From positions 496,001 through 560,000 of the forward strand of contig NZ_CP036282.1 of NCBI RefSeq assembly GCF_006974105.1: 64,000 bases of DNA, written 5' to 3'. Under the pieces are notes generated by a model. The model was not told where the DNA came from. It did no database searches and worked only from the letters and a program-made list of their open reading frames with translations. Shown here piece after piece: positions 1-64,000 of this stretch. The DNA is from Rhodoferax aquaticus (GTDB lineage Bacteria; Pseudomonadota; Gammaproteobacteria; Burkholderiales; Burkholderiaceae_C). The translations under genes and the position numbers were made by a program. The stretch's first letter is position 1. The number at the start of each line of letters is the position of its first letter.

Positions 1-1
1 G

Positions 2-616
2 CTCTACGACCCTGAGCCACCCGCCGATTCCGCCTACGTCAGGGTGCTGCACAGTGTCAAGGGCGCTGCCGCTATTGATGTTGTCGTCGATGGAAAAGCC
101 CGCGCAACCAAGTTGAACTTTGGCCAAGTCGGTGACTACATGGTGCTCAGTGCTGGCAAGCACACTATTGCTTTGCATCCAGCATCTAAAGACTCCGCGT
201 TGGTAACTTTTGGGTTAGACGTAGTGCGTGGCAAATCGTTGACGCTGAGCTTTCCTGCACATAAGACTGGCACGGTGCCGATAGTGTTTGAAGATAAATC
301 AAGCACGAACAAGTTGAAGGCCATGCTCACGGTATACCAGTTAGATGCCCAAACACCATCAGTCGATGTGATGACGGCCGATGGCAACACCAAAGTCTTT
401 AGTGCCTTGGGGTACGGAACTTCGATGGCGATACAGGTCAATCCGATCGCGGTTGAACTAGTTGCCGCTAAAGCTGGCGACAAGCAAGCAAAAACCAAGG
501 TTCCCTTAGAGATGGCCCAAGGAGGTGCGTACAGTGTTTTCTTGATGTCCGATGGCGCAGGCAAGATGACGTCTATCCATGTGCAAAACAAGACCGAGGT
601 TTACACCGGTAAGTAG
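2..616 (+). CDS. algF: AlgF/WssG-like polysaccharide O-acetylation protein (5' end outside window)
   Basis: The frame is open from base 2 with no start, so the N-terminus and signal peptide lie upstream. The first residues read LYDPEPPADSAYVRVLHS, the pattern that follows the signal peptide of AlgF proteins. AlgF is a periplasmic partner of the AlgI/AlgJ/AlgX acetylation machinery for alginate; WssG is the counterpart in acetylated cellulose clusters. The 204 visible residues are beta-rich with no enzyme motif. The gene ends 60 bases before the AlgX-like gene and is probably co-transcribed with it. Family call from recalled similarity only. Confidence 0.72.
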   Translation, partial: LYDPEPPADSAYVRVLHSVKGAAAIDVVVDGKARATKLNFGQVGDYMVLSAGKHTIALHPASKDSALVTFGLDVVRGKSLTLSFPAHKTGTVPIVFEDKSSTNKLKAMLTVYQLDAQTPSVDVMTADGNTKVFSALGYGTSMAIQVNPIAVELVAAKAGDKQAKTKVPLEMAQGGAYSVFLMSDGAGKMTSIHVQNKTEVYTGK

Positions 617-676
617 TCCATCACACTAGACCACTAAAATTGATCTAAACCTTCTTTACGCCCTCTCAAGGACACT

Positions 677-1678
677 ATGAAAACAAGTCGCTTTAAGCAT
701 TTTTTGCGCTCCACGGTGCTCGGTTTCGCCGTTGGAGTGATGTCAGCGCACGCCGCAGACAGCGTGCCCGTTTTGTTTGGCAAGGACGAATGGTTGTTCA
801 CTCCCTATGAGTTTGCAACGCCTGCTGATGCCCAAGATACCTCCGCTACGCTTCAGTTGCTGCAAAGTGCCAACAAGCTGTTTGAGCGTAAGGGCGTAGC
901 ACTGGCACTGGTCATCGTGCCTTCAAAAATACGCATCCACGCGGATAAGTTGCCTGTAGACAAACCACTTGATGCGTACACCAATGAAAAATATGACAAC
1001 GCGGTCAAAGCGTTGCGTAGCGGCGGTGTCAACGTGGTGAATTTGAACGAGGCTTTTCTCAAGAGTCCACATCGCACCAGTGATACGCCATTATTTTTGC
1101 GCCTGGATACACACTGGTCGCCTTCTGGCGCCATGTTAGCTGCAGAAACGGTTAGATCGTTGATTGACGCCACTCCAGCACTCAAAGCAGCATTAGCTGC
1201 TACAAAAGAAGAGCAATATGCTTTGGCGTGGAATGCAAGAAAGATCAATACCCGAGCTCGAGACTTGGTCCGCTATTTGCCAGAAGGTTCTGCGAATTAC
1301 GCCCCTGAGCAAGTGTTGCCATTCAAGGTTAGCCGTGTCCAAGCGTCACAGGCGGATCTACTAAACGGTGGGGAGAACGTAGGAATTACCGTCATTGGCA
1401 GCAGCTACACCAACAAAGCGACGGGTTATCCTGATGGTTTGCGCTTCACGCTCCAAAGAGACTTATTGGACATTTCTTTGCCAGTGGATCAAGGGCCTTG
1501 GTTCGGCATGGAGTCATATCTCAAAGATGAGGCGTTTAAGACAAGGCAGCCAAAGCTGATCATTTGGGAAATCCCAGAGCGTGAATTACGCTCCCCTCCA
1601 AACAACAAATTCCGTGACCCTCGTTACATCATGGATAACGCTGCATGGTTGCAGAAGATCACTGACTTGCTCAAGTAA
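677..1678 (+). CDS. AlgX/AlgJ-like SGNH-type polysaccharide O-acetyltransferase (WssF-like)
   Basis: 333 residues with a cleavable signal peptide (positively charged start, hydrophobic core, cut near AHA-AD), so periplasmic. It carries the DxHW catalytic motif of AlgJ/AlgX proteins (DTHWSPSG, Asp144 and His146) and a GSSYT nucleophile serine motif near residue 242. The C-terminal IIWEIPERE block is shared with the AlgJ gene downstream. In the family the enzyme moves acetyl groups, delivered across the membrane by AlgI, onto the polymer. An AGGA-type ribosome binding site precedes the ATG. The gene converges on algJ/algI, with a shared terminator between. Confidence 0.8.
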   Translation: MKTSRFKHFLRSTVLGFAVGVMSAHAADSVPVLFGKDEWLFTPYEFATPADAQDTSATLQLLQSANKLFERKGVALALVIVPSKIRIHADKLPVDKPLDAYTNEKYDNAVKALRSGGVNVVNLNEAFLKSPHRTSDTPLFLRLDTHWSPSGAMLAAETVRSLIDATPALKAALAATKEEQYALAWNARKINTRARDLVRYLPEGSANYAPEQVLPFKVSRVQASQADLLNGGENVGITVIGSSYTNKATGYPDGLRFTLQRDLLDISLPVDQGPWFGMESYLKDEAFKTRQPKLIIWEIPERELRSPPNNKFRDPRYIMDNAAWLQKITDLLK

Positions 1679-1722
1679 TTCCGCTGCCCATCGGGTGTTG
1701 CTCAGCAAATAACACCCAACTC

Positions 1723-1752
1723 AAAAGCCAGCGCTGTTTCGCGCTGGCTTTT
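1723..1752. terminator. Bidirectional terminator between convergent acetylation genes
   Basis: A 12-bp perfect stem (AAAAGCCAGCGC, loop TGTTTC, and its complement) starts with A's and ends with T's, so it works on both strands: for the algF/algX-like pair reading right and for the bcs-alg operon reading left. A weaker 7-bp hairpin (GGGTGTT/AACACCC, 1693-1717) sits just before it. Confidence 0.9.
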
Positions 1753-2898
1753 TCATTTCTGCGTGAGTCCGACGTCTTGCACCCATGTATTTTCTTTTTC
1801 AAGTTTGCTGTACAAAAAGCGTTCGGGTACTTCCCACACGATGAGCTTGGGCTTGTTTTGTTTAAAGGAATCATCCCCAAAGTAGGTGGTGGCCGCTTGT
1901 AGGAAACCACCACCTTCCTTGGCTGCATTCAAGACTTTAAGAGACAGGGCTTCTTGTAAGTACCCAGCAAAGTTGCCTCGCATCGAATAGGACGTCCCAA
2001 TGAGCACAATGGGTACGCTGGCCTCACCAAACAAGCCTCCGCTTGCGTCTTTGCTACTTTGTCGGGTTGCGACAGGTACTTCAAAATCTGAGCGTGGCCG
2101 CAAGGCTGCAGGAACGGTGTCAAGGCTCATCAGGCGAATAATGTCACCGGGACGCTCCGTGCGGGGACCGGTTTCTAGGGTTTGAAAGGTGGTTATCTCG
2201 GCATCAATAGCGAGCTTTTTGACCTCGTTGGCAATGGCCTTGGCGGCAATACTGCCCCCCTCTTGGTTCCAGTGTGTATCCGTGCGGTAATAGACTTCGT
2301 TCTGTGCTGCGCCTTGGCTTAAAGCAGTTAGTAGGTCAACGGTAGGCACGCCTTTTTTGCGCAGGAGATCAAGCGATTGGCTATAGCGGCTCGCATTGAA
2401 ATCTGGATAGGATGCATAGCCTAAATGTTGGGCGTAGATGCGTGCTTTGTCCGGCACCAGCGCGATGACCAGAGGAATTCCTTGGGCCTTGAGCTGTTGA
2501 GCTGCTGAGGCAAGCATGTCTACACGTGCATTAAGGTGCGCTTGTGCATCCTTCTCAAACCGAAGTTCCTCGGTTAGGAAAAGCCAATTGTCCTCGCCAA
2601 TTCTTACTTGGTCACCACCACCACCGGTGATCATGTAGCGACCGGCGTTGGCGTAGGCGATCAAGGTCGGCCTGAGCGGCATCTGGTGGTCGATTTTTTT
2701 TTCTAGGGTGCCTGTGAGCCGACCTTCTCGAAAATCAAGCACGGTGTTGGGCAGCTTGTCCCATTCCACCTTGACAACGCTTTGGGCTACTTGCCATGCA
2801 CCTGCAAGCATGGCAATACTGAAGCAGCCGGCTGCGAAATGGTGGTGTTGGAAGACGAGGCCAGCTTTAGGCAATGCTTCAGTGCTAGGGTTGGACAT
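1753..2898 (-). CDS. algJ: AlgJ/WssI-like polysaccharide O-acetyltransferase
   Basis: 381 residues. An N-terminal hydrophobic segment (about 20-40) anchors a periplasmic SGNH-like domain. Visible motifs are WLFLTEELRF (entry to the domain), TDTHWNQEGG (catalytic Asp-x-His near residue 205), GTSYS (nucleophile region) and the closing IVWEVPERF. Family role: transfer of acetyl groups to the exopolysaccharide with AlgI. It lies 3 bases after algI in the same leftward operon. It is clearly related to the protein at 677-1678, so this locus carries two AlgJ/AlgX-family enzymes, as wss clusters do. Confidence 0.82.
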   Translation of the reverse strand: MSNPSTEALPKAGLVFQHHHFAAGCFSIAMLAGAWQVAQSVVKVEWDKLPNTVLDFREGRLTGTLEKKIDHQMPLRPTLIAYANAGRYMITGGGGDQVRIGEDNWLFLTEELRFEKDAQAHLNARVDMLASAAQQLKAQGIPLVIALVPDKARIYAQHLGYASYPDFNASRYSQSLDLLRKKGVPTVDLLTALSQGAAQNEVYYRTDTHWNQEGGSIAAKAIANEVKKLAIDAEITTFQTLETGPRTERPGDIIRLMSLDTVPAALRPRSDFEVPVATRQSSKDASGGLFGEASVPIVLIGTSYSMRGNFAGYLQEALSLKVLNAAKEGGGFLQAATTYFGDDSFKQNKPKLIVWEVPERFLYSKLEKENTWVQDVGLTQK

Positions 2899-2901
2899 AC
2901 G

Positions 2902-4287
2902 TTAGAACTGGAAGTAAAGAAAGGGAGTGAACGACTGCGAAGACAGCGTGGCAACCGCCCATACAAACAAAGGGACGAGAAGGTAGCGACCGTATGCCCC
3001 CTTGTTTTTACGTAGCCATGGCATTGCATAGACTAGTGCAATCCCGACGACCAAGACGCCGACCCTGTCTGCGCTCACCTGCCAACTGACTTCAGGGCTA
3101 AAGCCCAAACCATGCATGCCCAACATGCCGGCAAACATGTTTCCAGCGCTTGCGAGGTTTACCGCTCTAAACATCACCCAACCTATCATGACTAACAGCA
3201 TGGTCTTGATTACGCCAAGCCAGGCAGGCAGTAGTGGCCTTTTAAAGCGCTCTAGCCAATAGCGTTCCAGTGCTAGGATGCCGCCGTGCCATGCCCCCCA
3301 TAGAACAAAGGTCCAATTAGCACCGTGCCAAAGACCACCTAGCAACATCGTTAGGAACAGGTTGATATACGTACGTACTACGCCTTTCCGATTGCCCCCT
3401 AAAGACACATACAGGTACTCCCTGAGCCAGTTGGATAGAGACATGTGCCATCGCTTCCAGAATTCCGTAATGGAGCGAGAGGTATAGGGGTCGTTAAAGT
3501 TCTCCGGGAAGACGAAACCAATCATTAGCGCTAAGCCGATGGCCATGTCGGTGTAGCCACTAAAGTCAAAAAAGAGCTGGATGGTGTACGCCACAGCTCC
3601 CAGCCAAGCATCGGCCATGGTGGGAATAGGGGCCGCGAAGGCCGCATCTGCAAGAGGTGCCACCGTGTCTGCGATCAATACTTTTTTGCAGAAGCCGACC
3701 ATGAAAATGACACAGCCCTGGGAAAATTTTTCCAAAGTGTGGGTTCGGCTGCGGAACTGTTCTGCAAGCAAGTGGTATCGCAATACAGGACCTGCCACCA
3801 AGTGCGGGAAAAGTGCAATAAAAGCTGCAAAGTCGACCAGATTACGGGCGGGGGGCGCCTCTCTTCGATAGATGTCGACCAAGTAACTGATGGCGTGAAA
3901 AATGTAAAAAGAAAGCCCGATGGGCAAGAGCACATGGGTGAACTCAATGCGCGTGAACCCCAGCGCAAGAAGTGCGGTATTGAGGCTGTCGATGCCAAAA
4001 TTAGCGTACTTGAAGTACGCCAAAGCACAAAGGTTAAGCGCAACGCCAGCGAAAAGTACCCGATACCGTTTCGCCGCGTCTTGTGTGTAGTCCATCACCA
4101 AGGCAATGGCATACGTCAGCACCGTTACTCCCACCAAGAGGCTTAAGAAGTCGGGGCGCCACCACGCATAGAAAACGTAACTGAATAGAAGAATAAGCGC
4201 CGATCGTCCCCGCATTGGCATGCAGTAATAGGTTGCCAAAAACAGCGGAAGAAACGCAAATAGGAAAATGTTAGAGCTAAAAACCAT
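2902..4287 (-). CDS. algI: MBOAT-family O-acyltransferase AlgI/WssH
   Basis: 461 residues with about ten membrane segments. The start MVFSSNIFLFAFLPLFL is typical of AlgI. The MBOAT signature region is visible (SITEFWKRWHMSLSNWLR) and the catalytic histidine lies in GGLWHGANWTFVLWG. Family role: moves acetyl groups from the cytoplasm to the periplasmic acetyltransferases. Placed between the second BcsQ-like ATPase and algJ, it makes acetylation of the bcs product the likely function. The ATG at 4287 begins the conserved MVFSS motif. Confidence 0.9.
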   Translation of the reverse strand: MVFSSNIFLFAFLPLFLATYYCMPMRGRSALILLFSYVFYAWWRPDFLSLLVGVTVLTYAIALVMDYTQDAAKRYRVLFAGVALNLCALAYFKYANFGIDSLNTALLALGFTRIEFTHVLLPIGLSFYIFHAISYLVDIYRREAPPARNLVDFAAFIALFPHLVAGPVLRYHLLAEQFRSRTHTLEKFSQGCVIFMVGFCKKVLIADTVAPLADAAFAAPIPTMADAWLGAVAYTIQLFFDFSGYTDMAIGLALMIGFVFPENFNDPYTSRSITEFWKRWHMSLSNWLREYLYVSLGGNRKGVVRTYINLFLTMLLGGLWHGANWTFVLWGAWHGGILALERYWLERFKRPLLPAWLGVIKTMLLVMIGWVMFRAVNLASAGNMFAGMLGMHGLGFSPEVSWQVSADRVGVLVVGIALVYAMPWLRKNKGAYGRYLLVPLFVWAVATLSSQSFTPFLYFQF

Positions 4288-4351
4288 TGTCTTGCCTCAC
4301 TCTGTGAGAAGTTGGTGCGTACGTCTTTAAACTCAAATCAAGTTTGAAGCA

Positions 4352-5101
4352 CTAAGGGGTCATGCTCGCCAAAAGCCAATCTGCAACACTCTGAATGTCT
4401 AGGCTCGCCTTACAGTGTGGCTCGAACTGAAGGACAGGACGCTCGAATGCCAAGGCCTGGGATACACGCGGATCCTTATGCACTGCCACTGGCACGATGA
4501 GGCTTCCGTATTCGGTGTACAGCGCATTGCGCACTTGGTGTCCGAGTTGGCTTTGGCCGGGCATTTGATTGATGAGCAAATGCATGCCGCAAAAATCTTC
4601 ACGGCCCTGGGTAAATTCTTCGACCAAAGTGATGATCTTAGGGATCGTCACATAAGAGGCGGCGTCAGCCAAGATGACCACCAGTGCGCGCTGCGCGGCT
4701 GTGAGTGCTTGCTTGAGAAAAACACTAGGACCAGGTGGTGTGTCCAAAATGACATAGTCGAAGACGTCTTCGCCGATAGATTGGATGCCATTCGCGATCC
4801 AATCGGGGTCCAATTTGATCGCGCTTTCAAATTCGGCGAGTTCAGTTTCAGTGACTCGGCCAAACGGAATAAAACGGACACCAAACGGGCTGTCAAAAAT
4901 GGAATCTGGCCCTACGCCCTCGCGCACCAAGCCCGCTATTTCATCCGGGTCCATACCTAGATGCAAACGTTGGGCGTTCTGGGGATCTAGGTCAATGAGC
5001 AATACCCGCTTCTTCCGCTCAACCAAGGCAACAGCGAGATTGGCCGCTAGAGTGGTCTTGCCGACGCCACCCTTTCCAGAAATTAAGGCGATAACTTGCA
5101 T
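4352..5101 (-). CDS. BcsQ/WssJ-like ParA/MinD-family ATPase (second copy)
   Basis: About 249 residues from the ATG at 5101; a longer TTG start at 5149 is open but would add 16 residues before the P-loop strand and is less likely. The deviant Walker A (SGKGGVGKTT), the ILDTPPGPS switch and the LLIDLDPQ motif place it in the BcsQ/YhjQ MinD-like family. Family members help position or activate cellulose synthase. wss clusters also have two such ATPases (WssA and WssJ). It is clearly paralogous to the protein at 10433-11197 (shared DTPPGPS and LADAASY motifs). Confidence 0.82.
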   Translation of the reverse strand: MQVIALISGKGGVGKTTLAANLAVALVERKKRVLLIDLDPQNAQRLHLGMDPDEIAGLVREGVGPDSIFDSPFGVRFIPFGRVTETELAEFESAIKLDPDWIANGIQSIGEDVFDYVILDTPPGPSVFLKQALTAAQRALVVILADAASYVTIPKIITLVEEFTQGREDFCGMHLLINQMPGQSQLGHQVRNALYTEYGSLIVPVAVHKDPRVSQALAFERPVLQFEPHCKASLDIQSVADWLLASMTP

Positions 5102-5169
5102 AGAGAGTTGTTGAGTGCTTGGGAACCGTGGGAGATGCTGTATTGACAAAAAAGTGGACGTTCTCTGCG

Positions 5170-5844
5170 CTACCGCTTCTGGGTAGGGGTGACTGCACTT
5201 GCCGGTTGGGACAGCATCGCGGGATTGACAGGCGCAGGGATGGGGGCTGTGTTAGGGCTTAAGGGTGACAGTACTGGCCCAATGCCGAGTGACGGGGGTT
5301 GCGGTTCAGAAATACTTCTACTGATTGGCAAGGAAACCGAGCGAGCATCCAGCGTGGTGCGCCCTCGGACGATTTCACGTTTCATCACTTTTTCTTTCGC
5401 CACTTCGACTGACACGGTTGGGGGCGGACTTGGCAGCTTAGCCACTTTGACTGGCGCAGAGGGCGATTTCGGCGGCGGTGCAGCCCGGGGTGATTCTTCC
5501 TGCTTCTTGACAATCAGATCCGGCGTAGGTTTTTCTTTTGGTCTCAGCGACTTGGGCTTGGGCGTCTCTGGTGGCTTTTTCGTTTCGGTGACAGGCGGAC
5601 GTTGCATAGGAATAGCCACAGCCGTTGGCGCAGGCATTGGATTGTCGATCTCGGCTAGTCTGGCTTTGGCCTCTGCATGCTTGGGGTCAGCGCGTAGTAT
5701 CTTTCTCCACAAGTCTGCGGCAAGGTCATCACGGCCTTTTTCATGCCATTGGCGTGCTTGGTCGGCCAACTGGCTGGACATTAAGTCCTCCGCGTGCAAA
5801 CTTGTCAGAAAGAAGGCGAGGATGGAGAGAACGAAAAAACGCAT
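5170..5844 (-). CDS. Exported TPR-containing Pro-rich protein of the bcs operon
   Basis: 224 residues from the ATG at 5844 (a TTG two codons upstream is also possible). A clear signal peptide (MRFFVLSILAFFLTSLHA) is followed by a TPR-like helix pair at about residues 28-65 (WRKILRADPKHAEAKARL). The rest, about 65-224, is low complexity, rich in Pro, Lys and Ala. It sits where bcsC (TPR plus outer-membrane barrel) is often found, but has one TPR and no barrel. It may be a reduced periplasmic BcsC-like scaffold. No exact family recognised. Confidence 0.6.
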   Translation of the reverse strand: MRFFVLSILAFFLTSLHAEDLMSSQLADQARQWHEKGRDDLAADLWRKILRADPKHAEAKARLAEIDNPMPAPTAVAIPMQRPPVTETKKPPETPKPKSLRPKEKPTPDLIVKKQEESPRAAPPPKSPSAPVKVAKLPSPPPTVSVEVAKEKVMKREIVRGRTTLDARSVSLPISRSISEPQPPSLGIGPVLSPLSPNTAPIPAPVNPAMLSQPASAVTPTQKR

Positions 5845-5862
5845 GGACAAAAGGCTGCAGAG

Positions 5863-8271
5863 TTAGCTTAATTTACGCTGGCGTTTGCCGCGCACCCTGC
5901 GGACCATACGGTAGACCAGAGTAGCCAGCAGCACTGCAACAAAGAGCGCCAAAAGCCCCATCAGAATAGGTTGGTCCGCAAAGAACCACCGGATCTTGCT
6001 AGTCACGGCAAGAGACCCTAGGTAGTAGGTTTCACTCACGCGTGCGTGGTTAACAGATTTGTCATCGACTACGACAAAGTCTCCTTGAACCATTGGAATG
6101 CGTTCTGGGTCCACCAATGCTTCTGAGACCTTACGCAAATCCCCGGCCTTGTCAGCATACAGAAACACGGCACTTCGCGTTGCTTGGAGGGGGGATTGAA
6201 AGCCCATCATGGCCGCTAGGCTGCCAGCGATCGAAAAGTTTACGCTGCCGGGTGGCACGGGGAGCGCATTGACGTCTTCTTGCTCCCATCGATAACTAGG
6301 CCACCAAGATTCCTGTCGTTCTCGGACACGGCGTTCCCCATCTTGTTGGACCATAGGCAAATGATCCGCCCACTTGCTCATCAGGGTTTGACTGCGTCCA
6401 GAACCGATGATGATCAGGTCTTTGGACGCAACTCTGTCTACCTCTGCCGCAGAAATCACCGAGTGGCGTAGCACGGGATAAGCTGTTGATTCGCCCATGC
6501 GCCCCATCACTGCGAGGTAGACACCCATTTCATCCGCATTAGGGTTGTCAGGGAGGACGACCGCGGTCTCTGAGAGGTCGGCAAACCGCGTGAATGGGAA
6601 CCCAAGACTTGCAAAGTAAGCCAAGTTGGGCAAAGCAACATAGTGTGGATACCCGCTGAAATCTAATGTGGACTCTGCGTCGATGGAGGCTTGCAGGTTG
6701 TCGGGCGGCAAGCTCATGCATTCGCCTTCTTTGATCACGTCAAAGAAGTAGCCCAGTTGCAATTGGTTGCGACCACCTACGGCGTAGGGTGGCAGCGCCA
6801 GTCGTTCCTCGCGTAGAGCCGTGGCACCATTGCTTACCTGAGTGGGGCGCTGCGTCAACTCTGTTTTGGTATCCAATGGGTAGTTGGCGTTCAGCGCGAT
6901 CGTTTCAATAAAGTTGGCGTTCAGGCTGACGTTGAGGCTGGAGTTTTTGTGAAACGGAAGCCGGGTTGCGCGGTACTTCAGTTTCATGGGCGCGCCAGGA
7001 CTGCGCCAGGTGAACAGGTCGGGTGTGACACGGTAGTTGATTCGCACCACAGAGGGGAAATATCCTTGCACGTGCAATTCATCTGGGCGCACCAGTTCGC
7101 CAAACTTGACTGGGCGGTCTGTCGGGAGCCACGCCGGTGCATCGTAGGGTTTGCGGGGTGCGGGCTCTACCTCTTTGGTCACGGTGACCGATTGGCCCGT
7201 GAGGGTCGGCGCGTACAAGGCTAGCGTGTTGGCTGCGCGCAGCAAGTCTTGCTCAGTTGCGCCTGAAATCACCAAAAGTTTGGCGTGGACATTGGTGGGA
7301 TGCGGCTGAATTGCAATATTGGAAACTCCAGCCCCTTTGATGCCCTCGATGGTGTCAGCACCACGCAGAAAGACCACGGCATTGCCATTAGGCAATGTGT
7401 TTAACGTGGTGGGAAATTGCGCGCCTCGCGTTCCAGCTTGCATTCCAAACCAAGACGCCACCACCCCTGCCGCTTTTAAAGTACCAAACGAAGGAGACCC
7501 CGAAAACACAAAAGGAAGCTTGAGTGCTGCATTTTCCCGTTTGTCCAAAAATGGCAAAGGTAGGGTTTTGAGGTCGTTAGAAACGGACAACGGAGCCAAG
7601 GTCAGTTCCAGGCGCCCTAGGTCACTCAAGGTCAACCAAAGAGAAGAGTGAAACGGGTCTTCGCATTGACGCGTGTAGTGACCAATTAACTTAAAGCCTA
7701 GGCTATTGAGGTCGCCAAAAAGACGCGGATCGAGGTTGATCTCGCGGGAGTTTCCCACTCCCTTGTCCTTCGGCAAGCCTTCTACCGCTACAACGCGCTC
7801 ATTCAATGAAATCTGCAAATGGCTCAGTTCGGGGATCAAGGCAGGCGAATAATCGTAGGCCATCCGCAGCTTCGCACTGACCACCACTTCATCAGCACGC
7901 ACAGGAAATTGCAGAGACTGGTATCCATCTACCCCACGCAACTTTATGGAAGACCAAGCGCCCATTTGCTTGAAAGTGAGCGAGACCACGCGTTGCTTAG
8001 GGCCAGACTTCGCACTGTCGATGACTTCTTCAATGGGTTCCGCCACTTTGGTGGCTTTGCCAGACTTGCTCTTTTTCTCATTTTTGGGCGTAGTCTTTTC
8101 ACTGGCCGCGTCAGCTGCTCCCACTTGAGTGTCTGGCTTGTCGCCCGGGGACTTGGATGCCGCAGGCAACGCAAAAACGAGAGTGGCAATGCTGAAAAGC
8201 ACGGCCCCTAGTCCCGCGGCGATCTTGTACTTAGGAATAGACCCCGGATAGCTGAACAGTTTGGATGTCAT
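5863..8271 (-). CDS. bcsB: Cellulose synthase periplasmic subunit BcsB
   Basis: About 802 residues from the ATG at 8271, 8 bases after the bcsA-like stop; the 22 extra upstream codons overlap that gene and look spurious. A signal-anchor is followed by a charged linker, then the two carbohydrate-binding and ferredoxin-like repeats typical of BcsB, with recognisable blocks LRGVDGYQSLQFPVR, SLWLTLSDLGRLELTL and GSVNFSIAGSLAAM. A single C-terminal membrane helix (IRWFFADQPILMGLLALF) is where BcsB contacts BcsA. BcsB guides the glucan through the periplasm and is essential for BcsA activity in known systems. Length is normal and no lesion is seen. Confidence 0.9.
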   Translation of the reverse strand: MTSKLFSYPGSIPKYKIAAGLGAVLFSIATLVFALPAASKSPGDKPDTQVGAADAASEKTTPKNEKKSKSGKATKVAEPIEEVIDSAKSGPKQRVVSLTFKQMGAWSSIKLRGVDGYQSLQFPVRADEVVVSAKLRMAYDYSPALIPELSHLQISLNERVVAVEGLPKDKGVGNSREINLDPRLFGDLNSLGFKLIGHYTRQCEDPFHSSLWLTLSDLGRLELTLAPLSVSNDLKTLPLPFLDKRENAALKLPFVFSGSPSFGTLKAAGVVASWFGMQAGTRGAQFPTTLNTLPNGNAVVFLRGADTIEGIKGAGVSNIAIQPHPTNVHAKLLVISGATEQDLLRAANTLALYAPTLTGQSVTVTKEVEPAPRKPYDAPAWLPTDRPVKFGELVRPDELHVQGYFPSVVRINYRVTPDLFTWRSPGAPMKLKYRATRLPFHKNSSLNVSLNANFIETIALNANYPLDTKTELTQRPTQVSNGATALREERLALPPYAVGGRNQLQLGYFFDVIKEGECMSLPPDNLQASIDAESTLDFSGYPHYVALPNLAYFASLGFPFTRFADLSETAVVLPDNPNADEMGVYLAVMGRMGESTAYPVLRHSVISAAEVDRVASKDLIIIGSGRSQTLMSKWADHLPMVQQDGERRVRERQESWWPSYRWEQEDVNALPVPPGSVNFSIAGSLAAMMGFQSPLQATRSAVFLYADKAGDLRKVSEALVDPERIPMVQGDFVVVDDKSVNHARVSETYYLGSLAVTSKIRWFFADQPILMGLLALFVAVLLATLVYRMVRRVRGKRQRKLS

Positions 8272-8279
8272 ATGGAAGC

Positions 8280-10436
8280 TTATTTGCCTTTGCGCAAATT
8301 TGTAAAAAAATTTCCAATTCGGCTGCCGGTGTGCCAAATCAGGTTTGTGAATCTTGAGCGGAGTTTGGACAGCCAGGCTGGTAGCAGTTGGTCTGCATTG
8401 CGCCCTGGGAGCCAGCGTGTCCAGTTCGGGCCACGCGCCCGCAATGCTTGGGCAAACTCCAAGTAGTCTGGTAGCGCGTGCGGCTCAATTTCCAGAGTGA
8501 GCACACAAGAGTCAGACTCCAAAACATGTGCCGGGAACGAAACCTCGTCATACCCTTTGAACACGGAAATTGAAACGGCGGTCGCGTTTTCTAGCCTGTT
8601 TTCAGACGCGAGCCTCAAGCGGAGTTGAGTGCTCGGAAAATTCTCAGTGGTGCAGATGACACTGCGACCATTTGGCAATCGGAGCATGCCGTCTTGGTGC
8701 ACCAACCCGCGCGCATGGCGCTGGATCTGCTCGGCTTCGTTTTCGACGGCAATGGCACCAATGCAAAGCAAAAAACGGTACGAGGTCCAGGCGAGAAAGA
8801 TGGGGACTGCCGACTGAATGCTCAAGCCCGCGAAGCTGGGTTCTTTGAGCATGAAAAAGAGCGCGCCACCGTAGATCCCTAAAAGCAGCCATTGCTTAGT
8901 AAGCTGCATTGGGTACGCTTTAGAGAAGTGCTCAGTGGGGGCGTAATGGGCAAACAAGCGTTGGAATAGTCTGCGCAATGCTGTGTAACAGGTCAGAACA
9001 ACGGTCCGTATCAAAATGGAGGCGGACAGTCCCACTTCACGCACTTCCAACATCAACGGCAATCGTTTGTGCGAGGTTTGCCGTGTGTGAACGGCATAGC
9101 TGAGTAGCCAATGGGGAATCAAAAAGGCAGCGAATAACTCAGCGCTTGCCTGCACACTTTGAATGCCGAGATACGCGTAAGCCAAAGGCAGCAGAAAAAA
9201 AATCAACTTTGTAAGTGGCTTATAAAAGCTCAGCATTTCGAGTAGGCCGTCCACGAAAGCATGCACTTTGTATTTAAAGGTACTGCTCGTGTGCCTCACG
9301 TAAAAATCGTGTGCAGTTTGGTCTGCGGTGTTGCTGTCACCCATTGAGCCATGCGCCTGAGCCACCTCAGGCGTGGCAACATGGGCGCTTGTATATCCAT
9401 GTGCAACCAATTGTTGCCACCAAGGTCTTCTTGTGTCAGATTGGCCCGCGCGAGGCGCGTTACAGGCGGCCCACGTCTCGCGTCTAATCATGACGAAATT
9501 AGTGGCCGCAGCGCCATTGAGCTGCTCACTGGCTTGTTGAGAAGGTGCAATTCCCAAAAAATTCTTGGGACTCATGAGCAAACCTAGACTGCCATGGCTG
9601 GCAAACCACGCCACAGCGTTGTTCCACTGCGTAGGTGCAGGGCAATGGCGCGCTTCAAACACTGCAATCAGCGAACCAGCATTTTCTCCGCTTGGGTTGG
9701 CGCTGATCGCTATGTTGATTTGCTCATGGGCTGTGGTTGGGCCATCTGGAAGCACTAGGTAGTGGCCTTTCTCGGCTTGCGCAATCGCCTGTACTTCATC
9801 GCGGTGCGCCGTGTCCACAAACTGCAAAGTAGCGCGAGGCCAGTTCAATTGCTTTACTTGCGCAGCGCAATGTGCGATGTCAGCGAGTGAGTCTTGCCCT
9901 AACAAAATGAATATGTCTACAGTGGGCCAATCGGCAGTCTTCGTGGGCAGACTGGCAGATGCAATCCGAATGGGAGTGGCCGCTTTTGTGGCTCGTAACG
10001 CTATCGGCATCCAAACTAAGAACTCTGCAAGGCAGAGCAAAAGCCCTGCTACAAAGTGCGCATTGAAGTCTGGAGCCAGGGTGGACCCAACTCTCCAGCC
10101 AAAGTATCGCAAGGACATGGCCACGGAGAGGAACAAGAGCGCATTGCTCACCAACTCTCCATCAAAGCGTCGCACATAGAACGCGCCAGCGAGCACCACA
10201 CTGGCGAACACAAGCTGGCTGTTCAGGGAAAGATCGGCAGAAACAAGCAAAGCAAAAGAGAGGCTGCACCCGAGCCAAATACAGAAGGGTGCAGCAGGAA
10301 GATCCCAAATTGCAGCCTCACCGATGCGTTGGCCCCATCGCGTTACCTTGCCTTGTGCATACGGTAAAGCAAACTGCTCGCTCTGCGGTTTGTCCCAGCG
10401 TTCACGCCACAAAAACAGCAACAGCTGCGGAGTCAT
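8280..10436 (-). CDS. BcsA-like cellulose synthase subunit with degenerate catalytic site
   Basis: 718 residues, intact and close to BcsA length. Transmembrane segments flank a GT2-like domain that starts with the recognisable PTVDIFI strand. Each catalytic signature is altered: the LDDG block reads FVDTAHRDE, the DADH block reads VFEARHCP, the TED block reads as TRRPWW, and no QxxRW appears where HTSSTFKYKV stands. The C-terminal PilZ region (IQRHARGLVHQDG ... TENFPSTQ) lacks a proper RxxxR and D/NxSxxG. It overlaps the upstream bcsQ stop by 4 bases and is followed by bcsB, the normal bcsA position. It probably keeps BcsB and membrane contacts but cannot polymerise glucose or sense c-di-GMP by the known residues. 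Confidence 0.82.
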   Translation of the reverse strand: MTPQLLLFLWRERWDKPQSEQFALPYAQGKVTRWGQRIGEAAIWDLPAAPFCIWLGCSLSFALLVSADLSLNSQLVFASVVLAGAFYVRRFDGELVSNALLFLSVAMSLRYFGWRVGSTLAPDFNAHFVAGLLLCLAEFLVWMPIALRATKAATPIRIASASLPTKTADWPTVDIFILLGQDSLADIAHCAAQVKQLNWPRATLQFVDTAHRDEVQAIAQAEKGHYLVLPDGPTTAHEQINIAISANPSGENAGSLIAVFEARHCPAPTQWNNAVAWFASHGSLGLLMSPKNFLGIAPSQQASEQLNGAAATNFVMIRRETWAACNAPRAGQSDTRRPWWQQLVAHGYTSAHVATPEVAQAHGSMGDSNTADQTAHDFYVRHTSSTFKYKVHAFVDGLLEMLSFYKPLTKLIFFLLPLAYAYLGIQSVQASAELFAAFLIPHWLLSYAVHTRQTSHKRLPLMLEVREVGLSASILIRTVVLTCYTALRRLFQRLFAHYAPTEHFSKAYPMQLTKQWLLLGIYGGALFFMLKEPSFAGLSIQSAVPIFLAWTSYRFLLCIGAIAVENEAEQIQRHARGLVHQDGMLRLPNGRSVICTTENFPSTQLRLRLASENRLENATAVSISVFKGYDEVSFPAHVLESDSCVLTLEIEPHALPDYLEFAQALRARGPNWTRWLPGRNADQLLPAWLSKLRSRFTNLIWHTGSRIGNFFTNLRKGK

Positions 10437-11197
10437 CTATTGATCGCGTCTATGAGCCATTTCGCTAGGCGGGCAATATCGTGGCTAGCTTGGCCGTGTG
10501 GGTCATAGATCAGCACCGGTTGCTGAAATGCCAACGCCTCCTTCACAGCTTCATCCGCATGTATCCCGATCGGAGCCAGCTTGTCCTGGAGTTGCTGGCG
10601 CAGCATGTCGGCAACATCCCGGTTCAAGGGCTCGCTGCGGTCCACTTGGTTGAGTAGGTAGACACTGTCGACCTGCGGAAAACTGTGGGACATCTCGACC
10701 AGCCACGATTCCATAGCGGGGATCGAAGCATAGGATGCAGCATCCGCCAATAAGACAATCAACACGATGTCAGCGCAAGCAAACACCTGCCTCAGGTATA
10801 CAGAAGGACCAGGTGGTGAATCAATGAGCACCACCGCGTCTTCGTCTAAACCCGCGCGTTGAATTTGTTTGCCAACCCAATGCGGATCGCGTTCCAATAG
10901 TGCCTCAAAGTCTTCTCGCTCGACTTCTGAGACCGCACCGTAGGGCAGACAGGCAACCCCATAGGCACTGTCTTCGGTAATAGCCCGCCAGCTGCCACCC
11001 CGTAACGACTGCGCGCAGACACCCTCGTTGTGCGCGTTACTCAGGCCAAAGTGGTATTGCAATGCGCTTTGTGGGTCTAAGTCGACGGCGGAGACCCGAC
11101 CAGCACCGAGCAAAGAAGCAAATGCCGCAGCCAAGTTGGCAGTGGCTGACGTCTTCCCAACGCCGCCCTTCATGGAAACTACACCAATAACGCTCAT
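10433..11197 (-). CDS. bcsQ: BcsQ-family ParA-like ATPase
   Basis: 254 residues. The deviant Walker A (SMKGGVGKTSAT), VDLDPQSAL and IDSPPGPSVYL are the MinD/BcsQ signatures. BcsQ proteins act at the inner membrane on localisation and assembly of cellulose synthase. The start overlaps the stop of the scaffold gene upstream (ATGA-type, 11194-11197), and its stop overlaps the bcsA-like start (10433-10436), which indicates translational coupling in one operon. Confidence 0.88.
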   Translation of the reverse strand: MSVIGVVSMKGGVGKTSATANLAAAFASLLGAGRVSAVDLDPQSALQYHFGLSNAHNEGVCAQSLRGGSWRAITEDSAYGVACLPYGAVSEVEREDFEALLERDPHWVGKQIQRAGLDEDAVVLIDSPPGPSVYLRQVFACADIVLIVLLADAASYASIPAMESWLVEMSHSFPQVDSVYLLNQVDRSEPLNRDVADMLRQQLQDKLAPIGIHADEAVKEALAFQQPVLIYDPHGQASHDIARLAKWLIDAINR

Positions 11198-12033
11198 CTT
11201 TGCCCCAAACGCCTTAAAAAGGAGGGTTTCGCCTTAGTGAGTGGTTGAGCCGCTGGCTGGGTGGTCGCTTCAAGGCGATTGAACACGGCACTCAAGTTGT
11301 CTGGGGCCGCGCTAGCCGCAGGTGCCGCGAACTTGGGCATGAAGGTCTCTGTCTTTGCAGGGAGTTTTGCGGTGGGCTTCGCAGCAGCAGGCGCCTCACT
11401 GATGGCACCCGGAAAACTGCCAGTGTTGGCGCGCTTCGCTACAGCGCGAACTGCAGTGGGTGCTTGTGGTTCTGGCGGGGTAAGCGATGCTCCAAGGGAC
11501 CCAGACGGAGCCGCTGATGTGGCCTTCACACGCGATTTGGGAACGTGTGAGGGTTCCGGTTTTGACTCCAGCACGCCCAAAAAGTGGGTCTCTACAGTGG
11601 GAGGGGGCTGCACCACTGTGTTTTCTGCCGCCCTGGCACTTGACACCTTGAGCCGCGGCGCAGCTTCCGCAGGGGCTTCCCTCGTGTTGCTTTTTGCAGC
11701 AAGTTTTGCCTGTTGTGGGGTCGCGCGCACCGCATGCGATGAACTCTGCTCGGAGATTTTGGACAAGCCTTGCGCCAGCTTTCTACTAAAACTAGGCACG
11801 CTAATAGGGGCCTTAGTGCTTGCACCCGCTGGGCGCTGTGACTTGTTCCAACGTTGACGATCTTGCTCGGAGAGTGGTGGTGTTTGTGCTGCAGTGCGCG
11901 GCGATACGGCTTTGAATAGAGGCCAACGCTGTTCAACGTCCTGCACCGCTGCATTTTTGGGTGTTTTGGAAGGGGCCTGATCAGGTCCCAACGAACGAAA
12001 CAAGCTAGAAAATTTATCCCCGGGGGTCTGCAT
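11194..12033 (-). CDS. Pro/Ala-rich BcsO/BcsP-like scaffold protein
   Basis: 279 residues, almost entirely low complexity (Ala, Pro, Lys, Thr), so mostly disordered. Short repeated amphipathic motifs stand at both ends: FSSLFRSLG near residue 8 and LSAVFNRLE near residue 250, with SFLRRLGQR at the C-terminus. This architecture, between bcsD and bcsQ, matches the proline-rich BcsO/BcsP/BcsH proteins of type I cellulose operons, which are thought to organise BcsD. Identity is inferred from position and composition, not from recognised sequence. Confidence 0.65.
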   Translation of the reverse strand: MQTPGDKFSSLFRSLGPDQAPSKTPKNAAVQDVEQRWPLFKAVSPRTAAQTPPLSEQDRQRWNKSQRPAGASTKAPISVPSFSRKLAQGLSKISEQSSSHAVRATPQQAKLAAKSNTREAPAEAAPRLKVSSARAAENTVVQPPPTVETHFLGVLESKPEPSHVPKSRVKATSAAPSGSLGASLTPPEPQAPTAVRAVAKRANTGSFPGAISEAPAAAKPTAKLPAKTETFMPKFAAPAASAAPDNLSAVFNRLEATTQPAAQPLTKAKPSFLRRLGQR

Positions 12034-12060
12034 GCATGCGCTCCTGGTGAAGTAACTGAG

Positions 12061-12522
12061 TTAGCGTCCGAAGCGCAAGTGAACGGCCATACCTTCCGGC
12101 GCACTGGCCTCTCGCACTCGCATGGTGTCGCTGGCACCTAGAACACTAAAGACACTTTGGTAGAAGCCCTCGAGCAAACCTGTGCTCCACTCTAAGCACT
12201 CTTCGCCAAAGGCCTCAGCCAAGGGAGCGGCTTCATGGTCTATGCTGATGCCCCCACCCGCTTCTGAAAGCGTCACCCACCCCCAGTTGGTTTGGGCCCA
12301 CAGGCCGTTGAGGGCTTCTTCCAGCTGGGAGAGTGTTTGGATTTCTTGGAAATGGTCTTCCACGTCCGATGCAAACTGCGATCCAACTTTGACAAACAAA
12401 GCGCGCAAATCTTGGGCGCTGGAGTGTGTCACCAACTGTTGCGCCAGTGCGCGAAGTACTGGCAGCCATTGCATAGACACTTGTTGTGCCCTGAAATAGT
12501 CTTCTAAACCTGCTTGCCCCAT
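12061..12522 (-). CDS. bcsD: Cellulose synthase subunit D (BcsD)
   Basis: 153 residues, the normal BcsD length. The helical protein ends in the conserved pattern FYQSVFSVLGASDTMRVRE ... VHLRFGR seen in BcsD. In Komagataeibacter BcsD forms octameric rings that help arrange cellulose export sites. It is the first gene of the leftward operon; a GGGAG ribosome binding site lies about 10 bases before the ATG. BcsD with a Pro-rich partner and BcsQ defines a type I-like bcs operon. Confidence 0.85.
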   Translation of the reverse strand: MGQAGLEDYFRAQQVSMQWLPVLRALAQQLVTHSSAQDLRALFVKVGSQFASDVEDHFQEIQTLSQLEEALNGLWAQTNWGWVTLSEAGGGISIDHEAAPLAEAFGEECLEWSTGLLEGFYQSVFSVLGASDTMRVREASAPEGMAVHLRFGR

Positions 12523-12551
12523 TGCGATGCCACTCCCTTTAAAAATTTATT

Positions 12552-12566
12552 GTAACCATATGTTAC
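12552..12566. promoter_or_regulatory. Palindrome and probable promoter upstream of the bcs operon
   Basis: GTAACCATATGTTAC is a near-perfect dyad 30 bases before bcsD. On the minus strand a -10-like TACAAT overlaps its end. It may be a regulator site overlapping the operon promoter. No good -35 hexamer is seen at standard spacing, which would fit an activator-dependent promoter. Inference only. Confidence 0.4.
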
Positions 12567-12627
12567 GTGCGCTGTGCTTGTCAGCACGGGTAATAAGTCG
12601 CACAAATTGATTTGCATGGTAACCAAG

Positions 12628-13755
12628 TCACGTTTTTTCCGCGCTAGCGATTACCCCACCGCCTAAGCATACGTCCCCATCGTAGACCACGGCAGATTGT
12701 CCAGGCGTCACCGCCCATTGCGCATCGGAAAACCGCAAACCCATGCTGCCCGCGTGTGTTGCGTCCAAGATACAGTCTGCGTCCGCTTGGCGGTAGCGGG
12801 TTTTCGCCCCATAAGCCCCCGCCGCCGGGGCTTGTCCTGTGGTCCAGCTCAAGTCTTGGGCTATCAATTGGGACGATAAGAGCCAGGGATGGTCGTGGCC
12901 CTGTACAACCCACAGGGTGTTCTGGGCCATGTCTTTGCGCGCCACAAACCAAGGTGCATGCTCCCCACCGCCTTTTTGTGCTCCTTTGGCCTTTAGGCCG
13001 CCAATGCCGAGTCCTTGTCGCTGTCCCAATGTGTAGAACGACAGGCCCACATGTTCCCCAATCGTGCGGCCTTTGGCGTCTTTGATGGGGCCGGGTTCTT
13101 TTGAGATGTAACGATTCAAAAAGTCTCGAAAGGGGCGCTCCCCAATGAAGCAAATGCCCGTGGAATCCTTTTTCTTGGCATTGGGCAAGCCTATTTCGTC
13201 GGCAATTCGCCTTACCTCGGTCTTTTGCAACTCGCCAACGGGAAACATCGTTTTGCTGAGCTGTGCCTGATTCAATCGGTGCAAGAAATAGCTCTGGTCT
13301 TTGCTTGCGTCCAAGCCCTTGAGCAACTCATGGGATCCAGACGCAACGTTGTGCCGCACCCGAGCGTAGTGGCCCGTAGCAATTTTTTCGGCGCCAAGTC
13401 GCATTGCATGGTCCAAGAATGACTTGAACTTGATCTCGGCATTGCACAAGATGTCCGGGTTGGGCGTGCGACCGGCCTGGTACTCCCGCAAGAACTCCGC
13501 GAACACTCGGTCTTTGTACTCCGCAGCGAAATTGACGTGTTCTATCTCAATGCCTAAAACATCGGCCACGGCTGCCGCATCAATGAAGTCAACGTTGGAT
13601 GAACAGTACTTGCTGTCTTCTTCGCTGCTGTCGTCGTCTTCCCAGTTTTTCATAAAAATGCCGACGACCTCATGGCCTTGCTTTTTGAGCAAGTAGGCGG
13701 TGACAGCCGAGTCAACGCCGCCACTGAGTCCAACAACGATGCGATGCTTATTCAT
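12628..13755 (-). CDS. mnmA: tRNA-specific 2-thiouridylase MnmA
   Basis: 375 residues. The N-terminal PP-loop ([15 protein letters not shown]) binds ATP. The two catalytic cysteines are seen in [12 protein letters not shown] and [10 protein letters not shown]. MnmA puts sulphur on C2 of U34 in tRNAs for Lys, Glu and Gln, taking it from a Tus-type relay. Normal length, single gene, divergent from the pnt operon. Confidence 0.95.
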
Positions 13756-13834
13756 GGCTCGATTTTAGACGGAGCTCTCAAGCCGCAGAACACATCCTCC
13801 TTTGGGCGCTGGCGCTCGTTGCTATTGCGTGGTT

Positions 13835-13898
13835 AGCTATCAAAAAAGGAGTATTCTGGCCCTGCTGGTTGTGCGCTACTCAATAGGCGCCAAGGCCC
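13835..13898. repeat. Degenerate intergenic repeat in the mnmA-pntAA gap
   Basis: The 337-base gap 13756-14092 has no gene. It contains AGCTATCAAAAAAGGAGTAT followed by GCGCTACTCAATAGGCGCCA and AGGCC. This resembles the block at 19601-19652 (ATAGCTGC ... GCGCAATATCTATGGGCGCA, AAGGCC). Such AGCTATC/GCGC-N-GGCC blocks recur between genes in Comamonadaceae. The remaining gap presumably holds the pnt promoter; no clear -35/-10 pair was picked out. Confidence 0.4.
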
Positions 13899-14092
13899 AG
13901 CCTCACCTAAGCTCAGCACTATGGGTCGCATGATGTCGGAAGAAAACCTGCGCGGGGCCGCTAAATGGGGCCCAGTTAATACTATTTGTACCCATTATTT
14001 GAACCAACACAGGGGTTTTAGCTACTAAAAACCCACCCAATCTCATGTAAGCTAGCTGACAGCATTTTTTCAAACCCTTACAGGAGCGCCCC

Positions 14093-15220
14093 ATGCAAAT
14101 TGGCGTACCCACCGAAACATTGGTGGGCGAAACACGTGTTGCCCTTACCCCTGAAACTGCGAAAAAACTCAAGTCACAGGGCCATACCGTGCGGGTTCAG
14201 GCTGGCGCTGGTTTGGCTGCCAGTGTGACGGACGAGGCTTATGTAGCAGCAGGGGCAGAGATTACCGATGCCGCTGGCGCTTTGGGAAGCGACTTGGTGC
14301 TCAAAGTTCGCAGCCCCAGTGCCTCAGAACTTCCTAGTCTGAAGCCCGGAGCTACGGTGGTGGGCATGCTCAATCCGTTTGATGCAGAAGGCTTACAGCA
14401 GCTGGCCGCAGCCCAACTTACTTCATTTGCTTTAGAGGCGGCTCCCCGCACAACCCGTGCGCAAAGCATGGACGTGCTGTCCAGCCAGGCCAATATTGCG
14501 GGTTACAAAGCCGTGATGATGGCGGCCGACAAATACCAACGCTTTTTCCCGATGCTGATGACGGCTGCTGGCACCGTGAAGGCCGCGCGGGTGGTGATCT
14601 TGGGCGTGGGGGTTGCCGGTCTGCAGGCCATTGCCACGGCCAAACGCTTGGGAGCTGTCATTGAAGCCTCCGATGTGCGCCCTAGTGTCAAAGAGCAAGT
14701 GGAGTCACTCGGCGCCAAGTTTATTGACGTGCCCTATGAGACCGACGAAGAAAAAGAAGCGGCCGTTGGCGTGGGTGGCTATGCCAAGCCCATGCCACAA
14801 AGCTGGCTGGACCGCCAAAAGGCAGAAGTCGCCAAGCGCGTAGCGCAGGCTGACGTGATCATCAGCACCGCGCTGATCCCCGGGCGCGCAGCCCCCACGC
14901 TGATCACGGCTGAAATGGTGCAGTCCATGAAGCCTGGTTCTGTGATTGTGGACATCGCCGCCGGCAAAGGCCCCAATGGCGGGGGCAACTGCCCACTGTC
15001 AGAGGCGGACAAGATCGTGGTCAAACATGGTGTGACCATCATCGGTGAGACCAATTTGCCCGCTTTGGTAGCTGCGGACGCCTCCAGCTTGTATGCCCGC
15101 AACGTCCTGGACTTTTTGAAGCTGGTCCTCAACAAAGAGGGCGCCTTGCACGTGGACTTGGAAGACGACATCGTGGCGGCGTGCTTGATGACCCAAGGCG
15201 GCGCAGTGCGTCGCAAGTAA
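14093..15220 (+). CDS. pntAA: NAD(P) transhydrogenase subunit alpha part 1 (PntAA)
   Basis: 375 residues of the soluble NAD(H)-binding domain I of proton-translocating transhydrogenase. The start MQIGVPTETLVGETRVALTP and the Rossmann motif GVGVAGLQAIATAKRLGA are typical, as is the RAAPTLIT block. With pntAB and pntB it makes the split three-subunit form found in many proteobacteria. The enzyme transfers hydride from NADH to NADP+ using the proton gradient. An AGGAG site lies 6 bases before the ATG. Confidence 0.95.
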   Translation: MQIGVPTETLVGETRVALTPETAKKLKSQGHTVRVQAGAGLAASVTDEAYVAAGAEITDAAGALGSDLVLKVRSPSASELPSLKPGATVVGMLNPFDAEGLQQLAAAQLTSFALEAAPRTTRAQSMDVLSSQANIAGYKAVMMAADKYQRFFPMLMTAAGTVKAARVVILGVGVAGLQAIATAKRLGAVIEASDVRPSVKEQVESLGAKFIDVPYETDEEKEAAVGVGGYAKPMPQSWLDRQKAEVAKRVAQADVIISTALIPGRAAPTLITAEMVQSMKPGSVIVDIAAGKGPNGGGNCPLSEADKIVVKHGVTIIGETNLPALVAADASSLYARNVLDFLKLVLNKEGALHVDLEDDIVAACLMTQGGAVRRK

Positions 15221-15249
15221 CTCTTTTTAACTTGATAAGGAGCGACACC

Positions 15250-15570
15250 ATGGAAATGGTTTCCCCCACGGTACTTAACTTGATCATCTTTGTGCTGGCC
15301 ATCTACGTGGGTTACCACGTGGTGTGGACAGTGACGCCTGCTTTGCACACGCCCTTGATGGCGGTAACCAATGCGGTGTCCGCCATCGTGATAGTTGGCG
15401 CGATGTTGGCCGCAGCGCTGACCGAAACCCCGCTTGGTAAATCCATGGGCGTATTGGCGGTGGCATTAGCCGCCGTCAATGTGTTTGGCGGATTCATGGT
15501 GACTCGCCGCATGTTGGAAATGTTCAAAAAGAAAGACAAGAAGCCCGCAGCCAAGGAGTCCGCGAAATGA
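15250..15570 (+). CDS. pntAB: NAD(P) transhydrogenase subunit alpha part 2 (PntAB)
   Basis: 106 residues, with the three to four membrane helices of the alpha-subunit C-terminal part. The start at 15250 is preceded by AAGGAG; the longer upstream frame overlaps pntAA in another frame and is not used. The stop overlaps the pntB start by 4 bases, which suggests coupled translation of the two membrane subunits. Confidence 0.93.
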   Translation: MEMVSPTVLNLIIFVLAIYVGYHVVWTVTPALHTPLMAVTNAVSAIVIVGAMLAAALTETPLGKSMGVLAVALAAVNVFGGFMVTRRMLEMFKKKDKKPAAKESAK

Positions 15571-17003
15571 GCTTGAATCTCGTCACTCTCCTTTATTTGT
15601 TTGCCAGCGTGTGCTTTATCCAAGCCCTGAAGGGCTTGTCGCACCCCACCACCTCCATTCGCGGCAATGTATTTGGCATGGTCGGTATGGCCGTGGCTGT
15701 GCTAACCACAGCCGCGCTGATTCTGAAACTGGCGGGCCAAATGGGGCAAGACGGCATGTCTGGCTTGGCTTGGGTCTTGGGTGCGCTGCTGGTCGGTGGC
15801 ACTGCGGGTACCTTGATGGCCAAACGCGTAGAAATGACCAAAATGCCCGAGTTGGTCGCATTCATGCACAGCATGATCGGCTTGGCTGCGGTGTTCATTG
15901 CCGTGGCCGCAGTGGCCGAGCCGTGGGCCTTCAGCATTGTGGAAAAGGGTGGCGCTATTCCAGGCGGCAACCGGATCGAGTTGGGGCTGGGGGCTTTCAT
16001 TGGTGCCATCACGTTCTCGGGCTCAGTCATTGCGTTTGGCAAGCTGTCTGGTAAATACAAGTTTCGCCTGTTCCAAGGTGCGCCCGTCACCTTCCCGGGG
16101 CAGCACAAGCTGAACCTGGTGTTGGGGCTGGCGTCCTTGTTCTTTTTATTTGGCTTTTGGCACTCCCAAAGTAGCTTGGACTTTGGCCTGCTGCTGGCGC
16201 TGGGCTTTGTGATGGGCGTGCTCATCATCATCCCCATTGGCGGCGCGGACATGCCTGTGGTGGTGTCCATGCTCAACAGCTATTCAGGTTGGGCCGCGGC
16301 CGGTATTGGCTTTAGTTTGAACAACAGCATGCTGATCATTGCGGGCTCGCTGGTGGGCTCAAGCGGCGCCATTCTGAGCTACATCATGTGCAAGGCCATG
16401 AACCGCTCCTTCTTCAACGTGATCTTGGGCGGGTTTGGCGGCGATGCGACAGCGGCTGCGACCGGCGGAGCAGTGCAGCGCGCTGTCAAAAGCGGTAGCG
16501 CGGACGATGCGGCCTACATGCTGAGCAACGCAGAGACCGTGATCATTGTTCCCGGCTACGGCTTGGCCGTGGCACGTGCCCAGCACGCGGTGAATGAGCT
16601 GGCAGAAAAACTGGTGCACCGTGGCGTGAAGGTCAAATACGCCATTCACCCTGTGGCGGGGCGCATGCCGGGCCACATGAACGTCTTGCTGGCGGAGGCG
16701 GAAGTGCCCTACGACCAGGTGTTTGAGATGGAAGACATCAATGGCGAGTTTGCCCAAGCTGACGTGGCCATCATCTTGGGTGCCAACGACGTGGTGAACC
16801 CTGCGGCTTTGCAAAAAGGCAGCTCCATCTATGGCATGCCTATTCTGGAGGCCTACAAGGCAAAAACCGTTATTGTTAACAAACGCTCTATGGCTGCGGG
16901 CTACGCGGGCTTGGACAATGAACTCTTCTACATGGACAAAACCATGATGGTGTTTGGTGACGCCAAAAAGGTCGTGGAAGACATGGGCAAAGCCATCGAG
17001 TAA
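15567..17003 (+). CDS. pntB: NAD(P) transhydrogenase subunit beta (PntB)
   Basis: 478 residues. About nine membrane helices (residues 1-270) form most of the proton channel. The C-terminal NADP(H)-binding domain has the family blocks VIIVPGYGLAVARAQH, GRMPGHMNVLLAEA, LGANDVVNPAA and VNKRSMAAGYAG. Full length. Last gene of the pntAA-pntAB-pntB operon. Confidence 0.96.
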   Translation: MSLNLVTLLYLFASVCFIQALKGLSHPTTSIRGNVFGMVGMAVAVLTTAALILKLAGQMGQDGMSGLAWVLGALLVGGTAGTLMAKRVEMTKMPELVAFMHSMIGLAAVFIAVAAVAEPWAFSIVEKGGAIPGGNRIELGLGAFIGAITFSGSVIAFGKLSGKYKFRLFQGAPVTFPGQHKLNLVLGLASLFFLFGFWHSQSSLDFGLLLALGFVMGVLIIIPIGGADMPVVVSMLNSYSGWAAAGIGFSLNNSMLIIAGSLVGSSGAILSYIMCKAMNRSFFNVILGGFGGDATAAATGGAVQRAVKSGSADDAAYMLSNAETVIIVPGYGLAVARAQHAVNELAEKLVHRGVKVKYAIHPVAGRMPGHMNVLLAEAEVPYDQVFEMEDINGEFAQADVAIILGANDVVNPAALQKGSSIYGMPILEAYKAKTVIVNKRSMAAGYAGLDNELFYMDKTMMVFGDAKKVVEDMGKAIE

Positions 17004-17092
17004 ACCAATCTGACCTAGGGAAAACATAAACCAAAGCTAGGTCAGGCCTTGGGACAATACCAGCGCGCAATTTAAATTATGGAGATGAAGAC

Positions 17093-18766
17093 ATGACAGA
17101 CCGCGTTTGGCTTAAGAGCTACCCCAAGGGGGTGCCAGCCGATATTGATGCCACCCAGTACAGCTCACTGGTGGCATTGATGGAAGAGAGCTTCCAGAAG
17201 TACAGCAAGCGCGTCGCATACAACTTCATGGGCAAAGACATCACCTATGCCCAAACGGATGCATTGAGCCAAACCTTCGCGGCCTATTTGCAAAGCCTGG
17301 GCTTGGCCAAAGGCGACCGCGTCGCCATCATGATGCCCAACGTGCCCCAGTACCCCGTGGCGGTCGCTGCCATTTTGCGAGCAGGTTTGGTGGTGGTGAA
17401 TGTCAATCCGCTGTACACGCCGCGTGAGTTGGAACATCAGCTCAAAGATGCTGGCGCCAAGGCGATTGTCATTATTGAGAACTTTGCCAGCACGCTGGAG
17501 AAATGCATAGCCAGCACACCGGTGAAGCATATTGTTTTGTGCTCTATGGGCGACCAACTGGGTTTGCTCAAAGGTAGTTTGGTGAACTACGTCGTGCGCA
17601 ACGTGAAGAAGATGGTGCCAGCCTTCAACCTGCCCACGGCCGTTCGCTTCAACGACGCCTTGGCCATTGGCGCCAAGCGCAGCTTCAAACGTGTTGACCC
17701 CAAGGCTGACGAAGTTGCCGTTTTGCAATACACCGGCGGTACCACCGGTGTGTCCAAGGGCGCCGTGCTGTTGCACCGCAATGTGATCGCCAATGCCTTG
17801 CAGTCCGAGGCATGGAATGCACCGGTGATGCAAAAGGTGCCGGCCAACGAGCAGCCCACCAGCGTGTGCGCCTTGCCGCTGTACCATATCTTCGCGTTTA
17901 CCGTGGGCATGATGCTGTCCATGCGCACCGGCGGCAAGCTGATCTTGATCCCCAACCCGCGTGACATTCCGGGCGTGCTTAAAGAACTGTCTAAACACAC
18001 CATCCACAGCTTCCCGGCCGTGAATACCTTATTCAATGGCTTGGCCAATCACCCAGATTTCAACACGGTGGATTGGAGTCACCTTAAGGTGTCAGTAGGT
18101 GGCGGGACCGCCGTGCAAAGCTCTGTGGCTAAGTTGTGGTTTGAGAAGACAGGTTGCCCCATTTGCGAAGGCTATGGTTTGAGTGAAACCTCGCCTTCCG
18201 CCTCATGCAACCCTGTGACGTCTACCGAATACACCGGCACCATCGGCGTGCCACTGCCTAGCACCTACCTGAAGTTGCTGGACGATGACGGCAACGAAGT
18301 CGCATTAGGTCAGTCCGGCGAAATTGCCATCAAGGGCCCGCAAGTCATGGCCGGCTATTGGCAGCGTCCTGATGAGACAGCCAAAGTGATGACGCCCGAT
18401 GGCTACTTCAAGTCGGGCGATATTGGTGTAGTGGACGAGCGTGGCTTCTTCAAGATTGTGGACCGCAAAAAGGACATGATTTTGGTGAGTGGCTTCAATG
18501 TCTTCCCCACCGAGTTGGAAGACGTGCTCGCCCAAATGCCTGGGGTGATGGAGTGTGCTTGCGTGGGTATGCCAGATGCCAAAACCGGTGAGGCAGTGAA
18601 GCTGGTGATCGTCAAGAAAGACCCCAATTTGAGCGAAGCGGATGTACGCGCGTTTTGCAAAGAAAACCTCACTGGCTACAAACAGCCCAAGGTGGTGGAA
18701 TTCCGCGTCGAATTGCCCAAGACGCCGGTGGGTAAAATTTTGCGTCGCGAACTGCGCGACAAGTAG
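17093..18766 (+). CDS. fadD: Long-chain fatty acid-CoA ligase FadD
   Basis: 557 residues of the ANL adenylate-forming family. Visible motifs are the AMP-binding P-loop YTGGTTGVSKGA, the GYGLSETSP block, YFKSGDIG, and the C-terminal KDMILVSGFNVFPTE with GKILRREL near the end (catalytic Lys). It activates free fatty acids with ATP and CoA at the inner membrane for beta-oxidation or lipid synthesis. A GGAGATG ribosome site precedes the ATG; a strong terminator follows. Confidence 0.93.
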   Translation: MTDRVWLKSYPKGVPADIDATQYSSLVALMEESFQKYSKRVAYNFMGKDITYAQTDALSQTFAAYLQSLGLAKGDRVAIMMPNVPQYPVAVAAILRAGLVVVNVNPLYTPRELEHQLKDAGAKAIVIIENFASTLEKCIASTPVKHIVLCSMGDQLGLLKGSLVNYVVRNVKKMVPAFNLPTAVRFNDALAIGAKRSFKRVDPKADEVAVLQYTGGTTGVSKGAVLLHRNVIANALQSEAWNAPVMQKVPANEQPTSVCALPLYHIFAFTVGMMLSMRTGGKLILIPNPRDIPGVLKELSKHTIHSFPAVNTLFNGLANHPDFNTVDWSHLKVSVGGGTAVQSSVAKLWFEKTGCPICEGYGLSETSPSASCNPVTSTEYTGTIGVPLPSTYLKLLDDDGNEVALGQSGEIAIKGPQVMAGYWQRPDETAKVMTPDGYFKSGDIGVVDERGFFKIVDRKKDMILVSGFNVFPTELEDVLAQMPGVMECACVGMPDAKTGEAVKLVIVKKDPNLSEADVRAFCKENLTGYKQPKVVEFRVELPKTPVGKILRRELRDK

Positions 18767-18781
18767 CCGCAGACTGCTAGC

Positions 18782-18809
18782 AAAAAACGGCCCGCGTGGC
18801 CGTTTTTTT
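18782..18809 (+). terminator. Rho-independent terminator after fadD
   Basis: AAAAAACGGCC, loop CGCGT, and GGCCGTTTTTTT form an 11-bp stem ending in a T run, 15 bases after the fadD stop. The A-rich 5' arm could also give some reverse termination. Confidence 0.92.
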
Positions 18810-18848
18810 ATGCCGCTCGCCCAGCGCTTGCGGTCAACATTCCACGAA

Positions 18849-19607
18849 ATGAAAGACATCGCCACCATGATTGCTGCAAGGACTACCGCCATCTTGAGTG
18901 CATTGCCTGAGGAGCAAGCAGGTTTGATTGCCCAACTAGAGCAAGTGGACGTGGTGCAGCGTGCAGGGCGTCAGTTCTGGCGCGGCAGGCTCCAAGGCCA
19001 CGCCGTCGTGCTGGGCTTGTCTCGCATCGGTAAGGTCGCCGCGGCCACGACGACCACCGCGTTGATTGAAGGGCTAGGTGCGACGCAGCTGCTCTTTACA
19101 GGCGTGGCCGGTGGGGTAGGGCCGGGCGTTCGCGTGGGTGATGTGGTGGTCGGCAGCGGGTATGTGCAGCATGACATGGACGCATCCCCTCTGTTTCCAC
19201 GCTACGAGATTCCGCTGTATGGACGCACCGTGTTCCCTGGAGATGAGGCACTCACAGCGCATTTGCTGCAAGCCGCCACAGCGGTGGCAGCACACCCCGT
19301 GGCAGGTTGGTCGCCCGCCGTGCACCATGGCCTGATTGCCAGTGGAGACCAGTTTGTCAATGGCCTTGTGCACTCAGAAAACATCGTCGCAGGTCTGCAA
19401 GCGCTGGGTCACATGCCTTTGGCGGTCGAGATGGAGGGCGCGGCAGTTGCTCAGGTCTGCGCAGACTACGGTATTCCCTTTGCGGCTGTGCGCACCATCT
19501 CGGACCGGGCTGACGCCACTGCGCACGTGGACTTTACCCAGTTCGTCACCGAGGTGGCCAGCGTTTACGCCCAACGAATTGTGGCGCAGTTTTTCAAAAC
19601 GCTATAA
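18849..19607 (+). CDS. mtnN: 5'-methylthioadenosine/S-adenosylhomocysteine nucleosidase
   Basis: 252 residues from the ATG at 18849; the ATG at 18867 (MIAARTTAILSALPEEQ) is equally plausible. Phosphorylase-superfamily motifs are TGVAGGVGPGVRVGDVVVG, ASGDQFV, the substrate block AVEMEGAAVAQV and the catalytic aspartate in ISDRAD. It cleaves MTA and SAH to adenine and a thioribose or homocysteine product. The Pfs branch is favoured over other nucleoside phosphorylases by the VEMEGAA and SDRAD pair. Confidence 0.87.
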   Translation: MKDIATMIAARTTAILSALPEEQAGLIAQLEQVDVVQRAGRQFWRGRLQGHAVVLGLSRIGKVAAATTTTALIEGLGATQLLFTGVAGGVGPGVRVGDVVVGSGYVQHDMDASPLFPRYEIPLYGRTVFPGDEALTAHLLQAATAVAAHPVAGWSPAVHHGLIASGDQFVNGLVHSENIVAGLQALGHMPLAVEMEGAAVAQVCADYGIPFAAVRTISDRADATAHVDFTQFVTEVASVYAQRIVAQFFKTL

Positions 19608-19652
19608 ATAATATAGCTGCTTGCGCAATATCTATGGGCGCAAAGGCCATTT
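19601..19652. repeat. Intergenic repeat between mtnN and corA
   Basis: The block GCTATAAATAATATAGCTGC followed by TTGCGCAATATCTATGGGCG and CAAAGGCCATTTT begins with an AT-rich dyad (GCTATA/TATAGC) and overlaps the mtnN stop. Related in style to the block at 13835-13898. It may act as a terminator between the convergent genes. Confidence 0.45.
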
Positions 19653-20639
19653 TTACTTCAACCAGCCACGTTTCCTGAAATACATCATAGGCACCACGGC
19701 ACTTGCCACCATCAGCCCCAGTGCGTAGGGGTAGCCTAGAGACCACTCCAACTCAGGCATGAACTTGAAGTTCATGCCATACAGGCTCGCGATCAAGGTG
19801 GGCGGCAACAGCGCCACACTGGCCACAGAGAAGATCTTGATGATCTTGTTCTGGTTGATGTTGATAAAGCCGACCGTGGCGTCCATCAAGAAGTTGATCT
19901 TGTCGAAGAGAAACGCAGTGTGCGCATCCAGTGAGTCAATGTCGCGCAAAATTTGCCGGGCTTCGTCGAACTGCTCGCTGCTCAGAATTTTGCTACGCAT
20001 CATGAAGCTGACCGCACGGCGGGTGTCCATTACGTTGCGGCGGATGCGCCCACTCAAGTCTTCGTGTCGCGCAATGGCCCCCAAAGCTTCGCCTGCAATC
20101 GCGTCCGTTACGTTGCCAGACAGGACTTTTTTGCTGACTTTGTCTAGCTCGTCGTAAATGCCTTCCAGTGTATCGGCGGAGTATTCGGCATCCGCATCAA
20201 AAAGTTTGAGCAGCACCTGTTTGGCATCGTCAATCAAGCCGGGCGCTCGACGCGCGCGCATGCGAAGTAAGCGAAAAACAGGGACGTCTTCGTCATGGAT
20301 TGAGAAGAGGACACCCTTGCTTCTCAGGTCGTTGTTGACCAAGTTCAGAATAAACGCGACCCGCACGGTGTGGGGTTCGTCGTCATCGGGGACCAAAAAG
20401 TCACTGCGAATGTGCAGGTCGCCATTGTCTTCTTCGTAGAAGCGAGCGGACTCTTCGATGTCTTCGTCCATCGCATCTTCTGGAATCGACAGCCCGTAGT
20501 ACTGCTTTATCCAGCGCTTCTCTTCGACGGTGGGCGACTCCAAGTCCACCCAGATGGGCTGGAACTTGGCCAGTTCTTCCAAGGACTCGATTTCTTCTTG
20601 AAACAGACGTCCATTCGCAAGCGTGAAAATATTCAGCAT
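19653..20639 (-). CDS. corA: Magnesium/cobalt transporter CorA
   Basis: 328 residues. A long cytoplasmic helical domain is followed by two C-terminal membrane helices joined by the signature YGMNFKFMPELEW (GMN selectivity loop). The short C-terminal tail ends in KRGWLK. CorA forms a pentameric Mg2+ channel. Convergent with mtnN across the repeat at 19601-19652. Confidence 0.95.
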   Translation of the reverse strand: MLNIFTLANGRLFQEEIESLEELAKFQPIWVDLESPTVEEKRWIKQYYGLSIPEDAMDEDIEESARFYEEDNGDLHIRSDFLVPDDDEPHTVRVAFILNLVNNDLRSKGVLFSIHDEDVPVFRLLRMRARRAPGLIDDAKQVLLKLFDADAEYSADTLEGIYDELDKVSKKVLSGNVTDAIAGEALGAIARHEDLSGRIRRNVMDTRRAVSFMMRSKILSSEQFDEARQILRDIDSLDAHTAFLFDKINFLMDATVGFININQNKIIKIFSVASVALLPPTLIASLYGMNFKFMPELEWSLGYPYALGLMVASAVVPMMYFRKRGWLK

Positions 20640-20849
20640 GTCGCGCTCCCTGTAATGGTTGCATGGGGGGTGGGTTGATGGTTGCGGCTTTCAACCCCAA
20701 TGCAGCAAAGGGCGTTGAAAGCTACCGACTAGGGTAGTTTTCCAAGGATGTCTCTCCGAAGTAATGACCCACAAATTATCGCACTGCAGCAAGCCTGTTA
20801 GAGTGGCCGCTCGCCATTTTGTGCGCACCTATTGACCGTTTCCTAACTC

Positions 20850-21752
20850 ATGAACAACGTACTTTCCCCCAAACGGGAGCTTTGGCTGCTGATCACCTTG
20901 GCAGGTATTCAGTTCACGAACATCCTAGACTTCATGATCATGATGCCCTTGGGGCCTCAGTTCACGCAGCTGTTTTCTATTACGGACGCCCAGTTTGGGC
21001 TGTTGGTGTCGGCCTACACCATAGCCGCGGGCTTGTCCGGTCTTTTGGCATCCACCTATATTGATCGCTTCGACCGCAAACGGCTGATGCTAGTTCTGTA
21101 TACCCTGTTCACGGTCGCCACCCTAGCGTGTGGGTTGGCGTCCACCTACGGCACTTTGATGGTGGCGCGGATTGCTGCCGGAGTCTTTGGAGGGGTGCTG
21201 TCGGCTTTGTCACAAACGATTGTGGGGGACATCATCCCTTTTGAGCGCAGAGGTCGAGCCATGGGTATCGTGATGACCTCGTTCTCGGTGGCCACTGTGG
21301 CGGGTGTGCCCTTGGGCTTGTTTTTGGCTGCACATTTGGGTTGGAATGCCCCGTTTATCGGAATCGCCACGATGTGCGGCTTGCTGACGTGTTTCGCCGC
21401 CATTTCGCTGCCAGCCATGAACGCCCATTTGGCGCAACAACAAGGTGCAACCGCGTACAGCCGCATCATTGAAACCCTAGCCGACGCGAATCATCAGCGC
21501 GCATTCATCTTCTCTGGCTTGCTGATGTTTGCAGGTTTTACCGTCATTCCGTACATCACCATTTACATGCAAACCAATGTAGGGATCAAGGCGGAGCAAG
21601 TGCCCTACATCTATTTGTGCGGTGGTATTACGACGCTGTTGACGGCCCGACTTTTTGGCCGACTCACCGACAGCTTTGGTAAGTTTGAAACCTTCAGGGT
21701 ATTGGCTATAGCGGTCATTGTTCCCATGATGCTCACCACGCTCATGCCTCCA
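20850..21752 (+). pseudogene. 5' part of MFS transporter gene interrupted by prophage
   Basis: The first 301 codons of an AraJ/DHA1-like major facilitator transporter. The N-terminus (LDFMIMMPLGPQFTQLF) and the loop DRFDRKRLMLVLY are intact, giving about nine of twelve helices. At 21752 the reading frame runs into prophage DNA and stops at 21785 after ten foreign residues (RGEMFELIHT). The rest of the gene is at 59596-59916. Joining 20850-21752 to 59596-59916 gives a 407-residue in-frame protein across the motif LMPPAPLVVVLMSS. It is a pseudogene in the lysogen. Confidence 0.95.
21748..21752. repeat. Target-site duplication, left copy (CTCCA)
   Basis: CTCCA directly precedes the prophage left end, and the same five bases follow the right end at 59591-59595. 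Removing the element and one copy restores the MFS reading frame. Five bases is the duplication made by Mu-type transposition. Confidence 0.93.
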
Positions 21753-21777
21753 AGGGGGGAGATGTTTGAATTGATCC
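21753..21777 (+). repeat. Prophage left end with transposase-type site L1
   Basis: The end starts AGGGGGGA and then GATGTTTGAATTGATCC (21761-21777). The right end read inward is AGTAGCGC then GACGTTTGGTTTGATCC, so the 17-mers match at 14 positions and sit at the same distance (8 bases) from the terminus. Both ends terminate in AG, unlike the TG of Mu. Confidence 0.88.
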
Positions 21778-21853
21778 ACACATAAACGGTCGAGAAGATC
21801 AAAAAAAGGCCGGTAGATCAATGAGTTAGCGCTTTTTCGTGGTTTTGGCAGGA

Positions 21854-21870
21854 AACGTTTATTTTGATCC
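21854..21870 (+). repeat. Second left-end transposase-type site L2
   Basis: AACGTTTATTTTGATCC matches the right-end site GACGTTTGGTTTGATCC at 14 of 17 positions and has the same orientation as L1, 93 bases further in. Mu also has several MuA sites spread over its left end. Confidence 0.78.
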
Positions 21871-22091
21871 AGTAGCTGCCCATAAATCGGGGGGCATTTG
21901 CCAATTAAATGCCAGTAAATTGATCGGACAGTGGCGAAGAAGGCACCAAATAATTGCAAAGTGAGGCTCTGGGACCTACACTGCAACCAAGCCAGTGGAC
22001 TGGAAATGCACCAGCCAGTTTGCACCGCAAGGTGCATGTCATTATGAAGAACAGCGCCCTTCCTGGCTTAAGCCCACCTCGGTGGGCTTAT
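21871..22091. other. Non-coding left-end region with hairpins
   Basis: No gene is seen from 21786 to 22091. After the L2 site it holds GCCAATTAAATGC (also near the right end at 59495-59507, direct orientation), a hairpin TGCACC-GCAA-GGTGCA (22021-22036) with a GNRA-type loop, and AAGCCCACC-TC-GGTGGGCTT (22070-22089), which probably ends transcription of the leftward late operon just after its last gene. Confidence 0.55.
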
Positions 22092-23321
22092 TTACGGCCG
22101 TACCTTGCCGAGCAGCAGCTGGTAGACAGCTTCTTCTTGGAGACTGAGGGCATCAGTTGAACCTAGCGAGACAACTGAGTTGACGATGCCAGACTTAGTG
22201 CGCTGGTTCAGTCGAATGGCGATCTTGGGGATGGTGGCATTGAACTCACCTTGGGGAATAACCAGCAATGAGTTGCTTTTTTTGTCCAAATAGATCGCAC
22301 GATAGTTACGCAAATGCTCAGGCAGGCTATCAATCCAATCCGATGGCCATGCCTGCTTAGAGCTGCCTTTGTGCAGACCGGCTAGATGGTTCGTCTTGTT
22401 GTCCTGAACCATCAGCGCGGTCGATTCAAGCTCAAGGTCAGGAAGCGCTTGGCTGACAGCATCAAGCATTCCGCTATCCATAAATCCGACGATCTGCGAA
22501 GCACCTGTTGGCTTTTTAATGGACGTTTTAAACGCCTTGAAATTGTCGTTGAGCACCTTTTGATAGGCCGGTGAAATCGCTTTATCGGTCATAGGTCCGC
22601 GCAATTCCATAGGCAGGCGGGCCAATTTATTGCCCAAGGCGACCTCGGGAGACAGCCAGCTCTGGCCCACGTTGTGATCCCAGCCAGGATCAATGCCCAG
22701 CGGCACTTGGTCGGTCACTTCACCATCGCGGGTGACTACATTTCGTGTCTTGACCTGATATGGCTTGGAGACCTGCAACTGGTTGTCATCCAAGTCGGCC
22801 TGACTATAGGCGCGGACGGTGCAGCGGCATCCCCAGCCGTTTGGCGGGTAGTGTGTCTGCCAAAAAGCCTCATCAATCGGGAAGATCAGACCGTTCCACA
22901 TGCGGTGCTGAGGGCGCACGCGGGCGTCACCAGCTGTGCGGTATTGCAGGAATGGACGCTTGGCCTTGCCCGCCTGCAGCTGCTGCCAGCGGCCTGCCAT
23001 GTGCGCGGTGCGCATGTTGGTGTCGAAGATGACGCTGGTGCGCCAGCCGCGCTTGCCACTGTATGACCAGCCATGCTTTTGTACGGCCGCGTCGAAGTCT
23101 TTACGAAACTGGGTGATGGTGGTGCCGTTTTTAAGTGCATCCACCAGAGACTGCTGGATATCGGCGACCAGATCGGTGCTGGCTGCGCCTGCCACAGCGA
23201 ACACCTTGCCATGCACTGGCCTGGCCAGATCGTCCCACTTGAGGGTGCTTTCGGGCAGCTTACCCTTCAAGTAGTCGATGGCTTGGCCGAACTGGACGCC
23301 GAATGGCTGCACATCAGGCAT
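22092..23321 (-). CDS. MuF-type head morphogenesis protein with C-terminal extension
   Basis: 409 residues. Residues 1-240 are the phage Mu gpF/SPP1 gp7-like minor head domain: DTNMRTAHMAGRWQQL, TAGDARVRPQHRMWNG and the metal-site-like HYPPNGWGCRCTVRAYS. Residues from about 280 form an extra domain (TNHLAGLHKGSSKQAWPSDW, YRAIYLDKKSNSLLVIP, IPKIAIRLNQRTKSGIVN) of the kind attached to MuF in phage polymorphic-toxin proteins (PBECR-like nuclease fold); that part is tentative. Last gene of the leftward late operon, 340 bases from the phage end. Confidence 0.85.
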   Translation of the reverse strand: MPDVQPFGVQFGQAIDYLKGKLPESTLKWDDLARPVHGKVFAVAGAASTDLVADIQQSLVDALKNGTTITQFRKDFDAAVQKHGWSYSGKRGWRTSVIFDTNMRTAHMAGRWQQLQAGKAKRPFLQYRTAGDARVRPQHRMWNGLIFPIDEAFWQTHYPPNGWGCRCTVRAYSQADLDDNQLQVSKPYQVKTRNVVTRDGEVTDQVPLGIDPGWDHNVGQSWLSPEVALGNKLARLPMELRGPMTDKAISPAYQKVLNDNFKAFKTSIKKPTGASQIVGFMDSGMLDAVSQALPDLELESTALMVQDNKTNHLAGLHKGSSKQAWPSDWIDSLPEHLRNYRAIYLDKKSNSLLVIPQGEFNATIPKIAIRLNQRTKSGIVNSVVSLGSTDALSLQEEAVYQLLLGKVRP

Positions 23322-23637
23322 CTAAAGCCTCCGGCCCTTGCTGAATAGTGCTCTCAGTAACGACGGCTAGGCCCAACATGCCTGCGAGCCAGCGCTCAAT
23401 GCGCGCTCCGCGTGAACCCTTCCAACCAGGCAGCAGTGCGACACCGTCGCAAGTCACCAATTGGCGGATGGCCATCCTCATGTAACCCAACCAGGTGCCG
23501 CAATTGGGCACCGGGTTTTCAGCTGGGTTTTCTACGTCAAAGCCAAGGGCACGCAGGCGTTCTGCTGCCGCATTGAACGCGGGGTAGTTGAAGTGTGGCA
23601 AGCCTGTCATAGGCCCAGCGATGTAAACGCGCTTCAT
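23314..23637 (-). CDS. DUF4406 / nucleoside deoxyribosyltransferase-like protein
   Basis: 107 residues. The start MKRVYIAGPMTGLPHFNYPA and the block DGVALLPGWKGSRGARIE are typical of DUF4406, a small Rossmann-like family related to nucleoside 2-deoxyribosyltransferases. It is often found in phages, possibly in nucleotide metabolism. Its stop overlaps the muF start by 8 bases. The biochemical role is unproven. Confidence 0.83.
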   Translation of the reverse strand: MKRVYIAGPMTGLPHFNYPAFNAAAERLRALGFDVENPAENPVPNCGTWLGYMRMAIRQLVTCDGVALLPGWKGSRGARIERWLAGMLGLAVVTESTIQQGPEALDA

Positions 23638-23650
23638 ATTTTTGGCCCGC

Positions 23651-24919
23651 TTAAGTTGTCAAAGCCCGCAACATCTGGTCAGGCAGGCGGGTGTTGTAGT
23701 AGCGGATGGAGCGGATATGGCCGTTTAGTACCTCGCTTCCGCCTCCTGCGGCGGAACCTAGTCGTAGTTGGGTGGGTGCCGGAAGTGTCAAAGCCGATCC
23801 CGCTTGTACCGTGCTGCCATTAGTGACCCAGCTAGTTCCTGCTGAGGCATACGATAGGCCCATCTTTACCACAGCACCAGCCACCACACTTGTCGATAGA
23901 GGCGTAGTTTGCACAACTCCACCCGAAGTTATGATTGCCTGCGCCAAAGTGCTAGTCGAAAACCGCACTTGCATACGCTGGTTAAATGAATTGTCGTTTA
24001 CGTCAGTCAGCGTTGCAGGGTTGGACGTAGTTGTCGTATCGCCTTCCACAACAAAACTCCCCGCAGCACTGTTGTACCAACTACTAAAGTTAGTCCCAGT
24101 CATCACAACGTTATCCGCAGCCCGTGTTACAGCCGCAGTTGTTGTAGGGATGATTGAGCTTGCAGAAGCACCTACTTCTAGTTGGGCGCAGTCTGTGATG
24201 TAGGTGGCGTTGTTGACGCGAGCTATGGAGTTGTCTGCTGGCGCGGCAAACGATGCCGCAATTGGTATCGTGTAGGTTCCGTTTGGTGTCGTTGTGACAG
24301 TACACCGATACCATCCACCGCCCAGCGGCGTGATCGTGCTGCTGTTGTTTGTTCCCGCGCCCCTTGCGACAACAGAACCTTTTGCGCCCGAATTCAGGTT
24401 GAACCACCCACGCGCACCATCAGTAGCGTCACCAGTGTGGCAAGCCATCCAATCCGTGTTTCCACGTTTAAGAACCCACGAGCTAGTGATAGTTGAGCCA
24501 GCAGTAACAGCGGCACCGTTCTGTAGGGCGATAGAACTCCCCGCCACACCCTCAGTCATCAAGCAAGCCGTATTCGCAACCCCGTCAATACCCACCTGAT
24601 TGCGCGTAGGTGTTACGTCAGTCTTGCTCCAAGCTGCCTGCGTCATGTCGCGTGAGTGCAGGAGCAGGTTCGTCCGAGCTTCTTCGATTAGCAGCCCACG
24701 GGGTTGTAGTGTCACCGGGTCGTAGTCGAATCTTGGTGTATTGGGTGGAGGCGTTTGAAGTAAGCCATTGGAGCCAAACACTGTCGCGTCCGCGCCGCCA
24801 GCGCGCGTGAAAGTGATGCGGGGGTCGAGAGTTCCGCTCAGGAAGTCGAGCTGCAGGGATGGGGCTAGCAGGCCTTGTGAGGCCATCGCCACCGGGGATA
24901 GTGCGTAGCCGATGTGCAT
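23651..24919 (-). CDS. Head spike fibre protein (GhsB-like)
   Basis: 422 residues. The N-terminal block LDFLSGTLDPRITFTRAGGA and the repeated RGLLIEEARTNLLLHSRDMTQ are hallmarks of phage head-spike-fibre domain proteins. The C-terminus (RLGSAAGGGSEVLNGHIRSI) resembles a LamG/concanavalin-like carbohydrate-binding fold. In the Rhodobacter gene transfer agent the equivalent GhsB sits on the capsid and helps bind host capsule. The adjacent spike base gene supports this. Confidence 0.75.
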   Translation of the reverse strand: MHIGYALSPVAMASQGLLAPSLQLDFLSGTLDPRITFTRAGGADATVFGSNGLLQTPPPNTPRFDYDPVTLQPRGLLIEEARTNLLLHSRDMTQAAWSKTDVTPTRNQVGIDGVANTACLMTEGVAGSSIALQNGAAVTAGSTITSSWVLKRGNTDWMACHTGDATDGARGWFNLNSGAKGSVVARGAGTNNSSTITPLGGGWYRCTVTTTPNGTYTIPIAASFAAPADNSIARVNNATYITDCAQLEVGASASSIIPTTTAAVTRAADNVVMTGTNFSSWYNSAAGSFVVEGDTTTTSNPATLTDVNDNSFNQRMQVRFSTSTLAQAIITSGGVVQTTPLSTSVVAGAVVKMGLSYASAGTSWVTNGSTVQAGSALTLPAPTQLRLGSAAGGGSEVLNGHIRSIRYYNTRLPDQMLRALTT

Positions 24920-24920
24920 G

Positions 24921-25166
24921 TTAGTACAGGGCGACGATGTTGGTTGCTGTGGTTCCGGCCGCGATCACCTTTGTGGCACGCAGGGGCAGTTGGGTGCCAG
25001 ATGCAATGGCGCTGAAAACGACGGTGGTTCCGTCGATCATCAACACCGACAGGGAGCCGCCTGTGCACACCACTAGCGCACGTGAAGGTTGGGTGAAGTT
25101 GGCGTCTGGCAACACGGCAAAGCCGCCTTGTGCTGGTGCTGTGGGGCCGTTGAAGTAGTCTGGCAT
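24921..25166 (-). CDS. Head spike base protein (Rcc01079/GhsA-like)
   Basis: 81 residues. The pattern SRALVVCTGGSLSVLMIDG ... LPLRATKVIAAGTTATNIVA is the conserved core of the small spike base family known from gene transfer agents. It is made just before the fibre gene and after the portal, so base, fibre and portal are in assembly order. Recognised from memory of the family pattern. Confidence 0.72.
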   Translation of the reverse strand: MPDYFNGPTAPAQGGFAVLPDANFTQPSRALVVCTGGSLSVLMIDGTTVVFSAIASGTQLPLRATKVIAAGTTATNIVALY

Positions 25167-25184
25167 TGCGGGCTCCTGGTTGGG

Positions 25185-26744
25185 TTAACTGGCTTGCGTG
25201 GCAGCACCGCGCAGCATGGAATAGGTAATGGCACGGTCCAGTACTTCACGCAGGGCGTCGTCGTCCATGTCTCCCACCAGCTTGGTGAAGTCGGCCTGGA
25301 ACTCGGCCAGCGTTTTGCCCTCGGACTCGTACTGGGCCAGCATCTGGGCAACCGGCGCGATCATGTGGTCTTCGATAGCCTGGTCGGCCGCTTCGGCAGC
25401 AAGCTGCATGGCTTCATCCTCAGTCATGCCAGCCGCTTTGGCGAAAGTGAAACCGGCCACAGCGGAGAAGTCCACGGCTGGAAGTGATTCACCTGTGCCA
25501 GATGCCTTTGGTGCCACTGGGCCTTTGGACATAGGCAACAAGGCGTCGGCATCGTCTTCTGCCTCGGGAATGTCCAGCTCTTCCAGCATGGCCTTGCGAG
25601 ATGGGCGAGCACCCATGTTGGCTGCGATCTGGTAGGTGGATGCGCGGTCTTTGCCAGCGGCTTCCTGTTTGAAGAACGCCAGTGTGGGTGGGGCTACACC
25701 ATCTCCGAAGTTAAACAGCGTGATCCATTTGAAAATCTGCGCCATGCTTGCCGCTGCGATATCGCGGTCGGAGTCGTGTACCTCGCTTTGCCGAGCCTTC
25801 GCTGTATCAGCTGCTGCACGCGCACCTACATCAAGCTGCTCGCCCACCATCGCCTGGCTGGTCAGCGCCTTGGACATCTCACGGTTGCAAAGGCTGATGA
25901 GGTTCTGCTGGGGCAAGTTGCCAGAGCCGCTGCTGTTGGGTACGAGCAGCTCGACTCCATTGCCTTCTTGCATCACGACATAGCCAGCCTCCATCATTCC
26001 GGCCAAGGCTGCGGCCAAGTCGTCTTGCTCGCTTTCGCTGGTGCCAGAGGGATAGCGCCCGATAGGCCATGGGAGGCCGTGGCGCTCGCAGTACTTCACA
26101 AAGTAGCGCCAGCCGCCGGTCTTGAATGTCCAGGGCCAAAAGCAGCTCGACAGCAATGGCATACCGTAGGGGTTGTCATGGGTGGGCATATGCCTTGAAA
26201 TCACGAACTGATAAGGTTCTACCGGTGCGCCCTGCCAAGCCGCGTTTGAGACCAGCAAGGGTGCGCCTTTCACGTCAAACCGGAAGCGACGGCCAGGGCG
26301 GTCAATCACGCTGGTGGGTAGGTACTTGCCGTCCACGAGTTCCCACACCAGCTCGTGCGCACGGTAGCCCGTGAAGATGCAGGCGCACATTTGCCACATC
26401 ACCTCCAGCCAATCGGAAATATCGTTCGGGCTGTTCGTCTCCATCCAAGAGGCGCACAGCGCCATGGCTGCGGCTGACTTGCTATCGCCGTCCCGCCCTA
26501 TCTCCAGGCGGTACTCGTGCGAACGGAATGAGCCACGGATGGAGCGGATCTCACCGATCACGTGCGCGTCCATCATGATGGAGTGGTAGGCCTGATCCGC
26601 CCGGCCCATCTCGCGCAAGATGGGGTCGGGGTTGGGCAGTGCTTGCAGATTGCCGAAGAAGCGCTGTGGGTCTGTCTCAGGCGTGGCGACGGGCTTGCCG
26701 AGCCAGCTCGTGAGGTTGCGGATCATGCCTTTGATGGGGGTCAT
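25185..26744 (-). CDS. Portal protein, Mu gp29-like (DUF935)
   Basis: 519 residues. Blocks such as MDAHVIGEIRSIRGSFRSHE, ELVWELVDGKYLP and KYCERHGLPWPIGRYPSG match the DUF935 portal family of Mu-like phages. The portal forms the dodecameric DNA gate at the capsid vertex. It overlaps the terminase stop by 4 bases. The C-terminal Ala/Glu-rich tail (about 420-519) is variable in the family. Confidence 0.92.
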   Translation of the reverse strand: MTPIKGMIRNLTSWLGKPVATPETDPQRFFGNLQALPNPDPILREMGRADQAYHSIMMDAHVIGEIRSIRGSFRSHEYRLEIGRDGDSKSAAAMALCASWMETNSPNDISDWLEVMWQMCACIFTGYRAHELVWELVDGKYLPTSVIDRPGRRFRFDVKGAPLLVSNAAWQGAPVEPYQFVISRHMPTHDNPYGMPLLSSCFWPWTFKTGGWRYFVKYCERHGLPWPIGRYPSGTSESEQDDLAAALAGMMEAGYVVMQEGNGVELLVPNSSGSGNLPQQNLISLCNREMSKALTSQAMVGEQLDVGARAAADTAKARQSEVHDSDRDIAAASMAQIFKWITLFNFGDGVAPPTLAFFKQEAAGKDRASTYQIAANMGARPSRKAMLEELDIPEAEDDADALLPMSKGPVAPKASGTGESLPAVDFSAVAGFTFAKAAGMTEDEAMQLAAEAADQAIEDHMIAPVAQMLAQYESEGKTLAEFQADFTKLVGDMDDDALREVLDRAITYSMLRGAATQAS

Positions 26745-28333
26745 CGTGTTTTACCTGTGCGGATTTTGGGAATGCCACCGGCCCGTGACTGCGCAAGCAT
26801 CCAGAGCATGTGAAGGGCGTCCGGGCCATCGTCGTGGTCGGCCTCGGGCCAGTGTCGGACTTGGGTGTTGAGCACGGTGTGTGCCTGGTTAAATAGGATC
26901 AGGCCGTTGTTGACGTGCGGGCTAAGCGACTCAATGCGCAGGTCTTTGTCGCTGTGAGGTGTGAGCGCGACGGCTGGCACCGGCACACCGGCTGCTGCAG
27001 AGCGTTTGATCAGCTCTTGGCGAAAGAACTCCTGGAACTGGATGGATTCCACGCCCCACACCAGGCAGCGATAGACCTTCTGAAACTCAATGATCTGGCT
27101 AATTTGACGGTCGGGAATCATGCGGGCGACTACCGCCTCCACCACGCTCAGCTTGCCGCTCGCACGGTCAAAGCCGCCAACCAGGCAGGCGCTGGGGTCG
27201 CGGCTCTTGTTGTTCTTGCCCAGGCTGGGGTCATGTGCGCCGTAGAACACCCATTCACGCACCGGCTGCACCCAGTACTGCATGTTCTGGAAGAAGCCGT
27301 TCTCGTCGTTGGTGGGATCGTTCTGATACTCACAGTCGAAGGCGTGGTGGTCGCTGGCGCGAATCTTCATCAAACGCAGCAGCGGACGCACTGTGGGCCA
27401 GCTCACCTCGGCACCTAGGTCCATCGCGGCTTTGTTTGCGGCGTAGTAGGCGTCGGCAACTTCTTCGCCTTCATTGATGAACATCTCTTCCCAGGCCTGC
27501 CACAGGTCCATGCGGTCAGGCCAGCGAGCGATGGCTTTGAACTTGACACGTTTCCACAGCGGGTTGCGGTGGAAGCGGTTGGCGACCGAGTCGTAATGCA
27601 GGATCGTGTTGAGGTACAGGATGTGCATGGAGCCGTCTGGTGGTCCCAGGGGCATCACAACCTTCTTCACCCATGCCTCGGTCTTGTCGCGCTGCTCTTT
27701 GGAGCGGACGTTATCGTCGTTCTCAATATCGTCCAGCGTGACAAAGCCAGGACGGTGCGGGCCATGGCGCAGGCCGCGCATCTTTTTGCCGGAGCCGAAG
27801 GCCTGCACCTTGCGGCCGTTGGCTGTCACGATCACACCGGCATTCCACACACGGCCCCGGCCGCAGGCGTTGGGGAAGTCCATCGCCAAGCGTGGGTTGC
27901 TCTCCAACTCCGCCTTGATGGCTTCCAGCATGGTGGCCGCCTGGTCAAAGCTGTCCATGACGATGGGAAGAAACCACTGGCGCTCAGTAACCATTAGCCA
28001 GAGGTTTATCAACTGGGTGCCAAGGGTAGACTTTGCCTCGCCACGCGGTGCGGATACCTCAATGAGCTGGCCCACCTTCATGTCGAGCATGGGGGGCACG
28101 TTGTCGTAGAACCAACGGTGAAAGGCGGAGGGATCGCCCTTGATGTAGTGCGGGAAGTAGGTCTTGCCGAAAAACTCAAAGTCGTTCTGTGCGCGGCTGG
28201 CTCGCTTGTCGCGGGCTGCGTGGTCCGTAGAGAAACCATCGCACTCGGCCTCAATCAGACGGCGCTGCTCGTCCGCGAACGCGCGCAGCTCGTCTAGGAA
28301 CTCTTTGTCTTTGAGGCGCTTTTGCTTTGCCAT
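26741..28333 (-). CDS. Terminase large subunit, Mu gp28-like
   Basis: 530 residues. The ATPase has a P-loop variant in SAPRGEAKSTLGTQ and a Walker B region (RPGFVTLDDIENDD). The nuclease half begins at YGAHDPSLG (RNase H-like metal Asp). It cuts and pumps DNA during headful packaging of transposed phage genomes. Start and stop both overlap neighbours, so terS, terL and portal are translationally coupled. Confidence 0.93.
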   Translation of the reverse strand: MAKQKRLKDKEFLDELRAFADEQRRLIEAECDGFSTDHAARDKRASRAQNDFEFFGKTYFPHYIKGDPSAFHRWFYDNVPPMLDMKVGQLIEVSAPRGEAKSTLGTQLINLWLMVTERQWFLPIVMDSFDQAATMLEAIKAELESNPRLAMDFPNACGRGRVWNAGVIVTANGRKVQAFGSGKKMRGLRHGPHRPGFVTLDDIENDDNVRSKEQRDKTEAWVKKVVMPLGPPDGSMHILYLNTILHYDSVANRFHRNPLWKRVKFKAIARWPDRMDLWQAWEEMFINEGEEVADAYYAANKAAMDLGAEVSWPTVRPLLRLMKIRASDHHAFDCEYQNDPTNDENGFFQNMQYWVQPVREWVFYGAHDPSLGKNNKSRDPSACLVGGFDRASGKLSVVEAVVARMIPDRQISQIIEFQKVYRCLVWGVESIQFQEFFRQELIKRSAAAGVPVPAVALTPHSDKDLRIESLSPHVNNGLILFNQAHTVLNTQVRHWPEADHDDGPDALHMLWMLAQSRAGGIPKIRTGKTR

Positions 28334-28842
28334 CAGGCACCGCTCCCACTGAACTCGCGCACCAGGTCATCTCCAGCGGCCTCAGTCACTTCCAAGAACT
28401 GCTCACGCATCTTGGGAAAGCGCCCCGCGATGAAGATGTTCAGGAACTTGAGCACATCCATTGCCACGGCCAGGCGGTTAGCGTTGGGCATGGCGCGGCT
28501 GGCGGCACCGATGGCTTTGTTGTAGCCGTCCATTAAGCGGACCATGATGTCTGCACGCTGGGCGGCGGCCATCTTGGGGTCTTTCTTGACGGCTTCCAGC
28601 GTGGCGAGGAACTGCTCGGCCAGCTCGCCCAGCACTTCGTTGGCCATCTCTTCAACGCCGCTTTTGGTCATGCGGCGGGCATTGCGCTGGATATCCCAGT
28701 CGTTGCCTTCTTCCGCGTCCTGGCGCTTCCAGTTGCGGGCGGTGTTGTACGGAACCTTGCACGCCTCGGCCGCCGTGGCCAGCGGCAAGCCCTGCACATA
28801 CCTGGCGCGCAGTTTGTTGCGGGTGGAGCGGTCGTAGGCCAT
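28333..28842 (-). CDS. Terminase small subunit-like protein (DUF1804, Mu gp27-like)
   Basis: 169 residues. An N-terminal helix-turn-helix (ARYVQGLPLATAAEACKVPYN, broken here for length at the second helix, then ARNWKRQDAE) typifies the DUF1804 family, which occupies the small-terminase position in Mu-like phages. Small terminases recognise the packaging start on phage DNA. One-base overlap with terL. Confidence 0.85.
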   Translation of the reverse strand: MAYDRSTRNKLRARYVQGLPLATAAEACKVPYNTARNWKRQDAEEGNDWDIQRNARRMTKSGVEEMANEVLGELAEQFLATLEAVKKDPKMAAAQRADIMVRLMDGYNKAIGAASRAMPNANRLAVAMDVLKFLNIFIAGRFPKMREQFLEVTEAAGDDLVREFSGSGA

Positions 28843-28845
28843 TGA

Positions 28846-29130
28846 TCAGTGGCCCAGGTACTTCATGGCTGCGATACCAGCCGCAACGATAGCGCCCGAC
28901 AGAGCGCCGGTACCGGCCGCACGCATTGCGGTTCCGCGTTCGTTTTGCTCCAGCGTAGCAAGGCGCTTTTCAATGCCATCAAAGCGTACACCAACCGACT
29001 TTGAAAGGTCTTCAATGCGGGTTTGCGTTGCGGTATGGTTTTGGCGGATGAGATCGGTCAGTGCCGATAGCTGGCCTTTGACTTGGCCCAGTTCCACCAG
29101 CACCGTGGTGTTGTTGTTTGGATCGCTCAT
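28846..29130 (-). CDS. Small coiled-coil membrane-anchored phage protein
   Basis: 94 residues from the ATG at 29130, which overlaps the upstream stop as ATGA; a longer frame to 29235 overlaps the zinc finger gene and is rejected. Residues 8-65 form a heptad-rich coiled coil (LVELGQVKGQLSALTDLI, GIEKRLATLEQNE), followed by a C-terminal membrane helix (GALSGAIVAAGIAAMKYL). The layout resembles XhlA-type lysis accessories, but no family is certain. Confidence 0.7.
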   Translation of the reverse strand: MSDPNNNTTVLVELGQVKGQLSALTDLIRQNHTATQTRIEDLSKSVGVRFDGIEKRLATLEQNERGTAMRAAGTGALSGAIVAAGIAAMKYLGH

Positions 29131-29339
29131 TTTTTGTAAGTCCTCTCGAAAACTTGTTGGCAGGTAATGCACCGGATGGCGTTGGGACTCGCTTTGCGGC
29201 GGGCTGCAGGAATCGTTTCCCCACATTCGTCGCATTCAGGCTGGCCCACACGGTTCAAGGTAAGGCGCACAGCTGCCAAGGCATCTGAGCGGCGATCCAG
29301 TTCCAGCTGGCTGGCTTGTTCGTGAAACTTTTCGTCCAT
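29127..29339 (-). CDS. TraR/DksA-type C4 zinc finger protein
   Basis: 70 residues with the Cys4 finger CDECGETIPAARRK ... IRCITCQQVFE, the C-terminal half of DksA/TraR. Short TraR-like proteins in Mu-like phages may act on host RNA polymerase as ppGpp-independent DksA mimics. An 11-residue basic tail follows. Overlaps the next gene by 4 bases. Confidence 0.88.
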   Translation of the reverse strand: MDEKFHEQASQLELDRRSDALAAVRLTLNRVGQPECDECGETIPAARRKASPNAIRCITCQQVFERTYKK

Positions 29340-29341
29340 GG

Positions 29342-29860
29342 CTACCAGTCGATCAGGGCGTTGAGCCGGGCGCGGCAGATGTCGTACTGAGTGCGGGCGT
29401 TGGCTGCCCAGTCAGCGACATCGGTATCGGAGGCAGCGGCCCCATCCGCTGTAGCAGCGCCTGAGGCGGGCGCGGGCAGATGGGCGGCTCCATCCGTGGA
29501 GCCGGAGTTGTTGAGCAGCCTGACAACGCTGCCAGACAGGCAAGCACGGCCATTGGTTTGAGTGCGGATTGCATCGTGCAGCTCCCTCTGATTCTTGGTT
29601 AACGTGGACTCGGTGACTTGGAGCTGCAGCGTCAAGGCGTCGCCATGTCGCTTTGCCAGCTTCAGGGTTTCGATGTCGTTTGCTCGGGCGGCGGAGACCT
29701 TGCGCTCCTGGTCTAGCTCGATAGCGGAGAGGTTGGCGTCATGGCGGGCAGTGAGGCCCCATGTTGTGACGCCAACTCCGGTGCCTAGTCCAATACAGAA
29801 CACCGCAATGGCGAACCAGGAAGACGGCATCAGTGATTTGGTGATGGCGCTCAGAATCAT
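29342..29860 (-). CDS. Rz-like i-spanin
   Basis: 172 residues from the ATG at 29860 (ATGA overlap with the transglycosylase stop); the frame is open upstream to 30082 but that part lies inside the transglycosylase. A signal-anchor helix (WFAIAVFCIGLGTGVGVTT) is followed by a periplasmic coiled coil (DQERKVSAARANDIETLK). This is the Rz layout: the inner-membrane spanin that pulls the outer membrane in at lysis. An Rz1-like gene is nested in it. Confidence 0.82.
   Translation of the reverse strand: MILSAITKSLMPSSWFAIAVFCIGLGTGVGVTTWGLTARHDANLSAIELDQERKVSAARANDIETLKLAKRHGDALTLQLQVTESTLTKNQRELHDAIRTQTNGRACLSGSVVRLLNNSGSTDGAAHLPAPASGAATADGAAASDTDVADWAANARTQYDICRARLNALIDW
29353..29574 (-). CDS. 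Rz1-like o-spanin lipoprotein nested inside the Rz-like gene
   Basis: 73 residues read in another frame wholly within the Rz-like gene. The signal peptide ends in the lipobox LSGC (MAVLACLAALSGCS), and the mature part is Pro-rich (RMEPPICPRPP, MGPLPPIP), as in Rz1 outer-membrane spanins. Nested Rz/Rz1 pairs are known in lambda-like phages. Its presence supports the spanin call for the host gene. Confidence 0.82.
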   Translation of the reverse strand: MQSALKPMAVLACLAALSGCSTTPAPRMEPPICPRPPQALLQRMGPLPPIPMSLTGQPTPALSTTSAAPGSTP

Positions 29861-30579
29861 GAGCAGGCTCCATTGCCCCATGAGGCGTAGAGGGGCTTGT
29901 AGCGGCGCAGTATCAGCTCGGGGTAATGCTGGTTTTCCTTCTGGGCAGCAGCAGTGATGCCGGGGTTGATGGTGCAGGTGGCACCCAGGCACTGGCCCGG
30001 CGTGGTGCTGAGCTTCTGGCGCTTGTAGACCCAACCAAGGCCACCGTTGTAAGCACTCAGCGCAAAGGCCATGTCCTGGCATTCGTCATCTGCTTTGATG
30101 CGGTCTGCCAGCCACTTGTCATAGGTGACCAGGGCGCGCAGCGCCCAGGTGGGATTAGTAGGGGCGCGGTCTGCCAGGCTGGTGTACAAGCCGCCGATCC
30201 AGTTGGTCGTGGCGGGCATGAATTGCGCCAGGCCTTCTGCACCCACAGGTGAGCGAGCGTCCAGACGCCAGCGGCTCTCTTGGTGCACCTGGGCGGCAAA
30301 TGTGGCAACCGGTGCCTGCAGACCCCAGGCGAGCTGGGCTTCGCGCTTCAGTGTGAGCTGGTAGCGCTGGGCTTCGCGAGGGATGGGCTGTGCATGGGCG
30401 GTGTTGCCATAAGTGCAGGATGCAACGATGAGTGCGACGAACGCGGCATGCAGCCACAAAATGGCTTGAGCTGCGCGCTGCAGAGGGCGGTGCGTAGCCG
30501 ACTGGAAGCGCTCCATGCGCCGCGCGTTGCGACGACGGAAGTACCCCTGCGTCCATCGGCTCAGGTTGCTGACTCGCAT
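29857..30579 (-). CDS. Lytic transglycosylase-type endolysin (SLT domain)
   Basis: 240 residues. A hydrophobic segment at about 40-60 (LWLHAAFVALIVASC) acts as a signal or signal-arrest helix. The SLT goose-lysozyme-like domain follows, with the catalytic Glu in QVHQESRW, the GAEGLAQFMPATTNW block and ALSAYNGGLGWV. It cleaves peptidoglycan glycan strands at lysis. Next to holin-like, Rz and Rz1 genes. Confidence 0.88.
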   Translation of the reverse strand: MRVSNLSRWTQGYFRRRNARRMERFQSATHRPLQRAAQAILWLHAAFVALIVASCTYGNTAHAQPIPREAQRYQLTLKREAQLAWGLQAPVATFAAQVHQESRWRLDARSPVGAEGLAQFMPATTNWIGGLYTSLADRAPTNPTWALRALVTYDKWLADRIKADDECQDMAFALSAYNGGLGWVYKRQKLSTTPGQCLGATCTINPGITAAAQKENQHYPELILRRYKPLYASWGNGACS

Positions 30580-30580
30580 C

Positions 30581-30925
30581 TCAGGCTCCCAAGCCCACGC
30601 AGATTAGGCAGGCTGCCACTACGATGGCACGGCGCAGCATCGTTTGCCCAAAGGACGCGGACGCGACTAGCTCTACCGTGGCAACACCTTGCGCAACCTC
30701 TTTTGGCGATATGTCGCACTCAAGGTATTGGTGCGGCCGGTCGTAGGGGAAGAGAGCCCGGTCTAACCAGTAGCCACCCCAGCCGCCCAAGGCCATGAGG
30801 TGGGCCTTGTACAGGGTCACGGCCAGCAGTGTGCCGGGATATGCCCCATGAAAAAACAGGGCGACGATGATGAGCACTACGGTGAGTAGTGCCCAACTGA
30901 GCATGCGGGGAAATTGACTATTCAC
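30581..30925 (-). CDS. Putative holin
   Basis: 114 residues starting at a GTG with AGGAG 6 bases upstream. Hydrophobic segments lie at about 9-30, 35-55 and 95-113, with a short soluble loop between (YDRPHQYLECDISPKEVAQG). Placed first in the leftward operon and just before the endolysin, the usual holin position in BcepMu-like phages. The call rests on position and topology. Confidence 0.65.
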   Translation of the reverse strand: MNSQFPRMLSWALLTVVLIIVALFFHGAYPGTLLAVTLYKAHLMALGGWGGYWLDRALFPYDRPHQYLECDISPKEVAQGVATVELVASASFGQTMLRRAIVVAACLICVGLGA

Positions 30926-30968
30926 GGCTGACTCCTAGAGGTTGATAGGCTTATGACAAGTAAGCCCA

Positions 30969-31014
30969 CAGTCTCTAGAGTCAGCGGGGTTTGGTCATGG
31001 TGAAGTGTTTCACC
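30969..31014 (-). promoter_or_regulatory. Late promoter element, site 1 (leftward lysis-packaging operon)
   Basis: The palindrome at 30999-31014 (GGTGAAACACTTCACC on the minus strand) is followed on that strand by ATGACCAAAC and, 22 nt on, by AGAGACTG (30976-30969). This is the same arrangement as sites 2-4. It stands 44 bases before the holin-like GTG. Unlike sites 2-4, the first gene has a normal Shine-Dalgarno sequence. Confidence 0.72.
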
Positions 31015-31077
31015 GTGAGAGTGTTTTTGTCGGGTGATTCAATGCGCGCAATGAATTACTCAACTGAGGAATACCCC

Positions 31078-31338
31078 ATGCCAAAACAACCCGATATCGA
31101 GTGGCTTCAAAAAGTACGACAGTGTTTGGAAGAGGCGTTACGCAATGGCGAAACGCTTGATGAGTTCCGAGCGCGCTTCGATGCCCTTGGCCTGAATAAA
31201 ACGCCAGCGACTCGTTTGCCCGCAGATTGGTCTGCGTTTACCGCGCCGGAGGGCTGGGCGGTTAAATCCGCAGGAAAGACTCGTTCAGCGAAACCAACAT
31301 CTTGGCTGCGCCGTCTATTTCAATTCCTTTTCAGCTAG
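31078..31338 (+). CDS. Small phage protein of unknown function
   Basis: 86 residues from the ATG at 31078, which has GAGGA 7 bases upstream; an in-frame ATG at 31051 (no ribosome site) lies exactly 36 nt after the site 1 palindrome and could be used if that site also works rightward. The protein is helical (IEWLQKVRQCLEEALRNG), with a basic C-terminus ([11 protein letters not shown]). No family recognised. The 3' end overlaps the convergent gene by 4 bases. Confidence 0.55.
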   Translation: MPKQPDIEWLQKVRQCLEEALRNGETLDEFRARFDALGLNKTPATRLPADWSAFTAPEGWAVKSAGKTRSAKPTSWLRRLFQFLFS

Positions 31339-31928
31339 AACTTTCCCCACTGAACAACCTTACCTTCAATCACATGGAGGTAGCCGCCTGGAGCGCGGTA
31401 GGTCGTGACAACACCTTGGGCAGTATTGGTTTGACCGGCTTCTTTAAATGAAGTCGAAACACACTCGCGCACACGAGCCATGGTCATGCCGATACTTGGC
31501 TTTTTGTAGTCGGCTCCGCACTTGAACTTGCGCAATTCCTCTGCGGCTGCAGCCTTCTTTTCAGCCAACGCATAAGCTTTATCGTCAGCAGCACTTTGCC
31601 GCTTGTACTCCGCTTCGCGCTCGGCGTCTTTAGCTTGCTGCTCTGCTCGCTCTGCAGCCCACTTGGCTTGATCACGTGCTAGCTTTTCCCGCTCAGCAGC
31701 CCGTTGGGCTTCAAAGTCTGCATGGGCCTTTGCCGCAAACTCCTCCTGCCGCTGCGTTTTGGCTTCAATTTCTTCATGATTCTTGCGAAGTGTTTCGCAT
31801 TCGGCACGGGTGACCGGCATACCCTTGATGAAGGCGCAGTTGCCCACCTCCTGCATATTTGGTTGATTTTGCGCGATGGCACCGCTTGCGAGCAGTAAAA
31901 GTAGCGGAGTCAGCTTGCTGATAATCAT
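31335..31928 (-). CDS. Secreted coiled-coil protein, probable lysogenic-conversion gene
   Basis: 197 residues. A signal peptide ([15 protein letters not shown]), then a long Ala/Glu/Lys/Gln-rich coiled coil at about 45-135. The C-terminal domain ([15 protein letters not shown] ... [18 protein letters not shown]) is shaped like the small SmpA/BamE-type outer-membrane folds. It overlaps the stop of the gene upstream by 4 bases and lies in the repressor operon, so it is probably made in the lysogen. Function unknown. Confidence 0.68.
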
Positions 31929-32143
31929 TTTGATTTCCCTTCTTTCTTGTTGACCTTGACTGGTGGCGTAGGGGCTTCAGCACTGCATATTTTCTTGGAC
32001 TGACTGGTCGTTCCATCATTACAGACAAAGTGCTGGCCCATGCAGTGCGATATACCGCCCTTCTTTCCAGAGCATGGTGTGTTGGTGGCAAGAGCTTGGG
32101 TCAGGCAAAAGACCAGCATGAAGAAGGATGCAACTGTTTTCAT
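31925..32143 (-). CDS. Small secreted Cys-rich protein in the repressor operon
   Basis: 72 residues from the ATG at 32143, 4 bases after the repressor stop; a longer start at 32182 would run into the repressor gene. The signal peptide ([13 protein letters not shown]) precedes a Cys-rich core ([23 protein letters not shown]) with four cysteines probably in two disulfides, then a Lys/Pro tail. This small core recurs in prophages of proteobacteria; its role is unknown. Probably co-expressed with the repressor. Confidence 0.68.
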
Positions 32144-32147
32144 CGGC

Positions 32148-32777
32148 TCACCACTCGTGGGTTGATGCACGCACTCGGCCAACTATGGAGACCCCTGGTG
32201 TCTTTGCCAGGTCTATGTCATAGGTGGGGTAATTGGGGTTGGCGCTGCTTACCCGCAGCAAGCCGTCAGGCAGGAGTTGGCAGTACTTAACTAGCAACTC
32301 ATCACCTTGCAGCAATACGTAAGCGCGACCGCTTTTGGGTAGTGTGTCGCCGATGTCTACCAGCACTTTGTCGCCGTCATTCATAACAGGACGCATGGAC
32401 TCCCCCGATACCCTGATGACCTTCAAGTTGTTAGGCTGAAGTCCGCGCTTGTGCAGCCACTGACGACTGAAGCTCAAGCCGCCATTGCATTCTTCATCGC
32501 CATTGATTGCGCCAGGGCCCGCACTCGCTGCCACGTCGATTTGAGGCACGACCACATAGCTTGAGTCACCGTTGATCCTTTCACCAGTGACCACGTAGTG
32601 CGTATCCATCCCGGAGGCGTGCGCCAACTTTAGATAGTCGGCATCAGGAGCCCGGTCGCCGCCTTCATATGCAAATTGACTGGTTCGACTTACATGGCAG
32701 ATAGCCGCCCATTCATTTGGCGATTTACCAAGCCTCTGCCGTTCGGCTTTTAGCCGTAGTCCCGTTTCTGCATCCAC
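32148..32777 (-). CDS. CI/LexA-type phage repressor with S24 peptidase domain
   Basis: 209 residues from a GTG. The N-terminal helix-turn-helix ([20 protein letters not shown]) binds operators. The C-terminal S24 domain has the catalytic Ser in [14 protein letters not shown] and the Lys in GDELLVKYC, so RecA-stimulated self-cleavage (SOS induction) is likely. It is divergent from the Ner-like gene with two TTAAC-containing dyads between. Note that Mu itself uses a different (c) repressor type. Confidence 0.9.
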
Positions 32778-32801
32778 GTTTTTGTACTCCCGCTGCTGAT
32801 T

Positions 32802-32829
32802 TGGTTAACGGTGTATTCACTGTTAACTG
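32802..32829. promoter_or_regulatory. Operator-like dyad next to the repressor gene
   Basis: TGGTTAACGGTG, spacer TATT, and CACTGTTAACTG form a 12-4-12 inverted repeat with 9 of 12 matches, 25 bases before the repressor start. The GTTAAC core recurs at 32976-33000. Probably a repressor or Ner site controlling the repressor promoter. Confidence 0.65.
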
Positions 32830-32940
32830 GGACGAGGAGTATCCGTCAAACAAAGCGGTACGCATAGCCCTAATTGAGTCTAAAAAACGGGACTTTGTTT
32901 TTTCTGCAGCACCAATAGTTCCGAAAGTGAAACTTTTTGC

Positions 32941-32969
32941 TTGCAAGTTTTAAAAACAGGACTTATGAT
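32941..32969 (+). promoter_or_regulatory. Early promoter (Pe) candidate
   Basis: A -35 of TTGCAA (32941-32946), a 17-base spacer and a -10 of TATGAT (32964-32969) face the Ner-like and transposase genes. The predicted start lies within the operator dyad at 32976-33000, the right geometry for repression. Confidence 0.7.
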
Positions 32970-32975
32970 CGATAA

Positions 32976-33000
32976 CAGTTAAATAAACGGCATTTAACAG
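32976..33000. promoter_or_regulatory. Operator-like dyad over the early promoter start
   Basis: CAGTTAAAT, spacer AAACGGC, and ATTTAACAG match as an inverted repeat at 8 of 9 positions and share the TTAA core with the dyad at 32802-32829. It lies just after the -10, so binding would block early transcription. Confidence 0.62.
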
Positions 33001-33017
33001 TCATGAGGAATGAACGC

Positions 33018-33221
33018 ATGAGCAAAATGAATTCAACTAACGGAACTAAAAAAACTGCAAACGAAGCCAAAGAAGCGCTTCGCGCAGAGGGGGTGACTTT
33101 GACCGAGTGGTCCCAAAGGAAGGGGTTCAAGTACCGCACCGTCAGCGAGGTGGTGCGCGGTGTGAACAAAGGTTTGTATGGCGAGGGTCACCGTGTGGCT
33201 GTCGCTTTGGGCATCAAGTAA
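33018..33221 (+). CDS. Ner-like DNA-binding protein (BcepMu gp16 family)
   Basis: 67 residues from the ATG at 33018, chosen because GAGGAA stands 7 bases upstream; the ATG at 33003 has none. The helix-turn-helix EGVTLTEWSQRKGFKYRTVS and the end LYGEGHRVAVALGIK match the BcepMu gp16 family. It is first in the early operon, as Ner is in Mu, and probably damps early and repressor transcription. Confidence 0.82.
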   Translation: MSKMNSTNGTKKTANEAKEALRAEGVTLTEWSQRKGFKYRTVSEVVRGVNKGLYGEGHRVAVALGIK

Positions 33222-33244
33222 ATCAACCAGAGAAGAAGACCAAC

Positions 33245-34270
33245 ATGGCAAAGAACCAAACAAAAGAACTGACGGCGACAGAAGTTCGCAACGTTGCGAA
33301 ATTTGAAGTCTCAGAGGCGGCAGTAGCGCTGGCATCCCGTTTTGGCTTGAACCTGGATGACCCAAGAGAAATTCGTGTGGAACGAGCAGCGCAAAACATG
33401 AATCGCTCTATGCACTGCATGGTTGCTGCTGGCCTGGACCTTTCCAGTCTGCAAGCCGAATGTGAGCACGGCGAATTCCTCAACCTCATAGAAGAACGAG
33501 GTTTCGGTAAGGATGCTGCCTACCGTGCCATTAGTTACACCAAGTTCCTGCTGGCTCGCACAGAAGACGAAAGAGAGCGGCTGCTCGCAATGCCCAAGTC
33601 AAAGGTCCTGATGCTTGCCGCGGCCGATGACGCTGTTATTGAGGACTTGCTGACGGATGAGCACAGCGATCTCGACGACTTGAGCGTGCGCGGATTGCGT
33701 CAGCGCATCCGTGAGCTGGAGGCCACCAGCACCGACCTCGCTGTGCAGCGCGACAAGGCCGATGCAGACCTGAAGGCCCTGGAGAAGAAGCAGCGCCGCG
33801 CCGAGCGTGACGCCGAAGATCAGGTTGTGCCCTTGGTGGTGGCGGATGCCCGCGCTGAGCTGGCTGCACTGATCAAGAAAGCCGAGCTGGCTATCACGTC
33901 GCTCCATCCGGTGGGCGTTGAAATCGTCGGCTTGGTTGCCCACAACGAAGCGGCCGAATGGGTGAAGCCATCCCTTCGACTCGGCCTCTCCGGCCTGCTA
34001 GCGTTGCGCGAGTTGGTAGACGGCTCTATCAAGAGCTTTGTCGAAGCGATGGGCGAGGACGTTGATCGGGTCTCAGGGCAGCCAGATGTACTGGCCTTCC
34101 TGGATGCATCGGAGATTAAGGGCGTGGCCGAAGACTGGGCGCGCCTGACAGCCGTGCACCAGCACGAAGCCGCCCTGCGTGAGCATGAGCGCGCACAGGC
34201 CCGCCCGAAGGGCAAGGGCCGTCCGACCAAGGCACCAGAAGCCCCAGCAACCACTGGGAGCAAGAAATGA
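33245..34270 (+). CDS. Early phage protein, helical, function unknown
   Basis: 341 residues from the ATG at 33245 (AGAAGAAG upstream). Residues 60-130 (LIEERGFGKDAAYRAISY) resemble DUF3102-type sensing domains; 175-230 is a coiled coil (RQRIRELEATSTDLAVQRDK); the C-terminus is Lys/Pro-rich (RPKGKGRPTKAPE). It lies between the Ner-like gene and the transposase, in the position of other accessory early genes of BcepMu-like phages. Possibly DNA binding; not proven. Confidence 0.6.
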   Translation: MAKNQTKELTATEVRNVAKFEVSEAAVALASRFGLNLDDPREIRVERAAQNMNRSMHCMVAAGLDLSSLQAECEHGEFLNLIEERGFGKDAAYRAISYTKFLLARTEDERERLLAMPKSKVLMLAAADDAVIEDLLTDEHSDLDDLSVRGLRQRIRELEATSTDLAVQRDKADADLKALEKKQRRAERDAEDQVVPLVVADARAELAALIKKAELAITSLHPVGVEIVGLVAHNEAAEWVKPSLRLGLSGLLALRELVDGSIKSFVEAMGEDVDRVSGQPDVLAFLDASEIKGVAEDWARLTAVHQHEAALREHERAQARPKGKGRPTKAPEAPATTGSKK

Positions 34271-34467
34271 GCACAGCAACCGAAACCAAGACTGTCTACG
34301 TTGACCGGGGTCGTGAGGTGCTCACATCTAAAGCACTTGCCGAGTACGCAAGGCAAGGCGTGTCGGTCGTCATCGTGAGTCCATGGTGCCCCCAAGACAA
34401 AGGGCGCGCTGAGCGGGCAATGCAAGCCGCATCACTCGCAGCCAACGCCCGCAAGGGCAAGGCCTAA
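34267..34467 (+). CDS. Small early phage protein
   Basis: 66 residues, ATGA overlap with the gene upstream. Sequence blocks TVYVDRGREVLTSKALAEYA and VSPWCPQDKGRAERAM are of no known family. Its position just before the transposase and the tight coupling indicate a real gene. Confidence 0.55.
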   Translation: MSTATETKTVYVDRGREVLTSKALAEYARQGVSVVIVSPWCPQDKGRAERAMQAASLAANARKGKA

Positions 34468-34503
34468 GCACACATCGGACACCCCACCCCCTTTAGGTGA
34501 CCT

Positions 34504-36159
34504 ATGGGCGCACTCCTTAAATTAACAAAAGACATCCGCCAGATGAGTGATCTTCCTGCGGCTCTGAACCCGGACCCTTGGGCCAGCGCCAGTGACGAAG
34601 CGCGCCGGGTGGCGGGCCTGCGTGAGTCGCTGCTGCAGCCGCTTGCCGACCTGGTGAATGGCGGCGCAAGCATCAACCATGCAGCAGCACTGTTGAAGTC
34701 GCAGCTCGCAGCGGGCACGGCAGACCTGCGGACCAAGCACCTAGTTGCCATGCTGGCCGGTGACGCGGTAGTTGACGTGATTAGCGAGCCCACCATCAAG
34801 CGCTGGCTGAGCAGCTACATCACGGACGGCAAGAACGCCTTGCTGCCCAAGCACACCGGCCGCGTCCGACAGGCCTACGGCTGGGAAGAGCGCGCCGTGG
34901 CCCTCTACAACTTGCCCGGCAAGCCAGGGTTTGCCGATGTGACATCAAAGCTCATTCAAGAGGGTTTTGAAGAGGTCACTGAAAGCCGGGTGAAACGCTA
35001 CCTGAAGGCGCTGCCAGCGACCCTGGGCAAGTTCAGCCCTGCACGGATCGGCCAGCACCTGCACAGGCTGACGCGCCAGAAGTTCCAGCGCCGCAGCCTG
35101 GACGAAGTGTTGGTGGGTGAAATTTACGCAGGCGACGGCCACACGGCCGACTGCTACGTGGCGCACCCCAACACTGGCAAGCCATACCGCCCCGAGCTGA
35201 CGGTGTTCATCGACATCAAGAGCAGCTACATCGTGGGCTGGTGGTTGTCGGAAAGCGAAAGCACGGTCTCGACCATGTTTGCGCTGAGCCACGCCATGCG
35301 CACTTTCGACCATGTTCCCGCATGGGTGTACGTGGACCGAGGCCCCGGCTACCGTGCCCGCCTGCTGTCCGATGAAAGCACCGGCTTCTATGCACGCATG
35401 GACATTGGTGTGATCGGTGCGCTGCCGGGCAACCCGCACGGCAAGGGCTGGATTGAACGGTTCTTCCGCACCGTGCGCGACAAACACGACAAGTTCTTTG
35501 CAAACGGCCAGGTGTACTGCGGCGACGACATGGCTCCGGAAACCAACCGCCGACTGAGCGCTGACTTGAGCATGGGCCGCCGCACGTTGCCCAGCCTGCA
35601 GAGCTATGTAGAAAGCTTTACCGCTTGGTTGGATCACTACCACAACCAGCCGCAGGACAAGCTACACGGCCGCACGCCCGCGCAGGTGTGGAACGACCTG
35701 CAGCCGGTGCCAGTGGAGTTGAGCATGGACGCCCTTGCCCGCCCCCGCGAGACCTGCACGGTGCTGCGCCAGACAGTGCGCCTGCACAACCGCTTTTACT
35801 TTGCCGAGGCCTTGGCATTGTTCGACGCGCAGAAGGTGGACGTGGAATACGACCTGCACAACGACCGCTGCGTCTGGATTTACGACACCAAGGGTCGCTT
35901 GGTGGTGGAGGCCAAGCTGGTCAACAAGATCGGCGTACTTCCCACCAGCCGACTGGAAGAAGGCCGAGACCGCCGACTGCAGGGCCAGCTCAAGCGCCTG
36001 GAACGCAAGGTGGCAGAGGCCAAAGGCCGACGCGACGACCCCATCGAAGCCAGCGGCCAGTTTGCCGCCATCGAATCCCTGCGCCCTGCGCTGCCAGCGC
36101 CGGACAAGGCCCCTGAAGTTATTGAAATCGATTTACTCAATTGGAGGAATGACAAGTGA
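34504..36159 (+). CDS. MuA-type DDE transposase
   Basis: 551 residues from the ATG at 34504 (AGGTGA upstream; a later ATG at 34543 is possible). An N-terminal DNA-binding part lies at about 20-180, then the RNase H-like core with the DDE triad: Asp211 (YAGDGHTADC), Asp278 (VYVDRGPGY) and Glu318 (GKGWIERFFRTV). A C-terminal MuB-contacting region closes it. It carries out integration and replicative transposition using the end sites at 21753-21870 and 59509-59590. Confidence 0.95.
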   Translation: MGALLKLTKDIRQMSDLPAALNPDPWASASDEARRVAGLRESLLQPLADLVNGGASINHAAALLKSQLAAGTADLRTKHLVAMLAGDAVVDVISEPTIKRWLSSYITDGKNALLPKHTGRVRQAYGWEERAVALYNLPGKPGFADVTSKLIQEGFEEVTESRVKRYLKALPATLGKFSPARIGQHLHRLTRQKFQRRSLDEVLVGEIYAGDGHTADCYVAHPNTGKPYRPELTVFIDIKSSYIVGWWLSESESTVSTMFALSHAMRTFDHVPAWVYVDRGPGYRARLLSDESTGFYARMDIGVIGALPGNPHGKGWIERFFRTVRDKHDKFFANGQVYCGDDMAPETNRRLSADLSMGRRTLPSLQSYVESFTAWLDHYHNQPQDKLHGRTPAQVWNDLQPVPVELSMDALARPRETCTVLRQTVRLHNRFYFAEALALFDAQKVDVEYDLHNDRCVWIYDTKGRLVVEAKLVNKIGVLPTSRLEEGRDRRLQGQLKRLERKVAEAKGRRDDPIEASGQFAAIESLRPALPAPDKAPEVIEIDLLNWRNDK

Positions 36160-37151
36160 GCACCCCCGCAATCAATCAAACCGCACTGCCAGGCATGCCT
36201 GCTGCAGGTGCCTACTCCGAGCAAGACCGGACCAAGGTGAAAGAAGTCCTGAAGTGGCTCAACGACGCGGGCAAAAGCCGCGCGTGGCTGAGTAAGAAAT
36301 CAAACATCCCTGGTGGCACGCTGAGCCAGATTTTGAGCGGCAAGTACGTGAGCAGCCCCACCCGACAGCTCAACCAGATGCTGGCTGTGTTGGAGGTAGA
36401 GGGCGACCGCATGCGTGATGGCACGCCAGGCTACATCAAAGGCAGCGTGCACGACCTGATGTGCCTGGTGATGGACCGCACGCGCAAGCACCAAAACTTT
36501 GGTGTGGTGACTGGCTATGTGGGCATAGGCAAGAGCCGCTGCTGCCGGGAATACCGTGAGACGCACCCTATGACCTTGCTAGTTGAGGTGAGCCCGAACA
36601 TGACGCCCGGCGTGCTGATGACTGAGCTGCTTGGGCAATTGAATAATGCGGTGCCTGCGGGACTGAACCTCAAGTTTCAAGAGCTGGTGCGCGTGCTGAG
36701 GGGCACAAACTATGTGGTGATTGCCGATGAGGCTGAGAAAATGAGCAGCGCCGCCTTAGAGCACCTGCGTCGTCTGCGCGACATGGCGCAGGTAGGCGTG
36801 GTGTTGGTGGGCACGGAAAAACTGACCAACCTGATCAAGCCGCAGCACGGCCAGTTTGACCAGATTCGCAGCCGGGTGGGCATGTGGCCCAAGACGATTG
36901 AACGCATCAGCCGCGACGATGCCGACGACATGGCGCGCATTGCCTTGGCAGATGCCGGTGACCTGTCCAATGAAGTGCTGGAGACCCTTTGGGCCTATGC
37001 CGATGGCAGCGCCCGAGTGCTCAATGAAAACCTGATCCCAGCGATCAAGGACTATGGCATGGGCAAGCTGCCCTTGTCTCGCGCCCTGATTGAAGCCATT
37101 GCAGCCAAGGTGCTGTTCATGAGCAAACCCCGTTACGAAGGGGACAAGTAA
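36156..37151 (+). CDS. MuB-type AAA+ ATPase, transposition target selector
   Basis: 331 residues from a GTG that overlaps the transposase stop. An N-terminal helix-turn-helix (AWLSKKSNIPGGTLSQILSG) is followed by Walker A GYVGIGKS (from residue 120), Walker B YVVIADEAEKM and a sensor region (VLVGTEKL). MuB coats target DNA, delivers it to the transposase and gives target immunity. Full length. Confidence 0.93.
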   Translation: MSTPAINQTALPGMPAAGAYSEQDRTKVKEVLKWLNDAGKSRAWLSKKSNIPGGTLSQILSGKYVSSPTRQLNQMLAVLEVEGDRMRDGTPGYIKGSVHDLMCLVMDRTRKHQNFGVVTGYVGIGKSRCCREYRETHPMTLLVEVSPNMTPGVLMTELLGQLNNAVPAGLNLKFQELVRVLRGTNYVVIADEAEKMSSAALEHLRRLRDMAQVGVVLVGTEKLTNLIKPQHGQFDQIRSRVGMWPKTIERISRDDADDMARIALADAGDLSNEVLETLWAYADGSARVLNENLIPAIKDYGMGKLPLSRALIEAIAAKVLFMSKPRYEGDK

Positions 37152-37366
37152 TGCTGGCCGCCGTTGAAACCGTGCGGGCCCCGGTATTCGGCCCGCTGCT
37201 GCTAGTGCATTGCCGTGTTGTCATCAAGATGCCTGACGGGTCACGTGGTGAGCATGAAGGCCTGTACCCAAACGCCTGCGATGCACTGGAGCGCGCACTG
37301 GAGCTGTTCCCCGAAGCGGTTGTGGTGTGTGTGACCGCAGCCCGTGGACGGAGGGCTACAACATGA
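37151..37366 (+). CDS. Small early phage protein
   Basis: 71 residues, one-base overlap with muB (TAATG). The core VIKMPDGSRGEHEGLYPNAC with an amphipathic helix (DALERALELFPEAVV) has no recognised family. It is tightly packed between muB and the next small gene. Confidence 0.6.
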   Translation: MLAAVETVRAPVFGPLLLVHCRVVIKMPDGSRGEHEGLYPNACDALERALELFPEAVVVCVTAARGRRATT

Positions 37367-37608
37367 ACCAGGCGACCTGTAACCGGACACCTGCACGCCC
37401 GCCACGCCCATGCCTAGAGCTGGGGGTATGCCAAAACCGTAAGCCCTGTTGTGCGGATTGCGATGACTATGAGGTGCAACCCAAGCCGTTTGCTCCAGGC
37501 GTGATTGATGGCCCTTACCGCCGTCAAACTTCAGCGCGCACTTTTGTGCAAAAGACTGGTGCAGCCTTAGCCGCTGTCGTGGCCTGGTTGATGGGGCCAA
37601 ACCCATGA
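37363..37608 (+). CDS. Small Cys-rich early phage protein
   Basis: 81 residues from the ATG at 37363 (ATGA overlap); the frame is open earlier, but that lies inside the previous gene. Cysteines cluster in CLELGVCQNRKPCCADCDD, which suggests a metal site. A short hydrophobic helix (TGAALAAVVAWLMG) ends the protein. Function unknown. Confidence 0.58.
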   Translation: MNQATCNRTPARPPRPCLELGVCQNRKPCCADCDDYEVQPKPFAPGVIDGPYRRQTSARTFVQKTGAALAAVVAWLMGPNP

Positions 37609-38273
37609 GCGCTAGCTTATTGACTACTACCTGCCAGGTGTGTGGGGCAGAAGAAAGCCTGGACAACCTCATTGCGCGCATGGTGGATGACGACCAGGTG
37701 CGTCGCTTGATCGGTTCACTGCTGGTTCAGTCCTTCTCGCTCGGCGGTCTAGTGGTGCGCTACCTGCGCCTCCACAAGCCGCCAAAACAGAAGCTGCGCA
37801 TGGACAAGCTGGCCAAGCTGCTGGGTGAACTGGTTCCAGACATTCAGCGCACCGCAATTGAGCGCAACGGCCGCACCTGGGCGGTGGGGCCAGACGCATG
37901 GAAGGCAGCGCTGCAGGCCGTGTTTGAAGCCCAGGAGAAAGGCACGCTGTCTTTGCCACTGGATGGCAATGGCTACCTGTACGCCACGCTGATGCGTATG
38001 GCTGACCGTACTGAAGCCGCACAAGAGCGTGAATCTGAAGCGGGCCGCAAGCATGGCTCCACCAATGCCACGGTGACCGTCAAGGGCCAGCCAATGGCTA
38101 TTGGCGATGCGCTGGGCAAGGTGTTCCCCACCCAAGACCCGGAACTGGCCAAGCTGGATAGGGACAACAAGCGGGCTGCACCGATGCCCGCCGCGATCCG
38201 TGAGCAGATTGCGGCCATCCGCAAGCGTGTACCCATCCCAACCAAAGATTTACCAACCGAAGAAGGAAACTGA
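37605..38273 (+). CDS. Early phage protein with N-terminal CxxC
   Basis: 222 residues, ATGA overlap. It starts with TTTCQVCGAEESL, half of a zinc site. Residues 30-150 are helical (LIGSLLVQSFSLGGLVVRYL, GNGYLYATLMRMADRTE). The C-terminus (MPAAIREQIAAIRKRV) resembles tails of Mu-like early proteins that precede Gam. No firm family. Confidence 0.6.
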   Translation: MSASLLTTTCQVCGAEESLDNLIARMVDDDQVRRLIGSLLVQSFSLGGLVVRYLRLHKPPKQKLRMDKLAKLLGELVPDIQRTAIERNGRTWAVGPDAWKAALQAVFEAQEKGTLSLPLDGNGYLYATLMRMADRTEAAQERESEAGRKHGSTNATVTVKGQPMAIGDALGKVFPTQDPELAKLDRDNKRAAPMPAAIREQIAAIRKRVPIPTKDLPTEEGN

Positions 38274-38274
38274 A

Positions 38275-38787
38275 ATGGCAACCCGTATCAAAACCAAAGC
38301 CGCCGACGCACCCCAAACCATGGCGCAGGTGCAAAGCGATATTCGCAAGATTGGCGACCTCTCGCGTGAGCACGGCCGTGTGAGCGCTGACCTCAACGAC
38401 AAGGTGGCCAAGCTCACCGACGATGCTGCCCCTACGCTGAAAGACCTGCAGGAGCAGATTGCTGGCCTGCAAAAAGGCGTGCAAATCTACTGCGAAGCCA
38501 ACCGCGAAGAACTATGCGGCAAAGGCAAGACGGCCAACCTGGTCACCGGCGAGGTGCAGTGGCGTCAGCGCCCTCCAAGCGTGAAGGTCACTGGCGTGGA
38601 TGCCGTGATCGCCTGGCTCAAGAACATGGGCATGAATGCCTTCATTCGATCCAAGGAAGAGATCAACAAAGAAGCCATGCTCAATGAGCCCGAAAAGGCC
38701 AAGGGCGTGCCTGGCGTGTCCATCGTCACCGGTGTGGAGGACTTTGTGATTGTCCCATTTGAAGTGGATACAGAGGTGGCAGCTTGA
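38275..38787 (+). CDS. gam: Gam-like host nuclease inhibitor
   Basis: 170 residues from the ATG at 38275 (AGAAGGA upstream). An N-terminal coiled coil (DLSREHGRVSADLNDKVAK) is followed by GVQIYCEANREELCGKGK and GEVQWRQRPPSVKVTG, typical of Mu Gam. Gam is a Ku-like protein that binds DNA ends and shields them from RecBCD. Normal length. Confidence 0.93.
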   Translation: MATRIKTKAADAPQTMAQVQSDIRKIGDLSREHGRVSADLNDKVAKLTDDAAPTLKDLQEQIAGLQKGVQIYCEANREELCGKGKTANLVTGEVQWRQRPPSVKVTGVDAVIAWLKNMGMNAFIRSKEEINKEAMLNEPEKAKGVPGVSIVTGVEDFVIVPFEVDTEVAA

Positions 38788-38966
38788 AAACCTTTGACCA
38801 GCTTGCACAAGCCGCCTTTGAAGCGCATGTGAAAGAGATGGCGAACAACGGCGCGTTTGACCAGCTGCATCCGAAACCCAACTGGGCACAGCTTGAGCCG
38901 GAATGGAAGGCTGGCTGGGTTGCCGTTGCAAAGCAACTGTGGGCCGAGTTCGCTGCCATCCACTGA
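38784..38966 (+). CDS. Small early phage protein
   Basis: 60 residues, ATGA overlap with gam. Blocks MKTFDQLAQAAFEAHVKEM and WKAGWVAVAKQLWAEFAAIH make two amphipathic helices. No family recognised. Last gene before the terminator at 39019-39045. Confidence 0.58.
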   Translation: MKTFDQLAQAAFEAHVKEMANNGAFDQLHPKPNWAQLEPEWKAGWVAVAKQLWAEFAAIH

Positions 38967-39018
38967 ATCGAAATTCTCCCTGATCAATCGAGCAGCGCGG
39001 GCTGCCATTGATTTTTAA

Positions 39019-39045
39019 CCCTCGGCCTCGGCCGGGGGCTTTTTT
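39019..39045 (+). terminator. Rho-independent terminator inside the early region
   Basis: CCCTCGGC, loop CTCG, GCCGGGGG (one T-G pair) then CTTTTTT. It separates the transposition genes from gemA and mor, so the latter need read-through, antitermination or a promoter of their own. Confidence 0.85.
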
Positions 39046-39086
39046 CAAACCTCTATTGATGGGGGCTTGAAAAAGGAATGAAACCC

Positions 39087-39686
39087 ATGAACATGACGAA
39101 AGACCCTCGCCGTAAGTCGGAGCTGGCCCTGATCCACATGGCGCGGTCTCACTTCTCTATGACACGTGACGACTATGTGTATGTACTGCGCGAGCTGACT
39201 GGCAAGGAAAGCTCGGCAGACCTGAATGCGGTTGAGCGTGAGCGTGTGATTAAGCACTTCAAAGCCAAGGGCTTCCAGGTAAAACCCACCGGCAAAGCTA
39301 AGCAGACTCGCACGCTGGCACAAGACGCTCAGAGCAGAAAAGTGCGGGCGATCTGGTTGATGCTGCATGTGCTGGGCCAGGTGCGCGATCCGAGCGAGGT
39401 GGCATTGGCTGCATACACCAAGCGTATGGCAAAGGTGGATGCGCTGCAGTGGGCAAACCACTTTGCAGTGATTGAGGGCCTTAAGGGCTGGGCCATGCGC
39501 CATCTGCCGGACTATGTGAAGCCTCGTATTCAGGCAATGGACTTGAATGCACTTACAGCGGGCCAGCGTGAGGATGTGCTGAACATGGTTAACAGCCTGC
39601 GGCGTGCCCAGGCCGAGGGCCACACGGCACTATTTGACTATTACTGGCCGATGTTCCAGTTTCTACAGGAATGTGAGCAAGCATGA
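39087..39686 (+). CDS. GemA-like regulatory protein (Mu gp16, DUF1018)
   Basis: 199 residues from the ATG at 39087, which has AAGGA 9 bases upstream; the ATG at 39078 touches that site and is less likely. The N-terminal block RRKSELALIHMARSHFSMTRDDY (long motif, key residues LIHMAR and DDY) and the end YYWPMFQFLQECEQA are family patterns. In Mu, GemA modulates host gene expression and DNA topology and is made with Mor. Confidence 0.85.
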   Translation: MNMTKDPRRKSELALIHMARSHFSMTRDDYVYVLRELTGKESSADLNAVERERVIKHFKAKGFQVKPTGKAKQTRTLAQDAQSRKVRAIWLMLHVLGQVRDPSEVALAAYTKRMAKVDALQWANHFAVIEGLKGWAMRHLPDYVKPRIQAMDLNALTAGQREDVLNMVNSLRRAQAEGHTALFDYYWPMFQFLQECEQA

Positions 39687-40174
39687 GCCGCACCGCCCCT
39701 GTGCTGACCATCAAGCGTGAGGCTCTGCCCGAGAGCCTGCGCGAGCTGGTGCGTGTGATTGGTGAGGCTGACACCCTGCGCCTGATCGGCATGCATGGGG
39801 GCGCACGGGTCACAGTGCCCAAGACACCCAAGGCAGAGCACCCGCTGCGCATGGCGCTCAGCGAAGAGGCCTTTGCCCTCTTAGTGCAGGAATACGGTGG
39901 CGAGGCTTTTGACTTGCCCAAGGGCGACTCATACCTGCGTGAACTGCGCCACGACCAGGTGCGCCAATGCAGGGAGCAAGGCCTAACAGTAGATGAGACA
40001 GCAGAGGCTACCGGCTATAGCCGCCGCCATGTGCTCAACATCTTGAGCGGCCATGGCGACAGTACCGATCACTTCACTATGGACCTCTTTGCAGAAGAGG
40101 CTCCGTCCCTCCGCAGCACACCTGGCGCTGCAAATGACCCATTTGGTCTAGGCGGCAGCACGTTGCTGCGATAA
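39683..40174 (+). CDS. mor: Mor-family middle/late transcription activator
   Basis: 163 residues, ATGA overlap with gemA. An N-terminal dimerisation part (LPESLRELVRVIGEADTLRL) is followed by the helix-turn-helix QGLTVDETAEATGYSRRHVL, the Mor/C arrangement. No second Mor/C gene was found, so this protein may serve both Mor and C roles. It is the best candidate to bind the four GGTGAA-N4-TTCACC promoters. Confidence 0.88.
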   Translation: MSRTAPVLTIKREALPESLRELVRVIGEADTLRLIGMHGGARVTVPKTPKAEHPLRMALSEEAFALLVQEYGGEAFDLPKGDSYLRELRHDQVRQCREQGLTVDETAEATGYSRRHVLNILSGHGDSTDHFTMDLFAEEAPSLRSTPGAANDPFGLGGSTLLR

Positions 40175-40179
40175 TTTCA

Positions 40180-40374
40180 CCGCTGCGCATAAAAAGCGCA
40201 GTGGGGTTTGACGGCCTCTCAGAGACGCGGCGCGAGCCGCCAACCGCAGTGTTTGCGGCTCCTTCATCCAGCTCCAGTTTTGGCGGCTCGGATGGGAGGA
40301 GTGCGAACTCCTGCCGGTACGCCCCCGCGTCTCCCGGTCCGTCAACCCGTTCGAGCCGCCGCCATATCGGCGGT
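40180..40374 (+). ncRNA. Candidate structured RNA after mor
   Basis: A 195-nt GC-rich stretch with nested helices, described as RNA on the + strand. P0: 40180-40188/40196-40204. P1: 40208-40214/40339-40345 (7 bp, plus 3 more beyond a bulge). P2: 40222-40230/40325-40333 (9 bp). P3: 40233-40243/40280-40290 (11 bp, perfect) holding hairpin 40244-40248/40254-40258. P4: 40297-40302/40307-40312 closed by a GCGA tetraloop. P5: 40356-40361/40368-40373. The ORFs across it are Arg/Pro/Ala-rich and look non-coding. No known RNA family recognised. P0 may double as a weak terminator of mor. Confidence 0.72.
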
Positions 40375-40402
40375 CAGGCGCTTTATTCAAATGGGAGTTA
40401 AT

Positions 40403-40717
40403 GTGAGCCTGCCTGACCATCTGTCTGGGCCGACCAAGGTGTCGGCCATCTATATCAACCAAAATCAACAACACCCCGCGTTTGATGTGGTGGACGCCGT
40501 TGATGCTTTAAGCGACCAGCTGGGTGCGTTCCGTGCAGTGGCGCAACTTGCCGATAGTGATCGCAATGGCGGTGAAGGTCTGCCACAATTACAGCGTGGC
40601 GACTTGGCCAAGTTGATCATGGTGCTTAACTCAGACTTAGAAGCGCATGTGAACAAAGTCAGGGGTGCTGCATTGAACATGGCTTCAGGTGCTGCCCAAC
40701 AGGCAAACCCTGTTTAA
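40403..40717 (+). CDS. Small phage protein after the structured RNA
   Basis: 104 residues from the GTG at 40403 with GGGAG 5 bases upstream; the ATG at 40391 is the alternative, and the longer frame back to 40208 crosses the structured RNA and is rejected. Sequence begins VSLPDHLSGPTKVSAIYINQ; two helices follow (FDVVDAVDALSDQLGAFRAV, LVMVLN-type). Function unknown. Confidence 0.6.
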   Translation: MSLPDHLSGPTKVSAIYINQNQQHPAFDVVDAVDALSDQLGAFRAVAQLADSDRNGGEGLPQLQRGDLAKLIMVLNSDLEAHVNKVRGAALNMASGAAQQANPV

Positions 40718-40744
40718 AAACGGCACAAACCCGTTTAAAACCGC

Positions 40745-40802
40745 TTGCAGCGTCTAGCCCGGTACATCGGGAGCCTGCAACGCTTCAAAGCCCGCCACGG
40801 GC
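40745..40802 (+). terminator. Tandem hairpins before late promoter site 2
   Basis: TTGCAG ... CCCG-GTACAT-CGGG ... CTGCAA (40745-40780), then GCCCG-CCA-CGGGC (40790-40802) followed by CTCATTT. The pair probably ends transcription from mor and the small gene. T runs are weak, so efficiency is uncertain. Confidence 0.5.
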
Positions 40803-40833
40803 CTCATTTGCAAAACCACTTCTTACTCTATTT

Positions 40834-40879
40834 GGTGAAGCGTTTCACCATGACGTAATTGACCCTGCTCGGCACAGTG
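40834..40879 (+). promoter_or_regulatory. Late promoter element, site 2 (head operon)
   Basis: The palindrome GGTGAAGCGTTTCACC (40834-40849) is followed by ATGACG and, 22 nt on, GCACAGTG (40872-40879). The protease ATG is at 40886, 36 nt after the palindrome, with no Shine-Dalgarno sequence. Same layout as sites 1, 3 and 4. Confidence 0.78.
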
Positions 40880-40885
40880 CAGGGC

Positions 40886-42061
40886 ATGACACAAGCACTC
40901 CAACCTTCTCACGAATTCAAAGGCCTGTCCGACTGGATTGAGGTGTTCCGCGCTGGAGCACATACCGACAGCAAAGGCCGCAGCTGCACCTTCACTGAAG
41001 CTGACCTGGATCAGATGGTCAGCAACCTGGCGCTTGGCGCCGCGCCTGCTGTGCTGGGGCACCCCAAGCACAACGACCCGGCCTTTGCCTGGGTGAAGCC
41101 CGATGGTGCCAAGCGCGAGGGCAATTCCCTGTTTGTGAAGTTTGAAGACATCAACCCGGCCTTTGAAGCTGGTGTGAACAGCGGTGCTTACCGCAATCGC
41201 TCGGTGTCGGTGTTCCAGGACAAGGATGCTGGCTGGCGGATGCGTCATGTGGGCTGGCTGGGTGCTGCTGCCCCGGCCATTGATGGCTTGACCCCGCTGG
41301 ACTACAGCGCTGAGGTGGATGCCTATGAGTTTGATGCAGAGGACTGGGACATCGGCTACGCCCTGGGCGACACGGCGGAGCTGCTGCGCGGCCTGCGTGA
41401 GCAGCTCATTGCGGACAAGGGCATTGATGCTGCGGATGCGGCCTTGCCCAACTGGCGCATCCAGTCTGTAGCGGATGCCGCAGAGCGTGTGAAGGCGGCG
41501 GCTCGCGCTGAAGTGGCACCAAGCACAGCAGGTTCTTTTTCTCAAACCAACACACCAGGAGGTGCTATGTCGATTTCCCAAGAGCAGCTAGATGCTGCTG
41601 TTGCCAAGGCCCGCAAAGAAGCGGAAGAAGCCGCTGCTGCAACCTTTGCAGCCAGCCAGGCAGAACTGGTACGTCTGCAGGGAGAACGCCAAGCCGAGCG
41701 CATTGGTGTGCAGATCAATGACTGGACTGCAAAGGGTCTGGTCACACCTGCCGAGGTGCATGGTCTGGCTGAATTCATGACTTCCCTGGAGTCGGCCGAT
41801 GGTGAATTCAGCTTCAGTGCTGCAGACAGCAAGGAAGTAAAAAAGACGGCTGCTCAGTTCTTCGCGGATTTCATGGCAGCGCGCAAGGCTGTGGTCAAGC
41901 TGGGCAACCAATCTGATCTTGGCGGCGATCAAAACGCCATTGACCGCACTGATGCGAACCAGATTGCCGACCGTGCTCGCGAGTACATGAAAGAACAGGA
42001 AGGCAAGGGCTTGTCGGTGTCCTTGCCGGAAGCGGTGGCCTATGTGTCCCGCGCCGTCTGA
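40886..42061 (+). CDS. Phage prohead protease with C-terminal scaffold (Mu I/gp32-like)
   Basis: 391 residues from the ATG at 40886; a TTG at 40859 is in frame but lies in the promoter. Residues 1-170 are the Mu-type protease (IEVFRAGAHTDSKGR, LGHPKHNDPAFAWV, VSVFQDKDAGW). From about residue 228 the protein is an Ala/Glu-rich helical scaffold, also made separately from 41567. It processes and shapes the prohead. First gene of the rightward late arm. Confidence 0.9.
   Translation: MTQALQPSHEFKGLSDWIEVFRAGAHTDSKGRSCTFTEADLDQMVSNLALGAAPAVLGHPKHNDPAFAWVKPDGAKREGNSLFVKFEDINPAFEAGVNSGAYRNRSVSVFQDKDAGWRMRHVGWLGAAAPAIDGLTPLDYSAEVDAYEFDAEDWDIGYALGDTAELLRGLREQLIADKGIDAADAALPNWRIQSVADAAERVKAAARAEVAPSTAGSFSQTNTPGGAMSISQEQLDAAVAKARKEAEEAAAATFAASQAELVRLQGERQAERIGVQINDWTAKGLVTPAEVHGLAEFMTSLESADGEFSFSAADSKEVKKTAAQFFADFMAARKAVVKLGNQSDLGGDQNAIDRTDANQIADRAREYMKEQEGKGLSVSLPEAVAYVSRAV
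41567..42061 (+). CDS. Nested scaffold protein from an internal start (Mu Z-like)
   Basis: A very strong AGGAGGT site stands 3 bases before an in-frame ATG (MSISQEQLDAAVAKARKEAE), exactly at the protease-scaffold border. It yields a 164-residue free scaffold sharing the protease C-terminus, as Mu protein Z does with I. Highly charged and helical, as scaffolds are. Confidence 0.85.
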   Translation: MSISQEQLDAAVAKARKEAEEAAAATFAASQAELVRLQGERQAERIGVQINDWTAKGLVTPAEVHGLAEFMTSLESADGEFSFSAADSKEVKKTAAQFFADFMAARKAVVKLGNQSDLGGDQNAIDRTDANQIADRAREYMKEQEGKGLSVSLPEAVAYVSRAV

Positions 42062-42094
42062 CTCCAACCCACCCATTAACTCTCGGAGAAATAC

Positions 42095-42478
42095 ATGGCT
42101 AATCCTTTACTGGCAGTGAACTATGTTGCTGACGCTGCCATTCCTAACAACCGCCTAGTAAGGCCCGGCACCGGCGACCGCAATGTGGCGTTAGCTACCG
42201 CAGCCACAGATTCCATCATCGGTGTGGTGAACGAAATGCCTCCAGGCATCGCCACTGGCGAGCGTGTTGACGTGGTTCGTGTCGGCATTGCTTGGGTCGA
42301 AGCTGGTGCGGCTATTACTCGCGGCGCCCTGATCACCTCGGACGGCGTAGGCCGTGCTGTGACTGCAGCGCCTGGTGTTGGCGTGAACAACCGAATCATC
42401 GGCGTCGCAGATGAGTCTGCCAGTGCTGCTGGTGACGTGATTCGCTTCACCATCGAACCGGGCTCTGTGCAGGGCTAA
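42095..42478 (+). CDS. Capsid decoration-type protein (DUF2190-like)
   Basis: 127 residues with a GGAG site. It is rich in Ala, Val and Gly with a beta-barrel pattern (DSIIGVVNEMPPGIATGERV, RGALITSDGVGRAVTA). Placed between scaffold and major capsid genes, the usual position for head decoration proteins, including those of the DUF2190 family. Family assignment is moderate. Confidence 0.7.
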   Translation: MANPLLAVNYVADAAIPNNRLVRPGTGDRNVALATAATDSIIGVVNEMPPGIATGERVDVVRVGIAWVEAGAAITRGALITSDGVGRAVTAAPGVGVNNRIIGVADESASAAGDVIRFTIEPGSVQG

Positions 42479-42538
42479 AAGTCGGCGCCAGTCCTTTGGG
42501 ATCGGCTTGAGTTCACCTTTCAATTTTCAGGAGAAAAC

Positions 42539-43495
42539 ATGGCTACAACTGCCTTTCCTATCAACCCGACGTTGACCGCCATTGCGATGGTGTATTCAAA
42601 CCCGGCCACTGCACTCATCGCTGATGAAGTGATGCCGCGCATCGGAACCGCAAAGAAGTTCGCCTGGTCAAACTATGACGTGGCGCAGGGCTTCACTGTG
42701 CCGCAGACGCTGGTGGGCCGCAAGAGTGTGCCAACTGAAGTGGACTTCACCGGAAGCCTGGTCAACGACGAAGTGTTGGATTACGGCTTGGACGACATTG
42801 TTCCGAATGATGAAGTGGAAGCCTTCAACAGCATGGTGAAACCAGCGCGCGGTGGCCCGCCGAACCCCTTGGATGTGAGCACGATGCTGACTACCAAGCT
42901 GATTCAGCTGGACCGTGAGGTGCGTGTGGCGGGCCGAGTGTTCAACACCGCCAACTTCGCGGCCGGTAACCAAGCAACGCTGTCCGGCACCAGCCAGTGG
43001 TCTGACTTTGCCAACAGCAACCCACTGGACGCCATCTTGGCTGCCTTGGACGTACCGGTATACCGCCCCAACGTCGCGGTGTTTGGTCAGGCCACGTTTA
43101 CCAAACTGCGTCAGCACCCGCGCATTGTGCAAGCTGTATTCGGCACTGCGCAAACCGGTGGCGTAGTAACCCGCGACCAGCTCGCCCAAGTGCTGGAAAT
43201 CCAGAGGGTAGTTGTTGGCGCTGGTTTTGTGAACACCGCTCGCAAGGGTCAGGCAGTGAATAACCAGCGCGTCTGGGGCAAGCATGCCGCGTTCCTCTAC
43301 GTGGACAAGGAAGCCGCTATGGCGCAGCAGCCTTGCTGGGGCTTCACTGCCCAGTGGGGTGACAAGGTGGCCGGAGAGAGGCCCGAACCCAATATGGGTA
43401 TCCGTGGCTCCCAGCGCGTGCGTGTGGCGGAGTCTGTGAAAGAAGTAGTGAGTGCTACAGCGCTGGGCTACTACTTCCAGAACGCGGTGGCCTAA
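42539..43495 (+). CDS. Major capsid protein
   Basis: 318 residues with AGGAG before the ATG. Start NPTLTAIAMVYSNPATALIA and blocks VPTEVDFTGSLVNDEVLDYG and NNQRVWGKHAAFLYVDKEAA are typical of HK97-fold capsids of Mu-like phages. It follows scaffold and decoration genes in assembly order. Full length. Confidence 0.9.
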   Translation: MATTAFPINPTLTAIAMVYSNPATALIADEVMPRIGTAKKFAWSNYDVAQGFTVPQTLVGRKSVPTEVDFTGSLVNDEVLDYGLDDIVPNDEVEAFNSMVKPARGGPPNPLDVSTMLTTKLIQLDREVRVAGRVFNTANFAAGNQATLSGTSQWSDFANSNPLDAILAALDVPVYRPNVAVFGQATFTKLRQHPRIVQAVFGTAQTGGVVTRDQLAQVLEIQRVVVGAGFVNTARKGQAVNNQRVWGKHAAFLYVDKEAAMAQQPCWGFTAQWGDKVAGERPEPNMGIRGSQRVRVAESVKEVVSATALGYYFQNAVA

Positions 43496-43569
43496 GGTCC
43501 AACTGGATGGCATGAGGCGAGGTATGTACCGCCTTCTTTTAAATTCAAAAACCCTCTCTGGAGAGACTT

Positions 43570-44001
43570 ATGTCGAATGCTTTGTTGTCAGTTGTTCTCA
43601 CGGCCTTAGTGGCGGTAGAGCACAACGGTGTGCTTTACGGTCCTGGTCAACCGGCGGGGACAGACTTCGAAACCAATGAGTTGCTGGCTAAGCCCTTGTT
43701 GGAAGTGGGTGCTGTCGAGGTCAGCAAGGCTGATAAGGCACCGGGCACTGCCGTGGTGTTGGGGCCTTCCTTGGATCAGGAAAAAGAGTTTCTCAAAGCG
43801 TGGCGGGCACGATTAGAAGCTGAGGGTGCGCGCCTTGTGCAAGACCGCGATGGGTTGGAAGCTTATCAAGCTACCCTAGCGGATGCGCGGATCAAACTAG
43901 ATGCTGAAACCGCTGCATTGGCTGCTGCCCGAACCAAGCTGGACGCTGACCAGGCTACCTTTGACGCTGCGCAAGCCGCTGCGGCCGCGAAGAAGAAGTA
44001 A
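43570..44001 (+). CDS. Phage head-region protein with C-terminal coiled coil
   Basis: 143 residues. The N-terminus (VEHNGVLYGPGQPAGTDFET) resembles small head-tail connector or DUF7210-like proteins. Residues 70-140 form a heptad-rich coiled coil (ARTKLDADQATFDAAQAAAA). Lies between capsid and gp36. Function unknown. Confidence 0.62.
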   Translation: MSNALLSVVLTALVAVEHNGVLYGPGQPAGTDFETNELLAKPLLEVGAVEVSKADKAPGTAVVLGPSLDQEKEFLKAWRARLEAEGARLVQDRDGLEAYQATLADARIKLDAETAALAAARTKLDADQATFDAAQAAAAAKKK

Positions 44002-44007
44002 AGCGCC

Positions 44008-44523
44008 ATGGCTTACGCGACCCCCCAGCGCTTCGTCCAGGAATATGGCCTGGATGAGACCACCCAGCTCTTGGCCGATGAGCAGCAGCTGCTCACCAGC
44101 CAGTTGCTGAGTGGTGCGCTGACTGGGTCATGGACCGGCACGCCAAGCGCCGCCGAGCAAGCTGCGGCCAACGCCGCCAAAGACCGCATCACCCGCAAGC
44201 TGGCGACCGTGAGTAACTTCATGGATGGCTACCTGCGTGGTGCCGTCACATTGCCGCTGTCGACCTCTGACGCTAATGCGGGCACCCTTGAAGAGTGCTG
44301 CATTGCCTTGGCCCGCGAGGGCGTGTCTGATGACTCTGACAACGCCACGGAGCGAATGGTGCAGATTGCCGACCGCTGGCGCGCATGGCTGAAGGATGTG
44401 CAGTCTGGCCGGGTGTCTTTGATCACCGTGGCCGGGGAAGAAGTGGCAAGCCGTGGGCGTGTGCGTACTGGGCAGGCTGCATCCAATTTCAACTGGGGCA
44501 GCTTTCCGCCCAGGAGCTATTGA
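44008..44523 (+). CDS. Mu gp36-like head-tail connector protein (DUF1320)
   Basis: 171 residues. Start MAYATPQRFVQEYGLDE and blocks FMDGYLRGAVTLPLS and RVRTGQAASNFNWGSF are DUF1320 patterns. Members sit at the head-tail joint of Mu-like phages. The last base of the stop overlaps the next ATG. Confidence 0.88.
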   Translation: MAYATPQRFVQEYGLDETTQLLADEQQLLTSQLLSGALTGSWTGTPSAAEQAAANAAKDRITRKLATVSNFMDGYLRGAVTLPLSTSDANAGTLEECCIALAREGVSDDSDNATERMVQIADRWRAWLKDVQSGRVSLITVAGEEVASRGRVRTGQAASNFNWGSFPPRSY

Positions 44524-44969
44524 TGGCAGGCACATCCATTCGCTATGGCTTTGATGCAAGCCCTATCAGCATGCATCTCGCGCGCCTGGCAGTGCTGAGC
44601 GCAAACCAGTTTGCAGAGGTTCGCCGGGATATCGGTGAGTACTTCAAGGGCGACATCCAGGACAACCTGGACGGGCAAAAGCTGTTTGATGGCAAGCCCA
44701 TGGAGCAAAGCGAGGCTGCTATCGGCCGCGCCGGTAAGACGCTGATCGACAAGCACCACCTGTATGACAGCTACACCTTTCAGTTAGAAGGCGCTGGCCT
44801 GGCTATCGGTAGCAACTCGGTCTATGCCGCCATTCACCACTTTGGAGGTGAAACAGGTCGCAAGGGGCACCGCTTCACTCTGCCCGCCCGCCCAGTGATG
44901 GGCATGGGCGAGCGCCAAGAGCGGCGAGTCGGTGACCTGTTGATTGCTGAGCTGAGGGCGCTGCAATGA
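44523..44969 (+). CDS. Virion morphogenesis protein, Mu gpG-like tail completion
   Basis: 148 residues from the ATG at 44523. Blocks DIQDNLDGQKLFDGKPM, HHLYDSYTFQLEG and PARPVMGM are those of the phage virion morphogenesis (gpG) family. It helps to join tails to heads. Overlaps gp37 by 4 bases. Confidence 0.87.
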   Translation: MAGTSIRYGFDASPISMHLARLAVLSANQFAEVRRDIGEYFKGDIQDNLDGQKLFDGKPMEQSEAAIGRAGKTLIDKHHLYDSYTFQLEGAGLAIGSNSVYAAIHHFGGETGRKGHRFTLPARPVMGMGERQERRVGDLLIAELRALQ

Positions 44970-45568
44970 GCACTGCACTGCTTGACCAGGTGGAAACCTA
45001 TATACGCGCTTCTTTCGCTAAGACTGAAGTGGTGACTGTGCAACCCTATGGTGGTGAATTCAATACGGGGGAGATGGACAAGGTGAGCTACACCTGCCCG
45101 GCCATCTTTGTAACCGTGCTGGGTTGGCAACCACTGCACGCCGGCCATCGCTTGAGCGGGAAGTATGCGCGCCAGGTGCGTGTGGCTGCCTTTGTGGTGG
45201 CGAAGAACGCGAAGCGCGAAGTGCGTATGCGTCAGGGTATGGCCTTGGCTGAAAAGCTGTGCCTGGTGATGCGCCAGTGGATGCCAGACAGCTCTGCCTC
45301 CACATTAATTAATGTGGGGCCACTCGAAGACGACGCATCAGCTGAGAACCTTTACAGCCGTGCGGTGGACAAGTTGGGCCAGTCCGTTTGGCTAGTGGAC
45401 TGGCACCAGGCGGTGAAGCCGATTGCTGGAGCTGACGGCAAGCCTGCACTGTATGACTGGCTGAGCGTTGCTATTGAAGACACCGCTCGCATTACTGAGC
45501 CCGCTGCAGCGCCGCCCACTGGCGCACCGCTGACAGTGACCGAAAAAATTATTTTCCCTACCAACTGA
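44966..45568 (+). CDS. Mu gp37-like tail terminator protein (DUF1834)
   Basis: 200 residues. Blocks TALLDQVETYIRASFAKTEV, RVAAFVVAKNAKREVRMRQG and SVWLVDWHQAV match DUF1834. Placed as in Mu between G and gp38, just before the tail sheath. The C-terminus is Pro-rich. Confidence 0.85.
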   Translation: MSTALLDQVETYIRASFAKTEVVTVQPYGGEFNTGEMDKVSYTCPAIFVTVLGWQPLHAGHRLSGKYARQVRVAAFVVAKNAKREVRMRQGMALAEKLCLVMRQWMPDSSASTLINVGPLEDDASAENLYSRAVDKLGQSVWLVDWHQAVKPIAGADGKPALYDWLSVAIEDTARITEPAAAPPTGAPLTVTEKIIFPTN

Positions 45569-45578
45569 CGGAGCCACT

Positions 45579-45803
45579 ATGCCCAAAGCAGATAACAAGA
45601 CCATGCCTGAAGAGACACAAGGCGTGGCAACCGCACAAGAGACACCTCGCCTGGGTGAACTGATTCATGTCCAGGTGGCCGATGGCCTGGAGCTGATCAA
45701 CAACGAAACCGGCAAGGACTTTGAGGCTGGTGTGCCCACGCTGCAGACCGTGACGGTGACCACCCTGCGGCGCTTGCAAGACGGAGACTTGGTGCGCGTG
45801 TAA
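45579..45803 (+). CDS. Mu gp38-like small tail protein (DUF2635)
   Basis: 74 residues. The core TVTVTTLRRLQDGDLVRV is the DUF2635 ending. It always lies before the sheath gene in Mu-like phages. The N-terminal 25 residues are polar and variable. Confidence 0.8.
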   Translation: MPKADNKTMPEETQGVATAQETPRLGELIHVQVADGLELINNETGKDFEAGVPTLQTVTVTTLRRLQDGDLVRV

Positions 45804-45861
45804 ACGCCACCAAACCTGCATTCCAACCATTTTTGAAACCAACTGAACGGAGGGCACCTAA

Positions 45862-47337
45862 ATGTCTATTTCCAATTTGATGAGCTTGAACTTTCTGGTG
45901 CCCTACGTTGCCAGCAAGATTGATTTCAGCCGCGCGATTCGCGGCATGCGCGGTATGCCACGTCGCCTGCTCCTGGTGGGCCACAAGCTGGTGGGCGGCA
46001 CGCTGGCCGTCAATACGCTGTCCACCATCACTACGGAGGCAGATGCCATCACCAAGCTGGGCGAAGGCTCCATGCTGCTGGCAATGTGGCGTGATGCCAA
46101 GGCCAATGCTGACTTGGGCCTGCCCATTGATGTGATTGCCATTAATGAAGGCGGATCGGCCGTCAAGGCGACCAGTGCTTTGGTAGTTGGCGGCGCACCT
46201 ACCGTAGGTGGTGAGGTGATGCTGTACATCGGCGGTGAGCGGGTAAGCGTGGGGGTAACGACCGCCGACACCTCGGCCACGATTGCAACCAAGTTGAACG
46301 CCGCCATCAATGCGATGGCTAAGCTGCCTGTCACTGCGGCGGTGGCTGCCAGTACGGTGACCATCACTGCTCGGTGGGGTGGCCCGACAGGCAACGACAT
46401 CAACGTACGCACTACCTACTACCCAGACGATGCGCTGGCGACTGGTGTGACGCTGACAACGCCAGCTATGGCAGGTGGTGCAGTGTTGCCAGATGTGACT
46501 CCCGTGATCACGGCGATGAATCTCTACCGTGCGACGGAAATCGTCAACCCATTCACCGATAGCCCCAACATGGTGTTGTTTGAAAACGAGCTGGCTGCCC
46601 GCTGGCTGCAGAACAACATGCAAGACGCCATGGTAGTGACCTGCGTACGTGGCACTGAGGCCGCCATCACCACCTGGTTGAATACCCGCAACAGCCCGCA
46701 TGTGCACACCATTGCTGTGACCAATGACTGCACTTCCCCTTGGGAGACTGCAGCCATGGCAGGTGCTGCGATTGAAAGCAGCGCTGCCATTGACCCGGCT
46801 GTGGGGCCGACTGCCAAGTTGTTGGGCTACAGAGGGCCTGTGCAGGGTGCGGGTTTTGTAGTTGACAGCATGAATAACCTGCTGGCAAAAGGCGGCTCAC
46901 CACTGAACATTGCTGTGGATTACACCGGCAGCCTGCTGCGCATGGTGACTAACTACAAGCTGAGCCCTGGTGGCGCGCCTGACCGCAGCATGGCCGAAAT
47001 GTGCTGGCTCAAGACGATGAGCTTCTACCGTTGGTATCGGGTGACCGAGTTCCAAAACAAGTACAACAACGCAGGCTACAAGCTGGGGCAGTACGTGGAA
47101 CAGCCGATTCCGGGTCAAAAGATCATGACGGTTGATTTGGCCGAAGAAATCATGATTGGGCTGTACAAGATCTTCTGCGATGCAGGCCTGTGCCAGAACA
47201 TGCCTTACTACATCTCGACCTTGAAGGTGGAGATTGATGCCCCTAACGGCAAATTGAAGATCATGGATGAGCCTGTGATCCTGACCCAGCACTACCAGAC
47301 CGAGGTGACCAGCAACGTGGTTGCGGGTCAGGTGTAA
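45862..47337 (+). CDS. Contractile tail sheath protein (Mu gpL-like)
   Basis: 491 residues with a GGAGG site. Blocks RGMRGMPRRLLLVGHKL, ATEIVNPFTDSPNMVLFENE and the end VILTQHYQTEVTSNVVAGQV are typical of Mu-like sheaths. It makes the contractile outer tube, so the virion is a myophage. Confidence 0.93.
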   Translation: MSISNLMSLNFLVPYVASKIDFSRAIRGMRGMPRRLLLVGHKLVGGTLAVNTLSTITTEADAITKLGEGSMLLAMWRDAKANADLGLPIDVIAINEGGSAVKATSALVVGGAPTVGGEVMLYIGGERVSVGVTTADTSATIATKLNAAINAMAKLPVTAAVAASTVTITARWGGPTGNDINVRTTYYPDDALATGVTLTTPAMAGGAVLPDVTPVITAMNLYRATEIVNPFTDSPNMVLFENELAARWLQNNMQDAMVVTCVRGTEAAITTWLNTRNSPHVHTIAVTNDCTSPWETAAMAGAAIESSAAIDPAVGPTAKLLGYRGPVQGAGFVVDSMNNLLAKGGSPLNIAVDYTGSLLRMVTNYKLSPGGAPDRSMAEMCWLKTMSFYRWYRVTEFQNKYNNAGYKLGQYVEQPIPGQKIMTVDLAEEIMIGLYKIFCDAGLCQNMPYYISTLKVEIDAPNGKLKIMDEPVILTQHYQTEVTSNVVAGQV

Positions 47338-47371
47338 GTCGGGCCTTATTTGAAACTACCAGGAGAAACAC

Positions 47372-47743
47372 ATGGCAGGTGAAAACCAACTCTTTCATGT
47401 CGACGTGATCATTGTGGATGGGGCACCCATCGCGTTTGAAGACAGCTCCGCTTCCATTTCTGGTGCGGCCGGATTCACCAATTCGCCCAAGCTGTCGGCA
47501 AGTGGTGATGACTTTGTCTTGCGTGCCCGTGTGGCTCGCTTGCTCAAGGCCAAGCTGCAGTGGGCGTCTACGTCTGATCCGAAGACGTATGCGGGTATGA
47601 GCAATGTGCAGATTTCGATGCGCGACAGCTTTACCGGCCGCAAGGTCATGGCACCTAAAGCAACGTTTGGCGACATTGGTGATATCGGTGGCGGCACGGT
47701 GGATATCACCTTCATCCTGAATTCAGAGCTGCAATGGCTGTGA
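47372..47743 (+). CDS. Tail tube protein (Mu gpM-like)
   Basis: 123 residues with AGGAG. Blocks SSASISGAAGFTNSPKLSA and GGGTVDITFILNSELQWL match the tail tube family. It forms the inner tube inside the sheath. Last gene before the terminator at 47788. Confidence 0.87.
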   Translation: MAGENQLFHVDVIIVDGAPIAFEDSSASISGAAGFTNSPKLSASGDDFVLRARVARLLKAKLQWASTSDPKTYAGMSNVQISMRDSFTGRKVMAPKATFGDIGDIGGGTVDITFILNSELQWL

Positions 47744-47787
47744 ACTGAACAACTGTAGCGCGTGAAGGCTGGCCCATGTAGGGCACT

Positions 47788-47823
47788 GGGCGGGGCATCG
47801 AAAGGTGCTCCGCCCTTTCATTT
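47788..47823 (+). terminator. Terminator between tail tube and tail chaperone genes
   Basis: GGGCGGGGCA, loop TCGAAAGG, TGCTCCGCCC followed by TTTCATTT. It closes the head-sheath-tube unit 5 bases before the palindrome of late promoter site 3. Confidence 0.85.
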
Positions 47824-47828
47824 GGTGC

Positions 47829-47874
47829 GGTGAAGTGTTTCACCATGACCAAACTGGCGTGCAGTCAGACACTG
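47829..47874 (+). promoter_or_regulatory. Late promoter element, site 3 (tail operon)
   Basis: Palindrome GGTGAAGTGTTTCACC (47829-47844), then ATGACCAAAC and AGACACTG (47867-47874). The chaperone ATG is at 47881, 36 nt after the palindrome and 6 nt after the box, with no ribosome site. Confidence 0.8.
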
Positions 47875-47880
47875 CATGCC

Positions 47881-48468
47881 ATGAACACACAAAGCACCCC
47901 CGCTGTCGTGTCGTCCAGCATTGACGACATATTCCAACTGACCCTGGCTGATGGTTTGCCTGCAGATGTGGGCGGCAAGACTATCAAGTACCGCACGGTC
48001 CGGCTGCGTGAAACGTCCGTGGCTGACGAGCGCATTGCAGCCCGGATGGCGGAGCGAGTTATGACGGTGGGCGGTGTGCCCAAGTTGCTGGTAAGTGAGT
48101 CTGACTTCCGCTACGCAATGACCATGCGCCATTGCGAATACTTTGAGTGCGATGGAACCAAGCTCCCCCTGGCCGTGCTTGACCTGGACACCTTTGGCAA
48201 GCTGAGCCCCCACGATCTGCAATTGCTTGAGGAGCGAGTGGTACTGGTGACGCTGGCCGCCCAGTTGCGTTACGGCGTTATCACCCAGGCTGACTTCGAC
48301 CAGTTTGCCGTTGGCCGCATTCCGGCCGGAACCAGCTCATCCCCACAGCCCGTGGGCCAGGCTGCAGATGTGGGATCGCATGCTGGTCTCCCTGAGTCTG
48401 GCCCTGCACTGCTCGCCGATTTCACTGGAGGTGGTGCCAACGCCGCAGCTTCAGGCCATGGCGCTTGA
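47881..48468 (+). CDS. Tail assembly chaperone (Mu gp41-like)
   Basis: 195 residues from the ATG at 47881; the frame is open back to 47830, but that runs through the promoter palindrome. The core YRTVRLRETSVADERIAARM and GKLSPHDLQLLEERVVLVTL are gp41-type. It binds the tape measure during tail assembly. Its 3' end overlaps a second frame (48305-48499) as in programmed-frameshift chaperone pairs. Confidence 0.8.
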   Translation: MNTQSTPAVVSSSIDDIFQLTLADGLPADVGGKTIKYRTVRLRETSVADERIAARMAERVMTVGGVPKLLVSESDFRYAMTMRHCEYFECDGTKLPLAVLDLDTFGKLSPHDLQLLEERVVLVTLAAQLRYGVITQADFDQFAVGRIPAGTSSSPQPVGQAADVGSHAGLPESGPALLADFTGGGANAAASGHGA

Positions 48469-48499
48469 CATCACTAGGCGTGCAACCAAGTCCAATTAA
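48305..48499 (+). CDS. Tail chaperone second frame (Mu gp42-like, probably made by frameshift)
   Basis: An open frame in the +1 (equal to -2) register relative to gp41. It overlaps the gp41 end and reads WDRMLVSLSLALHCSPISLE then PTPQLQAMALDITRR, the W-rich helical pattern of G-T chaperone extensions. Mu is reported to use a -2 shift here, which gives the same register. No slippery heptamer was identified, so the shift point is open. The tape measure follows 10 bases later. Confidence 0.6.
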   Translation: MPLAAFRPEPAHPHSPWARLQMWDRMLVSLSLALHCSPISLEVVPTPQLQAMALDITRRATKSN

Positions 48500-48508
48500 G
48501 TTACTGCC

Positions 48509-50566
48509 ATGCGTGAACTAAAACTGAAGTACTTCATTGACCTGGTGTCGAACATCCGGGAGAAGGCGGGTGACGATGCCAAGGCGTTGACGCAGGCGCA
48601 AGACAAGATTCAAAAGGCCTTGGGCGAGACGGAAAAGAAGCTGGGCACCTACGAGCGCTTCCTTATGCGCATTGGCGGCGTGCACAACTCCAGCCTGGAC
48701 AAACAGGCGAAGTACTTCTCTCAGATCGCCTTGAGTGCTGCCCGTGCCCAGCAGTCGGTTGAGAAATATGAGCGCGCCTTGAGCGCGGCCAACAAGGGGT
48801 TGCAGGCGGTTACGGGCTTTGGCGCTGGCGTGGTTGGTGCTGGAATGGTGGCAAAGGCCGGGTTTGACAAGCCTATGGACTACGACATGCGCTTGCGATC
48901 TGCAACCGCGACGGCCTACGCCGGGGCCAAGGACATCAATGAGCTGCGCGCCGGGTATGCCCAGGTCAATGCCCTCATCAATGGCACCGTGCGAAACGTG
49001 CGCGGTGCTCGGCGTGACGATGCGCTGGGGGCCTATGAGAAGCTGGTAGGCACCGGGTCATTCTCCAAAGAAGAGAGTGAGAAGCTGCTGCCTTCCATCA
49101 TGCGGACCTCTGTAGCCAGCCGGGCCAGCTCAGATGACCTTGTCCAGGCTGCGGAAAAAATGAAGGTGAACTTTGGTCTGGCGCCAGAGCAAATTGATCT
49201 TGCCCTTGCCAAAGTGATGCGTGCTGGACAGGAGGGTGGATTTGAGATCAAAGACTCGGCGAAGTGGATCGGCCCATTAGCACCCATGTTTAAGGGCTAC
49301 AAAGGCATGGCTGGTGTGGAAGCAATGGTCACCATGTTGCAGCAGGTGCGCTCTACGGCGGGAACCAATGATGAAGCCGCCAACAACCTGCGGAACTTCA
49401 TGCAGAAGATACCTGCCGACTCCACCCGCAAGGACTTTGCCAAGCAAGGCATCGACCTGACAGCTGAGATGGTAAAAGGAGCTGCTGCAGGGAAGACGCC
49501 CGTGGACACGTACATGGCGATGCTTGACCGCGTGATGGCGAAGCAAGACCCGCAGGGCAAGGCGCGAGCTGCGATGGCAGCTGCCGACAAAAGCCTTACG
49601 CCTGAAGAGCGAGCTCAACGCTACTCGGACGTTGCAGACATTTACAAGAGTGCTGGTATCTCCACCATCATCAATGACCTGCAAGAGTTTGGCGGCTATT
49701 CCGGTCTGGCGAAAACACGCGACTACGGCGCAAAGGTGATGGGAGCCGTCCAGGGTGAGACTGGAGGGTCGGTGGCCTTGGGGTATCTGTTCCTGAGTGA
49801 GGGAAGTGGTTCACGTGCAGTTGATCTGGCAAACCGCAAGGACATTGCCGCGAGCGATGCCCTGGAGGGCATTGCAGGACCGCTCAATACCTTAATGGAT
49901 AAGACGGTGGCCCTAAGCGATGAATTCCCCAAGACAACAGCAGCGGCTTACGCCGCAACCGTGGCTTTGGGGGCCTTGGCGGCAGCATCTACTGCTGCAG
50001 CCCTCCTGGGGGGCGGTGGCGTTGCAGGCAAGTTGGGCGGATGGCTTGGTGGCGCAGCAACCCGTATGGGTACGGTGCTGGGGGCTGCAAGAGTTGCTGG
50101 CGGCGCGGGTGTTCGTATGGCGGCAGGGGGTGCAGCCATACCGATAGCCGCTGCCGCTGGCGCCCTAGGCGTTGGCTATGGTGCCGGGACGATCTTGAAC
50201 AAGACCCTCTTGGAGGGGACCTCGTTTAGCAATGGGCTGGGGCGGGGTATGCATCGTGTGGCTTCGTTTTTTGGCAGTGAGGATTCAACTAGGGCGCTAG
50301 CTGCAGAGGATGCGCTGGACAAGATGCTGAATAGCCGCCCACTGGCACGTGTGAATCCGATCAATATCTCCGCGCCTGGTGGAGCTGCAGGTGGCTTAGA
50401 CGTTAGTGGTGGCTTGGGAAGCGGCAGGCTGGATGTAGGCCAAGGGACACTTGGCATTGATGTGCGTGTGACAGATGAGCGTGTTACCGCTGTGCCACGT
50501 GTGCTGCAGCAGCCATCGCTGATCCGCCTCAATCCGGGCGCCACGAATCCAGGAGGGCTGCGCTGA
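48509..50566 (+). CDS. Tail tape measure protein
   Basis: 685 residues. An N-terminal coiled coil (AKALTQAQDKIQKALGETEK) is followed by the TP901-type core (LRSATATAYAGAKDINELRA), and hydrophobic Gly/Ala helices at about 470-560 (GALAAASTAAALLGGGGVAG) that probably reach the host membrane. Sets tail length, here a medium tail of roughly Mu type. One-base overlap with the next gene. Confidence 0.9.
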   Translation: MRELKLKYFIDLVSNIREKAGDDAKALTQAQDKIQKALGETEKKLGTYERFLMRIGGVHNSSLDKQAKYFSQIALSAARAQQSVEKYERALSAANKGLQAVTGFGAGVVGAGMVAKAGFDKPMDYDMRLRSATATAYAGAKDINELRAGYAQVNALINGTVRNVRGARRDDALGAYEKLVGTGSFSKEESEKLLPSIMRTSVASRASSDDLVQAAEKMKVNFGLAPEQIDLALAKVMRAGQEGGFEIKDSAKWIGPLAPMFKGYKGMAGVEAMVTMLQQVRSTAGTNDEAANNLRNFMQKIPADSTRKDFAKQGIDLTAEMVKGAAAGKTPVDTYMAMLDRVMAKQDPQGKARAAMAAADKSLTPEERAQRYSDVADIYKSAGISTIINDLQEFGGYSGLAKTRDYGAKVMGAVQGETGGSVALGYLFLSEGSGSRAVDLANRKDIAASDALEGIAGPLNTLMDKTVALSDEFPKTTAAAYAATVALGALAAASTAAALLGGGGVAGKLGGWLGGAATRMGTVLGAARVAGGAGVRMAAGGAAIPIAAAAGALGVGYGAGTILNKTLLEGTSFSNGLGRGMHRVASFFGSEDSTRALAAEDALDKMLNSRPLARVNPINISAPGGAAGGLDVSGGLGSGRLDVGQGTLGIDVRVTDERVTAVPRVLQQPSLIRLNPGATNPGGLR

Positions 50567-51876
50567 TGCCAGCATGGCTTGATCAATTGCAGCCCGCGAG
50601 TTTCAGAGGCGTCCCGTTTCAGGTTGACTCCATTGAGCACACGGCTGGCGACAACGTGGTAATTCGGGAGTACCCGTTTCAAGACTTGCCAACCGTTTTT
50701 CGCATGGGTGAAGGGGCGGAGGAAATCAAGCTCTCTGCCTACGTGATCGGTGATGACTACTTTGCCCAGCGGGAGCGCTTGCGTGAAGTGCTTACTGGCG
50801 ATGGCGTTCTTATCCATCCGACTGCAGGCACCATGCGCGTGTTTGTGGCGGGCAAGTTCACCATTAAGGAAAACCCGACAGCCGAGGGAGGCATCGCTCG
50901 CTTTGACCTGACCTTTGTTCGGGCAGAGGTGCGACGCTACCCAACTGGAGTGGTCAATACCCAGAAGTCAGCCAGCGACAAGGCTGCAGCCGCAAAGGCA
51001 GCCAGTGTTGATGCGTTTGAAAGTGGGTTTGATTTGTCCAACAAGCCCGGCTGGGCTGCAGATCGCGTTGTAGCTCGCGTGACCGACTCAGTGAGCGTGG
51101 TGTGGGGAAACATGTCCAAGGTCACCAGCGGCCTAGGCGATTTCAGCAACGCGGCGATTGGAAACTACCAGGCGTTGCGGGACGGCCTAAGCAGCCTGGT
51201 ACGCCAGCCACGCCTTTTAGGTAACGCCATGGGGAGCCTGTTCTCCCTGCCTACAGACCTCAGCTCGGCAGCTGCGCGGGACTTTGCAGCTAGCTTTCAA
51301 GGCATGTTTGATATGGGTTCAAAGGTCGCTCGAAGGGACTTTGAAACCTCGGTAATGCCACTGGTAGGTGGCGGACTGGTGATGTATGGCACAGGCAGCT
51401 CAACTGGCTTGGGGCTCGACACTCCAGCTCGCAGACAGCTTGCGGCGTTGAACGACGCTAGCGACCAGTTGGTGGAGAGCATGGCTCTGGCGGGATGGGT
51501 GCAAGCTATTGCTGCGACCGACATGACCAGCTATGACGATGCCTTGGCCCTGCGGGCGACGGTGAATGCACAGGCCACCCGGCTGATGCTGCGATCCAGC
51601 ACTCAAGCGGCCAGTGATGGCTTGCCAGCGTCTTCCTGGCATGACGCCATGATGGCGATGCTGAGTGCGTGCTTGGCCGATATCCGCGACCGCAGCCGTG
51701 ATCTGGCACGCCTCACTACCTATACCCCCGATGGATGGGAACCGGTCTGGCTGGTGAGCTACAAGCTGTTTGGCACCGTGGCTTATGCGGATGAGATTCT
51801 GGATATGAATCCGCACATTACCCACCCGCTTCTCGTGCCTCCTGGCAAGGCGCTGCGTTTGATGAGGCATGACTGA
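50566..51876 (+). CDS. DNA circularisation/gpN-like baseplate protein
   Basis: 436 residues. N-terminal domain (QPASFRGVPFQVDSIEHTAG ... VVIREYPFQDLPTVFRMGEG) is the DNA circularisation N domain of Mu gpN. The C-terminus ends in a LysM-like block (DEILDMNPHITHPLLVPPGK). It lies between tape measure and gpP as in Mu. Overlaps the next start by one base. Confidence 0.88.
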   Translation: MPAWLDQLQPASFRGVPFQVDSIEHTAGDNVVIREYPFQDLPTVFRMGEGAEEIKLSAYVIGDDYFAQRERLREVLTGDGVLIHPTAGTMRVFVAGKFTIKENPTAEGGIARFDLTFVRAEVRRYPTGVVNTQKSASDKAAAAKAASVDAFESGFDLSNKPGWAADRVVARVTDSVSVVWGNMSKVTSGLGDFSNAAIGNYQALRDGLSSLVRQPRLLGNAMGSLFSLPTDLSSAAARDFAASFQGMFDMGSKVARRDFETSVMPLVGGGLVMYGTGSSTGLGLDTPARRQLAALNDASDQLVESMALAGWVQAIAATDMTSYDDALALRATVNAQATRLMLRSSTQAASDGLPASSWHDAMMAMLSACLADIRDRSRDLARLTTYTPDGWEPVWLVSYKLFGTVAYADEILDMNPHITHPLLVPPGKALRLMRHD

Positions 51877-52991
51877 TGTTTGCGCAATACACACGCGACC
51901 AGGCCAAGATCACGGTGATCGTGAACGGCAAGACCTATGAGGGCTGGCTGCAGAGCGAGGTAGACAGAAATCTGGAAGCGTTGGCGGGGACGTTCTCCAT
52001 TCCGGTGACCTTGATTCCCGGAAACCCTCCGGAAATCAAGCGCCAGGACAAAGTGGAAGTGCGTATTGGCGACCGTACCGTGATTACTGGTTTCGTCCTG
52101 GCAGCCGAGCCGTTTTATCGGCGTGGTGAGTGCGGTATGCGCATCATGGGCCGCGACAGGACTGGCGACCTGGTGAACTGCTCCGCGATCTACAAGGGCG
52201 GCCAGTGGCGCAATGTGAAGGTGGACCGGATCATCAAGGACATCATCACGCCTTTTGGCCTGGACCTGGTGGTGGAGGCCGAGCTGGGCGACGTGGTGAA
52301 GGACTTCAAGCTAGGGCATGGTGAGACGGCGCTTGACGCGGTATCGCGAGCAGCAAGGTTGCGGGGCGTCCTAATCACGCGCGACGATGCTGGACGTGTG
52401 CTGCTTACAAAGGCTGGCAAAAACCGTTTCAAGGGCGCCATCGTACGTGGGCAGAACGTGATTTCCATGGAATCGGTGGGCAGTGATGAGCAGCGGCACA
52501 GCCAGTACTTCGTTTTTGGCCAATCAAGCACAGTGGCAGACTTTGACCAGGCTCGGGGTTTGAAGGCGACTGCCAAGGATGCAGAGATTGAGCGCTATCT
52601 ACCCTTGGTGATCAATGCCGATGGCAACACCACACAGGCGGAGCTGCAAACACTGGCCGAGCACACTGCACGGGTTCGCCGTGGGCACTCCATGGGGTTC
52701 CGCTACACGGTCGAGGGTTGGACGTTTCAGGGCGAGCCGTGGCCCCTAAATCAGCGTGTGCCCATCTATGACGATGTTGCTGGCCTGGACGGCACGGAAT
52801 GGCTGATTTGCGGTGTGAAGCAGACCTGTGACCTCAAGGAAGGCGATGTGACCGAGTTGCTGGTGCGGCCGGTGGAGGCCTACGACACTGCCCCGCTCAA
52901 AAGCAAGGTGAAGCGCCGCAATTGGGGCAACAAGGGCAACACGACCAACCACCCGCGCAGCAAGGTGGACGGCGCAGAGGGGGCGTATTGA
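51876..52991 (+). CDS. Baseplate hub protein (Mu gpP/gp44-like)
   Basis: 371 residues. Blocks KITVIVNGKTYEGWLQSEVD, MGRDRTGDLVNCSAIYKGGQ and QRVPIYDDVAGLDGTEWLI are those of Mu gp44, the trimeric hub resembling T4 gp27. The end is basic and Asn-rich. One-base overlap with the spike gene. Confidence 0.9.
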   Translation: MFAQYTRDQAKITVIVNGKTYEGWLQSEVDRNLEALAGTFSIPVTLIPGNPPEIKRQDKVEVRIGDRTVITGFVLAAEPFYRRGECGMRIMGRDRTGDLVNCSAIYKGGQWRNVKVDRIIKDIITPFGLDLVVEAELGDVVKDFKLGHGETALDAVSRAARLRGVLITRDDAGRVLLTKAGKNRFKGAIVRGQNVISMESVGSDEQRHSQYFVFGQSSTVADFDQARGLKATAKDAEIERYLPLVINADGNTTQAELQTLAEHTARVRRGHSMGFRYTVEGWTFQGEPWPLNQRVPIYDDVAGLDGTEWLICGVKQTCDLKEGDVTELLVRPVEAYDTAPLKSKVKRRNWGNKGNTTNHPRSKVDGAEGAY

Positions 52992-53479
52992 TGTTTGCAA
53001 ACCTGATGCGCTGGGTGCGTGTGCGTGGGCTTACCGAGGGCAGGTTCCAGAGCGGCCGGGAAGAAGGGTTGCCCAACGAGGGTCGAGACGGCGCCCAACG
53101 GCCGCAGGACTATGGCTTCGCTGCCAACCCGGTCAGCGGAGAAGGCTTGAAGCTGGAAATCGGTGGACATACCGTCATCATCCGGCTTGATCGGATTGCG
53201 GAGCGTCCCCAGTTGCCCGCCTACGAGGTGGCGGTGTGGCACAAGGAGGGCCACATGGTCCGCTTGCGGGCCGGGCGCATTGCGCAGGTGGACTGCGATC
53301 AGTTCATCGTGAATGCAAGCACAGGCGTGGCACTGAACACGCCCATGGTGACGGCCAGTCAGGGCATTACCTCGCAAACTGCCGCCGCCGCTACAAGCTT
53401 GAAGGTTGCTGGCAAGGAAGTGCTTGGCCACAGCCACGGCAGCGTTCAAACAGGCTCTGGAAGCACTGCCGCCTTCTGA
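52991..53479 (+). CDS. Baseplate spike protein (Mu gp45-like)
   Basis: 162 residues from the ATG at 52991. An N-terminal OB-like domain (RIAERPQLPAYEVAVWHKEG) is followed by a repeat-rich beta-helix tip ending in GKEVLGHSHGSVQTGSGSTA. The HxH of the tip binds iron in Mu gp45, which sharpens the membrane-piercing spike. Full length. Confidence 0.88.
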   Translation: MFANLMRWVRVRGLTEGRFQSGREEGLPNEGRDGAQRPQDYGFAANPVSGEGLKLEIGGHTVIIRLDRIAERPQLPAYEVAVWHKEGHMVRLRAGRIAQVDCDQFIVNASTGVALNTPMVTASQGITSQTAAAATSLKVAGKEVLGHSHGSVQTGSGSTAAF

Positions 53480-53485
53480 TGCTTT

Positions 53486-53531
53486 GGTGAAGTGTTTCAC
53501 CATGACCGATTGACGCCGGTTTAAGACACTG
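53486..53531 (+). promoter_or_regulatory. Late promoter element, site 4 (baseplate-fibre operon)
   Basis: Palindrome GGTGAAGTGTTTCACC (53486-53501), then ATGACCGAT and AGACACTG (53524-53531). The gp46 ATG is at 53537, 35 nt after the palindrome, without a ribosome site. No terminator is seen before it, so it adds to read-through from site 3. Confidence 0.78.
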
Positions 53532-53536
53532 GCCGC

Positions 53537-54127
53537 ATGTTTGATGTGGCCACACGACCCCAGCCCAATACCGTAGACGCCGCGAGCGTCTTTGGAATGC
53601 CGTTTGACTGGCGTTTGGTGACGCCTGGCCCTGCGGTGACCTACCCTTGGAAAGACTTCGTGCAGCCCAATGGGGTGCCGGTTGTCTACGCCGATGTTCT
53701 GGCGACCTACTCGGTGGAGCTGGAGGACACGCTGCAGACGGCAGTGATCCTTTCCCTGTTTACAGATCGGCGCGCTGGCATCGATGACAAGCTACCCCAA
53801 GGTGAAACGGATCGCCGTGGCTGGGTGGGCGATGAGTTCACGACAGACGACTTTGATTCTCGCCCCGACCCTTGGGGCTCCCTGCTCTGGACTTGCTACG
53901 GAGGCAAGAGCAGCCAGGAGCTTCTGGAGCGTGCCCGCTTTGCTGCGGCAGAGGCTCTGGACTGGATGTTGCGTGATGGCATTGCAAGCCGGGTGAGTGT
54001 GATCGCGCAGTGGGTAGGCGAGCGCCAAGACCGCTTAGCGGTGCGCCCCTCCATCTACAAGCCTGGTCAAGTAGCCCCGGTCTATGACGTGCTGTGGGGC
54101 ACCAGCGTCAAGAGGTTCATCCAATGA
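53537..54127 (+). CDS. Baseplate wedge protein (Mu gp46-like)
   Basis: 196 residues. Blocks TAVILSLFTDRRAGIDDKLP, RRGWVGDEF and GSLLWTCYGGKSSQELLERA are typical gp46 patterns. In Mu it makes the baseplate with gp45, 47 and 48. ATGA overlap with gp47. Confidence 0.88.
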   Translation: MFDVATRPQPNTVDAASVFGMPFDWRLVTPGPAVTYPWKDFVQPNGVPVVYADVLATYSVELEDTLQTAVILSLFTDRRAGIDDKLPQGETDRRGWVGDEFTTDDFDSRPDPWGSLLWTCYGGKSSQELLERARFAAAEALDWMLRDGIASRVSVIAQWVGERQDRLAVRPSIYKPGQVAPVYDVLWGTSVKRFIQ

Positions 54128-55260
54128 GCACCACGCCACTGGGTACGCCCATTCCTTCCATTGATGAGCTGCGGGCCAATTCTGAGCGGCTCATTCAGCA
54201 ATCGCTTGCACAGGCGCAGCAAACCGGAGCGCCGAAGAACGACATGAGCCCGGCCGATCTGGACTTGGCACGGTCCAATTCCAAAGCGCTGTCAGTTGTT
54301 CTGGGCATGGCGCTTCACGCGGCTTACCGTTACCTGCGGGACTTCATTGCACGTCAAGCCATCCCAATCAAGTCAACTGGCGAATTCCTGGCTGGATGGC
54401 TGGCGACTTACGGAATGGCCTTTAAGCCCGCCGCTGCTGCAAGCGGCAATGTCACCGGCACAGGTGTGGCGGCAACCTTGTTGCAGGCAGGAACGCTCTT
54501 GCAGACGACCGATGGCCGCCAGTACTCGGTGGCTGCTGATGTTGCTGTGGGTGCGGGTGGCACAGTGACTGCAACCGTGACGGCCTTGGTGGCGGGCGCT
54601 GCAGGCAACTTGAGCGGCGGCTCTGCATTGACCTTGGTATCCACGGTAGTGGGAATTGACGCTGGCTTCACTGCTGCCATGCCCAATGGCATCACGGGCG
54701 GCGCTGACGAGGAAACGGAAGCGCAGGCCATCTACAGGCTGCAACAGCGGCTATCCAACGAGCCTATGGGTGGGAGCCCTGCCGACTATGCCCGCTGGGC
54801 TATGCAGGTGGCTGGAATCACGCGTGCCTGGGGTGTCCGCAACCCGTCAGGGGCCACTACGGCGGGTGTGATCATCATGGCGGATGGCAATATTTCGCCT
54901 GGATTGCCCACTGTGGGGCAACAGCAGCTGGTGAGTGACTACATCCGCGATCCCAAGCGCGGCCCCCCGGATGAGCTGTTTGTGATCATTCCCACCCCTG
55001 TGACCATCAATGTAACGGTGAATGTGTCACCGGACACTGCAGCGATCCGCGCGGCCGTGGTACTGGCGCTCAAAGACCTTTTCTTTAGGGAAGCTGTGCC
55101 AGGTGGCTCAATTCCTCACAGTCATCTAAAGGAAGTGATCAGCGGCGTGACGGGTGAGTACAACCACACCATCTCAGCCCCCGCCTTGACGGAAGGTGGC
55201 GTGTTTACGGTTGGCACCTACAACAGCCTTTTAGTGCTGGGCACGGTGACCTTTGTCTGA
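54124..55260 (+). CDS. Baseplate J-like protein (Mu gp47-like)
   Basis: 378 residues from the ATG at 54124. Blocks FIARQAIPIKSTGEFLAGWL, ADEETEAQAIYRLQQRLSNE-type, GGSPADYARWAMQVAGITRA and GSIPHSHLKEVISGVTGEYN are baseplate J features. Full length. Confidence 0.92.
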   Translation: MSTTPLGTPIPSIDELRANSERLIQQSLAQAQQTGAPKNDMSPADLDLARSNSKALSVVLGMALHAAYRYLRDFIARQAIPIKSTGEFLAGWLATYGMAFKPAAAASGNVTGTGVAATLLQAGTLLQTTDGRQYSVAADVAVGAGGTVTATVTALVAGAAGNLSGGSALTLVSTVVGIDAGFTAAMPNGITGGADEETEAQAIYRLQQRLSNEPMGGSPADYARWAMQVAGITRAWGVRNPSGATTAGVIIMADGNISPGLPTVGQQQLVSDYIRDPKRGPPDELFVIIPTPVTINVTVNVSPDTAAIRAAVVLALKDLFFREAVPGGSIPHSHLKEVISGVTGEYNHTISAPALTEGGVFTVGTYNSLLVLGTVTFV

Positions 55261-55265
55261 CGGCC

Positions 55266-55859
55266 ATGGATAAGTTTTGGCAAGCCCTTGTCGCCCTGCT
55301 GCCGAACGGCTTTGCATGGCCGCGCAACCCTGCGTCTACCTTGATGCGCGTGATGCGCGGTATTGCCGCCAGCTTCTACGAGCACCACGAGTTCGCCCGT
55401 CTGACAGCCAACCGGTGGCAGCCACACCAGGCCGTTACGCGTTTGGCTGAGTGGGAGGAAGCAGCTGGCTTGCCGGATGCCTGCTTTGGGCTCAATCAGG
55501 ACGATGCAACCAGACGCAAGCTTTTATTGGGTCGTTTGAGGGGTCCAGTGCTGGAGTACTTGGATTCCAGCCCGGCCAGTCCTGGAGCGCTGATCGCAAT
55601 CTGTGCCTGGTTGGGATATCCGTTGGTGACCGTTGTCTACAACACACCGTTTCGATGCGGAATGCGTTGTGGACGCCGACTGGGGAGATTGGATGGGAAG
55701 TTGTGGATCACCGTGACCGTTCAATCGACCCGTTTTCGGGTTGGCAAATCCAGGGTGGGGCAAAGGCTGCTCAGCGGGACGCTGAATGGCAGCGAGCTGG
55801 CTTGTTACCTGAACCGTGTTGTGCCTGCTAGGTACAGCGTCAACGTAATTTTTGTTTGA
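55266..55859 (+). CDS. Baseplate protein gp48-like (DUF2313/tail protein I)
   Basis: 197 residues. Start ALVALLPNGFAWPRNPASTL and blocks EWEEAAGLPDACFGL and RRKLLLGRLRGP are DUF2313 patterns. It links the fibre to the baseplate. Five-base gap after gp47. Confidence 0.88.
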   Translation: MDKFWQALVALLPNGFAWPRNPASTLMRVMRGIAASFYEHHEFARLTANRWQPHQAVTRLAEWEEAAGLPDACFGLNQDDATRRKLLLGRLRGPVLEYLDSSPASPGALIAICAWLGYPLVTVVYNTPFRCGMRCGRRLGRLDGKLWITVTVQSTRFRVGKSRVGQRLLSGTLNGSELACYLNRVVPARYSVNVIFV

Positions 55860-55867
55860 GGTGAAAA

Positions 55868-56845
55868 ATGGACTACACCAGCAGTGATGCTTATGCGACG
55901 GATGCCGGTACCGGACAGCGTCTACACCAGGACACAGCCGCCGTTACTACGGCGGTTAGTGCACAGGACGCAAATGGCTTGATCTGGGAGCTATTGGCTC
56001 TTATCAAAGCAGGCGGCATTGCCCCGGCTGCTTTTGATAAAAGCAATCCTGCAACCTACACGCAGGTGGCACAGGCTATCCAGTCGGGGAAACTGTTCTC
56101 TGCTGCTGCAGCTGGTACGGCCGATGCCATCACGGCCGTCTTTACGCCGGACATCACGGTCTTGAGAGATGGCATGGCCTTATACGTACGTGGTGCTCTG
56201 GCGAATGCGACCACCGCGCCAACCTTCACGCCTAAAGCGGGGACTGTTGCAGCAAAGGCAATTGTCAAGGGTGCAGGAGCTGCCTTGGCAGCAGGTGATA
56301 TTGCAGGTGCCGGTCATTGGATTGAGCTGCAGTACGACCTGACACTGGATAAATGGGTGCTGCTGAATCCGGCTACTGGAATATCCGCTGGTTCAGGCCA
56401 GCAAGCAGGTGAAGTTTGCTTCTTTGCTAGAAATACAGCGCCTTCGGGATTCTTGAAGGCCAATGGCGCATTAGTTTCACGAACTACCTATGCCACTCTA
56501 TTTGCTGCAATCGGAACCACATTCGGGGTTGGTGATGGCAGTACTACCTTTGGTCTGCCCGACATGCGCGGCGAGTTCTTGCGGGCCTGGGACGACGCTC
56601 GTGGAGTTGATGTATCCCGAGTGTTTGGTTCAGGTCAGCTCGACGCAATGCAAGGCCACTTGCACAGCATTTCAAACCTTGTAGGAAGCAACTCTCCAAA
56701 CATTGGTTTGGGTGGAGGAAACAACTCGCCACCAGGTGCATTCAGTACCGGCAGCCCCACTACAGACGGTACTAATGGCACGCCACGTGTAGCCTCAGAA
56801 AACCGCCCCCGCAATATTGCCTTGCTGGCCTGCATTAAATTTTGA
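55868..56845 (+). CDS. Tail fibre with collar domain
   Basis: 325 residues. The N-terminal part (about 1-180) attaches to the baseplate. A tail collar domain (SGFLKANGALVSRTTYATLF, VGDGSTTFGLPDMRGEFLRA) leads to a receptor-binding tip with HLHSISN and a closing ENRPRNIALLACIKF. This protein probably sets host range. It is short for a Mu fibre. Confidence 0.85.
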   Translation: MDYTSSDAYATDAGTGQRLHQDTAAVTTAVSAQDANGLIWELLALIKAGGIAPAAFDKSNPATYTQVAQAIQSGKLFSAAAAGTADAITAVFTPDITVLRDGMALYVRGALANATTAPTFTPKAGTVAAKAIVKGAGAALAAGDIAGAGHWIELQYDLTLDKWVLLNPATGISAGSGQQAGEVCFFARNTAPSGFLKANGALVSRTTYATLFAAIGTTFGVGDGSTTFGLPDMRGEFLRAWDDARGVDVSRVFGSGQLDAMQGHLHSISNLVGSNSPNIGLGGGNNSPPGAFSTGSPTTDGTNGTPRVASENRPRNIALLACIKF

Positions 56846-56853
56846 GGTGACAT

Positions 56854-57366
56854 ATGAAGACTGTTTATGCATTCAATCCAATTACGCGCCTCTATCAGGG
56901 TGAGGTGCAACTGGGCGAAGGTGACCTATCGCCACTTGAACCAGGCGTTTTCTTGATCCCAGCTGGGTGTGTGGAGGTCGTACCACCAAGCCATGATCAA
57001 TCAGAGTTTCTTGAGTGGGGTGATGGTGCGTGGGTTGTGAAGAAGATTCCAGAACCTATCCAAGAGCCAGCGGAAGCGCCGCTTACTCAGGAGCAACTGC
57101 TGGCCCGATTCACTGCCGCCATTCAATCGCGTCTGGATGGGTTGGCGCGCTCTAGACACTACGACAACATTTTGAGCGCCTGTTCTTATGCGGCCAGCGC
57201 AGTAGCCAAATTCAAAGCAGAGGGGCAGGCCTGCGTGAATTTGCGGGATTCCACCTGGGCAGCAGCATATGCAATCCTGGAACAGGTCAATTCCGGACAG
57301 CGACCTCTCCCAGACGACCTGGCCGACATCGAAGCCGATCTGCCCGCCCTGGAGTGGCCGCAATGA
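56854..57366 (+). CDS. Tail fibre assembly protein (DUF4376-like)
   Basis: 170 residues. Start MKTVYAFNPITRLYQGEVQL is the fibre-assembly N-terminus. The C-terminal half (SRHYDNILSACSYAASAVAK, LRDSTWAAAYAILEQVNSGQ) is DUF4376. It acts as a chaperone for the fibre gene just before it. Confidence 0.86.
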   Translation: MKTVYAFNPITRLYQGEVQLGEGDLSPLEPGVFLIPAGCVEVVPPSHDQSEFLEWGDGAWVVKKIPEPIQEPAEAPLTQEQLLARFTAAIQSRLDGLARSRHYDNILSACSYAASAVAKFKAEGQACVNLRDSTWAAAYAILEQVNSGQRPLPDDLADIEADLPALEWPQ

Positions 57367-57737
57367 GCGCCCATTTAGTCGCGCTGGCTGCCCTGGGGTG
57401 GGTGCTGGCATATCTGTACGGCTTTTGGCTGCTCTACGTCCTGATCATGGGCTTCTATCGAGCCTATCTAAGCAAGCGCCTGACCAAGCCCGCCTTGGTG
57501 CTGGCGTCACCCGCCCTGATAGTTGGCTACCTGGTGGACCTGATCGCCAACTGGACGCTCGCCACAGCGTGGTTCTTGGAGTTCCCCAAGCGACCGCTGG
57601 AGCTGGTGACAGATCGACTTTCCCGCTACATCGGCCTGCAGGAAGACTGCTGGCACAAGGAACACGCGGTATGGGTTTGCCAGAACCTGCTGGACTACTT
57701 TGACCCCCACGACAAGCACTGCGTGAGCGAGTCTTAA
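57363..57737 (+). CDS. Small membrane protein of the late region
   Basis: 124 residues from the ATG at 57363 (ATGA overlap). Two hydrophobic segments (LVALAALGWVLAYLYGFWLL, LVLASPALIVGYLVDLIANW), then a soluble tail with two cysteines. No family recognised. It could alter the host envelope or exclude other phages, but this is a guess. Confidence 0.6.
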   Translation: MSAHLVALAALGWVLAYLYGFWLLYVLIMGFYRAYLSKRLTKPALVLASPALIVGYLVDLIANWTLATAWFLEFPKRPLELVTDRLSRYIGLQEDCWHKEHAVWVCQNLLDYFDPHDKHCVSES

Positions 57738-57762
57738 ACAATTTTCAACCCTGGAGAAAACT

Positions 57763-58284
57763 ATGTCTGATGCCCACATTGAGCAAGAAATCCAAGCCAA
57801 AGGCCTGACGGCCGCCCGTGTTACGCCTTCAGCTATTGAAGCGAATATCGCCAGCGAGTTCTACTTCACAGCGACTGAGGGTGTTTTGGGCGCTTCTGAG
57901 ATGGGTACTGCGCCTGCAGGTCAGGCCAAGTCACTCGACCTTTTGACCTTCTGTGTTTTGGTGCTGCAAAACGGCTTCGTCGTGACCGGCGAGTCGGCCT
58001 GCGCCAGTCCTGAAAACTTCGACGCAGAGATCGGTCGCAAGATTGCTCGCCAGAACGCAGTTCAGAAGATTTGGGCCTTGATGGGCTACGAGCTGCGCAC
58101 TAAGCTGGCCCGCCTGGCAGAACCACTGGTGACCGACGAGATGGTGAGCCGGTTCCTGCGGTGGCCTGTGCCTGCAAACGTCCATCCAGACGGAACGCCA
58201 GGGCAGCCTGGTCGCATTGGCACCAACCTGTTGGATGCCCCCACAGCCCGGCAGATGTTGGAGCAAGTTCTCTCCGGCGCATAA
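57763..58284 (+). CDS. Gp49-family phage protein
   Basis: 173 residues with GGAG upstream. The core VTPSAIEANIASEFYFTATE, LDLLTFCVLVLQNGFVVTGE and AEIGRKIARQNAVQKIWALM is the gp49-family pattern seen in many tailed phages. The C-terminal 45 residues (RFLRWPVPANVHPDG) are variable. Function unknown. Confidence 0.78.
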   Translation: MSDAHIEQEIQAKGLTAARVTPSAIEANIASEFYFTATEGVLGASEMGTAPAGQAKSLDLLTFCVLVLQNGFVVTGESACASPENFDAEIGRKIARQNAVQKIWALMGYELRTKLARLAEPLVTDEMVSRFLRWPVPANVHPDGTPGQPGRIGTNLLDAPTARQMLEQVLSGA

Positions 58285-58290
58285 AAACAG

Positions 58291-58388
58291 GGCGAGGGCC
58301 TGCGGTGCGCTAACACCTCAAGCCCCCGCCTCCGCCGTGAATGACCACGGCATCGACCGAAGACCCTGCCACCTAGCTAGGCCGGGTC
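58291..58388 (+). other. Stem-loop cluster in the leader of com
   Basis: Three hairpins in 98 bases. (1) GGCG-A-GGGC ... GGTG-CGCTAA-CACC ... GCCC-C-CGCC (58291-58330). (2) GCCGTG-AATGAC-CACGGC (58334-58351). (3) GACCC-T-GCC ... GGC-C-GGGTC (58362-58388). They lie between the gp49-family stop and com. There is no T run after any of them, so they look like regulatory RNA structure, not a terminator. Confidence 0.6.
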
Positions 58389-58408
58389 ATTATCCAAGAT
58401 GCCATCCC

Positions 58409-58600
58409 ATGGAAATTGTTCGTTGTGGCCGGTGCCAAAGAAAGTTGGCCGAAGCCCAGTACCTGAGACTTGAAATCAAATGTCCCCGCTGCGGGACTAT
58501 GAACATCCTGAGGGCCGAGCGCCCCACACCTGAGCGCCCTGGAGCGTCAAACGTTGAAAGCAACTATGACCAAGACCAAAAGCGTCAGGACGCCCCTTAA
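58409..58600 (+). CDS. com: Com-like zinc finger translational regulator
   Basis: 63 residues from the ATG at 58409. The Cys4 finger CGRCQRKLAEAQYLRLEIKC (first part) with CPRCGTMNIL is the Mu Com signature. In Mu, Com binds the mom mRNA and opens its start region. Here the 3' end of com overlaps the start of a Dam-type methylase by 35 bases, the same geometry with a different partner. Confidence 0.9.
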   Translation: MEIVRCGRCQRKLAEAQYLRLEIKCPRCGTMNILRAERPTPERPGASNVESNYDQDQKRQDAP

Positions 58601-59387
58601 CAATTCGACAGCACCGCAGGCGGCACCATTGGTGCCGTGGGTGGGCGGCAAGCGCCGCTTGGCCCAGCACATCCTGCCCCTGTTTCCCCAGCATGACTGC
58701 TACGTGGAGGCCTTTTGCGGCGCGGCCGCACTGTTCTTTCTCAAGGAACCTGCCAAGGTGGAGGTGCTGAACGATGTGCATGGCGACCTCGTACGGCTCT
58801 ACCGGGTTGTGCAGAACCACCTCGAGGAGTTCGTCCGCCAGTTCAAGTGGTCGCTAGCCAGCCGGGAAATGTACGGTTGGCTCCAAGACACGCCGCCCGA
58901 CACTTTGACCGATATCCAAAGGGCAGCCAGGTTCTTTTACCTGCAAAAACTGGGCTTTGGAGGCAAGGTAGACGGCCAGACCTTTGGCGTGGCCACGACA
59001 GCCAAGTCGCGGCTCAACCTGCTGCGCCTGGAGGAGGATTTGAGCCTGGCGCACCTCCGGCTCCACCAGGTGACCATTGAGCACATGGACTGGGCGGCCT
59101 GTGTGGAGCGCTACGACCGCCCGCACACGCTGTTCTACCTGGACCCGCCTTACTACGGCACCGAGGGCTATGGCGTGGGCTTTGGGCTGGAGCAGTACGA
59201 CAGGATGGCCGACCTGCTGCGCACCATGAACGGCAAGGCGCTGGTGAGCGTGAACGATATCCCGCAGATGCGCTTGGCCTTCAAGGGGCTCGCCATGCAG
59301 CGGTTGTCGATCAACTACACCGTGGGTGCCTCTGGGCGCGGTCGGGAGCCCAAGGGCGAGCTGCTGATCGCCAACTTCGATATCTGA
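58566..59387 (+). CDS. dam: Dam-type DNA adenine methyltransferase (D12 class)
   Basis: 273 residues from the ATG at 58566 inside com; a TTG at 58554 is also open. Motif I (PLVPWVGGKRRLAQHILP) binds AdoMet and motif IV is DPPYYG. The target domain is of D12 length. It probably methylates adenine in phage and host DNA, guarding against restriction as Mom does in Mu. A hairpin with arms AGGGC/GCCCT (58510-58541) lies upstream, where Com could act. A strong terminator follows. Confidence 0.9.
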   Translation: MTKTKSVRTPLNNSTAPQAAPLVPWVGGKRRLAQHILPLFPQHDCYVEAFCGAAALFFLKEPAKVEVLNDVHGDLVRLYRVVQNHLEEFVRQFKWSLASREMYGWLQDTPPDTLTDIQRAARFFYLQKLGFGGKVDGQTFGVATTAKSRLNLLRLEEDLSLAHLRLHQVTIEHMDWAACVERYDRPHTLFYLDPPYYGTEGYGVGFGLEQYDRMADLLRTMNGKALVSVNDIPQMRLAFKGLAMQRLSINYTVGASGRGREPKGELLIANFDI

Positions 59388-59447
59388 CCCTATGATGGAG
59401 CCTTGGCAGCTGCGTCATAAATAGATGGGTAGACGCCCCAAACGAAG

Positions 59448-59473
59448 AAACCGCCCTCGGGCGGTTTTCTTTT
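59448..59473 (+). terminator. Rho-independent terminator ending the rightward late arm
   Basis: AAACCGCCC, loop TC, GGGCGGTTT then TCTTTT. It stands about 60 bases after the methylase and 36 bases before the right-end sites, so phage transcription stops before host DNA. Confidence 0.92.
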
Positions 59474-59508
59474 GGAATTCAAAGGTGGTTTGATGCCAAT
59501 TAAATGCT

Positions 59509-59560
59509 GGTTCAAAGATGCGTCTGAACAGTTAGAAAATGCTGGATCAAACCAAACGTC
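59509..59560 (-). repeat. Inner right-end transposase-type sites R2 and R3
   Basis: GGATCAAACCAAACGTC at 59544-59560 repeats R1 exactly, 22 bases away. GGTTCAAAGATGCGTC at 59509-59524 is a weaker third copy. Orientation is inward, opposite to L1 and L2. Confidence 0.75.
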
Positions 59561-59565
59561 TGCCC

Positions 59566-59590
59566 GGATCAAACCAAACGTCGCGCTACT
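59566..59590 (-). repeat. Prophage right end with transposase-type site R1
   Basis: GGATCAAACCAAACGTC (59566-59582) then GCGCTACT to the terminus. Read inward it matches the left end at the same 8-base offset (see 21753-21777). The terminal bases are CT. Confidence 0.88.
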
Positions 59591-59595
59591 CTCCA
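59591..59595. repeat. Target-site duplication, right copy (CTCCA)
   Basis: The same five bases as 21748-21752. In the restored gene they are read in frame as part of CCT CCA GCC (Pro-Pro-Ala). Confidence 0.93.
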
Positions 59596-59916
59596 GCCCC
59601 TTTGGTCGTGGTCTTGATGAGTTCCACTCTGTTTTTCGTTTGCATGAGTGGGCGCATGATTCCCGGCATGGCCATGCTGACCTCGGCAGCCAATCCGGCG
59701 GTGCGCGGCACGTTTATGACGCTCAATTCAGCGGTGCAGTCGGGGGCTATGGGCTTGGCCGCATTGGCAGGTGGCCACATCATCAGCAGGGATGCACAAG
59801 GCCATGTTCAGCACTATTGGATGGCGGCGGTGCTTGGGGGGTGTGCAAGCATTTTGAGCATCGTGGTCGCGCGTCGCCTTAATCTGCACAAGCCTCCCAA
59901 TGTGCCTCAAAAGTAG
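59591..59916 (+). pseudogene. 3' part of the interrupted MFS transporter
   Basis: The last 106 codons of the transporter split at 21752, beginning APLVVVLMSSTLFFVCMSGR. It covers the last three helices with the conserved GRMIPGMAM loop. A phage-supplied ATG at 59539 makes the frame open into the remnant, but a 125-residue fragment with three helices is unlikely to work. Confidence 0.93.
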
Positions 59917-60079
59917 CCCCTTTTTTGCTTGGGGCGATAGAAAAAAAGAAATTGCAATTCCAAATGTTCGCGTGCATAGTTAAGTCGGCTTTTGCCACAT
60001 TCTTGTAATTTTTGGTCTGTAAGCACTCGGTAGAAATACAGTGTGTTTTTAATTCCCTGATAGCAATTGGAGGCTATTT

Positions 60080-60409
60080 ATGAACTTGACGATCAGCGGT
60101 CACCATCTCGAAGTTACCCCTGCCTTGCGCAACTATGTGACGACAAAGCTTGATCGAATCATGCGTCACTTTGACCAAGTGGTTGATGTCAAAGTGCTAC
60201 TGACCGTTGAGAATCAGAAGGAGAAAGAGCGACGGCAACGCGCCGAATGCAATATCCATGTCAAGGGCAGCGATATGTTTGCCGAGAGTGCACATGAAGA
60301 CCTGTATGCCGCCGTGGACGAATTGGTCGATAAACTGGACAGGCAAGTGGTGCGTCACAAAGACCGCATTCAGAACCACCACCACGCGGCTCCCAAGCGT
60401 TTGATGTAA
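60080..60409 (+). CDS. hpf: Ribosome hibernation promoting factor (HPF/RaiA family)
   Basis: 109 residues, short HPF form. Start [20 protein letters not shown] and the basic helix [16 protein letters not shown] are conserved. It binds the 30S subunit in stationary phase and helps form 100S dimers. A GGAGG site precedes the ATG. It usually follows rpoN; here its upstream neighbour is the MFS gene, so rpoN is elsewhere. The 163-base upstream gap is AT-rich. Confidence 0.93.
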
Positions 60410-60434
60410 GCCCAGCGTTTCCATCCCCAACAAG

Positions 60435-60462
60435 AACCGCCCACATTAGGGCGGTTTTTTTT
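60435..60462 (+). terminator. Rho-independent terminator between hpf and ptsN
   Basis: AACCGCCC, loop ACATTA, GGGCGGTT then a run of T's, 26 bases after the hpf stop. ptsN therefore probably has its own promoter or depends on read-through. Confidence 0.92.
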
Positions 60463-60483
60463 GTGCATAATCCCACACACACT

Positions 60484-60951
60484 ATGAATCGACTAGCGTC
60501 TATCCTGTCTCCTTCGCAAGTACTTGCGCAAGTCGAGGTCACCAGCAAAAAGCGAGCCTTTGAAGAAGTCGGCCTGCTGTTTGAAAACTTGCACGGTCTC
60601 AGTCGAGCGTTGGTGACAGACAGCCTCTTTTCTCGTGAGCGCTTAGGTTCTACGGGCTTAGGCCAGGGCGTGGCAATTCCCCATGGGCGGATCAAGGGCT
60701 TGAAGGCACCGATGGCGGCTGTTTTTCAATTGGCTGAGCCTATTGGTTTTGACGCACCTGATGAGCAGGCAGTAGGGCTTCTGATTTTCTTGCTGGTGCC
60801 GGAGGCCGCTACCCAAAAGCATCTCGAAATTCTGTCGGAAATAGCCGAGATGCTGAGTGATGTGAATTTGCGCGCCAAACTCACCGCCAGTACTTCGTCA
60901 GAAGCATTGTTTGCGCTCCTCGCTGACTGGAAATCGGCCAACACCCAATAG
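60484..60951 (+). CDS. ptsN: Nitrogen PTS EIIA component PtsN
   Basis: 155 residues from the ATG at 60484; a GTG at 60463 lies in the terminator T run and is rejected. The phospho-His motif is GQGVAIPHGRIKGL. EIIA-Ntr takes phosphate from NPr/PTS proteins and controls potassium and nitrogen-related regulators. It is placed with hpf and hprK, the common betaproteobacterial order. Confidence 0.93.
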   Translation: MNRLASILSPSQVLAQVEVTSKKRAFEEVGLLFENLHGLSRALVTDSLFSRERLGSTGLGQGVAIPHGRIKGLKAPMAAVFQLAEPIGFDAPDEQAVGLLIFLLVPEAATQKHLEILSEIAEMLSDVNLRAKLTASTSSEALFALLADWKSANTQ

Positions 60952-60976
60952 ATCACCCTTGCGCTGGAGGCTTTGA

Positions 60977-61918
60977 TTGAAACCTACCGTTGTTAGCGCA
61001 GATGTACTCTTCGAAGAGTTTCGAGCCCGTCTACGTTGGGAGTGGGTCGCTGGTTTGGGCGCATCCGAGCGCCGCTTTGATGAAGTGGCCGTAAAAGCGG
61101 CCACTTCTGGAGCAGATTTAGTCGGCTATCTCAATTACATCCATCCCTATCGCCTTCAAATACTGGGAGCGCGTGAAATCGCGTACCTTGCGAATGCCAG
61201 CCCGGAAGACTGTGCGCGGCGGGTGTCACGCATTGTGACTTTGGAGCCGCCAGTCCTAGTGTTGGCTGAGGGGCAGGCGGCCCCTGAGGCCTTGCTGTCG
61301 ATGTGTGAGCGGGCGCAAATCCCCATGTTTGCGACCAAAGAGTCTCCCGCCTTCGTGATCGATTTGCTCAGGGCTTACCTATCGAAGCACTTTGCCGACC
61401 GCACCTCCATGCACGGGGTGTTCATGGATATTTTGGGCTTGGGTGTGCTCATTACCGGCGAGTCAGGCTTGGGCAAAAGCGAATTGGGTTTGGAATTGAT
61501 TTCGCGCGGCAACGGGTTGGTGGCAGACGATGCGGTTGATTTGTTTCGCATCAACCAAACCACCATTGAAGGCCGATGCCCTGCACTTTTGGAAAACCTG
61601 CTGGAAGTGCGCGGAATAGGGCTGCTCGATATTCGCGCCATTTTCGGTGAAACGGCTGTGCGCCGAAAAATGCGACTCAAACTGATTGTTCATTTGGTGC
61701 GCAGGGAGACCATGGAGCGTGAATACGAACGCATTCCCTACGAACCGCTAACGCAGGATGTCTTGGGCATCCCGGTGCGAAAAGTTGTGATTCAGGTAGT
61801 CGCTGGTCGCAATATTGCGGTCTTGGTAGAGGCCGCGGTGCGCAATACCATTTTGCAGTTGCGTGGAATTGATACCTACCAAGAGTTTGTTGAGCGCCAC
61901 CGTAAGGCCATGGGGTGA
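60977..61918 (+). CDS. hprK: HPr kinase/phosphorylase HprK
   Basis: 313 residues from a TTG at 60977 with TGGAGG 7 bases upstream. The P-loop [15 protein letters not shown] and the signature [16 protein letters not shown] are intact. It phosphorylates and dephosphorylates Ser46 of HPr-type proteins. In betaproteobacteria it works with a partial PTS, and ptsN next to it fits that. Confidence 0.94.
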
Positions 61919-61933
61919 TGGCGCGGTGCTCAA

Positions 61934-62380
61934 TTAACTGAGGTGGCGCGGGTTCACAGGCTTATTGGGGCACTGCACTTTGGTGCAGTTGGCGTACAGA
62001 CTCAAAGCATGGTCGTAAATCTTAAATCCACGGGCCGTTGCTAGTTCGTGCTGGCGCTTTTCGATTTCGGCATCAAAAAACTCCTCGACTTTGCCGCAAT
62101 CGAGACATACCAAATGGTCGTGGTGTTCCCCTTGATCGAGCTCATATACCGCCTTGCCGCTCTCAAAATTGCTGCGTGTCAGAATGCCCGCTTGTTCAAA
62201 CTGCGTGAGTACACGGTAGACCGTCGCCAACCCCACATCCGAGTTCTCTTGCAGCAAGACCCGGAACACATCTTCGGCCGTCATGTGGCGCTGTGTCCCT
62301 CGCTGGAACACTTCCAGTATCTTGAGTCGTGGAATGGTGGCTTTGAGGCCGGTACTTTTGAGTTCGTCAATATTCGTCAT
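61934..62380 (-). CDS. fur: Ferric uptake regulator Fur
   Basis: 148 residues. A winged-helix N-terminus (LKATIPRLKILEVFQRG) is followed by the metal sites HHDHLVCLDCGKVEEF and a C-terminal CTKVQC. Represses iron uptake genes with Fe2+ as corepressor. Convergent with hprK, divergent from bamE, as in many Burkholderiales. Confidence 0.95.
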   Translation of the reverse strand: MTNIDELKSTGLKATIPRLKILEVFQRGTQRHMTAEDVFRVLLQENSDVGLATVYRVLTQFEQAGILTRSNFESGKAVYELDQGEHHDHLVCLDCGKVEEFFDAEIEKRQHELATARGFKIYDHALSLYANCTKVQCPNKPVNPRHLS

Positions 62381-62463
62381 GGCGTCTTTCCAGTGTAGGC
62401 AAAGGGTCGCCCTGAGAGGGGCTGCCGCTACAATGACGTCATCATATCGCCACGCTACTACCC

Positions 62464-63012
62464 ATGCACGAAATCCCCCGTTTGAGCCTCCGTTTGTATT
62501 GCCTCGCGCTTGTGTGTATCAGTGTCTTGGGGTGCAGCAACCTAGGAAGCGCAACCGACCGGTTGGCGACGGCCGCCACGCCCTACAAGATGGATGTGAT
62601 TCAAGGCAATGTGGTCACTAAAGAGCAGGTCGCCTACCTTAAGCCCGGTATGCCTCGCGCCACAGTGCGTGACGTGTTGGGGTCTGCTCTGCTGACGAGC
62701 GTGTTTCATGCAGACCGTTGGGACTATGTGTTCACTTTGAAACGCTTGGGTGCAGAGGCCCAGTCTCGCAAGGTGACGGTTTTTTTCGTCAATGATCTGT
62801 TGGATCGCATTGAGGCCGACGACTTGCCGAGCGAGTCCGAGTTTGTGACAACTTTGCGCTCTGGCCTCAGCGTGAAGCCCGAAAAGTTACCTGCCTTGGA
62901 CGCGTCAGAAGAAAGCCTGAGCAAGTTTCCCGCACCGGCCAAACGCCCTGCAGCTGAGCTGCCCGTGCCGGCGGCACCCGTGCGCTATCCACCCCTAGAG
63001 CCCTCACGCTAA
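62464..63012 (+). CDS. bamE: Outer membrane assembly lipoprotein BamE (SmpA/OmlA)
   Basis: 182 residues. The lipobox is LGCSN (cut at Cys, near residue 22). The SmpA domain (KEQVAYLKPGMPRATVRDVL ... DRWDYVFTLKRLG) is intact. Part of the Bam complex that inserts outer-membrane beta-barrels. The C-terminal Pro/Ala-rich tail is longer than in Escherichia. Confidence 0.92.
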   Translation: MHEIPRLSLRLYCLALVCISVLGCSNLGSATDRLATAATPYKMDVIQGNVVTKEQVAYLKPGMPRATVRDVLGSALLTSVFHADRWDYVFTLKRLGAEAQSRKVTVFFVNDLLDRIEADDLPSESEFVTTLRSGLSVKPEKLPALDASEESLSKFPAPAKRPAAELPVPAAPVRYPPLEPSR

Positions 63013-63042
63013 TCCGCGCGGTTTCGATTTCCATCTAACGTT

Positions 63043-63846
63043 ATGACATTTCAAATTGCCATTGCAGGTGCGTCTGGTCGTATGGGGCAGATGCTGATTG
63101 AGGCGGTGCTTACAGCACCTGACTGTGCGCTCACTGGCGCCCTTGACATTGCAGGTAGCCCTGCGCTGGGACTAGACGCAGGGGCTTATGCAGGCCGCGT
63201 TACTGGGGTGCCAATAGCGGCTGATTTGCACACAGGCTTGCAGAACAGCAAAGTACTGATCGACTTTACCCGGCCTGAAGGGACCATGGCCCACTTGCGG
63301 GTGTGCCGGGAATTGGGTGTTGCGGTCGTCATTGGAACGACGGGTTTTACGGATGCCCAAAAAGCGGAAATCGCCGATATCGCTAAGCACATTCCTATCA
63401 TGATGGCCCCTAACATGAGCGTGGGCGTAAACGTCACACTCAAGCTCTTAGAGATGGCGGCCAAGGCGCTTAGCACCGGTTACGACATTGAAATTGTGGA
63501 AGCGCATCACCGCCACAAGGTGGATGCACCGTCTGGCACTGCCCTCAAAATGGGCGAAGTGATTGCCGATGCCTTGGGCCGTGATTTGAAGGACTGCGCG
63601 GTTTACGCACGCGAAGGGGTGACCGGCGAGCGTGACCCGTCTAGCATTGGCTTTGCCACGATCCGCGGTGGTGACATCGTGGGCGACCATACCGTCTTGT
63701 TCGCAGGCATTGGTGAGCGCATCGAAATCTCCCACAAGTCGTCCAGCCGCACGACCTACGCCCAAGGTAGTTTGCGTGCTGTACGCTTCTTGGAGGGCAA
63801 GTCATCGGGCCTCTACGACATGTTTGATGTGCTTGGATTGAAATGA
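63043..63846 (+). CDS. dapB: 4-hydroxy-tetrahydrodipicolinate reductase DapB
   Basis: 267 residues. The dinucleotide motif is [10 protein letters not shown] and the catalytic block is [15 protein letters not shown]. Reduces the dapA product in lysine and peptidoglycan precursor synthesis. Stop overlaps the next ATG by 4 bases. Confidence 0.95.
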
Positions 63847-64000
63847 GCGCTTTAGAACTCGTGCTACAAGGTGATGCTGTCAGTGTTGGCGTAGCTGTGG
63901 CGTTGCTGCTCATGTCAATAGGCAGCTGGGTCGTCATCTTGTGGAAAGGGTGGATGCTGCAGCGTGCCCACCGCGATGTGGCGCGCAGTGCCGCTGCGTT
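63843..64000 (+). CDS. TolQ/ExbB/MotA-family proton channel protein (3' end outside window)
   Basis: The first 52 residues are visible. Start [20 protein letters not shown] with a membrane helix ([17 protein letters not shown]) is the N-terminus of ExbB/TolQ proteins. Probably starts a TonB- or Tol-type energy module; ExbB and TolQ cannot be told apart from this part. Confidence 0.75.

Follow-up and report, generated by a model that had tools for sequence, protein, structure and literature searches.

The window analysed here is a stretch of 64,000 nucleotides from Rhodoferax aquaticus (contig NZ_CP036282.1, positions 496,001 to 560,000), and all positions below are counted from its first letter. 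Between the gene for a mor-like late transcriptional activator and the head genes of a Mu-like prophage lie a 195-nt stretch (40180-40374) with strong folding potential and an ORF of 104 amino acids. The original prediction placed a structured RNA behind an activator gene, and the upstream gene does belong to PHROG 836. The features of the locus, all on the plus strand, are as follows.

39683..40174 (+), mor-like late transcriptional activator gene, 163 aa; PHROG 836, E 2.1e-26, and Pfam Mor, E 5.5e-4, below the cut-off of that family
40170..40175 (+), GATAAT, proposed as -10 box for the transcript of the C4 leader, assigned by eye and weak
40180..40204 (+), P0, the 5' leader hairpin, corresponding to that of the a1/b1 leader in P1, from the fold and a sub-threshold RF03163 alignment
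40208..40214 (+), target a1, TTGACGG, perfect complement of a' by exact-complementarity search
40222..40230 (+), target b1, GAGACGCGG, perfect complement of b' by the same search
40234..40269 (+), terminator-like hairpin between b1 and C4, GAGCCGC...GCGGCTC, with the tail CTTCATCC, a weak T-tract
40276..40366 (+), C4 antisense RNA (RF01695); mature RNA predicted at about 40282-40363 by alignment with P1
40297..40312 (+), C4 helix P2 with a GCGA loop; all 6 pairs changed on both sides among relatives, the last resting on 4 rows
40325..40333 (+), antisense segment b', located in the loop of C4 helix P3, from the alignment and its complementarity to b1
40339..40345 (+), antisense segment a', CCGTCAA, in a single-stranded linker of C4, from its complementarity to a1
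40367..40373 (+), degenerate a2 remnant TCGGCGG at the usual place of the downstream target, departing from a perfect complement of a' by one wobble and one mismatch
40393..40397 (+), GGGAG, Shine-Dalgarno-like and belonging to the 104-aa ORF; a b2 would be expected to overlap here, and none was found
40403..40717 (+), 104-aa leader-type ORF with a GTG start, at the place of P1 icd and Gifsy-1 orf45

The stop codon of the mor-like gene overlaps the proposed -10 box, whose letters are identical in the two nearest relatives of the module, L035 from a viral contig and L231 from a Rhodoferax MAG. A consensus promoter scan returned nothing at this box, and a terminator scan returned nothing at the spacer hairpin. 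At the place of P0, L035 and L231 have, by eye, a hairpin of other sequence.

A cmscan search of the whole window at gathering thresholds gave a single Rfam match, RF01695 (C4 antisense RNA), at 40276-40366 (+), with 49.0 bits against a threshold of 45 and an E value of 2.2e-6. The alignment marked no broken or non-standard pair. A match above the gathering threshold places the feature in a known RNA family, so the description of the RNA as undescribed in the original prediction was wrong; its target arrangement is even annotated in phage P1. The helices P1, P2, and P3 are all present with covariation among relatives, the pairs of P3 never varying and hence being uninformative. The segments a' and b' are complementary to the upstream a1 and b1, exactly over 7 and 9 nt, and the 5' end expected for RNase P processing to about 77 nt carries GG. 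The score of the window is low for the family: among 82 other matches in genomes from the family of the host, 10 score lower. In sequence terms, the stretch amounts to a C4 antisense RNA preceded by a target of its own, in a Mu-like prophage where the downstream targets and an adjoining antirepressor gene are missing.

The record of phage P1 annotates immI as a1, b1, C4, a2, b2, icd, and ant, and calls a1 and b1 there "putative" target sites. Both the C4 model and the c4-a1b1 leader model (RF03163) of Rfam match P1 immI. The window resembles C4 of P1 and P7 in the P1/P2/P3 fold, the a' linker, the b' segment in the P3 loop, the upstream a1 and b1, the spacer hairpin, and the small ORF beside C4. 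It differs in having neither a2/b2 nor an antirepressor gene behind the small ORF, and in its setting, a Mu-like prophage in which it lies behind mor and ahead of the head genes. The longest exact runs at the places of a2 and of b2, which in the complete arrangement covers the ribosome-binding site, are 3 nt each, and the gene after the 104-aa ORF is a head maturation protease (PHROG 976). The order of hairpin, a1, b1, and hairpin is that of the c4-a1b1 leader and of IsrK from Gifsy-1 (RF01394), but the window scores 14.7 bits for RF03163 against a gathering threshold of 46.7, and RF01394 gave no match at E <= 1 for 39900-40900. The P1 leader (L051, 48217-48311) scores 51.0 bits with RF03163 and 35.1 bits with RF01394, below the gathering threshold of 50, and the latter match covers the same leader. 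Possibly, IsrK and the C4 leader are the same element, named twice.

The 195-nt stretch folds at -109 kcal/mol, compared with a shuffle mean of -79.2 (sd 4.75; z -6.27), and none of 200 dinucleotide shuffles was as low. The claim that its helices exceed chance expectation therefore holds, and the opposite strand folds as well (z -4.79). The helices named in the original prediction are present in the sequence: 7 bp of TTGACGG with CCGTCAA, 9 bp of GAGACGCGG with CCGCGTCTC, 11 bp of CGAGCCGCCAA with TTGGCGGCTCG, P0 from CCGCTGCGC and GCGCAGTGG, and the GCGA-capped 6-bp hairpin, which is C4 helix P2. These had been nested into one multibranch junction. The helices are real, and the single static fold is largely the complementarity of an antisense RNA to its target: the 7-bp helix joins the linker a' to a1, the 9-bp helix joins the P3 loop b' to b1, and the 11-bp helix, which connects the spacer hairpin with the 5' strand of P1, is not conserved at full length. 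Leader and C4 folded together reach -109 kcal/mol and folded apart -95.5.

A search of 399 genomes from the family of the host found C4 in 48 of them, with 83 matches listed including that of the window. One genome of 2.7 Mb (G038) had 10 C4 matches on 10 contigs. To these 83 were added the viral-contig relatives L035, L036, and L037 and phage P1, giving 87 modules. L036, whose C4 and flanks are identical to those of L035, and the misparsed L200 were dropped, leaving 85. An a1 of 7 nt or more was found in 80 of the 85 own pairs and in 7.3% of 7140 cross-locus pairings. For b1, 73 of the 85 own pairs reached at least 6 nt (cross-locus, 11.7%). The downstream sites gave similar values: 77 own pairs reached at least 7 nt for a2 and 69 at least 6 nt for b2, each against 6.5% of the same 7140 pairings. 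All four target sites were present at these lengths in 59 of the 85 modules. A spacer hairpin of 6 or more pairs between b1 and C4, with at least 4 T in the next 8 bases, was found in 53 of 84 modules, compared with 3-8 of 84 in ten base-shuffled spacer sets; the hairpin of the window, with 3 T in its tail, fails both this rule and that of the terminator tool.

Covariation was counted in 15 hand-picked modules, most with long P3 loops. The count covers the C4 helices and a1:a', with b1:b' outside it, as its loops align with many gaps. In the C4 helices and a1:a', 98.8% of 424 cells are paired, and 55 cells carry changes on both sides compared with a shuffled mean of 15.7 (0 of 500 shuffles as high); slid out of register, only 32-49% of the cells pair. 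One of the five measures does not exceed the shuffles, namely further pair types (22 versus 23.9; 470 of 500 as high). For a1:a' alone, 95.2% of the cells are paired, with 26 double-change cells against 7.0 in shuffles, and two of the five measures do not beat the shuffles: 26 of 500 shuffles equalled or exceeded the number of pairs with double changes, and 318 the number of pair types. The original prediction had named compensatory changes among homologues as its check, and the C4 helices and a1:a' pass it. Comparison of homologues supports the C4 helices, a1:a', and b1:b' as paired elements.

The 11-bp helix was rejected as a conserved element. In the 15 aligned modules, 67.1% of its cells pair against a shuffled mean of 67.5%; the inner pairs hardly vary and are uninformative, and the outer pairs fail in most rows. 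The 11-nt run of the window is the only one of 9 nt or more among 84 modules. Shorter complementarity of 6 nt or more between the same two places occurs in 39 of 84 modules, slightly above the 26.7% of cross-locus pairs.

The original prediction also held the stretch to be non-coding. The frame beginning at 40208 is open into the 104-aa gene (ORF 40208-40717), and two database proteins, P0002 and P0004, have a called N-terminal extension through C4 with amino acids close to those of the window. By itself this extension could suggest coding. A coding reading is unlikely because the a' linker is 7 nt in the window and 8 nt in L035, a one-base difference, and because the changes follow the RNA pairing. 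The stretch is probably non-coding.

The 104-aa ORF itself matched no family at E <= 1 in Pfam, NCBIfam, or PHROGs; its relative in L035 had one NCBIfam match below the cut-off (E 0.037). The protein has seven database matches including itself, the six relatives being 67-79% identical. The ORF is rare: among 399 genomes from the family, 399 from the order, and 61 from the genus, it was found in 3, 2, and 1, respectively, its own genome included each time, and the profile hits in G176 and G457 that enter these counts are weak. The AlphaFold model (mean pLDDT 62.2) consists of helices only and is too weak for a fold search. In L053 (genome G354), a 94-aa relative stands behind a C4 module (27% in the alignment, hhalign probability 93). 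An antirepressor gene (P22_AR_N, E 5.8e-40) follows, its start overlapping the stop of this ORF. The C4 of L053 is preceded by a DUF3164 gene, a family known from Mu-like phages. In Gifsy-1, translation of the small orf45 is described as coupled to that of the antirepressor in a passage of PMC4825925. Two repeats of GTTTAAAA lie at 40711-40743, at the end of the 104-aa ORF, and the first of them encodes its NPV-stop end; by eye, such repeats are also present in relatives without C4. The number of these 12-mers in the window is not above chance (6 versus 3.48 expected).

The lineage of the window is represented by three distinct DNA sequences (the window, L035 = L036, and L231), two of them 95% alike. 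Like the window, L035 and L231 have degenerate a2/b2, and their a1 is perfect although a' differs (CCGTCAA versus CTCTCACA). An a1 of 7 nt or more together with an a2 of at most 4 and a b2 of at most 5 was found in five of the 85 modules (the window, L035, L179, L193, and L202). The converse, a2 without a1, was found in L220 and L224, the latter having little upstream sequence. L179, L193, and L202 each show one small ORF after C4, with a1 present and a2/b2 absent. The next large ORF in L193 is thymidylate synthase, and for L179 and L202 the neighbouring genes were assessed only by eye; these three are possibly C4 modules left behind outside a working phage.

What usually lies behind C4 was assessed in 80 downstream ORFs, one per module, chosen by a script with a preference for long ORFs that start with ATG and have a ribosome site. 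No ORF came from L192 or L201, L035 was excluded, and for L037 the ORF adjoining C4 was used instead. PHROG 245 (anti-repressor Ant) matches 11 of the 80, among the best 25 of 89 families. The Pfam antirepressor domains Rha, AntA, P22_AR_N, Bro-N, and KilA-N match 5, 4, 3, 3, and 1, respectively, with members possibly shared. Antirepressor-type genes are common behind C4 in other modules. Among the 30 window ORFs scanned, which are part of the prophage ORFs, PHROGs gave no antirepressor family at E <= 0.001. In the simplest history, the antirepressor gene would have been lost from a complete module, and its absence together with the loss of a2/b2 may reflect decay.

Curvibacter phage TJ1 matches the window over 39000-43500 with 71% coverage and 85.9% identity, and has a different gene, for a 101-aa HTH-type protein, between mor and the protease. 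The slot corresponds to the gap 40175-40858 in the window and was compared with L034, L038-L042, and L050. Ten viral contigs carry a related mor. C4 at the gathering threshold is present in L035, L036, and L037, and no C4 reached it in the stretches examined of L034 and L038-L042; the contig of L033 holds another locus (L228) that is identical to the window at 801 of 801 bases. L038 has a 167-aa ORF in the slot. In L040, the only plus-strand ORF of at least 40 aa ahead of the protease overlaps it, and by eye L039, L041, and L042 have no ORF there. L037, whose mor is 71% identical, carries a C4 in the same slot; its a2 is perfect, its b2 imperfect, and an antirepressor gene of the Rha type is present. 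The MAG L231 has an L035-type module after mor. The contents of the slot differ among relatives; therefore, C4 is a variable cargo of the mor-to-protease slot.

A palindrome, TGGTGAAGYGTTTCACCA, was seen at 30998-31015, 40833-40850, 47828-47845, and 53485-53502, each time ahead of a gene block. The blocks are the holin/lysis genes on the minus strand, the head protease, the tape-measure block, and the baseplate block. With up to 3 mismatches, it has 6 matches on both strands compared with 0.03 expected, and by eye it also precedes the protease of relatives. The palindrome is a candidate operator of the mor-like late activator. From the position of the RNA, the original prediction suggested a role in early-late switching, which finds no support: the head operon has its own candidate late operator at 40833-40850, after the 104-aa ORF, and six of the ten viral contigs with a related mor have no C4 at gathering score in the stretches examined. 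The C4 module as a gate from early into late transcription is likewise weakened by this operator.

C4 of P1 and P7 blocks antirepressor synthesis and underlies heteroimmunity, according to passages in PMC12197685, PMC5320573, and PMC8201110. Weinberg et al. 2010 list C4 in Proteobacteria and phages (PMC2864571), and Burkholderiales are named among the predicted carriers in PMC5320573. Among the matches listed in a search of the open literature, no title or abstract opening dealt with C4 in Mu-like phages. The exact pattern TTGACGG-N0-30-GAGACGCG occurs in the host genome only at the leader and, reversed, in C4 itself, and no second target was found. With only a1 and b1 left and the pattern nowhere else in the host genome, the leader of the RNA itself is the only target found. 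We therefore favour self-attenuation with moderate confidence: in a TJ1-like (Mu-like) prophage, a C4 module of the P1 immI type, lying between mor and the head genes, has probably been reduced to a C4 that acts on its own leader. One transcript would start near 40180 from a putative promoter and run through a1, b1, the terminator-like hairpin, C4, and the 104-aa ORF. C4 would be excised by an RNase P-type cut before the GG at about 40282, as in P1; GG stands at the 5' end of the P1 RNA, and PMC5320573 describes the processing site as GGT for P1/P7 and as GGC for two Acinetobacter C4-like RNAs. Through a' and b', the excised C4 would bind the a1 and b1 sites of leaders, whether these are still being transcribed or complete, presumably lowering expression of the module either by termination before C4 or by sequestration inside the long transcript. 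The former would resemble phage P4 with seqA and seqC, where the CI RNA is an antisense RNA released from a transcript and directed at the upstream portion of that transcript; its pairing with upstream seqA results in termination, as PMC4825925 describes. The parallel with P4 lies in the proposed way of working, and termination before C4 is suggested for the window by this analogy. Self-control, and not repression of antirepressor translation, would be what remains of the system. Counted against this explanation are the poor terminator tail, the empty promoter and terminator scans, the low C4 score, the small number of lineage sequences, and the Gifsy-1 leader RNA IsrK, which activates downstream ORFs in trans according to PMC4825925.

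The main competitor is a relic, that is, a former C4-antirepressor immunity module that has lost the antirepressor gene and a2/b2 and now drifts. The degenerate a2/b2 of the window, L035, and L231, the weak terminator tail, and the low C4 score all suit such decay. We consider it unlikely in view of the perfect a1/b1 in the window and a1 in L035 and L231 despite sequence change, the covarying C4 helices, and the 104-aa ORF, which stays open and is well conserved in its six database relatives. Rather improbable is a stand-alone immunity RNA, with which the prophage would act in trans on superinfecting phages bearing matching a/b sites in their leaders or antirepressor mRNAs. The heteroimmunity of P1/P7 (PMC12197685 and PMC5320573, in part) offers a precedent, and L179, L193, and L202 combine C4, a1, and a small ORF without a2/b2; among the 120 viral-contig loci listed by pattern, however, none had a matching a-b target with both matching C4 segments nearby. 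Continued repression of 104-aa ORF translation by C4 is very improbable. In its favour, six of the seven positions of the a2 remnant can pair, one of them as a wobble, and GGGAG is complementary to CTCCC of C4; against it, the longest exact run is 3 nt at both places and CTCCC lies partly inside P3.

The self-attenuation reading builds on what the sequence comparison establishes, namely the C4 identity, the covarying complementarity, the loss of a2/b2, and the absence of an adjoining antirepressor gene. A further step is speculative and doubtful: after losing the antirepressor and downstream targets, C4 might have become a purely self-targeting circuit in a transposable phage, kept by selection and controlling its own small protein at the early/late border.

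By this finding, a TJ1-like transposable phage carries a C4 immunity RNA, and it does so behind mor, in a slot that holds other genes or none in relatives. The comparison also supplies examples from nature of modules that have kept the a1/b1 arm upstream of C4 but lack the a2/b2 arm downstream of it. Across the 85 modules, the upstream pair is as regular as the downstream pair, which makes the function of a1 and b1 directly testable.
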